The notes below the pieces were generated by a model. The model saw only the letters and a list, made by a program, of their open reading frames with translations, was not told the origin of the DNA and made no database searches. The position numbers and the translations under genes are program-made. Below, in pieces: positions 1 to 36,790 of a DNA stretch of 36,790 nt. This DNA is from Bacteroidales bacterium. GTDB taxonomy: Bacteria > Bacteroidota > Bacteroidia > Bacteroidales > F082. The stretch is taken from assembly GCA_017632935.1 (NCBI GenBank), contig JAGBQJ010000004.1, forward strand, positions 1 through 36,790, written 5' to 3'. Positions within the stretch are counted from its first letter, which is position 1. Each line of letters opens with the position of its first letter.

Positions 1-522
1 AACGGGGCATTGTCGAAGGGGAACCGCCAACGCGTCGGTCTGGACCATGCCATGATGCACGACCCGCAGGAGCTCATCCTCGACGAGACCACCTCGGGCC
101 TCGACCCCAACCAACTCATCGACATCCGCAACCTCATCTCCAACCTCGGCAAGGAGAAGACGGTGCTACTCTCCACTCACATCATGCAGGAGGTGGAAGC
201 CATCTGCGAACGGGCCATTATTATTAATAAAGGTGTGGTGGTGGCCGACGACAAGATCGATAACCTGAAACAGGACAGCGCCATGAGCAACGTGGTCATC
301 GTGGAGTTTGAGAGCGAAGTGAGCGAAGAGCTGCTCCTCAGCATCCCGCAGGTAGGACGCGTGCAGCATGTGAAGGACAACCACTGGATCCTCGAACCCC
401 AAGGCGACACCGACATCCGTGCCAACCTGATGAAGTGGTCGGTGGACCGAGGCCTCATCATCAAGACCCTCCAGAAAGAGGACTTAAGTATTGAAGAGGC
501 GTTCCAGAAGTTGACGAAATAA
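1..522 (+). CDS. gldA: ABC transporter ATP-binding protein, GldA-like, 5'-truncated by window edge
   Basis: Frame 1 is open from the first base to TAA at 520-522, so only the last 173 codons are visible. They hold the ABC signature motif (LSKGNRQRVG, codons 4-13), Walker B and D-loop (LILDETTSGLDP) and the H-loop histidine in LLSTHIMQEVEA. The motif set and the C-terminal LQKEDLSIEEAF resemble GldA, the ATPase of the gliding/T9SS-associated Gld ABC transporter of Bacteroidota (known family), but other ABC-2 ATPases share these motifs. The TTG at 10-12 encodes the Leu of the signature and is not a start. Several positions normally invariant are changed within the first 95 bases: Tyr to Asn in SKGYRQR, Ala-Gln to Asp-His after VGL, and Pro to Thr in LDEPTSG. 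They may be real or read-end errors. The stop codon lies inside a strong terminator hairpin. Confidence 0.8.
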   Translation, partial: NGALSKGNRQRVGLDHAMMHDPQELILDETTSGLDPNQLIDIRNLISNLGKEKTVLLSTHIMQEVEAICERAIIINKGVVVADDKIDNLKQDSAMSNVVIVEFESEVSEELLLSIPQVGRVQHVKDNHWILEPQGDTDIRANLMKWSVDRGLIIKTLQKEDLSIEEAFQKLTK

Positions 523-557
523 TTTTGGACGCGGCGATTGCCGCGTCCAAAATTATT
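518..557 (+). terminator. Perfect 18-bp inverted repeat terminator after the ABC ATPase gene
   Basis: Arms 518-535 and 540-557 are exact reverse complements around the loop GATT. The GC core is GGACGCGGC/GCCGCGTCC, and the outer part is AT-rich, giving the U-tract on the plus strand (and on the minus strand). The left arm includes the stop codon of the ABC gene. The GGACGC/GCGTCC core recurs in palindromes at 19653 and 27507. Confidence 0.75.
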
Positions 558-567
558 CGTATCTTTG
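538..567 (+). promoter_or_regulatory. metK promoter, Bacteroidota type
   Basis: TATCTTTG at 560-567 matches the -7 consensus TAnnTTTG, and TTG at 538-540 lies 19 bp upstream as the -33 element. Both elements overlap the preceding terminator hairpin. The expected start site, about 572-575, lies just before the riboswitch-like leader. Confidence 0.8.
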
Positions 568-578
568 CACCCGCAAAC

Positions 579-628
579 GTGGAAAGATTTGATTTGATTG
601 CAACCACAAGAAAAAATGCTAAACCAAT
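579..628 (+). promoter_or_regulatory. SAM-II-like riboswitch in the metK leader
   Basis: The leader shows the ordered SAM-II elements as I recall them: stem P1 (GTGG 579-582 with CCAC 604-607), a loop beginning GATTT (586-590) and ending TTGCAA (598-603), an A-rich joining strand (608-616), then GCTAAA (618-623). A short pseudoknot P2 can form between ATTG (597-600) and CAAT (625-628). The spacing from GATTT to TTGCAA is 18 nt, as in the SAM-II sequences I remember. It sits right after the predicted transcription start and upstream of SAM synthetase, the expected target for SAM feedback. The weak four-pair P2 and the 73-nt distance to the ATG are the reservations. Confidence 0.6.
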
Positions 629-701
629 GCTTTTTCCTTCCCCTTTCAGTCAACTGCTTCCCACACAAATTCATTATTAACTAACTAATAAACAATTTGT
701 T

Positions 702-1973
702 ATGGGTTACTATTTCACATCAGAATCCGTCTCTGAAGGTCATCCTGACAAGGTATGCGACCAGATTTCGGATGCCGTATTGGACGAGATTCTTCGTTAT
801 GACCCCAACTCAAAGGTGGCGTGCGAAACCTTGGTTACCACCGGTTTAGTCGTTGTGGCAGGCGAAATCCGCACCAACGCCTACGTTGAGATCCAGGACA
901 TCACCCGCCGCGTCATCGACCGCATCGGCTACAATAAGTCGGAATACCAGTTCGACGCCCAGTCGTGCGGCGTGCTTTCAGCCCTGCACGGACAGTCGAA
1001 CGACATCTTCCAAGGTGTGGGACGCACCAAGCCTGAAGACCAAGGTGCCGGCGACCAAGGCATGATGTTCGGCTTTGCCTGCAAGGAAACCGAGAACTAC
1101 ATGCCCCTCACCATCGACCTCTCCCACATGCTGCTCGTAGAGTTGGCCAAGATCCGCCGCGAAGGCAAGAAAATGACTTATCTCCGTCCCGACGCCAAGT
1201 CGCAGGTGACGGTGGAATATGGCGAAGGTTGGAATCCCTTGCGCATCGACACCATCGTGGTCAGCACACAGCACGACGAATTTGCCGACGACGAGACCAT
1301 GCAGAAGCAGATCGAGGCCGACGTGCGCAACATCCTCATCCCGAGGGTGAAGAAACTGCTGCCCACTCGCCTAAAGAAACTCTTCGGCGACGACATGAAG
1401 CTCTACGTCAACCCGACGGGTAAGTTCGTCATCGGCGGTCCTCACGGCGACACAGGTGTGACAGGTCGTAAGATCATCGTCGACACCTATGGTGGTCGCG
1501 GTGCCCATGGCGGTGGTGCCTTCTCGGGCAAGGACAGCTCGAAAGTGGATCGCTCGGCCGCCTATGCCGCACGCCACATTGCCAAGAACCTCGTAGCCGC
1601 TGGCGTATGCGACCAAGCCTTGGTACAGATTGCCTATGCCATCGGCAAAGCCGAGCCTGTAGGCTTCTACATCAATACCGAAGGCACCTCACATGTCTCG
1701 ATGAGCGACGCCGAGATCGCCCTCAAGGTGAAAAAGATCGTCGACTTAAGACCTTACTTCATCGTGAAGCGCTTCGGCCTCACCAACCCCATCTTTGAGG
1801 AGACGGCCTCTTACGGTCACTTCGGTCGCCAACCTGTGACCAAGCCCGTTGAGGTCTTCTATAAGGACAAGAACACCTACGTCAAAGACGGCAAGACTTA
1901 CAAAGACGTGGAGTTCTTCGGTTGGGAGAAGCTCGACCTTGTGGACAAGCTGAAGAAAGCCTTCAAGTGCTAA
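702..1973 (+). CDS. metK: S-adenosylmethionine synthetase
   Basis: Makes SAM from methionine and ATP in the cytoplasm. The N-terminus has EGHPDK with the catalytic His14 and the Mg-binding Asp16 at the same numbering as the E. coli enzyme. GAGDQG (115-120) contacts ATP. The glycine-rich [15 protein letters not shown] segment near 265-280 is the other family signature. At 423 residues it is longer than the 384 of E. coli, which agrees with the longer Bacteroidota form. The ATG at 702 is the only start next to the family N-terminus and has no Shine-Dalgarno, as usual in this phylum. It is monocistronic: its own promoter at 538-567, a SAM-II-like leader, and a strong terminator at 1992-2079. Regulation by SAM through the leader is inferred. 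Confidence 0.98.
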
Positions 1974-1991
1974 AAGCGAAATCCCAAAACA

Positions 1992-2079
1992 AAAAAAGCC
2001 TGCGAGAAAATATGAACTGAACCCCGAAAGTTGGACAAAAAACTTTCGGGGTTCAGTTCAATATCCCGCAGGCTTTTTT
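1992..2079. terminator. Bidirectional terminator with a second perfect palindrome nested inside
   Basis: Outer arms AAAAAAGCCTGCG (1992-2004) and its exact complement (2067-2079) make an ordinary A/T-flanked terminator between convergent metK and the lipoprotein gene. Between them lies a separate perfect 20-bp inverted repeat (2013-2032 with 2041-2060, loop 2033-2040) whose arm reads TGAACTGAACCCCGAAAGTT. The inner hairpin looks inserted into the loop of the outer one. Confidence 0.85.
2013..2060. repeat. Palindromic repeat resembling an IS3-family terminus
   Basis: The arm ending in ACCCCGAAAGTTGGACA resembles terminal repeats of IS3/IS150-group elements as I remember them (CCCCAAAAGTTGGACA types). 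The second arm lacks the GGACA tail, and no transposase is present, so this is at most a solo or miniature derivative. Confidence 0.4.
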
Positions 2080-2094
2080 ATCAGGCAACGCCAT

Positions 2095-2640
2095 TTACTC
2101 GTTCTCTTCCCCTTCCTGTAGCGTCGATGTCAAGAACGTCTCCATGATTTCTTCGGGTGTCATGCCCAAAAACTCGATGGATTTCTGGGCGTCATCGACG
2201 AGAGGGCTGTTGGGATAGTCGTCAATCAGCCTCTGGTAAGCGACGTGGGCGCGGGCCGTGTCGTTGAGTTGTTCGTCATACACAAACGAGCCCAACAGGA
2301 AAAGGCTCATCGGTGCCCATTCCGATTGGGGATAGTCCTTCAGCATCTGGTCGCCAAGCGCGATGCTTTGGTCGGCATTCTTCAGCAGCACATGGATTTC
2401 CATGGCATGATAGAGCCATCTGGCCGCCGTGGAGTCCTTAGGATGCTGCTTGACGAACTGGCAGTATTTCTCCGCCACTCCAGGCGCCGCCTCCACGTTC
2501 AGCGACTTGTCTTCATTGAACAAGGTCTTCTCGGCTTCCCTCAGGTCCTCGTTGGTCAGTTTTTTCCCCATTTCGCCACAGGCAAACAGGCCAAAAGCCA
2601 GCAGGACGAAAGCCATCAATTTCAAGGTCTTTTTCATCAT
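2095..2640 (-). CDS. TPR-type outer-membrane lipoprotein (hypothetical)
   Basis: 181 residues. Residues 1-20 form a lipoprotein signal with lipobox LFAC, so Cys21 is the expected lipidated residue. The next residues are GEMGKK, without the strong acidic run of the surface-export signal. Residues 55-160 read as helical TPR-like pairs (AARWLYHAMEIHVLLKNADQ, APMSLFLLGSFVYDE, ARAHVAYQRLIDDYPNSP), similar to the YfiO/YbgF style of tetratricopeptide lipoprotein. The tail is acidic. Translation can start at Met1 (2640) or Met2 (2637); the products differ by one residue. It follows def by 92 bp that hold an inverted repeat and no recognisable promoter, so it may be co-transcribed with ruvX-def. Function unknown; a scaffold or envelope-assembly role is inference only. 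Confidence 0.8.
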   Translation of the reverse strand: MMKKTLKLMAFVLLAFGLFACGEMGKKLTNEDLREAEKTLFNEDKSLNVEAAPGVAEKYCQFVKQHPKDSTAARWLYHAMEIHVLLKNADQSIALGDQMLKDYPQSEWAPMSLFLLGSFVYDEQLNDTARAHVAYQRLIDDYPNSPLVDDAQKSIEFLGMTPEEIMETFLTSTLQEGEENE

Positions 2641-2657
2641 TAATGTGTTTTATTTGA

Positions 2658-2710
2658 CACGAGACTTCGCGACGCGGGACGCGAGATTTAATTTGTCACA
2701 TAGTCTCGTG
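2658..2710. repeat. Inverted repeat in the def-lipoprotein gap
   Basis: CACGAGACT (2658-2666) is the exact complement of AGTCTCGTG (2702-2710), 35 nt apart. The spacer contains the short tandem GACGCGGGACGCGAG (2671-2684). There is no U-tract, so it is not a typical terminator. It may be a degenerate palindromic repeat. Confidence 0.5.
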
Positions 2711-2732
2711 CCACGCCGTCTAGCGTCCTTGT

Positions 2733-3302
2733 TTATCTGTGTTTTTTCTTGTGCGGGAAGATCATGCGGTAATCCACGTCGCACTTGCCCTCAGAGATGG
2801 CGCGCAGCTTGCCTTGCAGCAAGGTCTTGCGCAGCGGGGCCACATGGTCGGAAAGGACATGGCCTTCCAAATGATCGTATTCGTGCTGGATAATGCGGGC
2901 GCGGATGCCTTCAAAGACCTCCTCGTGCTCTTGGAAGTTCTCGTCAAGGTACTTGATGCGGACTTTGTCGGGGCGCATCACCTCCTCATAGATGTTGGGC
3001 AGACTGAGGCAGCCTTCCTTGAATGGCACCTCGTCGCCAAAGGCTTCGATGAGCTCGGCGTTGATGAAGGCCTGCTTGAAGTCCTTCGCATCCGGGTAAT
3101 CGGGATAGAAGGGGTTGCCGTCGACGATGAACAGGCGGATGGACTTGTTGACCTGAGGCGCGGCCAAACCGACGCCCTCAGAATGGGCCAAGGTCTCCCA
3201 CATGTCCTTCAGCAACGTTTCCAATTCAGGATAATCGGGCGTGATAGGCTGGGCGATGGCCTTCAGCGTGGGGTGACCGTATGCTACAATAGGTAGTATC
3301 AT
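2733..3302 (-). CDS. def: Peptide deformylase
   Basis: Removes the formyl group from the N-terminal methionine of nascent proteins; cytoplasmic metalloenzyme. All three family motifs are present: GVGLAAPQV (43-51), EGCLSLP (96-102) with metal ligand Cys98, and HEYDHLEGH (140-148) with ligands His140 and His144 and catalytic Glu141. The length of 189 is normal for Bacteroidota. The start ATG at 3302 overlaps the ruvX stop by 4 nt (ATGA), so the two are translationally coupled in a ruvX-def operon driven from 3766-3773. Confidence 0.97.
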   Translation of the reverse strand: MILPIVAYGHPTLKAIAQPITPDYPELETLLKDMWETLAHSEGVGLAAPQVNKSIRLFIVDGNPFYPDYPDAKDFKQAFINAELIEAFGDEVPFKEGCLSLPNIYEEVMRPDKVRIKYLDENFQEHEEVFEGIRARIIQHEYDHLEGHVLSDHVAPLRKTLLQGKLRAISEGKCDVDYRMIFPHKKKHR

Positions 3303-3745
3303 TGTTGAATTGTTGATTGTTTAATCGTTGAATTGTTTTTTGATTCCATGTAAGATTGGAGGATGATGGTGGCGGCGATGGTGTCGACGAGTTCTTTGTC
3401 CTGGCGGCGTGATTTGCTCAGGCCGGCGTCAATCATGGTCTGGTGCGCCATCACCGAGGTGAAGCGCTCGTCGTAGCGGACAATCTTCATCTCCGGCAGC
3501 AGCTTCTTGAGGCGGTTGACGATGGGCTCAATGTACTTGGAACAGTCGGAAGGGTTGTTCTTCATGTCCTTGGGCTCGCCGATGACGATTTGCTCCACTT
3601 CCTCGTGCTTCACATACTCCAGCACGAAGTCGACGAGCTTGTGCGACTCTACTGTCGTCAGCCCGTTCGCAATGATCTGCAAAGGGTCGGTGACGGCGAT
3701 GCCGCTACGCTTGCGTCCCAAGTCGATTGCCATTATCCTTGCCAT
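3299..3745 (-). CDS. ruvX: Putative pre-16S rRNA nuclease / Holliday junction resolvase-like protein (RuvX/YqgF)
   Basis: RNase H-fold nuclease of the YqgF family, linked to 16S rRNA 5'-end processing. The N-terminus MARIMAIDLGRKRSGIAVTD carries the first catalytic Asp (Asp8); IGEP near residue 57 and the RYDERFTS and DELVDTIAATIIL segments supply the other family motifs. I chose the ATG at 3745 rather than the in-frame ATG at 3799 because a -7 box lies between them (3766-3773), so a transcript from it starts downstream of 3799. The last dozen residues (NNSTIKQSTIQQ) extend past the usual family end and are encoded by a simple-sequence TTGTTGAA/TTGTTGA tract. The stop overlaps the def start (ATGA). 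Confidence 0.92.
   Translation of the reverse strand: MARIMAIDLGRKRSGIAVTDPLQIIANGLTTVESHKLVDFVLEYVKHEEVEQIVIGEPKDMKNNPSDCSKYIEPIVNRLKKLLPEMKIVRYDERFTSVMAHQTMIDAGLSKSRRQDKELVDTIAATIILQSYMESKNNSTIKQSTIQQ
3301..3342. repeat. Simple-sequence tract forming the 3' end of ruvX
   Basis: On the plus strand, ATTGTTGAA, TTGTTGATTG and CGTTGAATTG are imperfect repeats of a TTGTTGA-like unit. They encode the atypical C-terminal tail of RuvX. Confidence 0.45.
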
Positions 3746-3765
3746 TTCATTTGTTTTCTGGGGTG

Positions 3766-3773
3766 CAAAAGTA
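3766..3773 (-). promoter_or_regulatory. -7 box of the ruvX-def operon
   Basis: On the minus strand this reads TACTTTTG, matching TAnnTTTG, 20 bp before the ATG at 3745. I see no clear TTG at -33. It separates the operon from the tRNA-His terminator just upstream. Confidence 0.65.
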
Positions 3774-3804
3774 CACAATTTTACCGAGTTGGGATACACC
3801 CAAC

Positions 3805-3832
3805 AAAAAAAGAGGCTCTCTCAAGCCTCTCT
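3805..3832 (-). terminator. Terminator of tRNA-His
   Basis: On the minus strand the stem AGAGGCT (from plus 3824-3830) pairs with AGCCTCT (from plus 3811-3817) and is followed by a run of seven T. It lies 9 nt beyond the tRNA 3' end. Confidence 0.8.
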
Positions 3833-3840
3833 TTGCCTTG

Positions 3841-3915
3841 GGTGGGAGATGGGATTCGAACCCACGACCCTCGGAACCACAATCCGGTACTCTAACCAGC
3901 TGAGCTACACCCACC
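3841..3915 (-). tRNA. tRNA-His (GUG)
   Basis: The minus strand folds as a 75-nt cloverleaf: acceptor GGTGGGTG with CTCCCACC, D-arm TAGCTCAGCTGGTTAGAG, anticodon loop TTGTGGT giving GTG, and T-loop TTCGAAT. The extra 5' G (G-1) opposite C73 is the tRNA-His hallmark. One T-T mismatch in the acceptor stem and a C-A pair at the base of the anticodon stem are visible. CCA is not encoded. Promoter at 3933-3940 and terminator at 3805-3832 make it a single-gene unit. Confidence 0.95.
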
Positions 3916-3932
3916 ATCTGTGTTTGCGGCTG

Positions 3933-3940
3933 CAAAAATA
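3933..3940 (-). promoter_or_regulatory. -7 box of tRNA-His
   Basis: The minus strand reads TATTTTTG (TAnnTTTG), 17 bp before the mature 5' end of the tRNA. Confidence 0.7.
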
Positions 3941-4023
3941 CTACTTTTTTCGGAAACGGCGACGATTTTCAGGCAAATTTTTCATTTTTTTCGTTTTCGG
4001 CTCGAAATCAGGGGTGAATTCCG

Positions 4024-4031
4024 TATTTTTG
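4024..4031 (+). promoter_or_regulatory. -7 box of the oligopeptide permease gene
   Basis: TATTTTTG lies 22 bp before the ATG at 4054. It is divergent from the tRNA-His promoter in the same 138-bp gap. Confidence 0.65.
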
Positions 4032-4053
4032 ACGGCGCAAACAAAGACGCCTC

Positions 4054-5217
4054 ATGGAAAGCCAAACGAAACAAAACCAATCGCCTAAAGCACTGGCATG
4101 GAAACGGTTCCGCAGCAACAAGCTCGGAATGGTTTCGCTTGGTTTCGTGCTCCTATGGGCTTTGCTGGCCTTGTTTGCTTACGTCGTCATCCCCGACAAG
4201 ACCCCCAACGCCAACCGACAGATCCTCGAAACCAGCACCAAAAAACCTGGCTTCGAGGTCGACATGCTGATGATCCCGAAGGAGACGCCACCGCAAAGGA
4301 CGAACTTCCTCGATTTCCTGCTCAACGGGAGGCCTGATGCGTGCGTTTATTTGCCCTTCGACAGCATCAAAGTGGAGAAAGAGAAGACCATCGTTTATTT
4401 GTATCAAGCAGAAGAAAGCTCGAAGGTTAGGACGGAGATTGTTGATAATCATGATTTAATCGGCCCTTCGACAGGCTCAGGGACCTTAACTTTTTCATCC
4501 GTGGAGGAGGTTGACACCTATATCAGAAGCCATTGCATAAAGCACCGTAAGTTCCTTTTGGGCACCGACCAGTTTGGCCGCGACTTCCTCAGCCGCTTGG
4601 TCTTGGGCAGCCGCATCAGCTTGATGGTGGGCTTCATCGCGGTGCTGCTCAGTCTGATGATCGGCATCGTGATGGGCAGCTTGGGCGGCTTCTTCCGTGG
4701 CAAGGTCGACGACGCGGTGGTGTGGTTCATCAACGTGGTATGGTCCATCCCTACCCTGCTCTTGGTCATCGCCATCACCTTCGCCTTGGGCAAGGGCATC
4801 GCGCAGGTGTTCATCGCAGTGGGCCTGACCATGTGGGTAGAGGTGGCGCGCATCGTGCGCGGACAGATTCTCAGCATCCGCGAGACGACTTTTGTCGAAG
4901 CTGGCAGAGCCTTGGGATTCAAAGATTTGCGCATCATCTTCCGCCATATCCTGCCCAACATCCTCAACCCCATCATCGTGGTGTCGGCAGCCAACTTCGC
5001 CTCGGCTATCCTGCTTGAGGCAGGCTTGAGTTTCTTGGGCATCGGCGTGCAGCCACCCATGCCGTCCTGGGGCAGCATGATTAAGGAGAACTACGCTTTC
5101 ATCATCCTCGATGCGGCCTATCTGGCCATCCTACCCGGCATCGCCATTATGCTGCTGGTGCTGGCGTTTATGCTTATTGGGAATGCTTTAAGAGAGGCGC
5201 TGGATGTTAAAAACTGA
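4054..5217 (+). CDS. Dipeptide/oligopeptide ABC transporter permease (DppC/OppC family)
   Basis: Inner-membrane permease of a peptide importer. It has one N-terminal membrane segment (about 25-45), a large periplasmic stretch (about 46-168), then the BPD_transp_1 domain. That domain starts at LLGTDQFGRDFLSRLV (168-183), with about five further membrane segments, the EAA loop EAGRALGFKDLRIIFRHILP (282-301) that docks the ATPase, and EAGLSFLGIGVQPPMPSWG (322-340), a DppC/OppC hallmark. The periplasmic insert of over 100 residues is longer than in E. coli DppC, which is about 300 residues in all. Residues 137-143 (GPSTGSG) are encoded by a palindromic repeat sequence. No DppB or binding protein is adjacent; the likely ATPase partner is the fused protein at 15107. 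Confidence 0.92.
   Translation: MESQTKQNQSPKALAWKRFRSNKLGMVSLGFVLLWALLALFAYVVIPDKTPNANRQILETSTKKPGFEVDMLMIPKETPPQRTNFLDFLLNGRPDACVYLPFDSIKVEKEKTIVYLYQAEESSKVRTEIVDNHDLIGPSTGSGTLTFSSVEEVDTYIRSHCIKHRKFLLGTDQFGRDFLSRLVLGSRISLMVGFIAVLLSLMIGIVMGSLGGFFRGKVDDAVVWFINVVWSIPTLLLVIAITFALGKGIAQVFIAVGLTMWVEVARIVRGQILSIRETTFVEAGRALGFKDLRIIFRHILPNILNPIIVVSAANFASAILLEAGLSFLGIGVQPPMPSWGSMIKENYAFIILDAAYLAILPGIAIMLLVLAFMLIGNALREALDVKN
4462..4484. repeat. Palindromic repeat lying in frame inside the permease gene
   Basis: CCCTTCGACAGGCTCAGGG (4464-4482) with flanking GG and ACC matches a palindromic motif (complement CCTGAGCCTGTCGAAGG) that I recognise as a dispersed repeat in many bacterial genomes. It encodes the Gly/Ser/Thr segment GPSTGSG in the periplasmic insert without breaking the frame. 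Confidence 0.55.
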
Positions 5218-5225
5218 TTGCTTCC

Positions 5226-5304
5226 CGTCACTGCGAGGAACGAAGCAGTCCAGACAATAAGCTTTTTTCTCTGGATTGCTTCGTCGTTCCTCCTCGCAAT
5301 GACG
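5226..5304. repeat. Long imperfect palindromic repeat (possible terminator) after the permease gene
   Basis: The left arm 5226-5254 and right arm 5270-5304 are near-exact complements; the right arm carries two small insertions (GTC and CT) and a few transitions. The element ends in CTCGCAATGACG, a dispersed-repeat sequence (GTCATTGCGAG) seen in many genomes. The loop holds a run of six T. It starts 9 bp after the permease stop and may end its transcript. An ORF reading through it and the tRNA is an artefact. Confidence 0.7.
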
Positions 5305-5364
5305 CAAAGCGGCAGAAAACGAGCAATTGAAATATTAATTAAGGTGCAATTCGCAGAAAAGTTG

Positions 5365-5372
5365 TATCTTTG
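5365..5372 (+). promoter_or_regulatory. -7 box of the tRNA-Leu-tig-clpP-clpX unit
   Basis: TATCTTTG lies 13 bp before the tRNA 5' end. I see no other TAnnTTTG between the tRNA and tig. Confidence 0.75.
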
Positions 5373-5385
5373 CGCCCTCAAAATC

Positions 5386-5467
5386 GCGGGTGTGGCGGAA
5401 TTGGTAGACGCGCTAGACTTAGGATCTAGTTTCTCACGAAGTAAGGGTTCGAGTCCCTTCATCCGCA
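5386..5467 (+). tRNA. tRNA-Leu (UAG)
   Basis: 82-nt class II tRNA: acceptor GCGGGTG with CATCCGC, D-arm TGGCGGAATTGGTAGACGCG, anticodon stem CTAGA/TCTAG with loop CTTAGGA giving UAG, a long variable arm (TTTCTCACGAAGTAA), and T-loop TTCGAGT. Discriminator A5467; CCA is not encoded. No terminator follows, and tig starts 32 bp downstream, so the tRNA is probably processed from the tig-clpP-clpX transcript. Confidence 0.96.
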
Positions 5468-5499
5468 CAAGTTAAAGACAATCAATAGTTTACAAAGCA

Positions 5500-6870
5500 A
5501 TGAACATCACACAAAGCACTAAAGGAGACAACCTGATCTCCATCAAAATCAATGTTGAGAAGGCCGATTACGAAGAAATGGTCGAAAAAACGCTGAAGCA
5601 GATGCGCCACAGAGCCAACGTGCCCGGCTTCCGTCCAGGCATGGTGCCCATGGGCATGATCAAGAAGATGTATGGCGCCAGCGCTAAGATGGAAGCACTG
5701 AACACCATCGTTTCCGACAACCTCAACAAACATATCGTCGACAACAAGCTCGACCTGTTGGGCTACCCGCTGAGCGACACAGAGCAACAGCAGCCCACCG
5801 ACCTTGAGAAAGACGACAACATCGACTTCTACTTCGAAGCCGCCCTGCGTCCCGAAATCAACGTCGACTTCACCAACACCATGGTCGACTTCTTCCATAT
5901 CATCCCCACCGACGAAGAGGTGGACAAGGTCGTTGAGGACCTGCAACAGCGCAACCCCAACACCAGCCATCCTGAGACCGTGGGCGAAGACGACCGCCTC
6001 GAAATCAAGATCCGCGAAGCCAAGAACGGCAAGGAAGTGGAAGGCGGCTTCGAGAAAGACGGCGTCTACTTCAACATGAGCCAGATCAAGAACAAGACCC
6101 AACGCAAGAAGTTCATCGACAAGGAAGTGGGCGCTGAGTTCATCGTCAACTTTGCCAAAGTGTTCGGCTCGGAAGAGGAAGCTGCCAAGATTTTGGGCAA
6201 AGACGCTCCTGTGGCCGGCGACTTCAACATCATCATCGACGACGCCATCCGCAACGAGAAGCCCGAACTGAACGAAGACTTCTTCAAGAAGATCTTCCCC
6301 GACAAGGACATCAAGGACCTCGATGCTTTCAAAGCCGCCGTCAAAGCCGAGATGGAGAAGCAGCATGAGGCCGAGACCGACCCCATCCTCTTCAACAAGA
6401 TGATTGACGAGCTGGTGGCCGCCGTGAAGTTCGACCTGCCCGATGCCTTCATGAAGCGTTGGATCGTCGAAAACAGCCAAGGCAAAATCACCGCCGAGGA
6501 CGTTGAGAAGAACTACGAAAAAGACTACGTGAAGGGTCTGCGCTGGCAGCTCATCGAAGACAGCATCGTGAAGGCCAACCCCGAGCTCATCATCAATGAC
6601 GAGGAGGTGAAGAACTTCGTGCTGAAACAGATCTTCCCCGGCATCGACTATGCCACCTTGGAGGACGACATGAAGGCCAACCTCGACAAGATCGCCGCCA
6701 ACTACCTCAAGGACGAGCAACAGGTGAGCGGCATTAAGAATCAACTCGCCGACATCAAGATGACACAGTTCCTGAAAGGCAAGATGAATATCAATTTCAG
6801 CGACACCACCGCCGCCGACTTCATGAAGCAACTGGAAAAAGAAAACAAAGCCAAGTCCAAGAAAAAATGA
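5500..6870 (+). CDS. tig: Trigger factor (ribosome-associated chaperone, PPIase)
   Basis: Binds the ribosome exit and holds nascent chains. The ribosome-binding signature NVPGFRPGMVP (residues 40-50) is present. The domain after about residue 150 is the PPIase/FKBP-like region (DDRLEIKIREAKNGKEVEGGF), and the C-terminal half is the long helical chaperone body. The tail is very lysine-rich (KENKAKSKKK). The length of 456 is close to the family's usual 430-450. The ATG at 5500 sits 32 bp after tRNA-Leu, and the stop overlaps the clpP start (ATGA). The tig-clpP-clpX order is the classic bacterial arrangement. Confidence 0.96.
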   Translation: MNITQSTKGDNLISIKINVEKADYEEMVEKTLKQMRHRANVPGFRPGMVPMGMIKKMYGASAKMEALNTIVSDNLNKHIVDNKLDLLGYPLSDTEQQQPTDLEKDDNIDFYFEAALRPEINVDFTNTMVDFFHIIPTDEEVDKVVEDLQQRNPNTSHPETVGEDDRLEIKIREAKNGKEVEGGFEKDGVYFNMSQIKNKTQRKKFIDKEVGAEFIVNFAKVFGSEEEAAKILGKDAPVAGDFNIIIDDAIRNEKPELNEDFFKKIFPDKDIKDLDAFKAAVKAEMEKQHEAETDPILFNKMIDELVAAVKFDLPDAFMKRWIVENSQGKITAEDVEKNYEKDYVKGLRWQLIEDSIVKANPELIINDEEVKNFVLKQIFPGIDYATLEDDMKANLDKIAANYLKDEQQVSGIKNQLADIKMTQFLKGKMNINFSDTTAADFMKQLEKENKAKSKKK

Positions 6871-7544
6871 ATAACGAATTCTTCAAATACGCCACCAAGC
6901 ACGTGGGGCTGAACACCCTAGGCCTGGAGCAATACATTTCCAAGATCAACAACAGCGGCTACATCAGCCCCACCGTCATCGAGGAGCGTCAGCTCAACGT
7001 GGCGCAGATGGACGTGTTCAGCCGCCTGATGATGGACCGCATCATCTTCCTCGGCACCGCCATCGACGACTACGTGGCCAATATCATCCAAGCCCAGCTG
7101 CTCTTCCTTGAGTCGACCGACTCGAAGCGCGACATCCAGATCTACCTCAACTCACCTGGCGGCAGCGTCTACGCCGGATTGGGCATCTACGACACCATGC
7201 AGTTCATCAGCCCCGACGTGGCCACCATCTGCACCGGCATGGCCGCTTCGATGGCCGCCGTGCTGATGTGCGCCGGCACCAAAGGCAAGCGTTCCGCCCT
7301 ACCCCACTCGCGTATCATGATCCACCAGCCCATGGGCGGCGTGGAAGGTCAAGCCACCGAGATCGAAATCACGGCACGCGAGATCCAAAAGCTGAAGAAG
7401 GAACTGTACGAAATCATCGCCAAGCACTCGGGCCAGTCCTACGACAAGGTGTGGGCCGACAGTGACCGCGATTACTGGATGACCGCCGCCGAAGCCCAGG
7501 AATACGGCATGATCGACGAGGTGCTCATCAAGAAACAAGCCTAA
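6867..7544 (+). CDS. clpP: ATP-dependent Clp protease proteolytic subunit
   Basis: Serine peptidase that forms the tetradecameric ClpP barrel and degrades proteins unfolded by ClpX. Catalytic triad: Ser128 in GMAASMAAVL, His153 in RIMIHQP, Asp202 in DSDRDYW. The oligomer segment NSPGGSVYAGLGIYDTM (95-111) is intact. The N-terminal 40 residues are longer than the E. coli propeptide, as seen in Bacteroidota. The ATG overlaps the tig stop by 4 nt, indicating coupled translation, and clpX follows after 3 nt. Confidence 0.97.
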   Translation: MNNEFFKYATKHVGLNTLGLEQYISKINNSGYISPTVIEERQLNVAQMDVFSRLMMDRIIFLGTAIDDYVANIIQAQLLFLESTDSKRDIQIYLNSPGGSVYAGLGIYDTMQFISPDVATICTGMAASMAAVLMCAGTKGKRSALPHSRIMIHQPMGGVEGQATEIEITAREIQKLKKELYEIIAKHSGQSYDKVWADSDRDYWMTAAEAQEYGMIDEVLIKKQA

Positions 7545-7547
7545 ACC

Positions 7548-8786
7548 ATGACAAAGAAGTCAGGTGTTTGCGCGTTTTGTGGCCGGAAAGCCACCGAGGT
7601 GCGGCTGCTCATCCAAGGCATCAACGCCGAGATCTGCGACGGCTGCGCCGAACAGGCTTTTGCCATCGTCAAGGAGCAGTTCGCCAACACGGAGCACGAC
7701 AAAGGCTTCGACTCGAAAGGCTTCACCCTGAAGAAGCCCGCCGAGATCAAGCGTTTCCTTGACCAGTATGTCATCGGACAAGACGAAGCCAAACGCACCT
7801 TGGCCGTGGCCGTCTACAACCACTACAAGCGCATCAGCCAGAAGGTGCAGGCCGACGAGGTGGAGATCGAGAAGTCGAACATCATCCTCGTGGGCGAGAC
7901 TGGCACGGGCAAAACCCTGCTGGCCCGCACCATCGCCAAGATGCTCAACGTGCCCTTCGCCATCGCCGACGCCACCGTGCTCACCGAGGCAGGTTATGTG
8001 GGCGAAGACGTGGAGAACATCCTCGTCCGCCTGCTTCAGGCCGCCGACTACGACGTGGCCGCCACTGAGCGCGGCATCGTCTTCATCGACGAGATCGACA
8101 AGATTGCGCGCAAAAGCGACAACCCCAGCATCACCCGCGATGTGTCGGGCGAAGGCGTACAACAAGCCATGCTGAAGCTTTTGGAAGGCTCGGTCGTCAA
8201 CGTGCCGCCCAAGGGTGGCCGCAAGCACCCCGAGCAGCCCATGGTGGCCATCAACACGAAAGACATCCTCTTCATCGCCGGTGGCGCCTTCGACGGCATC
8301 GAGCGCCTCATCGCGGCACGTAAACGCACCAACGTCATCGGCTACGGCTCGGGCGGCAACGAGGCCATCGACAAGGACAACATGCTGCAATACCTCTCGC
8401 CCGCCGACCTAAAGAAATACGGCCTCATCCCCGAAATCGTCGGACGTCTGCCCATCATCACCCACCTCAACCCCTTGGACAAAGACGCGCTGAAACGCAT
8501 CCTCGTCGAGCCGAAGAATGCCTTGGTGAAGCAGTTCACCAAACTCTTCGCCATGGACCACATCAACCTGGTCATCGAGGATGAGGTGCTCGACTTCGTG
8601 GTAGAGAAAGCCATCGAGTTCAAGGTGGGCGCACGCGGCCTGCGTTCCATCATGGAGGCCATCCTCAACGACGCCATGTTTGAGCTGCCTTCCGACATCA
8701 ACGCAACCGAGTTGGTCATCGACCGCGCTTATGCAGAAGCCAAGTTAGAGAAATCTGGCTTGCAGAAGTTACACGTTGGGGATTGA
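7548..8786 (+). CDS. clpX: ATP-dependent Clp protease ATP-binding subunit ClpX
   Basis: AAA+ unfoldase that feeds ClpP. The N-terminal zinc-binding domain has Cys8, Cys11, Cys30 and Cys33. Walker A is GETGTGKT (116-123), the pore loop GYVGED (149-154), Walker B IVFIDE (177-182), and the RKH pore loop is at 225-227. The ClpP-docking loop reads VIGYGSG rather than IGF; I recall a Val-Gly-Tyr form in other Bacteroidota, so this is probably lineage-typical. The C-terminus keeps the sensor-2 motif [10 protein letters not shown]. 412 residues, normal. A terminator follows at 8808-8840. Confidence 0.97.
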
Positions 8787-8807
8787 TTTTCAGACCTATA
8801 GATTATC

Positions 8808-8840
8808 AAAAGCATCGGGTTTAAACTCGATGCTTTTTTT
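8808..8840 (+). terminator. Terminator of the tig-clpP-clpX operon
   Basis: AAAAGCATCG (8808-8817) pairs with CGATGCTTTT (8828-8837), followed by more T. It begins 22 bp after the clpX stop. Confidence 0.85.
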
Positions 8841-8881
8841 TGGCACAATACTTGCTATATCTGTTGCGTTAAACCATAAAA

Positions 8882-9592
8882 ATGAAAATTGCCATGAAAA
8901 GAATAGCCTTAGCCGCACTGATCGCCTTGATGAGTCTGACCGGATTTGCCCAAATGATTGCCAAAAGCGATGCTCCGAAGAAAAAAATCAAGGTCATCAA
9001 AAAGCAGGAAGCACCCAAGCCACAATCTGCAGTGGTCGACTTTTCCAATCCCACCGAGCCCGTTCAAAGCGGTAGCGTGGTCTACGGCCGCATCGACGAG
9101 AACGGTGACACCACCCTCATCGTCTTCCTCCCCGAGGTAGACATCGACCTGATGCAACGCTACCTGCAAATCACCGAAACGAACAAGGGTCGCCGCTTGG
9201 CCAACAACGTGAAAAAGGTGTATCCCTACGCCAAACTGGCTGGCGCGAAGATGCAGGAATACGACTCCATCCTGGCCAACATCAGCGACAAGACGGAACG
9301 CAAACAACTGATGAAACAAGCTGAGGACGAAATCACCAGCCAATACACCGAGGAGCTGAAGCACCTTACCATCTCACAGGGGCTCATCCTCGTCCGCCTC
9401 ATCGACCGCGAGACGTCACGTACCAGCTATCAAGTCGTCAGAGAGCTGCGCGGCAAGGTGCGCGCCTTCTTCTACCAAGGCTTCGCCCGCCTGTGGGGCT
9501 ACAACCTTAAGACGGAATATGACCCGCACAACAACCCCGAAGATGACGACATCGAGACCATCATGGTGTTGATGGAACGCGGGGTGATCTAA
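8882..9592 (+). CDS. DUF4294 family secreted protein
   Basis: 236 residues with a signal peptide (MKRIALAALIALMSLTGFAQ). ATGs at 8882 and 8894 are both possible and differ by four residues; the second gives the more typical signal. After a Lys/Pro-rich linker (30-50) the body has the pattern I associate with DUF4294: KKVYPYAKLAGAKMQEYD (116-133), LKHLTISQGLILVRLIDRET (159-178), RELRGKVRAFFYQGFARLWGYNLKTEYDP (190-218). The family is confined to Bacteroidota and has no established function. The protein is probably periplasmic. No good TAnnTTTG is visible upstream; TATATCTG near 8856 is a weak candidate. It converges on cvpA, and its terminator lies inside the cvpA 3' end. Confidence 0.85.
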   Translation: MKIAMKRIALAALIALMSLTGFAQMIAKSDAPKKKIKVIKKQEAPKPQSAVVDFSNPTEPVQSGSVVYGRIDENGDTTLIVFLPEVDIDLMQRYLQITETNKGRRLANNVKKVYPYAKLAGAKMQEYDSILANISDKTERKQLMKQAEDEITSQYTEELKHLTISQGLILVRLIDRETSRTSYQVVRELRGKVRAFFYQGFARLWGYNLKTEYDPHNNPEDDDIETIMVLMERGVI

Positions 9593-9602
9593 GCAAAAGT
9601 CA

Positions 9603-10157
9603 TCAAAACGAGGAAACGGGGCCTGAGGGTTCCGTTTTTTCGTTTTCATCGCTGGGTAACATTTCCTGGGCATAGCCCTTCACCAAGTCGAAGCCTTTGT
9701 AAAGATACGGCACGGCCTTCTCCACGTGGGAATACAGGAACGACTGCTGCCTCACCTCCTCCTTGATGATGCCCGTCCATTGCAAATTGTTGAGGACTAA
9801 TACCAAAGTACTGCACAGCAACACGCCCTTAGCCACACCGAAAAGGAAACCACCCACCTTGTCGAAGAAGCCGAGATTCAAGGACTTGACAGCCCTGGAA
9901 ACCAAACGGCCGATAATGTTGACCAGCACCACCAAGACGATGAAAGTCAACACGAAAGCGATGGTGTTGAGGTAGTTTGGATTGATTTCCATCACGTCCT
10001 GCAAACGGGCGGCGGTAAAATCGGAGAAATGCATGGCGCCATAGATGCCCACGCCAAAAGCCAACAAGGTGACCACCTCGATGATGAGGCCCTTGCGGAG
10101 ACCCTTGATACCAAAGAGAATCAGGATAATCGCTATGATGATGTCTAAGTAGTTCAT
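9603..10157 (-). CDS. cvpA: CvpA family inner-membrane protein
   Basis: 184 residues with four predicted membrane segments (about 4-22, 28-46, 65-86, 100-125), followed by a soluble amphipathic C-terminus. The N-terminus MNYLDIIIAIILILFGIKGLRKG and the FFDKVGGFLFGVAKGVLLCS segment are typical of CvpA (colicin V production protein homologue), a family of unclear function linked to envelope stress tolerance. The ATG overlaps the M64 peptidase stop by 4 nt (ATGA), so it is the last gene of the 12067-to-9603 unit. Confidence 0.88.
   Translation of the reverse strand: MNYLDIIIAIILILFGIKGLRKGLIIEVVTLLAFGVGIYGAMHFSDFTAARLQDVMEINPNYLNTIAFVLTFIVLVVLVNIIGRLVSRAVKSLNLGFFDKVGGFLFGVAKGVLLCSTLVLVLNNLQWTGIIKEEVRQQSFLYSHVEKAVPYLYKGFDLVKGYAQEMLPSDENEKTEPSGPVSSF
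9614..9640 (+). terminator. Terminator of the DUF4294 gene, inside the cvpA 3' end
   Basis: AAACGG (9614-9619) pairs with CCGTTT (9632-9637), continuing into T to 9640. It starts 22 bp after the stop at 9592 and overlaps the last codons of the convergent cvpA gene. Confidence 0.65.
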
Positions 10158-11422
10158 TTGGAGTAATAAAGAATCATTCGTTCAATGGCGCGTTGGCAGA
10201 CGGGGCAGAACTCGTGGCCTTGGAAGGTCTTCATCAGGCAGTCCATGTGGGGGCTATACATGCCTTTGGTCTCGTAGCCGCCACCCTCAAACACGCCAAT
10301 CGTTTGCTCATATTTCTTCTCGCGCGGCGCCGGGACAGGCGTTCCCTTGTCCATCATGTTGCCCCATTTGCTGCTGAAGTCGACCAAGGTGGTGAGGTTG
10401 GGCTCCCAAGGCTCGAGGGCGAGGTTGTACATGTGGTCGTCGGCGTCTTCGTAAAAGTATTCGTCGGCCAAGCCCGCGAAGCCATGCCCGAACTCATGGA
10501 TGATGACGTCGCTTGAGAAACTGTTGCTGCTCGCGCTGGAGCAATAGAAATTGTAAATGCCACCACCACCGTATTTCGCCGTGTTGACGAGGACATAAAT
10601 CTGGTCGTAAGGCACCTGCCCCGCCAGGTCGCGGATGTCGCGGTTGTCGGTGCTCATGCAGTAGCGCTCAGAGTCGAAGGTCCAGAAGCTGAAACGCATG
10701 GCCGTGTTCTTGTAGATGTGGTCGCCAGGCATGGTGCAGCCGCTCTCCACTGAAGGCACCATCACGCCACGGACGTTGAAGCTCTCGCGGTAGTGGTTGT
10801 AGGGCGCATAGTCGAAGAGGCTCTTCACGAAGAAGTCGCAGTCCTTAATGAACTTGCCCATCTCGGCCTGCGTGTAGCCCTCGGGCAGAATGACGATGTC
10901 GACGGCCTTGGTGATGTCTTTGTTGCCCATCCAGGCATCATAGACAGGCAGGCCGAGGTTGTCGTAGTCGCGGATGAAATAGTCGTCCGGACTGACGGTA
11001 AGGCGCATCCCTTCCTTCAGCTCGCCCTCCCATGTCTTGTAGCAGAAGGCGAGGTCAATCTTCACCTTGGGGAAAGGCACGATGACCGACTCATCGAAGC
11101 TCTTGGTGAGTGTCAGGGCTTCGGGCGTGGTTTGCCATTCGCCGAAGAGGTTTTGGTAGCCTTTGGAAAACAGCAGGTGGTCCGTGCCCGCTTCATACAC
11201 CTTAATAATATAGTTGCCGAACTCCAGGTCGTCGATGAGGTTGGTCTTGGAGCCGCTCCAATAAGGCTCGTGGATGAGTTCCTTGAGCGCATAGGTGGTC
11301 GTCTTGTCGTTGCCCGTCAGGACATAGTCGACGCGCAACGACGACTCGGCGAAAAACTGGTCAAACTGGGCCCATAGCGTCATCGGCAGTAAGGCGAGCA
11401 GGAAAACAAGGTTTCTTTTCAT
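10154..11422 (-). CDS. Peptidase M64 (IgA-peptidase-like) secreted metallopeptidase
   Basis: 422 residues with signal peptide MKRNLVFLLALLPMTLWAQ. An N-terminal beta domain (20-165) precedes the catalytic domain, which starts near VDIVILPEGYTQAEM (174-188), a strong M64 signature. The zinc site is HEFGHGFAGLADE: His309, Glu310, His313, with a downstream Asp320/Glu321. MDCLMKTF and HEFCPVCQRAIERMI near the end also match the family. M64 was named for a Clostridium ramosum IgA peptidase; Bacteroidota paralogues are common and their substrates mostly unknown, so IgA cleavage should not be assumed. Co-transcribed with the upstream secreted-protein gene (3-bp gap) and with cvpA (4-nt overlap). Confidence 0.9.
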   Translation of the reverse strand: MKRNLVFLLALLPMTLWAQFDQFFAESSLRVDYVLTGNDKTTTYALKELIHEPYWSGSKTNLIDDLEFGNYIIKVYEAGTDHLLFSKGYQNLFGEWQTTPEALTLTKSFDESVIVPFPKVKIDLAFCYKTWEGELKEGMRLTVSPDDYFIRDYDNLGLPVYDAWMGNKDITKAVDIVILPEGYTQAEMGKFIKDCDFFVKSLFDYAPYNHYRESFNVRGVMVPSVESGCTMPGDHIYKNTAMRFSFWTFDSERYCMSTDNRDIRDLAGQVPYDQIYVLVNTAKYGGGGIYNFYCSSASSNSFSSDVIIHEFGHGFAGLADEYFYEDADDHMYNLALEPWEPNLTTLVDFSSKWGNMMDKGTPVPAPREKKYEQTIGVFEGGGYETKGMYSPHMDCLMKTFQGHEFCPVCQRAIERMILYYSK

Positions 11423-11425
11423 GGC

Positions 11426-12067
11426 TTATTCATTCGAGTAAATGGCATCAAACACGCTTTTCACGTAGGTGAAGTCCGGATCCAGGAAAAGCCCTTTGAT
11501 GGGTTTCACTTGGCTTTCACTAATTTCCTTCATCTTGCCGTTTTCGTCCAACGTCTTGTAGATGGTGCGAATCACATTGCCTTTTTCATCATAGTAGAGG
11601 CGCAGTTCAAATTGCGGCAGACCAACCTCAGGATTGACATATAAGGGGAAGCCGCAGTCACTTTCGTCGACAAGTTCTGTGAATCGCGTGTAATAGAAAA
11701 GCGGTCTGCCCTGGTCATCGAAAAGATACTCTTGCAGATGATTGCGCACCGTGATGTTAAACTTACGGCGCACCATGCGAAGGGCATAACCGCTGGGATA
11801 GGGATCCTCTTCCTCTTTTCTGAGTTCATGATAGTAGAATTCGAGGCTGTCGATTTTCTGGCCTATCGCCGCCCAGTTTTGGTTTCTGACCACTGTGGCA
11901 TAGTTGAAGCCCTCTTCGACGCTTTCGTTAATGAGAGCCAAGCCATCGGCATATTTCTCGCGGGCAAGCTGGATACGGTCTTCCACTTTCTTGGTCTTGC
12001 CCTGCGCCAAAACGGGCATGGCGAAGCCCAACAACAGGGCCAAAACGATGATGGTTTGTCTTTTCAT
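11426..12067 (-). CDS. Secreted protein of unknown function, paralogue A
   Basis: 213 residues; signal peptide MKRQTIIVLALLLGFAMPVLAQ. I do not recognise a named domain. It is clearly homologous to the divergent gene at 12156: shared blocks are VVRNQNWAAIGQKIDSLEFYY versus VVRKQNWSGSGQMIDSMTFYY, then PYPSGYAL versus PYPSGYTL, then EYLFDDQGRPLFYY versus QYIYDDEGNPLLWY. The body is rich in aromatic and acidic residues and looks beta-stranded. It is the first gene of a unit with the M64 peptidase and cvpA, from a -7 box at 12094-12101. Confidence 0.82.
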   Translation of the reverse strand: MKRQTIIVLALLLGFAMPVLAQGKTKKVEDRIQLAREKYADGLALINESVEEGFNYATVVRNQNWAAIGQKIDSLEFYYHELRKEEEDPYPSGYALRMVRRKFNITVRNHLQEYLFDDQGRPLFYYTRFTELVDESDCGFPLYVNPEVGLPQFELRLYYDEKGNVIRTIYKTLDENGKMKEISESQVKPIKGLFLDPDFTYVKSVFDAIYSNE

Positions 12068-12093
12068 GATTGCTGTTTTTGATTTTTACCGTG

Positions 12094-12101
12094 CAAAGAT
12101 A
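12094..12101 (-). promoter_or_regulatory. -7 box for paralogue A-M64-cvpA
   Basis: The minus strand reads TATCTTTG, 26 bp before the ATG at 12067. Confidence 0.7.
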
Positions 12102-12121
12102 AGGATAATTGGAAAAATGTC

Positions 12122-12129
12122 TATTTTTG
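12122..12129 (+). promoter_or_regulatory. -7 box for paralogue B
   Basis: TATTTTTG lies 26 bp before the ATG at 12156. It is divergent from the box at 12094, and the two are placed almost symmetrically. Confidence 0.65.
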
Positions 12130-12155
12130 TAGGGTATAATTAAAACCTATTCATC

Positions 12156-12785
12156 ATGAGAAAGCAATTACTGATTTTGTTCGCGCTGCTTTTGGGTCTC
12201 GTTACCCCTATGGCGGCCCAAAAAAACTTTAAAGTGGACCCCAGAGTCAAACTGGCCAAGCAAAAATACACCGAACGGGCGTCATACGTCCTCACGATGA
12301 AGGAATACGAGAAAGATGGCATCCCTAGCCTCAATTACACGACCGTGGTGCGCAAGCAGAACTGGTCTGGGTCGGGACAGATGATTGACTCAATGACGTT
12401 CTATTACCAAGAGGAATATGTGGACGACACTGAGCCGTATCCTTCGGGCTACACCTTGACCATCATGTGCCGCGCCTATAATATCGGCTCGGGCGAGTAT
12501 TTCGAGCAATACATCTACGATGACGAGGGCAACCCCTTGCTCTGGTACTCACACTACGGCTATTTCGACGGGAAAGGCTACATCAACCAGTTCGAGCTGC
12601 AAGGCTGTTATGCCGCTAACGGCGACCTGTTGGAGACCACCTGCAAGAAAGCGGAAGAAGACGGCGAGTTGAAAGACTGCGAGCTTGAAGAGGCCTTTGA
12701 GAGGGCTTTCGACAGCGCAAAGAAGAACTTCCCCTTGTTCAAGAAGGTGTTCAACGAGCTGTATGGCGTAGAATACTCCTACTAA
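12156..12785 (+). CDS. Secreted protein of unknown function, paralogue B
   Basis: 209 residues; signal peptide MRKQLLILFALLLGLVTPMAAQ. Homologous along its length to the gene at 11426, but more acidic toward the C-terminus (EEDGELKDCELEEAFERAFD), where the two diverge. It contains two cysteines in the C-terminal third (GCYAANGDLLETTC) that could pair. No known domain recognised. It is a single gene, convergent with the lipoprotein at 12792 with only 6 bp between stops, and no obvious terminator there. Confidence 0.82.
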   Translation: MRKQLLILFALLLGLVTPMAAQKNFKVDPRVKLAKQKYTERASYVLTMKEYEKDGIPSLNYTTVVRKQNWSGSGQMIDSMTFYYQEEYVDDTEPYPSGYTLTIMCRAYNIGSGEYFEQYIYDDEGNPLLWYSHYGYFDGKGYINQFELQGCYAANGDLLETTCKKAEEDGELKDCELEEAFERAFDSAKKNFPLFKKVFNELYGVEYSY

Positions 12786-12791
12786 CCTCAG

Positions 12792-13424
12792 TTATTCGTA
12801 ATACGCGATGGTGCGGGTTTCCTCGTAGTCCTCGGTGGTGTCATAGTCGGCGTAGACCACCGACACTTCGCGGCGGATCCAGTTGCCATGGCTGTCGAAC
12901 TCGAGGTAGTGGTATTCCGTGGTCGACCAGAGTGGCATCTCGCTCTCTTTTTCTTCATCCGAGGCTTCTCTCATATACTCATAGAGCTTCACCAGGAGGC
13001 CGTTTTCGTCATACTCGTAGTCGGCGGCGAACTCCGTGGCTTCCTGCACGCCTTCATTGTGCACCATCAGGCCGTCACGCCATGTGTATGCCGTCATCCC
13101 TTCGATGCCGGTGACAGTGGAAATCTGTCCTTCCGCGTTGCGTTCCCATTTCGAGAACTCTTCCATATAGCCTTCCTCGTCGATTTCGCGGTAAGGCTCC
13201 TCTATGGCGAAGGGGTCGTACCCAAGATACTGCGCCATCATACCTTGGCGGTCGAACTCCACTTCATCGCAGCTTTTCACCGGGCCTTTCAGCTCCCAAA
13301 AAGTCAAGTCGGGCGAGGCGGTCACCGTGGTTTCCTTCGTGTCTTCCTTTCCGTTTTGGCTGTTGTCGCATGACCCGAAGACAAGGAGCGTCACGCAGGC
13401 TGCCAATAATGCAATTTTTTTCAT
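12792..13424 (-). CDS. Lipoprotein with a YD/RHS-like short repeat, unknown function
   Basis: 210 residues; signal MKKIALLAACVTLLVFGSC, with lipobox FGSC at Cys19. After an Asn/Thr/Lys linker the body opens with LTFWELKGPVKSCDEVEFD, a pattern I recall from Bacteroidota lipoproteins. It carries YEYDENGLLVKL and YHYLEFDSHGNWIRREV, which resemble the strand-turn units of RHS/YD-type sequences. Very acidic and presumably exposed at the outer membrane. Third gene of a 15005-to-12792 run, 17 bp after its neighbour. No function can be assigned. Confidence 0.8.
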   Translation of the reverse strand: MKKIALLAACVTLLVFGSCDNSQNGKEDTKETTVTASPDLTFWELKGPVKSCDEVEFDRQGMMAQYLGYDPFAIEEPYREIDEEGYMEEFSKWERNAEGQISTVTGIEGMTAYTWRDGLMVHNEGVQEATEFAADYEYDENGLLVKLYEYMREASDEEKESEMPLWSTTEYHYLEFDSHGNWIRREVSVVYADYDTTEDYEETRTIAYYE

Positions 13425-13441
13425 GATTCAATAGTTTTTTG

Positions 13442-14032
13442 TTATCGTTCATCTATCACGCCTTCGTGTGTCTTCTTCATGGTTTCGCCGTCCCATTTGA
13501 ACACCACGCCCCGGGTAGGCTCTGTCGGGTCCTCTTTTTCAAAAAGGAACACGATGGAGTCTTCCAAAAACAAGACGGACCAGATATTGACATAGACGTT
13601 GTGCTCATTGACCTCAAAGGCATCTAACCCGGGATCGAGTTCCACCTCGGTCGCTTCGTCGTCCTTGTAGATGTAGGCGGACAAATGCACAAAGCCATTT
13701 CCTTCTGCATCCTCCGGCCAGCCAGAATCAAACTCATAGGTCGTGTACACCTTGAAGCCGCCGCCTTTCATGGGGAAGCTGTGCATATAATAATTCAAGG
13801 CATCGCACCATCCCTCGCAGTTCTCGTTGTACATCTCCCTGTAGTAGCTGAAATCGTTGATCCCGTATTGAGGCGCGCCGTCGAAAAGGAGGCCATCGCC
13901 GATGGCGTCCCTCAGCGCCCTCATGTCGCAGGTGTCGTTCTTCCAACTGTCATCGCCGACCTGTGCGACAACTTCCTGGGCAAACAATGTCATGACTGCT
14001 GCCGTCACCACGAATATCCAAAGCTTTTTCAT
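13442..14032 (-). CDS. Secreted acidic protein of unknown function
   Basis: 196 residues; signal peptide MKKLWIFVVTAAVMTLFAQEVVAQ. The mature part has three cysteines (NDTCDMRAL, ENCEGWC). The C-terminal half reads as alternating strands (NVYVNIWSVLFLEDSIVFLFEKEDP). No recognised domain. It lies 4 bp from the upstream lipoprotein gene at 14037 and 17 bp from the next, so all three are probably one operon. Confidence 0.75.
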   Translation of the reverse strand: MKKLWIFVVTAAVMTLFAQEVVAQVGDDSWKNDTCDMRALRDAIGDGLLFDGAPQYGINDFSYYREMYNENCEGWCDALNYYMHSFPMKGGGFKVYTTYEFDSGWPEDAEGNGFVHLSAYIYKDDEATEVELDPGLDAFEVNEHNVYVNIWSVLFLEDSIVFLFEKEDPTEPTRGVVFKWDGETMKKTHEGVIDER

Positions 14033-14036
14033 GGCG

Positions 14037-15005
14037 TCATCCTCCTATAGCGCTGCCCGGGCTGAAAGACACTGGCACGTTCATGCCCTTGTTGGCGAAG
14101 TCGATGCCTTCGATGGGGGTGATGATGTGCTTGCGCGTGTCGAAGTCGGGGCACTGCATGTCGAAGACGCCTTTGTAATTGACCTCGGTGGTGTTGACAC
14201 CCTCGCCCGTGAACTCCAGACGGGTGGTCAGCTCATAGCCGAAGCGGAAGTACATCTCGTCCCAGTCCTCGCTGATGAGCCAGAAACGGCCTTGCAGCTC
14301 TTCCACCGCCTCGCTGAGGTAGTAGCCAACGATATAACGCATCTTCCAGTCGTCGCCAAGATACAGCTTGAAGTCGGCGTCGGCCCCTTGCATTCTTTCG
14401 ATATACTCGAGGTCGTTGTCAAGGAGGTACACGGGGATCTCATGCTCGCCGCCTTGTGCATCGATGCCATAGATGGTGGTGTATTCATAGAACACGGTGC
14501 CGTCTTCGTCCTCCCAAGGGCCACCAGGGCCGTCCTTGAAGCCTACGATGCGGTCCATGGGAATTTCTGTGGCTTCCACGTCACCCGTGGCGACAGCATT
14601 CCAGAGGCCCAGCATCTGCACCTTGCCTTGGTCGGTCAACACGCAAAGGATGGGGTTGTAGTCCTGCCCGATGTCAGCGATGATGAAGTTCTTCGGTGCG
14701 CCTTTCAGGCCTTCCACCTTGACGGGCTCTTCGGGCAGACGGTACGAATACTCGTCCACAATGTTCAGATACATGATAGGGGCTTTGTGGAAGGTCAGCC
14801 ACAGACCATCGTTCTTGATTTCACCCGTGATGGTCGGCACGCTCTCTTCCAAGGTGACATAGTCTTGCGACAGGTCCGTCACGATTTCGGGTGTCGTTTT
14901 CTCAACAGGTTGAGGGTCTTGTTCTTGAGTCTTCCCCAGCTTGCCAATGCAAGACGTGGCAAAGAGGACGATGGCCAATGATAAGGCAAGGCAAATGTGT
15001 TTCAT
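14037..15005 (-). CDS. Lipoprotein of unknown function
   Basis: 322 residues from the ATG at 15005. A longer in-frame start at 15119 is rejected because a -7 box (15035-15042) lies between it and 15005 and because the lipoprotein signal begins at 15005: MKHICLALSLAIVLFATSC, Cys19. The mature part starts with a Gln/Pro/Thr-rich linker, then a beta-rich acidic domain. No catalytic motif is visible. It is the first gene of the 15005-to-12792 unit and divergent from the peptide ATPase gene. Confidence 0.8.
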   Translation of the reverse strand: MKHICLALSLAIVLFATSCIGKLGKTQEQDPQPVEKTTPEIVTDLSQDYVTLEESVPTITGEIKNDGLWLTFHKAPIMYLNIVDEYSYRLPEEPVKVEGLKGAPKNFIIADIGQDYNPILCVLTDQGKVQMLGLWNAVATGDVEATEIPMDRIVGFKDGPGGPWEDEDGTVFYEYTTIYGIDAQGGEHEIPVYLLDNDLEYIERMQGADADFKLYLGDDWKMRYIVGYYLSEAVEELQGRFWLISEDWDEMYFRFGYELTTRLEFTGEGVNTTEVNYKGVFDMQCPDFDTRKHIITPIEGIDFANKGMNVPVSFSPGSAIGG

Positions 15006-15034
15006 AGCGCGTTGTTTTATGTGTTTTGATGTTA

Positions 15035-15042
15035 CAAAAGTA
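15035..15042 (-). promoter_or_regulatory. -7 box of the 15005-12792 secreted-protein unit
   Basis: The minus strand reads TACTTTTG, 29 bp before the ATG at 15005. Confidence 0.65.
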
Positions 15043-15082
15043 GGTATTTTTTTGATATATGAGACTTTTTTAGAGGATTTAC

Positions 15083-15090
15083 TATCTTTG
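15083..15090 (+). promoter_or_regulatory. -7 box of the dual peptide ATPase gene
   Basis: TATCTTTG lies 16 bp before the ATG at 15107, so the leader is only about 10 nt. Confidence 0.7.
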
Positions 15091-15106
15091 CGCCAAATCT
15101 TCCTAT

Positions 15107-16840
15107 ATGTCCGAGCCATTGCTCTCCATAAAAAACCTCAAAGTCGCCTTCAAGCACGAAAGCCAATGGGTTGAAGCCGTCCACGGCATCGACCTCGATG
15201 TGGCGGCAGGCCGCACTTTGGGGCTGGTTGGCGAGTCGGGCTCAGGCAAGTCGGTGAGTTCGCTGGCGGTGATGCGCCTGCTCAACGAGAGGGTGAGCAG
15301 CATCGAGGCCGACAGCATCAGGCTTGAAGGCGAGGAAATCAAAGGCTACACAGAATCCCAGATGGCCGAGGTGCGCGGCAAGCGCATCGCTATGATCTTC
15401 CAGGAGCCCATGACCTCGCTGAATCCAGTGTACAAATGCGGCTTTCAGGTCAGCGAGATGATTTTGCAGCATGAGCCAGTGAGTCGTGACTTGGCACGCG
15501 AACGGGCGATTGATCTTTTCAAACAAGTGATGTTGCCCCGCCCTGAGGCCATCTACGACAGCTATCCCCATGAGCTCTCGGGTGGGCAGAAACAACGCGT
15601 GATGATTGCCATGGCCATCGCCTGCCATCCCCAGCTGCTCATCGCCGACGAGCCCACTACCGCCTTGGACGTGACCGTGCAGTTAGAGATCCTCAAGCTC
15701 CTGCGCAAGTTGCAAGCCGAGACGGGCATGGGCATGATCTTCATCACCCACGACCTGGGCGTGGTGGCCGAAATCGCCGACGACGTGGCCGTGATGCACA
15801 ACGGCGAGATCCTCGAACGCGGCACGGTCAACGACATCATGAAGCACCCGCAACACCCTTATACTCAAGGGCTTCTGGCTTGTCGTCCGCCCATGGACGT
15901 GCGCCTCAAGCGCCTGCCCATCGTGAAAGAGTTCCTCGACGGGCAATGGCAAGGCGGCAAGGAACAGATTCTGCACGACCTGCAAATCACCGATGAAGAG
16001 CGGCAAGCGCACCTGAAGCAGCTTTATAACCGTCAGCCTTTGTTGAAGGTGGAGCATCTGCAGACTTGGTATCCTTTGCGCAAGGGCGTGTTTAGCCGCG
16101 TCTACGGCCATGTGAAAGCCGTTGACGATGTGAGCCTTGAAGTCTACGAGGGAGAGACCCTCGGCCTTGTGGGTGAGTCCGGCTGCGGTAAGACCACCTT
16201 AGGGCGCAGCATCCTGCGCCTGGCCGAGCCCACAGGCGGCAAGGTGTGGTTTGATGGCGTGGAAGTGACCGCTTTGAAGGGACAGGCTTTGCGCGACTTC
16301 CGCAAACAGGCGCAGATTGTGTTTCAAGACCCCTACTCTAGCCTCAACCCAAGGAGCACCATCGGCGAGGCCATCGCCGAGCCTATGCGGGTGCATGGCA
16401 TCGAAACCGACAAGGCCCAATGCCGTTCCAAAGTCTGCGACTTGTTGGAGCAGGTAGGCTTGAAAGCCGAGCATTACGACCGTTATCCGCACGAGTTCTC
16501 TGGCGGACAGCGGCAGCGCATCTGCATCGCCCGCGCCTTGGCGGTCGACCCGAGGCTAGTGATTTGCGACGAGTCGGTGTCGGCCTTGGACGTGTCGGTG
16601 CAGGCACAGGTCTTGAATCTGCTCAACCGGCTGAAGGCTGAGCGCGGCCTCACTTATATCTTCATCTCGCACGACCTGAGCGTGGTGCGTTTCATGAGCG
16701 ACCGCATAGTGGTGATGTACAACGGCAAGTCCGTAGAGATAAACGAAGCGGATGCTCTGTTCGAACATCCGCTTAACGCTTATACCAAAAAACTAATTGA
16801 TGCCCTTCCGGGAAGGGAACATCATTTCAACAATACCTGA
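15107..16840 (+). CDS. Dipeptide/oligopeptide ABC transporter, fused dual ATP-binding protein (DppD-DppF type)
   Basis: 577 residues holding two complete ABC domains. Domain 1: Walker A GESGSGKS (42-49), signature LSGGQKQR (157-164), Walker B LLIADE (177-182). A linker with the Opp/Dpp C-terminal motif [12 protein letters not shown] (250-261) follows. Domain 2: Walker A GESGCGKT (356-363), signature FSGGQRQR (464-471), Walker B LVICDE (484-489) followed by SVSALD where many homologues have PVSALD. Such fusions serve peptide importers (YejF/GsiA/DdpDF type). No permease or binding protein adjoins it; the permease at 4054 is the obvious candidate partner. Its 3' end overlaps the convergent M49-like gene by 19 bp. 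Confidence 0.93.
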
Positions 16841-18468
16841 GGCCCCATGTTGAAGTAGATGTCGGTGGGGATGCCGGCGGCGTTGACCTTGTCAAGGTCG
16901 GCCTGCAGCTCGGGATGGATGACGCTCATCTCACCCAGCCAGGCCTTCACAGCCTCGTAGTCGCCGTCGCCCTGGTGCTTCAGGATGTCGCCCGCCAACT
17001 TCTCCACGGCTACCTTCATCTTCTCGAAATCGATGGAATACTTGCCTTCTTCGTTGCGAACGAAAGCGCCTTCATTCTGGAAGTAGTTGAAAGTAAGCAT
17101 ATTGGCCTTGCCATGAGCACTGGCGGCACCGAAACGCACCGAGCGGAAGATGCCCGCCATGAAGGTGGTGTAGTTGTCTTCCATCGTGGTGTTGGTGTAC
17201 ACGCCCATTTCGGCGAGCTTGGTCACGAGATAGAGACCCAGCACGTCGGCCTTGGCCTCTTCGATGGCACTGTATTGGTTGCCCAGAGCCTCACGCACTG
17301 TCCCCTTGCCGTCGATGGTGTTCTTGATGCCCATGCCGTGGGCGGTCTCGTGGAACATCACGTTGGCGAAGAAGGCGTCAAACTTGATGTTGTCCATCGA
17401 CTCGGGCGTCATCAGCTCCTTGGCGATGGGGACGAGTATCTTGTCGAACTTGGCCTGCATGGAGTTCTTGAGCTGGAGCTTGCGGGTGCCGCGCTTCAGC
17501 TGCACGCGCTCGTCGTTGGGCAGGTTGATGGCGATGGTCTTGCTGTTGGCGTTGCAATCGCCAGCGTAGAAGACGGCATCGTAGGCGGCCAGGTCGAGGT
17601 CGGCACCCGGCACTTCCTTCTTATATTCCTCAGGCACAGGCAATTGCTTTTGCAACTCAGGCACGTATGCAGCATAGCGAGCCAGCTGTTTGGTCCACTC
17701 CTGATCCTTGATGAGGATAAAGGCTTCATGGGCGGCCTTGATGCCATAACGGGCATCAGTGTAGTTCTCGATGGGACCAACGACCATATCGATGTTATTG
17801 TTGCGGACATCCATCCACTGCAGGTCGCTCTCCAGATAATCATCGGTGCGGAGGGCCTTAGCGCGGAGCTTCAGATAGGTGGCAAACTCCTTGTCGCCAG
17901 CGAGTTCCGAGGCTTGGTCGAGCAGCGAGGCGGCCTTCTCGATTTGTTCGGCGAAGTAGTCGTGGTACCACACGCACTTGAGGGCGCCGTTCTCATCGCG
18001 GACGACCATGGTGTATTGGCTGGTCTTGTTGGGGTCGTCGAAAGCGTTCCATTCCTCCTCGGTCATGTCGATGGGATAGAACTGGGCGCCGGCGGGTTTT
18101 TCGCCGATGCCTTCCACGAAGGGCTTGTTGCCATCGAGGCCGTCCCAGGCACCGTAGGTGATGGTGGCCATCTTACGCAAGTCAGCGTTATCGCCGATTC
18201 GGGTCATGAGTTCTTCCTTGTCGCCATAGTTCTCCATCCAGAAGAGCTGATCCATGATGTTGGCGGCTTCGAAGAGCAGCGGCAGCATCTCGCGTTCGTT
18301 CTGACTGAGGTGGCTGATGTCGGAGGTGAGGGTGTACTCGGCGTATTTGTCCGAGAGGTTGCTTTGTTGCTGAACGGGCTCCGGGGTCGGTTCAGGCTTC
18401 TTGGTGTCGTCGCAGGCGGTGGCGCCGATGGCCAGGGCTGCGATAATGGCTAGGTACTTGATTTTCAT
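16822..18468 (-). CDS. M49-like (dipeptidyl peptidase III-related) metallopeptidase lipoprotein
   Basis: 548 residues from the ATG at 18468, the start of a lipoprotein signal (IGATAC, Cys19); the longer ORF start at 18594 lies inside the upstream gene and is rejected. Zinc-site candidates are HETAH (373-377) and EEAKAD (403-408), which parallel HELLGH and EECRA(D/E) of M49 dipeptidyl peptidase III, but with the standard HExxH spacing instead of the HExxxH of that family. The N-terminal half resembles the helical part of M49 proteins (YGAWDGLDGNKPFVEG, MVVGPIENYTDARYG). It is probably exposed on the envelope and acts on peptides. It is the third gene after biotin carboxylase and acyl-CoA dehydrogenase, 25 bp from the latter, with no terminator between. 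Confidence 0.72.
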   Translation of the reverse strand: MKIKYLAIIAALAIGATACDDTKKPEPTPEPVQQQSNLSDKYAEYTLTSDISHLSQNEREMLPLLFEAANIMDQLFWMENYGDKEELMTRIGDNADLRKMATITYGAWDGLDGNKPFVEGIGEKPAGAQFYPIDMTEEEWNAFDDPNKTSQYTMVVRDENGALKCVWYHDYFAEQIEKAASLLDQASELAGDKEFATYLKLRAKALRTDDYLESDLQWMDVRNNNIDMVVGPIENYTDARYGIKAAHEAFILIKDQEWTKQLARYAAYVPELQKQLPVPEEYKKEVPGADLDLAAYDAVFYAGDCNANSKTIAINLPNDERVQLKRGTRKLQLKNSMQAKFDKILVPIAKELMTPESMDNIKFDAFFANVMFHETAHGMGIKNTIDGKGTVREALGNQYSAIEEAKADVLGLYLVTKLAEMGVYTNTTMEDNYTTFMAGIFRSVRFGAASAHGKANMLTFNYFQNEGAFVRNEEGKYSIDFEKMKVAVEKLAGDILKHQGDGDYEAVKAWLGEMSVIHPELQADLDKVNAAGIPTDIYFNMGPQVLLK

Positions 18469-18493
18469 ATTGATATGTATTAATAATAGATTC

Positions 18494-19636
18494 TTAACAT
18501 CCAATGGCACGGGAGATGACCAAGCGGAGAATCTCCGAGGTGCCTTCGCCGATTTGGAGGATGCGTTGGTCGCGGTAGAAGCGCTCCATGTCAAACTCCT
18601 TCAGCAGGCCGTGGCCACCCATCACCTGGACAGCTTTGTCACAGACCTCGGCGGCCACTTCGGAGCAGTAGAGCTTGGCCATAGCTGCTTCCTTACCAAA
18701 GGGACGGTGCTGGTCCTTGAGCCAACAGGCACGGTAGAGCAGGCCGCGCGCCGCCTCAATCTTCATGGCCATGTCAGCCAGCTTGAAGCCAACAGCCTGG
18801 AACTTGGAGACGGGCTTGCCGAACTGCACGCGTTTCTTCGAGTAGGCCAAGGCCATCTCGTAGGCGCCCTGTGCGCAGCCCAGACCCATGGCAGCTATCG
18901 AAAGACGGCCCGAGTCGAGGGTGGCGAGCATGATGTGGGAGCCTTCGCCCGGCTTGCCGAGGATACAGTCATCGCCAAGACGTACATCGTTGAAGATCAG
19001 CTTGCCCGTGTTGGAGGCACGCCACATCATCTTGTCGTGCATGGGCGTCTGGGTGAAGCCTTCCTTCTTGTTCTCAACGAGCAACGCGGTGAACTCAGGT
19101 TTGCCGTCTTTCTCGCCCGACACGGCCTGCACGGTGGTGCCGAGGCTGATGGGCGTCGCGCTGTTGGTGATAAAGATCTTGGAGCCGTTGAGGTGCCACA
19201 GCGTGCCGTCGTATTGCGCGGTGGTCTTGGTGCCGCGCGAGTCGCTGCCGGCATCTTCCTCGGTCAGGCCGAAGCCCCAGAGACGGTCTTTGCAGAGCTG
19301 AGGCAAGTAACGTCGTTTCTGTTCCTCGGTGCCGTAGTCCTTGATGGGGCCGATACCCAAGGAGTTGTCGGCGGCGATGGTGGCAGCGGTGGAGCCGTCC
19401 ACACGGGCCAACTCCTCCACGGCGATGATATAGCTCAGGTTGTCGAGCCCTTGACCGCCGTATTCCTTCGGGACGGTCATGCCCAAAAGGCCTTGCTCGG
19501 CCATCTTCAGGGTTAATTCGACATCGAAATGCTGGTCTTCGTCGTTTTGGCGGGCGACGGGTTTCACTTCTTGTTCGGCGAAGTCGCGCACGCGCTGGCG
19601 GAGGGCTTCCTGGTCTTGTGTGAGATCGAAATTCAT
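18494..19636 (-). CDS. Acyl-CoA dehydrogenase (short/branched-chain type)
   Basis: 380 residues from the ATG at 19636 (MNFDLTQDQEALRQRVRDFA); the ORF start eight codons upstream gives an atypical N-terminus. FAD enzyme that oxidises acyl-CoA to 2-enoyl-CoA with an electron-transfer flavoprotein. Visible are the flavin-site block GFGLTEEDAGSD (121-132), FITNS (155-159), the R..FGKP segment and the C-terminal QIGEGTSEILR (361-371), where Glu364 is the expected catalytic base. I cannot tell butyryl-, isovaleryl- or other specificity from motifs alone. It follows the biotin carboxylase gene by 42 bp that contain a small palindromic repeat. Confidence 0.93.
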   Translation of the reverse strand: MNFDLTQDQEALRQRVRDFAEQEVKPVARQNDEDQHFDVELTLKMAEQGLLGMTVPKEYGGQGLDNLSYIIAVEELARVDGSTAATIAADNSLGIGPIKDYGTEEQKRRYLPQLCKDRLWGFGLTEEDAGSDSRGTKTTAQYDGTLWHLNGSKIFITNSATPISLGTTVQAVSGEKDGKPEFTALLVENKKEGFTQTPMHDKMMWRASNTGKLIFNDVRLGDDCILGKPGEGSHIMLATLDSGRLSIAAMGLGCAQGAYEMALAYSKKRVQFGKPVSKFQAVGFKLADMAMKIEAARGLLYRACWLKDQHRPFGKEAAMAKLYCSEVAAEVCDKAVQVMGGHGLLKEFDMERFYRDQRILQIGEGTSEILRLVISRAIGC

Positions 19637-19652
19637 ATTATCTTGTTTTATC

Positions 19653-19671
19653 GGACGCATACGATGCGTCC
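19653..19671. repeat. Small palindromic repeat, GGACGCA type, copy 1
   Basis: GGACGCAT and ATGCGTCC form a perfect 8-bp stem around ACG, followed by CTA on the plus strand. A sister copy with the same stem core, loop length and CTA follows at 27507. Confidence 0.65.
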
Positions 19672-19678
19672 CTACAGG

Positions 19679-21670
19679 CTATTCTAACACGATTAATTGC
19701 ATTTTATTGTCTACCATCTGGCCTTCGGTAACAAGAATTTTCTTCACCTTGGCCTTGCCAGCGGCGACGATGTTGTTTTCCATCTTCATGGCCTCAACGA
19801 CCATCATGATGGTGCCTTCCTTCACCTCATCACCTTCCTTAACGTTGATTTTCACCACCTTACCAGGCATAGGCGAGACCAGCCGCGACTTGTCGTTGGC
19901 CTGTTCCTTACAGGCGTAGTCGAGTGTGTCGTTGAGTTGGTCGGTGCGGTAGCAAGTGTAATTCAAACCATGGAAATTGACGATAGTCTTTTGCTCGTCG
20001 TTGACGGAGCAATAGACCGTCTCGGTGCGTCCGTTGAGCATGATCTTCAGCTGATGGTTGTCATATTGAATGAACTCCACTGCGAAGGGCTTCTCTCCTA
20101 CCCTTCCCTGAATTTTTCCAGCTTCGGCGGCGCTGATGCTGACAGGCACCTTGCGGCCTTCCACGTCCACAGTAATCTGCATGTGGTAGCGCCAATAGCC
20201 TATCTCCTCCCACACGTTCTCGGGGTGCTGCTCCACCTGTTTCTTACAGAAATCGAACATCAGGAATGCGGCGACTATATCGTTGACATTCTGCGTATTG
20301 CGATTCTCTTCCAAAGCCTTGATCAAAGCCTCTTGGTGTGAGGTGCAAAAGCCAGTGTCAATCTTGTTTTCGATGAAGTCCTCGTTTTTGATCACCTCCC
20401 AAAGGTAAGCCTTGTTGGTGGTAAGGCCTTGAATGATAAAGTCCTTCAAGGCGCGGCGGGCGGTGTCAATGGCCGAGGCGCGGTCTTTGGCATGACAGGT
20501 GAGCTTGGCAATCATGGGGTCGTAGGCCTCTGAGATCGAGCATGTCCCGTCGATGCTGCTGTCAACGCGGGCACCGCGTACCTGAGGCTCGTGGTAGGCT
20601 GTCACCTTGCCAGGCGTGGGCAGGAAGCCATTGGCGGGGTCTTCGGCGTAGACACGCAACTCAATGGCGTGACCATGGGGTTGTATCATGTCCTGTGTCC
20701 AGCCCATCTCCTTTCCTCTAGCGATGCGGATCTGTTCCTCCACGATGTCTATGCCCGTACGCATCTCGGTGACGGGGTGCTCCACCTGTATGCGGGTATT
20801 CATCTCCAAGAAGTAAAAGTTCAGGCCTTTGTCGACAAGGAACTCCACCGTGCCGGCATTGTGGTAGCCAATGGCCTTACAGAGTTTTACAGCAGTTTCA
20901 CATATCTGTTGACGTTTCTCCTCCGTCAACGTGGGCGAGGGCGACTCCTCGATAATCTTCTGATAGCGTCGTTGTATGGTACATTCGCGCTCGTGTAGAT
21001 GAATCACGTTGCCGAAATGGTCGGCAAGCACCTGCACCTCGATATGGCGCGGGGCTTCAATGTATTGCTCGACGAAGACAGTGCCATCGCCAAAATATTT
21101 CTCTGCCTCACGAGAGGCGCGTTCCAGTTCGTTCTTGAGGTCGTCTTTCTGCCAAACGATGTGCATGCCTTTGCCGCCGCCGCCAGCAGCCGCCTTGATT
21201 AAAATAGGATAAGGCAGGGCGTCGGCTTGCTCGAGGATCTCCTCGTGGCTACCCATCATGCCGAAGGTGACGGGAATGCCATGCTCAACGGCGATTTTGC
21301 GGGCGGCAATCTTGTTGCCCATGAGCCGCATAGACTGGGCATCAGGGCCGATGAAGATGAGGTTGTTGGCTTGGCAGGCCTCGGCCAGCTCGGGGCTCTC
21401 GGAAAGGAAGCCGTAGCCAGGATGTATGGCATCGGCACCTGAGTCGAGGGCCGCGTCAATGATCTTGCGAACGTTGAGGTAGGTGTCTTTCAGCGCGCCG
21501 TTGCCCAAGGGATAGGCTTCGTCGGCCATGCGCCTATGCAAGGCGTTGGCGTCGTTGTCGGCGAAAATCGCGACGGAAGCAATGTGCAACTTGCGCAAGG
21601 TTTTGATAACGCGCACTGCGATTTCGCCACGGTTAGCTATCAGGACTTTGTTTATTCTTTTACTATTCAT
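19679..21670 (-). CDS. Acyl-CoA carboxylase biotin carboxylase subunit with fused BCCP domain
   Basis: 663 residues. The biotin carboxylase part (1 to about 445) begins KVLIANRGEIAVR, has the ATP-grasp loop GGGGKG (163-168), HERECTIQRRYQKIIEESPSP and FLEMNTRIQVEHPVTEM. A middle BT-like region leads to a C-terminal biotinyl domain (PMPGKVVKINVKEGDEV, then EAMKMEN with biotin-accepting Lys about 629). This is the alpha-subunit layout of propionyl-, methylcrotonyl- or geranyl-CoA carboxylases. No carboxyltransferase gene is in the window. The start is the ATG at 21670, because the in-frame ATG at 21697 sits inside the upstream terminator hairpin. With acyl-CoA dehydrogenase next door, leucine/isovalerate-type metabolism is one option, by inference. 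Confidence 0.92.
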   Translation of the reverse strand: MNSKRINKVLIANRGEIAVRVIKTLRKLHIASVAIFADNDANALHRRMADEAYPLGNGALKDTYLNVRKIIDAALDSGADAIHPGYGFLSESPELAEACQANNLIFIGPDAQSMRLMGNKIAARKIAVEHGIPVTFGMMGSHEEILEQADALPYPILIKAAAGGGGKGMHIVWQKDDLKNELERASREAEKYFGDGTVFVEQYIEAPRHIEVQVLADHFGNVIHLHERECTIQRRYQKIIEESPSPTLTEEKRQQICETAVKLCKAIGYHNAGTVEFLVDKGLNFYFLEMNTRIQVEHPVTEMRTGIDIVEEQIRIARGKEMGWTQDMIQPHGHAIELRVYAEDPANGFLPTPGKVTAYHEPQVRGARVDSSIDGTCSISEAYDPMIAKLTCHAKDRASAIDTARRALKDFIIQGLTTNKAYLWEVIKNEDFIENKIDTGFCTSHQEALIKALEENRNTQNVNDIVAAFLMFDFCKKQVEQHPENVWEEIGYWRYHMQITVDVEGRKVPVSISAAEAGKIQGRVGEKPFAVEFIQYDNHQLKIMLNGRTETVYCSVNDEQKTIVNFHGLNYTCYRTDQLNDTLDYACKEQANDKSRLVSPMPGKVVKINVKEGDEVKEGTIMMVVEAMKMENNIVAAGKAKVKKILVTEGQMVDNKMQLIVLE

Positions 21671-21678
21671 GCATGCTT

Positions 21679-21713
21679 GAAAAAAGAGGACGGTCATTCG
21701 GCCGTCCTCTTGC
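21679..21713 (-). terminator. Terminator of the T9SS beta-propeller gene
   Basis: AGAGGACGG (21685-21693) and CCGTCCTCT (21702-21710) form a perfect 9-bp stem; the minus strand continues into a run of six T at 21685-21680. It lies between the T9SS gene and the biotin carboxylase gene and leaves no room for a separate promoter for the latter. Confidence 0.85.
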
Positions 21714-21734
21714 TTTTTCTCTAATAGGGTTAAA

Positions 21735-24647
21735 TCAATACACCATGAATTTCACAACGTCGGTCTTGGCACCCTGGCTGAGACGCAGGATGTAGGAGCC
21801 GCTGCTGAGGTTTTCAGCATTGACGTTGACTTGGTGTTTGCCTTCAGCGAGACGGCCCATATTCTGGTTCATCACCATACGGCCTGTCATGTCGAACACT
21901 TGGTAGCTGACGTTACCGCTTTCCATGAGTTCGAAGCTGACGGTAGCCTGGCTGCTGACCGGGTTAGGATAGATGCTCACGTTGACGTTGCTGACGCTCG
22001 GAGTCTCGGGCACGCTGGCGAAGTCTTTCTTATAGTTTTCGCAGCGGAAGATGCCACGGCCATAAGTGGCGGCATAAATGATACCCGTATTCTTGACGCC
22101 CGGGTAGACGGTCTCGAAGTCGCCTTCGTCGGTGTGGTTCACTGTGACGACATCTTCAACGCAGAGACGCTGTTGCTTGAGTTCCATGACCGGAACCTCG
22201 CCAAGGATTTCACTGTCGTAGGTCCAGGTGCTGAGGTTCTTCGTTCTGTAGATACCACGTTCTGTGCCGATGATGACATCGCCGGTCTCCATGTCGATTA
22301 CAGAAGAATAGACGGGCATCTTGGGCAAGTTGCCTTGCTTGGAGACGAAGGTGGGCTCGTCAGACATGGCGTTGGTGCTGTAGAACACGTAATCGTCGTT
22401 GCCATAGTTACCGCAAGTGACGAGGACTTTGTTCTTGTCGCGCGGGTCAACGGCAACAGAGGTGACGCACTGACCGCTGATGGGCAGCGTGATCTTGGTC
22501 ACGGTGGCGGCATAGGCCTCGTCGCCGATGGTGCCAGTGGCGTCATCAACAACGCTGTTCAGACCCGAGATGCGGAAGAACTTGCCATCCTTGAAGCCAA
22601 CGAAAACAACATCACCATCAGCAGAGATGTCCATGCAGAGCGGGTCGCCCTTGAAGTTACCACCATCAGCGGAGTTATCAGCAACCTTATACCAAACTGC
22701 TTCCTTGTCGAATTGCAACGGGGTACGGGTCATGCAGAAGTTATCGGTACCAGCGATGAAGAAGTAAGAAGTGATGGGATCATGCACTTCGATGGAGTCA
22801 CCAGCGGCGAGAGGAGCCGTCAACGTATAGTTGAAGGGGTATTTGTTGTTGCTCATCACCTGAACGGTGGTGTCGGCAGGAATTCTTTGTTCTGTGGTAT
22901 TGAAGAACCAAGTGGTCTCGGGGTTGAGTTGGTTGTTGTAGTTCTCGTGAAGAAGGACAGGAAGTCTGAATGAGGTGTTGGTCGCCAAGGACAATGCAGA
23001 GGTAAAGTTGCTCGAAACCCAGTCTTCACCAAGAGTTTCAGAACGCGAGACCCACGGCACACGATCAGAAGAACTAGTACCACCAGGATTCTTAGTACGA
23101 TAAGTCACGAAAATCGTGTTGGTATTGATTGTGGAGAATGCGCAAGGGCCAGCGCTGGAGCCTTCGGAGAAGATACCCATGTTGTCGCCCGAGGGGTTGA
23201 TCCAATTGCCCGTTCCCAGGGTATTGCCATTCTCGTCGCCAGCGATATACACTGTACCGTGATCGAGGCCGGCAGCCAAAACTTTAGTATCCTTGCCTGA
23301 ATAGGCCACATTGAATGCACGGAAAGTGACATAGTTGCGGTTGCAGTAGCTGAAAGTGAATCTGCCCGTGGCCTTATAGACACCACCATCGGTACCCACA
23401 TAACATTCTTGAGTATTGTTGGGGTTGAAGACCATCGTACGAAGACCGACATGGAGATAGTCCGGGAGATAGTAGTAAGAAGCGCTGTTTATCTGGTTGG
23501 CAATATACAAGCCATTGCCATCGGTGGCCGTCAACGACCAGAGGTAATAACCCATTACATAGACAAGGCCAGCGTTTTCAGGGTCAACCACAAGACCGTG
23601 GTTGTAAAGGCCGTTGCTGTTATAGATGTTGTGACCCTGGTTATTCGTCACAGAAGGCAGGGCAATACGCCAAGTCTCACCTTTGTCCTTGGAGACATAC
23701 ACACCCGTATGGGTGCCGCTGCTATTGATGAGGGCGACATACATGACATTGGGATCAGAAGGAGCGATGGCGATGTCAAGCATACCATTATTGGGCATCT
23801 GAGGCAGGAGGCTGTCACCTTGCAAGTTATTGGTGTTGCCGGAATGATCTTCCAAGTTTTCAATATCGCTGCCAATATAAACATGTCTGTCGATAGCTGC
23901 CATGATGGTATTGTCGCTACTCACCTTCACAGAATGAGCTACACCTTCAATGGCGGTTGACCAGGTATGACCACCGTCGCTCGAGTACATCAAGCCTTCG
24001 TTGGTGGCGGCCAGAAGCTTACCATCGGCGATGGCGAGTTCGTTAATAAACTGCCAAGCGTCCTCAGTGGGAGCCACGATTTGTTCGAACACGTCATCGG
24101 TGAGGGTGTAGAGACCCGTGCCGATGAAACTGTTGTCATAATCCTGTTGGCTAAGGCCATTGTGATCTGCGGAAGTACCGCCATCACCCGTACCGACATA
24201 GATGACACCGTTGGCGTCCTGAACCATGCAGCTGACCATCAGATTGAGGTTGCCCACTTGGTGCCAGGTCACGCCATGGTTGTAGGTCTTGTAGACACCA
24301 CCGCCTTTGGAGCCGATGTACACCACGCCGTTAGGATTGCCATAAGCGTTTTTCTTGTTATCATAAACGATTGCCGTGGTCTGACCACCCATGTTGTCAG
24401 GACCCATGTTGATCCAATAGAGCGGTTTGTCGGCACCATTCTTCGTTACTGGAGCCTGCATGGCTTTAAACATGTCAGCAGGATCGATCAAGCCCGTCTT
24501 TTGGTTAGCGCGGAGACTGCCCATGAAGCTTTCCGCATTGTTGATTTGCTTGCGCGGGACATAGTGTCCACCTTGGTCAGCAATCACTGACTGACCTAAG
24601 ATCATGATTACCAGAAGTAAACTGAAAGGTAAAAATCTCTTTTTCAT
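21735..24647 (-). CDS. Large secreted beta-propeller protein with T9SS type A C-terminal sorting domain
   Basis: 970 residues; signal peptide MKKRFLPFSLLLVIMILGQSVIA. The body repeats BNR/sortilin-like propeller blades: GGGVYKTYNHGVTWHQVG, GLMYSSDGGHTWSTA, GVYVSKDKGETWRIA, GGVYKATGRF and RGIYRTKNLSTWTYD. The last 80 residues are a type A T9SS signal: IYPNPVSSQATVSFELMESG, then VFDMTGRMVMNQ, then LSSGSYILRLSQG and the terminal VKFMVY. The protein is therefore exported through the type IX system and attached to or released from the cell surface. Ligand or enzyme activity is unknown; no catalytic motif was recognised. Promoter at 24716-24723, terminator at 21679-21713, so a monocistronic unit. 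Confidence 0.92.
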   Translation of the reverse strand: MKKRFLPFSLLLVIMILGQSVIADQGGHYVPRKQINNAESFMGSLRANQKTGLIDPADMFKAMQAPVTKNGADKPLYWINMGPDNMGGQTTAIVYDNKKNAYGNPNGVVYIGSKGGGVYKTYNHGVTWHQVGNLNLMVSCMVQDANGVIYVGTGDGGTSADHNGLSQQDYDNSFIGTGLYTLTDDVFEQIVAPTEDAWQFINELAIADGKLLAATNEGLMYSSDGGHTWSTAIEGVAHSVKVSSDNTIMAAIDRHVYIGSDIENLEDHSGNTNNLQGDSLLPQMPNNGMLDIAIAPSDPNVMYVALINSSGTHTGVYVSKDKGETWRIALPSVTNNQGHNIYNSNGLYNHGLVVDPENAGLVYVMGYYLWSLTATDGNGLYIANQINSASYYYLPDYLHVGLRTMVFNPNNTQECYVGTDGGVYKATGRFTFSYCNRNYVTFRAFNVAYSGKDTKVLAAGLDHGTVYIAGDENGNTLGTGNWINPSGDNMGIFSEGSSAGPCAFSTINTNTIFVTYRTKNPGGTSSSDRVPWVSRSETLGEDWVSSNFTSALSLATNTSFRLPVLLHENYNNQLNPETTWFFNTTEQRIPADTTVQVMSNNKYPFNYTLTAPLAAGDSIEVHDPITSYFFIAGTDNFCMTRTPLQFDKEAVWYKVADNSADGGNFKGDPLCMDISADGDVVFVGFKDGKFFRISGLNSVVDDATGTIGDEAYAATVTKITLPISGQCVTSVAVDPRDKNKVLVTCGNYGNDDYVFYSTNAMSDEPTFVSKQGNLPKMPVYSSVIDMETGDVIIGTERGIYRTKNLSTWTYDSEILGEVPVMELKQQRLCVEDVVTVNHTDEGDFETVYPGVKNTGIIYAATYGRGIFRCENYKKDFASVPETPSVSNVNVSIYPNPVSSQATVSFELMESGNVSYQVFDMTGRMVMNQNMGRLAEGKHQVNVNAENLSSGSYILRLSQGAKTDVVKFMVY

Positions 24648-24715
24648 ATCGTGAAATTTTAATTAATTCTTTCTTTTACACGTGTTTTGACACTTTTTCA
24701 CTTTAATATGGTCTG

Positions 24716-24723
24716 CAAATATA
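24716..24723 (-). promoter_or_regulatory. -7 box of the T9SS protein gene
   Basis: The minus strand reads TATATTTG, 68 bp before the ATG at 24647. The intervening leader is AT-rich. Confidence 0.7.
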
Positions 24724-24751
24724 GGACATTCTTTCAATGAAAATACATTTT

Positions 24752-24777
24752 GAGGAAAAAAAATTCATTTTTTTCTC
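24752..24777. terminator. AT-rich hairpin between batE and the T9SS gene, possible batE terminator
   Basis: GAGGAAAAAAAA and TTTTTTTCTC can pair around TTCA. The stem is nearly all A-T, so its strength as a terminator is doubtful, but it is the only candidate between the batE stop and the next promoter. Confidence 0.35.
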
Positions 24778-24806
24778 AAAAAATTTCATTCAGTGTCCTA
24801 AAAAGC

Positions 24807-25565
24807 TCAGAAAGAAAGCATTTTATCCGCTTCAAGCCATCCAATGCTGCCGTTGGCGATTCGGACCTTATTCCAGCCGTTTGAAGTCTCCAAAATGGTC
24901 ACTTTAGTACCTTCGTGCAATACAAAGAGGTCGACACTGGCTTCGGCAGGCGAACTCTTCACAGTCACCGTGGGCGTCATGATGATGGCCTGGTCTTGGG
25001 TGTTAGCGGCATGCCTGAGCTGGGCCGCGAAGACCACCGAAATGGCAAAAACGATGAGGAAGATGATGCCCATGAAGAAACCCAACTTGCGCAACCCGAC
25101 GCGGCGCGAACGGAAAAACAGGAAAGCGCAAATAAGCAGCAGCGCAAAAGCCGCCACTGAACACCATGCCCAGAGGTCGCTCGAGCACATCGCCCTTAGA
25201 CTGCGCCACCAGCGTTCGATGAACGACTGGGGCACAGGCTCGATCTTGTCGACAATGGCGAGATTGGCGATTTCGAGGTTGGTACGCGCGTCCTCGTTCG
25301 ACGGGTCGAGCTTCAAGGCCTTCTCGTAGCAATAGATGGCCATGGGGTATTCGCGCATCTTGTAGTAGGCGTTGCCCATGTTGTAATAGACTGGTACCGA
25401 CTCCATATCGGTGTCAAGGATCTTCTGATAGAGCTCCACCGCGTCCTCGTAATTGCCTGAGTTATAGGCTGTATTAGCTTGGTTAAACCAGTCGTCGGCA
25501 GGGTTTTGCGCAAAAGTCCAACCCATCACGGCGAGCATATATATTAATAAGGTGTATCTTTTCAT
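24807..25565 (-). CDS. batE: BatE-type protein: TPR, two membrane segments, SH3 domain
   Basis: 252 residues. Signal peptide (MKRYTLLIYMLAVMGWTFAQ), two to three TPR units (about 22-100: WFNQANTAYNSGNYEDAVELY, YYNMGNAYYKMREYPMAIYCY), two membrane segments (about 128-150 and 160-182), and a C-terminal bacterial SH3 domain ending VRIANGSIGWLEADKM. I chose the ATG at 25565 because AGGAG stands 8 nt upstream, a rare Shine-Dalgarno for this genome; an in-frame ATG at 25583 is possible. Last gene of the Bat operon. Its role in the envelope complex is inferred from family context. Confidence 0.88.
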   Translation of the reverse strand: MKRYTLLIYMLAVMGWTFAQNPADDWFNQANTAYNSGNYEDAVELYQKILDTDMESVPVYYNMGNAYYKMREYPMAIYCYEKALKLDPSNEDARTNLEIANLAIVDKIEPVPQSFIERWWRSLRAMCSSDLWAWCSVAAFALLLICAFLFFRSRRVGLRKLGFFMGIIFLIVFAISVVFAAQLRHAANTQDQAIIMTPTVTVKSSPAEASVDLFVLHEGTKVTILETSNGWNKVRIANGSIGWLEADKMLSF

Positions 25566-25586
25566 TGTTGTTTCTCCTTTCATTCT

Positions 25587-27467
25587 TCAGATTACTTTTT
25601 CCGCTTTCGAAATGACGTCGATGCCTTGCTGGTAGAGGTCATCCATCTTCTCCTCCGCGCTACCAGGGGCGAAACGAGCGAACTCGCAGTAGTTGAGCGT
25701 GTCGACAAACTGTTGCGTCAGCTCATCAGGCACGTTCTTGTCTTTCATGGTCTCGCTCACCGTCTCCATCGACAGTTTGGAACGCTCGATGCCGAGCTTG
25801 TCGGCGATGTAACCCCACAAGGCCTGTGACATCTCCACGTAGAACTTCTCTTGGTCTTTGGCTTTCAGATGTTGGTAGGCGTTTTTCAGTCGGCCACGAG
25901 CCACTTTGTCGGCCTTGCGGTTGCGGTTGGCGGCAGTGTCCTTGGCCAAATCGGCGCGTTTCTTCAGGATGAAAAGCAGGGCGATGAAAACCACCAGCAA
26001 ACCCAGCAATATGGCGAAATAGGTAGTCGAAGCGAAGAAAGTGGTGTGCTTGGGCTTCAGCTGGGCACCGTCGTTCATGATATGACGCACGTCGCTGCCC
26101 AGATATTTGATGTCCTCTTGGTTGGAGGCATACACGCCGCCATCGCCTTCAGTTTCCTTGCCCTTACGCACCGAGAGCTCGTAAGGCTCGGAGAGCAGGG
26201 TCTGATAGGTACCCGTGGAGGGATTGAAGAAAGTGAACTCCACAGGCTGGATGTTGAAGGTGCCGGCCCGACGCGGGATGGCCAGGTACTCAGCCTTTTT
26301 CGTACCCGTTATGCCTTGCCCGTTAAAATCCGTCGAAGTGGTAATTTTAGGGTCATATACCTCAAAATCAGGTGGGAAGACTGGCTCAGGCATCTGTAAC
26401 AACTCGATGTTGCCCGTACCTGAAACGGTCAGCGTGATGGTGACAGCCTCGTTGGTGCTCAACTCCTCTTTGTCGATGGACGAGGTGAACTTATAGTTGC
26501 CCACGGCACCGGCAAAGGAATCGGGTCTACCGTTTTCGGGGAGGCTCTTCACTTCGATGCCGAGCGACTGTGAGGAAAGATCCTTCTGCACATTGGTGAT
26601 ATTGTTGCTGAAGAAGGGGTCGTTGAAAAACGCCTCGAAGGGGTCCATGCTGCGACGACTGCTGCGCTCGGTACGAATCTGGGCGATGCACTCCATCGTC
26701 ATCGGGTCGATGGTGAGCTTGCCTGAACGCTGCGGCACGATGACCACCCTTTGGATTTCGGCCGTCGTGTATTCGATGCCGTTGATGTATTCGCTCGACT
26801 GCTTCAGCTTGCCGCTGTTGTCAGAGAGGTCCTTGGTCCAGAAACCGGCATACGACGGCATCTTGGAGACCGAAACCGACGACACTGGCACCTTGGTGTA
26901 AAGCTTATACACCAGCACAATCTGCTCACCCACATACGCCGACTTCTTGGAAGGGATGCACCTGAGAAACAAATCCTTACCGCTGACTTGAGGGTCGTTG
27001 GTGTTTTGTTGGGCTTGTCCCTGCTGTCCCTGGTTGGACGAGGCACCGCCTCCCCCACCTGATGCGGCATAGCTACCATCGTCGGGCAGCACCTTGATTT
27101 CGAAAGGCTCGCTGCTGACCTTGTTGCCATCAACCGTAACGGAAGCAGAGCCGATGTGGAAGGTACCCTCACGGCTGGCTTGCAAAGCGTAGGTATAAGA
27201 ATTGCGCGTGGAACGCGTCACCGAGCCGTTGACCATCTGAATGCTGGAACTTGACGAGGTGAACGGACCTCCCAACACGTTGAAGCCCTCAAACGCCGGT
27301 GCCTGGAAATTGCGGCTCTCCGCATTGGCTTCAAACACCACTTGGAAACGCTCGCCCACCACGACTTGCTTCTTGGCCGAGACGGTCAGCGTGGGGGTGT
27401 CTTGCGCCCATGCGGCCATAGGCACAAAACATACCATAAACAATAATAACCGAATTATTCTCTTCAT
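25587..27467 (-). CDS. batD: BatD (BatD-like, oxygen-tolerance) membrane protein
   Basis: 626 residues from the ATG at 27467, the start of the signal peptide (MKRIIRLLLFMVCFVPMAAWAQ); the ORF start at 27644 runs into the neighbouring batC sequence and is rejected. A tandem of Ig-like beta domains follows, matching the BatD family (VVVGERFQVVFEANAES; NEAVTITLTVSGTGNIELLQMPEPVFPPDFEVYDP). A Gly/Gln-rich linker with GGGGG lies near 140-160. One membrane segment at about 488-508 (YFAILLGLLVVFIALLFIL) precedes a cytoplasmic helical tail. Preceded by its own -7 box (27489-27496). Confidence 0.9.
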   Translation of the reverse strand: MKRIIRLLLFMVCFVPMAAWAQDTPTLTVSAKKQVVVGERFQVVFEANAESRNFQAPAFEGFNVLGGPFTSSSSSIQMVNGSVTRSTRNSYTYALQASREGTFHIGSASVTVDGNKVSSEPFEIKVLPDDGSYAASGGGGGASSNQGQQGQAQQNTNDPQVSGKDLFLRCIPSKKSAYVGEQIVLVYKLYTKVPVSSVSVSKMPSYAGFWTKDLSDNSGKLKQSSEYINGIEYTTAEIQRVVIVPQRSGKLTIDPMTMECIAQIRTERSSRRSMDPFEAFFNDPFFSNNITNVQKDLSSQSLGIEVKSLPENGRPDSFAGAVGNYKFTSSIDKEELSTNEAVTITLTVSGTGNIELLQMPEPVFPPDFEVYDPKITTSTDFNGQGITGTKKAEYLAIPRRAGTFNIQPVEFTFFNPSTGTYQTLLSEPYELSVRKGKETEGDGGVYASNQEDIKYLGSDVRHIMNDGAQLKPKHTTFFASTTYFAILLGLLVVFIALLFILKKRADLAKDTAANRNRKADKVARGRLKNAYQHLKAKDQEKFYVEMSQALWGYIADKLGIERSKLSMETVSETMKDKNVPDELTQQFVDTLNYCEFARFAPGSAEEKMDDLYQQGIDVISKAEKVI

Positions 27468-27488
27468 TGATCCGATATTTTCACGTTG

Positions 27489-27496
27489 CAAAATTA
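27489..27496 (-). promoter_or_regulatory. Internal -7 box before batD
   Basis: The minus strand reads TAATTTTG inside the 64-bp batC-batD gap, 21 bp before the batD ATG. It sits in the short palindrome AAAATTACAATTTT (27490-27503). Confidence 0.55.
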
Positions 27497-27506
27497 CAAT
27501 TTTGGT

Positions 27507-27525
27507 GGACGCAAGCATTGCGTCC
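27507..27525. repeat. Small palindromic repeat, GGACGCA type, copy 2
   Basis: GGACGCAA and TTGCGTCC form an 8-bp stem around GCA, followed by CTA on the plus strand. It has the same architecture as the copy at 19653. Confidence 0.65.
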
Positions 27526-27531
27526 CTATAA

Positions 27532-28536
27532 TTACCAATCTTTGTCGGTTTTCTTTTTGGGTTGTTGACGGACTTTTTGTTCGTTGACCTTCTCCATGGT
27601 CTTCTTCTCTTGGTTTTCGAGGGCATCCAGCATGCGTTGGGCATCTTCCTTCGACATCTCCTGACTCTGTTGCGGTTGTTGCTGCTGTTTCTGCTGGTCC
27701 TGCTGTTGTTGCTGGTCTTGCTGACCCTGTTGCTGATCTTGCTGATCCTGTTGTTGCTCTTGGTCTTGTTGCTGATCCTGTTGATCCTGCTGTTGGTCTT
27801 GTTGGTCTTGCTGTTGTTGCTGCTGATCTTGCTGCTGTTGCTGATCTTGCTGCTGTTGTTGGTCCTTATTGTCGTTCTTGTCGAACTCAGCCGTCACCAG
27901 CACATCGAACTTGGGCATGATGAAGCCCTTGTCGTCAGCTTCCACCGTCACATCCTGATGGTCGGCGCGGACCACAATATACTGCTTCAAGGCATAGCCC
28001 TTCTCAGGCTGCGCCTTCAGCGCAATGCGTTGTCCGTTGAAAGCCTCTGTCTCCTTCACCTCAACGCTACCGTGTTCAGGCTGCACCACATAGATCTTGC
28101 TCTTCACCAGATGGGCGCGGCAATACTCGAGGTTGTACAAGGCGTTCTCGTTCTCTGGATTCATCGCCAGCGATACCTTATATATATTAAAAGCGTCGTA
28201 ATACCTGTCCTGCGCCAACAGGCAGTTGCCCATGTTGAACACCGCATCCGACTTCAGCTTGGCATCGGGCGACATGTCCACCACCTTTTGAAATGCGGCA
28301 AAGGCGCTGTCGTACTGCTGCATACCATAATAGGCGTCACCCAAGTTGAATTGCGCTTTGGTGTTGTTGGGGCTCGCTTCCAAGACCTCTTTGTATTTGG
28401 CGATGGCCTCCACGTAATTCGACCTCCTGTACTTGCGGTTGCCCTTGCGGATGGTCTTCTCCTCATTCTGTGCCGAGACCGTCAGAACGGAAGACAATAA
28501 AACAATGATGGTCAGATATTTAATGAATTTATTCAT
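27532..28536 (-). CDS. batC: BatC-type TPR protein with added beta-repeat domain and Q/D-rich tract
   Basis: 334 residues from the ATG at 28536; the ORF extends to a TTG at 28548, which I reject. Signal peptide to about residue 22. TPR units fill about 26-141 (QFNLGDAYYGMQQYDSAFAAF; VFNMGNCLLAQDRYYDAFNIY). Residues about 147-219 look like a divergent InlB-type/bacterial repeat (HGSVEVKETEAF, then KAQPEKGYALKQYIV, then FIMPKFDVLVTAEF). Residues about 225-292 are almost only Gln and Asp in DQQQ-type repeats. A short charged tail follows (MSKEDAQRMLDALENQEKK), typical of BatC C-termini. It overlaps batB by 8 bp. The beta-repeat domain is not something I associate with standard BatC. Confidence 0.88.
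   Translation of the reverse strand: MNKFIKYLTIIVLLSSVLTVSAQNEEKTIRKGNRKYRRSNYVEAIAKYKEVLEASPNNTKAQFNLGDAYYGMQQYDSAFAAFQKVVDMSPDAKLKSDAVFNMGNCLLAQDRYYDAFNIYKVSLAMNPENENALYNLEYCRAHLVKSKIYVVQPEHGSVEVKETEAFNGQRIALKAQPEKGYALKQYIVVRADHQDVTVEADDKGFIMPKFDVLVTAEFDKNDNKDQQQQQDQQQQQDQQQQQQDQQDQQQDQQDQQQDQEQQQDQQDQQQGQQDQQQQQDQQKQQQQPQQSQEMSKEDAQRMLDALENQEKKTMEKVNEQKVRQQPKKKTDKDW
27650..27875. repeat. Trinucleotide-rich repeat tract coding the BatC Gln/Asp region
   Basis: On the plus strand, CTG, TTG and GTT/GAT triplets alternate in irregular units such as TGTTGCTGATCT. Each unit length is a multiple of 3, so length change keeps the frame. Confidence 0.75.
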
Positions 28537-29581
28537 CTTTCTTCTCAAAAATGTTAAACTTCTTTTCCCAAGCTCTCTTGCTCGAAGAGATGAGAATTTC
28601 TATCAGCAGGAGTACGATGGCGGCACCCACAAACCACTGGAACTGGTCCTCGTAGTCAGTGAATACTTTGGCTTCGATTTCCGTCTTGTCCAACTTGCTG
28701 ATGTCCTCATAGATCTTGCTCAAGCCCACGTTGGAGTTGCTGGCGCGGACATAAACACCGTTGCCAGCGGAGGCAATCCTTTGCAGCATCTGCTCGTCGA
28801 GGCGGGTGATGATGGTGGTGCCATTCTTGTCCTTGCGGTAGCCCGTCTGGTGGCCGTATTGGTTGTATTCCGGAATCGGGGCGCCTTCGGCGAGACCCAT
28901 TCCGATGGTATAGATATGCACATCCTGTTTGGCCGCCTCTTGAGCGGCTTTCACAGCAGCGTCGTTCTCGTGGTCCTCACCGTCGGAGATGATGACGATG
29001 GCGCGGCTGTGGGCTTCATCGGGGAAAGACTTCATCGCCAGGTTGATGGCTTCGGCAATGGCAGTACCCTGCGAGGCCACCAGCTTCGTGTTGATGGTCG
29101 AGAGGAACATCTTCGCCGCCGAATAGTCGGTGGTGATGGGCAGCTGAACGTATGCCTTGTCGGCAAAGACGATGATGCCGAGACGGTCGCCACGCATCTC
29201 GCTGATGAGCTTGTTGATGGCCTGCTTAGAGCGTTCCATACGACTGGGGACGATGTCCTCTGCGTTCATCGAATTGGATACGTCGACAGCGATGTAAAGG
29301 TCGATGCCCTCTCGTTTTACTTCCTCCATCTTACTGCCGCTCTGCAAATTAGCCAAGGCCAAAATAGAGCAGGCAATGACGAGTAAGAAGATGATGAACT
29401 TGAGGATGGAACGACGGGAAGAATAACTCGGCACCAGCTGTTCGCGCATCCCGATGTGGGCGAAACGCTCGAAACGACGCTTTTGGCCAATGCGGAACAA
29501 GATATAGATGATGACCAAAACCGGTATGACTAGCAACCAGTAGAGGTACTCGGGATGTTCGAATCGCAATACGTTTTCCAT
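28529..29581 (-). CDS. batB: BatB, VWA-domain membrane protein
   Basis: 350 residues. Two N-terminal membrane segments (about 12-30 and 59-78) precede a VWA domain with an intact MIDAS: DVSNS (100-104), the QGTAIAEA threonine loop and ISDGEDHEN. A C-terminal membrane segment at about 318-335 (WFVGAAIVLLLIEILI) is the usual Bat topology, placing the VWA domain in the periplasm. It starts 4 bp after batA ends and overlaps batC by 8 bp. Confidence 0.93.
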   Translation of the reverse strand: MENVLRFEHPEYLYWLLVIPVLVIIYILFRIGQKRRFERFAHIGMREQLVPSYSSRRSILKFIIFLLVIACSILALANLQSGSKMEEVKREGIDLYIAVDVSNSMNAEDIVPSRMERSKQAINKLISEMRGDRLGIIVFADKAYVQLPITTDYSAAKMFLSTINTKLVASQGTAIAEAINLAMKSFPDEAHSRAIVIISDGEDHENDAAVKAAQEAAKQDVHIYTIGMGLAEGAPIPEYNQYGHQTGYRKDKNGTTIITRLDEQMLQRIASAGNGVYVRASNSNVGLSKIYEDISKLDKTEIEAKVFTDYEDQFQWFVGAAIVLLLIEILISSSKRAWEKKFNIFEKKDE

Positions 29582-29585
29582 AGCT

Positions 29586-30587
29586 TTAATCGGTTAAAGT
29601 TCTGAAAATAGTTTTACGCAGCAAGAACTCAAGCAGCAGCAAGGCGATAGCCCAGGCCACCAGCGGATAAAACTCCTCGTGGAGGCGGCGGAACTCCGTC
29701 ACCTCGATCTTGGAGCGTTCCAACTTGTCGATTTCCTGATAGATCTCGTCCAACTTCTTGTTGTTGTTGGCGCGGTAGTACTTGCCGCCCGTCGAGTTGG
29801 CAATGGTGGTGAGCAACTTCTCATCGATTTCCACCTTAATCTGTTGAATGACCGTTCTGCCGAAGAAGTCCTGCACAGGATAAGGGGCGGTGCCGTATGT
29901 ACCCACGCCAATGGTGTAGACACGGATGCCATATAGCTTGGCGATTTCAGCGGCAGTGTACGGGTCGACGGAGCCGGCGTTGTTCATGCCATCGGTGAGC
30001 AAGATAACCACTTTTGAGATGGCTTCGCTGTCCTTAAGTCTGCTGATGGCAGTGGCTAAGCCGTCACCGATGGCGGTGCCGTCCTCGATGAGGCCGTTTT
30101 TCATCTCAGCCAACATGTTGAGCATTACTGTATGGTCGGTGGTCAAGGGGACTTGGGTGAAGGTCTCACCCGAGAAGATGACCAGTCCCATACGGTCGCC
30201 GGGGCGGTCCTTCACAAAGTCGGAGGCCACGTTCTTGGCGGCTGTCAAGCGGTCGGGCTTCAGGTCGCGGGCCAGCATAGAGCCCGAGACGTCCATGGCC
30301 ATCACGATGTCGATGCCTTCGATGTTGGAAGTCGAATTGGTCGAGGAGCTCTGCGGACGGGCTATGGCCACGATGAGCAAGGCCAAGGCCGCCATCTTCA
30401 AGGCGAAGAGCAGGTGGCGCATAATGCCTTTCCAAGTCCTGGGCAACTTGACCATCCCCTTCATGTCGGAGAAAGTCACAGCAGCCTCTTGTTTCTTATG
30501 ACGCAGGATGTACCAAATGATGGCCAGCGGCACCAAGAGCAAGAGCCACAGCAGCTTGGGATTCGCAAATTCAATGTTTTCAAACAT
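29586..30587 (-). CDS. batA: BatA, VWA-domain membrane protein
   Basis: 333 residues. Membrane segments at about 10-28 and 57-76, VWA domain with MIDAS DVSGS (99-103), EDGTAIGDGL and LLTDGMNN, and a C-terminal membrane segment (about 311-325, YPLVAWAIALLLLEFLL). Paralogue of the adjacent batB. The start overlaps the upstream membrane-protein gene by 8 bp. Inferred to assemble with BatB and the MoxR ATPase, as in other MoxR-VWA systems. Confidence 0.93.
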   Translation of the reverse strand: MFENIEFANPKLLWLLLLVPLAIIWYILRHKKQEAAVTFSDMKGMVKLPRTWKGIMRHLLFALKMAALALLIVAIARPQSSSTNSTSNIEGIDIVMAMDVSGSMLARDLKPDRLTAAKNVASDFVKDRPGDRMGLVIFSGETFTQVPLTTDHTVMLNMLAEMKNGLIEDGTAIGDGLATAISRLKDSEAISKVVILLTDGMNNAGSVDPYTAAEIAKLYGIRVYTIGVGTYGTAPYPVQDFFGRTVIQQIKVEIDEKLLTTIANSTGGKYYRANNNKKLDEIYQEIDKLERSKIEVTEFRRLHEEFYPLVAWAIALLLLEFLLRKTIFRTLTD

Positions 30588-31608
30588 CTTTCACCTCCTC
30601 CTTTACTGCGGGTTCCTCTTGTTTCACTTTCTTCATCTCGGCAAGCCTCGCTTCCTCTTCGGCTTTGCGCTGCTTGTATTGCAAATAACTTTCGTTGACG
30701 AAGTCGGTCATGCTGTTCATGGCGTTTTCGCTTTCCAGATTGGCTGCCGAATACTTGGCGAACTTCACCAAGTCGGCCACTTCCATGGTCTCTTTCAACT
30801 TGTTGTAGGTCTCTGGCGAGAAATGCAGCGGCTTGACCTCCTCGAGGATGTCGTCGGTGGTCATCTCGACAGCGTTGACGCCAAACTGGCCTTCGATATA
30901 TTCGCGAGCAATGTCGGTCAGCGAGGAGAAATACTCCTTCACCTTGCCCGACTGCCAGAGCTTTTGCTGACGTAGGCTCTCGAGGTCGCCCACCGCCTTG
31001 TCATAAGGCGGAATGACGGGTCCGCGAACGATATTGCCGTCGACGTCCACCTTGGGTTTGCGGTGCTTCAGCCAATACCAAACGCCAAAGGCAATCAGCA
31101 CCAACACCAGCGCACCGAGAATCCAAGGGAATACCTCTTTAAACTTTATTGGTGCAGCGATGGGCTCCACGATGGGCTTGTAAGCCTGTGTGGTGTCGAC
31201 CGTCATGGTGGTCGAGTAAAGACGGATGGGGTCAGTATAGGCTTTCAGGCGTTCTGGATCGTCGAAAGAGCGGGCATAGGTCAGGCCGACGGATGGCACT
31301 TGGATTTGTCCCGTGTCGAATGCCATCAGGGTCAGCTGCTGCTTCACGATGACATTGCTGTCAGCATCAGCAGACCGCTCCACCTCGCCTCGCTTGATGA
31401 TGTCGATCTGGTCCGACAGCGTGTCGATGCTGAAGTCGTTCCATTCCACGAACCAGCCATAGGGCACCTTGAGACTCAAGTCGAGCGTGAAAGGCTTTCC
31501 CACCTGCACTTTCGTGTCGTTGACCTTGCCTTCCACCTCCACGTTTTGCGCCTTGAGGCCACCCAACAGGGCGAACATCGCCATCAATATCAAAACATAT
31601 TTCTTCAT
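30580..31608 (-). CDS. Bat-operon membrane protein (BatD-N/DUF4381-like), unknown function
   Basis: 342 residues. Signal peptide MKKYVLILMAMFALLGGLKAQ, an Ig-like periplasmic domain (22-150) of the same general style as BatD, one membrane segment at about 160-180 (WILGALVLVLIAFGVWYWL), then a cytoplasmic helical domain (KVKEYFSSLTDIAREYIEGQFGVNAVEMTTDDIL) that recalls DUF4381 proteins and a charged Glu/Lys tail. Genes like this sit between DUF58 and batA in other Bacteroidota Bat loci. Overlaps both neighbours: 4 nt (ATGA) with DUF58 and 8 nt with batA. Confidence 0.82.
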   Translation of the reverse strand: MKKYVLILMAMFALLGGLKAQNVEVEGKVNDTKVQVGKPFTLDLSLKVPYGWFVEWNDFSIDTLSDQIDIIKRGEVERSADADSNVIVKQQLTLMAFDTGQIQVPSVGLTYARSFDDPERLKAYTDPIRLYSTTMTVDTTQAYKPIVEPIAAPIKFKEVFPWILGALVLVLIAFGVWYWLKHRKPKVDVDGNIVRGPVIPPYDKAVGDLESLRQQKLWQSGKVKEYFSSLTDIAREYIEGQFGVNAVEMTTDDILEEVKPLHFSPETYNKLKETMEVADLVKFAKYSAANLESENAMNSMTDFVNESYLQYKQRKAEEEARLAEMKKVKQEEPAVKEEVKDV

Positions 31609-32483
31609 CTTCTTGCCTCCCTTTTCTTAAAGAGTTGCATCAAAGGTTTCACATAGTCTTCGTCGGTGTAAATCAGCGAGTTGTCGATACCGTGTTTGGT
31701 AAACTCGCGGTTCAGTTCCAACGATTTGTATTGGATCATCTGCTGGTAGGCACGGTTCCATGCGCGGCTTGAGGTGTTGACCCAGCGTTCCTTGCCCGTC
31801 TCCGAGTCGCGGAACTTCACCAATCCCACCTTGGGGATATCCATCTCGCGGCGGTCAGTGATGCGCAGGGCGACAAGGTCATGCTTGTTGGCGCAGATCT
31901 GCATTTCCTTCTCGAAATCTTTGTCCGTCATGAAGTCGGAAATGAGGAAGGCCGTGGTGCGGCGCTTAATGGCCGAGGTCAGGAAACGCAGGCCCTCACC
32001 GATGTCGGTGCCACGCTCCGTCGGCTTGAAGTCGACGATCTCGCGGATGATGCGCAGGATATGCGAGCTACCCTTCTTGGGCGGGATGAACTTCTCCACC
32101 TTGCTGCTGAAGAAAATCACGCCCACCTTGTCGTTGTTCTGGATAGCAGAAAACGCCAAGACCGCTGCCAATTCGGCGGTCAGATCACGTTTCGACTGGC
32201 TCTGTGAGCCGAAATCGTTGGAACCCGACACGTCGATGAGCAGCATCACCGTCATCTCACGCTCTTCCTCGAAAACCTTGACGAAAGGATGGTTGAAACG
32301 AGCCGTAACGTTCCAATCGATGTTGCGGATGTCATCGCCGTACTCGTACTCACGCACCTCGCTGAAGGTCATACCACGCCCCTTAAAGGCGCTGTGGTAC
32401 TGTCCCGAAAAAATGTGATTCGAGAGACCTCGCGTCTTGATTTCGATTTTTCTAACCTTTTTGAAAATTTCTGTTGATTCCAT
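31605..32483 (-). CDS. DUF58 / VWA-like protein of the MoxR system
   Basis: 292 residues, no signal peptide. The DUF58 signature is GMTFSEVREYEYGDDIRNIDWNVTAR (37-62), followed by a VWA-type fold with MIDAS DVSGS (84-88) and the FLISDFMTD segment. Cytoplasmic. In MoxR operons this protein is the expected partner of the AAA+ ATPase. It follows moxR by 40 bp containing a short tandem repeat, and its stop overlaps the next start (ATGA). Confidence 0.93.
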   Translation of the reverse strand: MESTEIFKKVRKIEIKTRGLSNHIFSGQYHSAFKGRGMTFSEVREYEYGDDIRNIDWNVTARFNHPFVKVFEEEREMTVMLLIDVSGSNDFGSQSQSKRDLTAELAAVLAFSAIQNNDKVGVIFFSSKVEKFIPPKKGSSHILRIIREIVDFKPTERGTDIGEGLRFLTSAIKRRTTAFLISDFMTDKDFEKEMQICANKHDLVALRITDRREMDIPKVGLVKFRDSETGKERWVNTSSRAWNRAYQQMIQYKSLELNREFTKHGIDNSLIYTDEDYVKPLMQLFKKREARR

Positions 32484-32484
32484 T

Positions 32485-32520
32485 TCTCAACTCTAAACTC
32501 TCAACTCTAAACTCTCAACT
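32485..32520. repeat. 14-bp tandem repeat between moxR and the DUF58 gene
   Basis: CTCAACTCTAAACT occurs twice, followed by a partial third copy (CTCAACT) before AAATT. It occupies almost the whole 40-bp gap. Confidence 0.7.
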
Positions 32521-32523
32521 AAA

Positions 32524-33516
32524 TTACGGCACCTCTATGGTATTCAGGATCTCGTTGATGATTTCTTCGGTGGTGATATTTTCGGCTTCGGCCTCGTAGG
32601 TCAGGCCGATACGGTGGCGCAGCACGTCGGGAGCCACGGCACGAATGTCCTCGGGGATGACATAGCCACGGTGCTTGATGAAGGCGTAGGCCTTGGCTGC
32701 CAGTGCCAGGTTGATGGTGGCACGCGGTGAGCCGCCGTAGCTGATCATGTTGGCGAACTTCTTCAGCTTGTAATCCGAAGGATAACGTGAGGCGAAGACG
32801 ATGTCGGTGATATAGTTCTCAATCTTCTCATCAAGGTAAATCTCACGGCACACCTCGCGGGCGCGGATGATGTCCTCGGGACGCACCACGGCGTTGATCT
32901 TGGCACCTGTGCTGGCAATCTGCTGACGGAGAATCAGTTTCTCCTCATCCTTCTTGGGGTAGTTGATGACCACCTTCAGCATGAAACGGTCCACCTGGGC
33001 CTCGGGCAGCGGATAGGTGCCTTCCTGCTCGATGGGGTTCTGCGTGGCCATGACCAGGAAGGGATCCGGCAGTTGGAAGGTCTCGTCGCCGATGGTCACC
33101 TGATGCTCCTGCATGGCCTCGAGCAAGGCGCTCTGCACCTTGGCAGGAGAACGGTTGATTTCATCAGCGAGGACGAAGTTGGCGAAGATGGGACCGCGAC
33201 GCACCACAAATTCCTCCTTCTTCTGGCTGTAGATCAGTGTACCGATAAGGTCGGCAGGGAGCAGGTCAGGGGTGAATTGGATACGGGCGAAGTCGGCATC
33301 GATGGCACTGGCCATCGACTTGATGGCCAAGGTCTTGGCCAGGCCAGGCACACCTTCAAGGAGGATGTGGCCGTTGGCGAGCAGGCCGATCAAAAGGCGT
33401 TCGGTCATCTGTTTCTGTCCGACGATGACCTTGTTCATTTCAAGATTGATGAGGTCGAGGAATTGACTCTCACGTTGGATTTTTTCGTTCAGTTCACGAA
33501 TGTCAGTTTCTATCAT
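32524..33516 (-). CDS. moxR: MoxR family AAA+ ATPase
   Basis: 330 residues. Walker A GVPGLAKT (55-62), Walker B FVLADE (114-119) followed by the MoxR-typical INRSPAKVQSALLEAMQE, sensor-1 MATQNPIEQEGTYPLPEAQVDRF, and the sensor-2 region YGGSPRATINL. Works as an ATP-driven chaperone or activator for VWA proteins. First gene of the Bat operon. The ATG at 33516 is the only suitable start. A -7 box at 33575-33582 and a perfect 28-bp palindrome at 33546-33573 lie directly upstream. Confidence 0.95.
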   Translation of the reverse strand: MIETDIRELNEKIQRESQFLDLINLEMNKVIVGQKQMTERLLIGLLANGHILLEGVPGLAKTLAIKSMASAIDADFARIQFTPDLLPADLIGTLIYSQKKEEFVVRRGPIFANFVLADEINRSPAKVQSALLEAMQEHQVTIGDETFQLPDPFLVMATQNPIEQEGTYPLPEAQVDRFMLKVVINYPKKDEEKLILRQQIASTGAKINAVVRPEDIIRAREVCREIYLDEKIENYITDIVFASRYPSDYKLKKFANMISYGGSPRATINLALAAKAYAFIKHRGYVIPEDIRAVAPDVLRHRIGLTYEAEAENITTEEIINEILNTIEVP

Positions 33517-33545
33517 TATTGTCAGTTATTTAGTTGTTCAATTTT

Positions 33546-33573
33546 ACAGTTTTTGCCATATGGCAAAAACTGT
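33546..33573. promoter_or_regulatory. Perfect 28-bp palindrome over the predicted moxR start site (candidate operator)
   Basis: The half-site is ACAGTTTTTGCCAT and the second half is its exact complement, with no spacer. It begins 2 bp downstream of the -7 box in the moxR direction and covers the expected transcription start, where a repressor would block initiation. A hairpin at the very 5' end of the mRNA is the alternative. Confidence 0.6.
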
Positions 33574-33574
33574 G

Positions 33575-33582
33575 CAAAAATA
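33575..33582 (-). promoter_or_regulatory. -7 box of the moxR-bat operon
   Basis: The minus strand reads TATTTTTG, 58 bp before the moxR ATG. No clear TTG at -33. Confidence 0.65.
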
Positions 33583-33635
33583 ATGAGTATTCGGGTTGAA
33601 TAACTCCTATTTAATAAATTTATTGCAGAAAAGGG

Positions 33636-33666
33636 GTTGCGACATCGAAAAAAAACTGTAATTTTG
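33636..33666 (+). promoter_or_regulatory. Promoter of the candidate small RNA
   Basis: TTG at 33636-33638, a 20-bp spacer, then TAATTTTG at 33659-33666. With the metK promoter this is one of the two complete -33/-7 pairs I found in the window. Confidence 0.6.
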
Positions 33667-33672
33667 CAGGCA

Positions 33673-33738
33673 GAAAATCCAGTCAGGGGCAGCGTTCCAA
33701 ACTTTTGTGCGGTAACGGATTACATGACTGGTTTTTTT
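33673..33738 (+). ncRNA. Candidate structured small RNA, about 65 nt
   Basis: A complete promoter leads into a segment closed by CCAGTCA (33679-33685) and TGACTGG (33725-33731), followed by seven T: a terminator-type 3' end. Inside, GGGG/TTCC (33686-33697, with G-U pairs) and GTAA/TTAC (33712-33723, loop CGGA) can form side hairpins, giving a multi-branched fold. There is no ORF in it and no plus-strand gene after it; the next gene is convergent and shares its stop codon with the T-run. I do not recognise the class. It could instead be only a long terminator for the convergent gene. Confidence 0.45.
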
Positions 33739-34204
33739 ATTTTACCTCAATCTTATTCACGCAATATTGGACATGCTTCCCTCCCGTCATGACCCCAATG
33801 GTCAGTTTTACCCTGAAATTCATATAGTCGATCTCATTATCCGAAAAATCATAGTATAGAAGGATCATGTTCTTATAGCCATTTCTCTTTTGCTCTCCTT
33901 CTTTTCGCGAAACAAACATAGGTAAGCCTTCCATAGGTTTAGCTTCTTCAACAACTCTTTTCAAATGCTTGACCGCATAGGTCGATTTCCAGTTATGTAA
34001 TGCCTCGCGAGCGGTCTTCTTGTCGCTTTCATTTTTTACGATAAAAATGTCCGCATTCAAAAACTTGTTTCTGATGTAATTGGAATTGCACTCTCGTTGC
34101 AGCCGCTTCCATAATTGCTCATAATAATTCATGATGAGTGCAAAGCGTTCCTTGCCTCTTTTCTTTTCAGTTGGAATCCCCTCAATATACCTTGGAATTG
34201 TCAT
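33737..34204 (-). CDS. Hypothetical protein, AT-rich orphan
   Basis: 155 residues, no signal peptide or membrane segment. N-terminal half basic and helical (RFALIMNYYEQLWKRLQREC), C-terminal half beta-stranded (NMILLYYDFSDNEIDYMNFRVKLTIGVM). No domain recognised. Its base composition is visibly more AT-rich than the flanking genes, with many AAA/AAT/TTT codons, unlike the GC-rich codons of moxR and aspartate kinase, which suggests acquisition from elsewhere. No good -7 box upstream; TTTCTTTG (minus strand, 34231-34238) is one mismatch away. Flanked by palindromes and a short repeat array. Confidence 0.7.
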   Translation of the reverse strand: MTIPRYIEGIPTEKKRGKERFALIMNYYEQLWKRLQRECNSNYIRNKFLNADIFIVKNESDKKTAREALHNWKSTYAVKHLKRVVEEAKPMEGLPMFVSRKEGEQKRNGYKNMILLYYDFSDNEIDYMNFRVKLTIGVMTGGKHVQYCVNKIEVK

Positions 34205-34371
34205 AATGTAGATTTGTTAGTTTTACACAGCAAAGAAAAACCATCTGTCAAGAGTAAGCCGTTGAACAAACATTTGTTGTCGAAAGTAGTCGTTTGTTGT
34301 CGTTTGCTGTCGGATATGTTTTTGAATACCAACAAAGTAATTAAAACCATTTAGCAATTCAAATTATTCGT
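34205..34371. other. AT-rich gap before the aspartate kinase promoter
   Basis: Together with the promoter and leader this is the 195-bp gap 34205-34399. Apart from the phased repeats (34273-34312) I see no gene or strong hairpin in it. Confidence 0.6.
34273..34312. repeat. Three phased direct repeats, TTTGYTGTCG
   Basis: TTTGTTGTCG at 34273-34282 and 34293-34302, then TTTGCTGTCG at 34303-34312: starts are 20 and 10 bp apart, so all copies face the same side of the helix. It lies 60 bp upstream of the aspartate kinase -7 box. Confidence 0.65.
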
Positions 34372-34379
34372 TATTTTTG
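34372..34379 (+). promoter_or_regulatory. -7 box of the aspartate kinase gene
   Basis: TATTTTTG lies 20 bp before the ATG at 34400. Confidence 0.7.
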
Positions 34380-34399
34380 CATTTTCAAAATCAGAATCA

Positions 34400-35680
34400 A
34401 TGATCAAGAAAATCTATAAATTCGGTGGCGCGTCAGTGAAAGACGCCGATGCCGTGCGCAACTTGGCACAAATTGTCAGTCAGCACAAGGACGAGGACAT
34501 CATGTTGGTGGTCTCCGCCATGGGCAAGACGACCAATGCCCTCGAAAAAGCATTGGCCAATTTCCGTGAACACGACGGTCAACTTGGCATGGATGCCCTG
34601 CACGAGGTCATCGCCTACCACGACGGCATCATCCAAGGCCTGTTCGACGGCAACACCGACCCACGTTTCGACGAGAACATCGCCGGACTCTTCATCGAAC
34701 TTTGGGAGAAACTGCAGAAAACCGACACACCCTACGACTACCAATACGACCAAACCGTGTGCTACGGCGAGCTCATCTCCACCAGCATCATCCACGAATA
34801 CCTCAGCAAATGTGACATCCCGACACGTTGGCTTGACGCCCGCCAATATGTCATCGCCGAGGACGAGGCCCACTACCGCGCCGCCAACCCCGATTGGGAC
34901 GAGACAAGACTCAAAATCAGCAAGTTGAACGATGAGCACATTCGAGGTATCGTATGCCTGACGCAGGGTTTCATTGGCGGCACGGCAGATGGCAAACACA
35001 GCGTCACCCTCGGTCGTGAAGGCTCCGACTTCACTGCGGCCATCTTCGCCAACTGCCTCGATGCCGAAGAGGTCACCATCTGGAAGGACGTCGACGGTCT
35101 GCTCAACGCCGACCCGAAGCGCTTCGCCGACACGGTCCAGCTCCCACATATCCCTTACTCCGAAGCCATCGAGTTGGCCTTCTACGGCGCGACCATCATC
35201 CACCCTAAGACCATCAAACCGCTGCAAAACAAGGGAATAACGCTTAAGGTGCAGTCGTTCCTCAACCCCGACCATGAACCCACCCTCATTGACGGCGGTC
35301 ATAGGAAAAACGACGAGAGCATCCCTTCCTATATCGTCAAAGACAACCAGACGCTGGTCTCCATCTCGCCCCGTGACTACTCGTTCATGGACGAGCGCAA
35401 CCTGAAGACCATCTTCGCCGTTTGCGCCGACCTGAACATCCATGCCAACATGATCCAGACCTCCGCCTTGATGCTCTCGTTCTGCTTCGACAGCAACGAG
35501 CAGAAACTGAAACAATTGAGGGCCAGCCTCAAAAACGATTTCAGCATCAAGTATAATGAAGGATTGCAGTTGTTCACTATCAGGCATTATCAGGATGGAT
35601 TAGAGCAGGATTTCTTAAAAGGCAAGAAAGTCCTCGTGAAACAGAGCAGCCGCAGCACGATGCAGTTTGTTCTCAGTTAG
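34400..35680 (+). CDS. Aspartate kinase (monofunctional)
   Basis: Phosphorylates aspartate, the first step to lysine, threonine, methionine and diaminopimelate; cytoplasmic. The N-terminal kinase motif is KFGGASVKD (7-15). TLGREGSDFTAAIFA (about 204-218) and IWKDVDGLLNADP (about 227-239) are the nucleotide and aspartate-binding segments. The C-terminal part (about 310-426) is the ACT regulatory region, here rather divergent, so feedback by lysine or threonine cannot be predicted. At 426 residues there is no homoserine dehydrogenase fusion. Single-gene unit with its own promoter and a strong palindromic terminator. Confidence 0.94.
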   Translation: MIKKIYKFGGASVKDADAVRNLAQIVSQHKDEDIMLVVSAMGKTTNALEKALANFREHDGQLGMDALHEVIAYHDGIIQGLFDGNTDPRFDENIAGLFIELWEKLQKTDTPYDYQYDQTVCYGELISTSIIHEYLSKCDIPTRWLDARQYVIAEDEAHYRAANPDWDETRLKISKLNDEHIRGIVCLTQGFIGGTADGKHSVTLGREGSDFTAAIFANCLDAEEVTIWKDVDGLLNADPKRFADTVQLPHIPYSEAIELAFYGATIIHPKTIKPLQNKGITLKVQSFLNPDHEPTLIDGGHRKNDESIPSYIVKDNQTLVSISPRDYSFMDERNLKTIFAVCADLNIHANMIQTSALMLSFCFDSNEQKLKQLRASLKNDFSIKYNEGLQLFTIRHYQDGLEQDFLKGKKVLVKQSSRSTMQFVLS

Positions 35681-35717
35681 CAGTTGGAATTTTTTCGAAA
35701 AAATTCCAACTGCTAAC
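35676..35717. terminator. Loop-less perfect 42-bp palindrome ending the aspartate kinase gene
   Basis: Arms 35676-35696 and 35697-35717 are exact complements with centre TTCGAA; the left arm contains the stop codon. TGCTTTTTCC follows, so it can act as a plus-strand terminator. The absence of a spacer is unusual; the fold would open a few central pairs to make a loop. Confidence 0.75.
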
Positions 35718-35727
35718 TGCTTTTTCC

Positions 35728-35735
35728 TAAATTTG
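35728..35735 (+). promoter_or_regulatory. -7 box of the Fe-S/FAD oxidoreductase gene
   Basis: TAAATTTG lies 33 bp before the ATG at 35769 and 10 bp after the preceding palindrome. Confidence 0.6.
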
Positions 35736-35768
35736 CGGTCGCTTTTTACGACTCAAAACACATCCTAT

Positions 35769-36790
35769 ATGTACAAAATCGAAAAACACCCCATCTTGGA
35801 CATCCCGCAGGAAGACCTTGTGGAATTCCAATATGAAGGCAAGACCATCAAAGGTCAGCGCGGCAAAACCATCGCCGCCGCCCTTCACCAAGCCGGATAT
35901 CCCGTCCACAGCCACTCGCTCGACGGTCGCAACCGAAGCCTCAACTGCGGCATCGGCAAGTGCGGCGCCTGCGAAATGCTGGTCGACGGCAAGATCCGCC
36001 GTATCTGCATCACCCTCGTCGACGGCGTGAAAGAAGTCAAGTCCATCAACAACGAAGCCAATATCCTTCCCGAGCCCAAGGAACAGCTTCCGCGTGAGGT
36101 CAAGATCTATAAGACCCAAGTCGCCATCATCGGCGCAGGTCCTGCCGGCCTCGCCTGCCGTGAACAGCTGAACGCCTTTGGCATCAGCAACATCGTTGTG
36201 GACAACAACGCCCGCGTCGGCGGACAGTTCAACATGCAGACCCACCAATTCTTCTTCTTTGAGAAAGAGAAGAAATTCGGCGGCATGCGTGGCTTCGACA
36301 TCGCCAAGACCCTTGCTGGCGACAACCACGAAGGCATCCTGCTGAACAACACCGTTTGGGACTTGCTTGAAGGTGGTCGCGTGGCCATCAAGAACATCAT
36401 CACTGGCGAGATTGGCTACATCGACGCACAACATCTCGTTGTTGCCACAGGTGCCGTGCCTTTCATGCCTACCTTCGAAAATGACGATGTGCCGGGCGTC
36501 TATACCGCTGCCGTGTTCCAGAAGATGATGAACCAAGAGCACACCCTGTTGGGTAAGAAAGTCCTTACCGTGGGTGCAGGCAACATCGGCTACCTGACCT
36601 CCTACCAAGGCATGCAGGCTGGTGCCACCATCAAGGCCATCATCGAGGCCATGCCCCGCGAGGGCGGCTTCACGGTGCAGGCCAACCGTGTGCGCCGTCT
36701 CTGCATCCCGATCATGACAGGCTACACCCTCGTGCGCGCTATCCCGAATAAGGAGCATACTGGCATCACTGGGGCGGTCATCGCCAAATG
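35769..36790 (+). CDS. [2Fe-2S]- and FAD-dependent oxidoreductase (HcnAB/sarcosine-oxidase-alpha-like), cut at the right edge
   Basis: 340 codons are visible with no stop. Residues 15-100 form a ferredoxin-like domain with Cys60, Cys65, Cys68 and Cys80 (CGIGKCGACEMLVDGKIRRIC region), the Fer2_4 pattern of sarcosine oxidase alpha, opine/hydroxyproline dehydrogenase and HcnA. A pyridine-nucleotide-disulphide oxidoreductase domain follows: FAD site AIIGAGPAGLAC (119-130), VVATGAVPF (224-232), and a second dinucleotide motif VGAGNIGYLTSYQGMQAG (268-285). It probably oxidises an amine or imino acid with a separate catalytic partner; the substrate is not evident. Start: ATG at 35769, with promoter 35728-35735. 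A 343-residue ORF on the opposite strand is a shadow. Confidence 0.85.
   Translation, partial: MYKIEKHPILDIPQEDLVEFQYEGKTIKGQRGKTIAAALHQAGYPVHSHSLDGRNRSLNCGIGKCGACEMLVDGKIRRICITLVDGVKEVKSINNEANILPEPKEQLPREVKIYKTQVAIIGAGPAGLACREQLNAFGISNIVVDNNARVGGQFNMQTHQFFFFEKEKKFGGMRGFDIAKTLAGDNHEGILLNNTVWDLLEGGRVAIKNIITGEIGYIDAQHLVVATGAVPFMPTFENDDVPGVYTAAVFQKMMNQEHTLLGKKVLTVGAGNIGYLTSYQGMQAGATIKAIIEAMPREGGFTVQANRVRRLCIPIMTGYTLVRAIPNKEHTGITGAVIAK

Follow-up and report, generated by a model that had tools for sequence, protein, structure and literature searches.

A SAM-II Riboswitch of the RF01726 Type Upstream of metK in a Bacteroidales Bacterium, and a Mid-Leader Strand That May Switch Translation Initiation

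The leader RNA of the methionine adenosyltransferase gene (metK) of a Bacteroidales bacterium carries an aptamer whose membership of the SAM-II class we regard as virtually certain, and from its family we infer that it binds SAM and acts as a riboswitch of the RF01726 type. The aptamer itself is unremarkable, a well-placed representative of a family on record for Bacteroidota. The new part of this work is the comparative evidence on how such an aptamer may open or close the metK start site, since a strand in the middle of the leader coevolves with both the linker of the aptamer and the start region. Taken as a whole, the explanation that a SAM-sensing RF01726 aptamer and this mid-leader strand switch metK initiation seems to us moderately probable. 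The DNA analyzed, called here the window, is the whole stretch of 36,790 nucleotides (contig JAGBQJ010000004.1 of assembly GCA_017632935.1).

Identity and Structure of the Aptamer

A scan with the Rfam covariance models matched positions 573–632 of the window (+ strand) to RF01726 (SAM-II, "SAM-II long loop") with 62.2 bits, where the gathering score is 44, the alignment running end to end over model positions 1–60 of 60. With 4227 families searched against the 36.8 kb of the window, the E value of 8.4e-10 means that the aptamer is not due to chance, and a merely fortuitous resemblance to SAM-II was ruled out on this score and E value. The parts of the aptamer are as follows.

573..632, + strand: SAM-II (RF01726) aptamer (62.2 bits, E 8.4e-10)
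579..582 and 604..607, + strand: P1, GUGG (5′ strand) with CCAC (3′ strand) (RF01726 alignment; covariation)
586..591, + strand: L1, GAUUUG, expected third strand of the SAM-binding triplex (RF01726 alignment; role by reference to PMC6061858)
594..596 and 625..627, + strand: P2a, UUG (5′) with CAA (3′) (covariation at the fourth position)
598..602 and 617..621, + strand: P2b, UUGCA (5′) with UGCUA (3′), with a U599.U620 mismatch (sequence)
608..616, + strand: L3, A-rich loop (sequence; RF01726 alignment)

The original prediction of a SAM-II-type riboswitch in front of a Bacteroidota metK is borne out by the RF01726 score and by the identification of the gene with TIGR01034, and the motifs on which it was built (GTGG 579–582 with CCAC 604–607, GATTT 586–590, TTGCAA 598–603 and GCTAAA 618–623) all lie at these positions. 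It had also called for the SAM-II and SAM-V covariance models, of which SAM-II was confirmed through RF01726, whereas classical SAM-II (RF00521), scanned alone over 300–1000 up to E 10, gave no match and no SAM-V family was among the six matches in the same region and up to the same E value. Its pseudoknot stem of ATTG with CAAT is indeed short in the A/U-rich part that we call P2a, but that part is not the whole pseudoknot, whose core is P2b. The suspicion of a variant that had been drawn from this short stem was not upheld, because the element has 62.2 bits to RF01726 and is similar to its relatives, and is therefore not odd. The assignment of P2a and P2b is made by analogy with SAM-II and SAM-V structures, and by the same analogy the U599.U620 mismatch would be the expected position of SAM (PMC6061858; the residue mapping is ours).

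The predicted compensatory changes in P1 and P2 across related metK leaders were found at the second pair of P1 and the fourth pair of P2a. The second P1 pair is T-A in 146 leaders, A-T in 22 and C-G in one, so that all 169 are paired, against a permuted mean of 129.8 and a maximum of 140, and in the outermost of the four, G-C is found in 165 leaders and A-T in 4. At the fourth position of P2a, 133 of 169 leaders are paired (permuted mean 97.2, maximum 110); the remaining P2a positions do not pair above permutation in these leaders. P2b and the inner two pairs of P1 were fixed by the search pattern, thus their invariance proves nothing, although one diverged leader (L180) carries UUGUA/UACUA, a compensatory change of a P2b pair. 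Nine leaders (L060, L188, L329, L336, L339 and L342–L345) have an extra hairpin of about 15–35 nt within the linker between L1 and P2.

Within its own genome (2.86 Mb, 92% complete) the element is the single RF01726 match at E ≤ 0.001, and the idea of multiple SAM-II copies was discarded at this threshold. A SAM-I riboswitch (RF00162) was likewise rejected, there being no match at E ≤ 0.001 in a scan in which three control genomes did match. RF00521 had no match in the genome at E ≤ 0.001, in a scan in which no control matched; this model does match other Bacteroidota.

Gene, Promoter and Distribution

The aptamer is placed between a putative promoter and the start of metK, at a distance of 69 nt from its AUG, with the following elements around it.

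518..557, + strand: perfect 18-bp terminator-like hairpin behind the upstream ABC-ATPase gene, overlapping the metK promoter (one site found, 0.4 expected from shuffles)
538..540, + strand: putative −33 element (TTG) of the metK promoter, within the loop of the 518..557 hairpin (sequence)
560..567, + strand: putative −7 box TATCTTTG (TA-n(1-3)-TTTG pattern in related leaders)
702..1973, + strand: metK, methionine adenosyltransferase, 423 aa (TIGR01034, 510 bits, cut-off 309)

The arrangement TTG(538–540)-N19-TATCTTTG(560–567) is a putative promoter of the Bacteroides type, whose consensus is quoted in PMC7366714. As it adjoins the aptamer, transcription would be expected to start near the first bases of the aptamer, in agreement with the original prediction, which had the riboswitch begin right after the predicted transcription start. 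Among 169 related leaders, 160 have the pattern TA-n(1-3)-TTTG no more than 72 nt upstream of P1, compared to 15% of shuffles; a TTG 17–25 nt upstream of the −7 box is present in only 71 of the 169, and the −33 element is weakly supported for this reason. An intrinsic terminator behind the aptamer was looked for and rejected: none lies between 632 and 702, and the sole site found, 518–557, is upstream of the aptamer.

The prediction had presented SAM-II in this lineage as a useful extension, which it is not, given that the class has been in print for the phylum since 2005 and that 129 of the 198 genomes sampled from the order have an RF01726 match. Occurrences in the Bacteroides group were reported, with a row for B. 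thetaiotaomicron, by Corbino et al. 2005 (PMC1273637), Barrick and Breaker 2007 (PMC2258182) list SAM-II in Bacteroidetes, and Weinberg et al. 2010 (PMC2864571) have the entry "SAM-II long loops / Bacteroidetes, marine / RF01726". At the other ranks, RF01726 was found in 53 of 60 sampled genus genomes (27 of 27 where completeness reached 90% and contamination stayed at or below 5%), 70 of 80 family genomes and 63 of 395 phylum genomes.

Linkage to metK is close to exclusive. From longer lists of matches 278 loci were fetched, four places twice, which leaves 274 distinct matches, and metK stands behind 270 of them; in the later batch of 40 loci it does so without exception. Above the cut-off, the gene is metK in 263 of 264 cases and metH in the other one; the latter (L097, G083:C269, 151–209, 66.6 bits to RF01726) is in a genome whose other copy (L104) precedes metK. 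Below the cut-off, L187 is in front of an O-acetylhomoserine aminocarboxypropyltransferase (metY-like) gene, and L186 and L197, which lack metK, look like chance matches.

Coevolution of a Mid-Leader Strand

The leader between the aptamer and metK contains three further elements.

633..676, + strand: mid-leader, C-rich and G-poor candidate strand of the expression platform (composition; coevolution tests)
647..653, + strand: anti-linker CAGUCAA, predicted partner of the aptamer UUGAUUG 594–600 (minimum-energy fold; covariation in relatives)
660..706, + strand: predicted start-codon hairpin CCCA.ACAAAUU..UUAUUA / UAAUAA..AAUUUGU..UGGG, in which U and G of the AUG are paired (fold z −3.2)

At 632–671, the mid-leader of the window consists of 38% C and 5% G. 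On average over 169 leaders, the middle has 27% C and 10% G, and the sequence upstream of the promoter 16% C and 15% G. The tests of coevolution compared the duplex energy of a leader's own partners with that of partners taken from other leaders, corrected by dinucleotide shuffles. The starting set of 238 leaders, all with the strict motif and followed by metK, was reduced to 222 distinct ones, to 181 after dropping near-duplicates, then to 178 and finally to 169, with linkers of 4–9 nt and platforms of 40–160 nt, L252 and L258 having been removed by hand for a misplaced start. A subset of 140 comprises the leaders of 52–100 nt. L097 and fourteen RF01726-listed loci of L001–L238 that fail the strict motif or the metK test stayed outside these tests, and the leaders fetched later were used only for the counts of metK linkage and of GAGG leaders and for the linker hairpins.

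The mid-leader strand coevolves with the aptamer linker. Pairing of the linker (UUUG-N-UUG) with its own mid-leader amounts to −1.92 kcal/mol against −1.02 kcal/mol on permutation (z −7.6, reached in 0 of 5000 permutations, n = 169), in permutations that do not keep phylogeny. When each of the 46 distinct linkers is represented by a single row, z is −5.1. Without the shuffle correction z is −9.1, and in the subset of 140 it is −6.8, or −3.2 for the linker core alone. The 5′ strand of P1 also shows a signal with the mid-leader (z −3.0, n = 169; −3.5, n = 140). The partner of the linker follows GCTAAA and precedes the start at median distances of 19 and 45 nt, respectively, and single examples are GAGTAG/CTACTC (L038), GGATG/CATCC (L132, L138 and L135) and GGACT/AGTCC (L131). 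A leader's own platform has a mean rank of 0.36 for its linker, where chance would give 0.5, thus the signal is one of the population and is not clear for each leader.

The same mid-leader strand coevolves with the start region, as z is −4.6 for positions −15 to +6 and −3.9 for the 25 bases before the start (n = 140). Bases −25 to −10 give little signal (z −1.5) and the first 30 coding bases none (z 0.1) against the mid-leader in that subset. Four negative controls, also with n = 140, are flat: the linker paired with the first 30 coding bases (z 0.2) or the 25 bases before the start (0.1), and the linker reversed (−0.8) or reverse-complemented (1.2). Two other candidate pairings were dropped. 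One would join the first nine coding bases (AUGGGA-type start) to a UUCCC motif; it is attractive in the window, but over 169 leaders it shows no excess over shuffles (0.02 kcal/mol, z −1.5); the 3′ strand of P2, considered as a general partner of the mid-leader, gives no overall signal (z 0.4, n = 169).

A separate case is that of the leaders with P1 = GAGG (for example L037, L043, L051 and L319–L348; mostly from the Flavobacterium-like set sampled at class level), many of which contain [CT]TTTAG, the complement of CTAAA[GA] in the 3′ strand of P2. This motif is found in 30 of 49 distinct GAGG leaders, compared to 2.1 in shuffles, and in 29 of these 30 its first base matches the one that follows GCTAAA, with a Fisher p of 4e-5 that is optimistic because these leaders are closely related. 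Judging from these motifs, [CT]TTTAG may be an anti-pseudoknot strand, other than the one in Bacteroidales.

Folding of the Leader and of the Start Site

Ensemble folds, computed without the pseudoknot, point in the same direction. Own aptamers form 22.6 expected pairs with the rest of the leader, against 17.5–18.4 for swapped aptamers (n = 169). Moreover, with its own aptamer a leader gains 0.050 in the unpaired fraction of −15 to +6, compared to 0.020 ± 0.003 with swapped ones, and loses 3.1 pairs between start and middle instead of 1.8 (n = 140, 60 swaps). An aptamer that frees the start and removes these pairs fits the needs of a translational OFF switch, and the folds suggest that the unbound aptamer would free the start and the bound one would let it close.

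For the window itself, the start hairpin at 660–706 has a z of −3.2, with one of 200 shuffles as stable, and all 15 related leaders of the same type are predicted to form it; for three or four other leaders of the genus it is not predicted. In the minimum-energy fold, this hairpin coexists with the anti-linker helix, and no change at the start is predicted for the window's own leader (unpaired 0.360 vs 0.362). Among 59 leaders with strong pairing between start and middle, the overlap with the anti-linker reaches three or more bases in just 12, so that strict mutual exclusion of the two helices is not demonstrated. Given this limited overlap, an ensemble effect that is small on average and its absence from the window's leader, we are evenly divided on whether a two-helix translational platform is the main mechanism.

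Proposed Mechanism and Alternatives

As we conceive it, the SAM-II aptamer of the RF01726 type would sense the product of the very enzyme it controls, which amounts to feedback on metK. With little SAM, the strand between P1 and P2 (GGAAAGAUUUG-linker-UUG) would pair with the mid-leader and leave the pseudoknot unclosed; the mid-leader strand would thereby be drawn off the start-codon region and metK be translated. When SAM is present, the pseudoknot would close and release the mid-leader strand, which would fold onto the start region and stop initiation. We infer both the direction of the switch and its translational level. Bacteroidota lack Shine-Dalgarno sites and mRNA structure tunes their initiation, as described in PMC6847099. 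An extension to the Bacteroidota SAM-II switches in general is one that we advance with slightly more doubt than belief: they would share a platform of two helices in which one leader strand chooses between the L1/P2 linker and a start region free of a Shine-Dalgarno sequence, SAM controlling initiation through start-codon structure alone from 45–170 nt away, and Flavobacteriia would reach the same end with a strand directed against the other strand of the pseudoknot (CUUUAG against CUAAAG).

Control by Rho, which we think rather unlikely, would use much of the same leader. The closed pseudoknot would leave the mid-leader single-stranded, Rho would load there and transcription would stop before or early in metK, and without SAM the aptamer strand would mask the mid-leader. 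The C-rich, G-poor composition given above, both in the window and over the 169 leaders, would also suit Rho-dependent termination, the stretch of the window from aptamer to start contains no intrinsic terminator, and the masking helix is common to this model and to the translational one. Against it, the C bias may be general in Bacteroidota leaders, and Rho leaves the coevolution of the mid-leader with −15 to +6 unexplained. The aptamer might instead act alone through its pseudoknot near the 5′ end, on transcript stability or early elongation, with the leader behind it a simple spacer. In 2 of the 238 leaders (L196 in G666 and L143 in G139) GCTAAA or the aptamer end lies 4 and 7 nt before metK, and a long leader is therefore dispensable in some lineages. 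Yet in these two the pseudoknot could cover the start directly, as PMC6061858 proposes for metX SAM-II and SAM-V, and the leader has a strand that coevolves with the aptamer; we consider this reading improbable. Very improbable, in our opinion, is the reading that the RNA only resembles SAM-II and has a changed ligand preference. SAM aptamer variants that recognize different ligands have been reported (PMC10853860), but here the RF01726 match is full length with an unchanged conserved core, and the linkage to metK is nearly exclusive.

Should the two-helix translational reading be true, the leader would show in detail how a riboswitch can act on initiation where there is no Shine-Dalgarno sequence. 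The Bacteroidales leaders with coevolved pairings come from many families, and metK feedback appears to be carried by the RF01726 riboswitch in much of the order, which gives the system value as a model.

Comparison with Known Systems

The window aptamer matches the SAM-II long loops of RF01726, described by Weinberg et al. 2010 (PMC2864571), over its full length, comes from the same phylum and presents no difference from them. In the literature on SAM-II, RF01726, Bacteroid-/Flavobacteri- and metK, judged mostly from listings and leaving supplementary files aside, we found this expression platform described nowhere, nor did the main text of PMC2864571 give one for RF01726. With classical SAM-II (RF00521, SAM_alpha; Corbino et al. 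2005, PMC1273637) it has in common one stem and a pseudoknot at the transcription start, a place upstream of a methionine/SAM gene and occurrences in the Bacteroides group. However, the RF00521 model has no match in the window, and many classical copies have intrinsic terminators (PMC1273637), of which the window has none behind the aptamer. SAM-II is held to control translation in the metA leader of S. meliloti as well (PMC9373788), where the pseudoknot is predicted to mask the Shine-Dalgarno sequence; unlike there, the start in the window is 69 nt from the aptamer and a Shine-Dalgarno site is unexpected. SAM-V (PMC6061858) shares a related H-type pseudoknot, a near-identical SAM site and a short P2a, and it differs in that its models do not match the window region scanned.

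Tandem Elements and Other Observations

In three genomes of one other Bacteroidota family, a SAM-I/IV aptamer (RF01725) is followed in tandem by a SAM-II-like one (L187, G353:C79, − strand; G737:C38:13614–13852; G721:C205:22256–22488). RF01725 scores 54.7–58.8 bits there, above its cut-off, and the SAM-II-like partner about 30–32 bits, below the cut-offs of RF00521 and RF01726. L187 also has an apparent terminator, whose TTTTTTAGC is complementary to GCTAAAAA. For the order SAM-I/IV then SAM-II, two examples are in print in PMC9481103, which also reports tandem SAM-II. Pairs of RF00521-like matches 100–150 nt apart, which make up tandem SAM-II arrangements, occur in six genomes of the same family as the RF01725 tandems (G741:C81, G746:C44, G432:C1, G732:C14, G752:C15 and C26, and G734:C48).

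Behind metK, the window has nested inverted repeats at 1992–2079, in which a 20-bp perfect palindrome (2013–2032 / 2041–2060) sits inside a terminator-like repeat (1992–2007 / 2064–2079). Besides the aptamer, the remaining Rfam matches in the window are two tRNAs, a tRNA-His (GTG) at 3840–3914 on the − strand and a tRNA-Leu (TAG) at 5386–5468 on the + strand.
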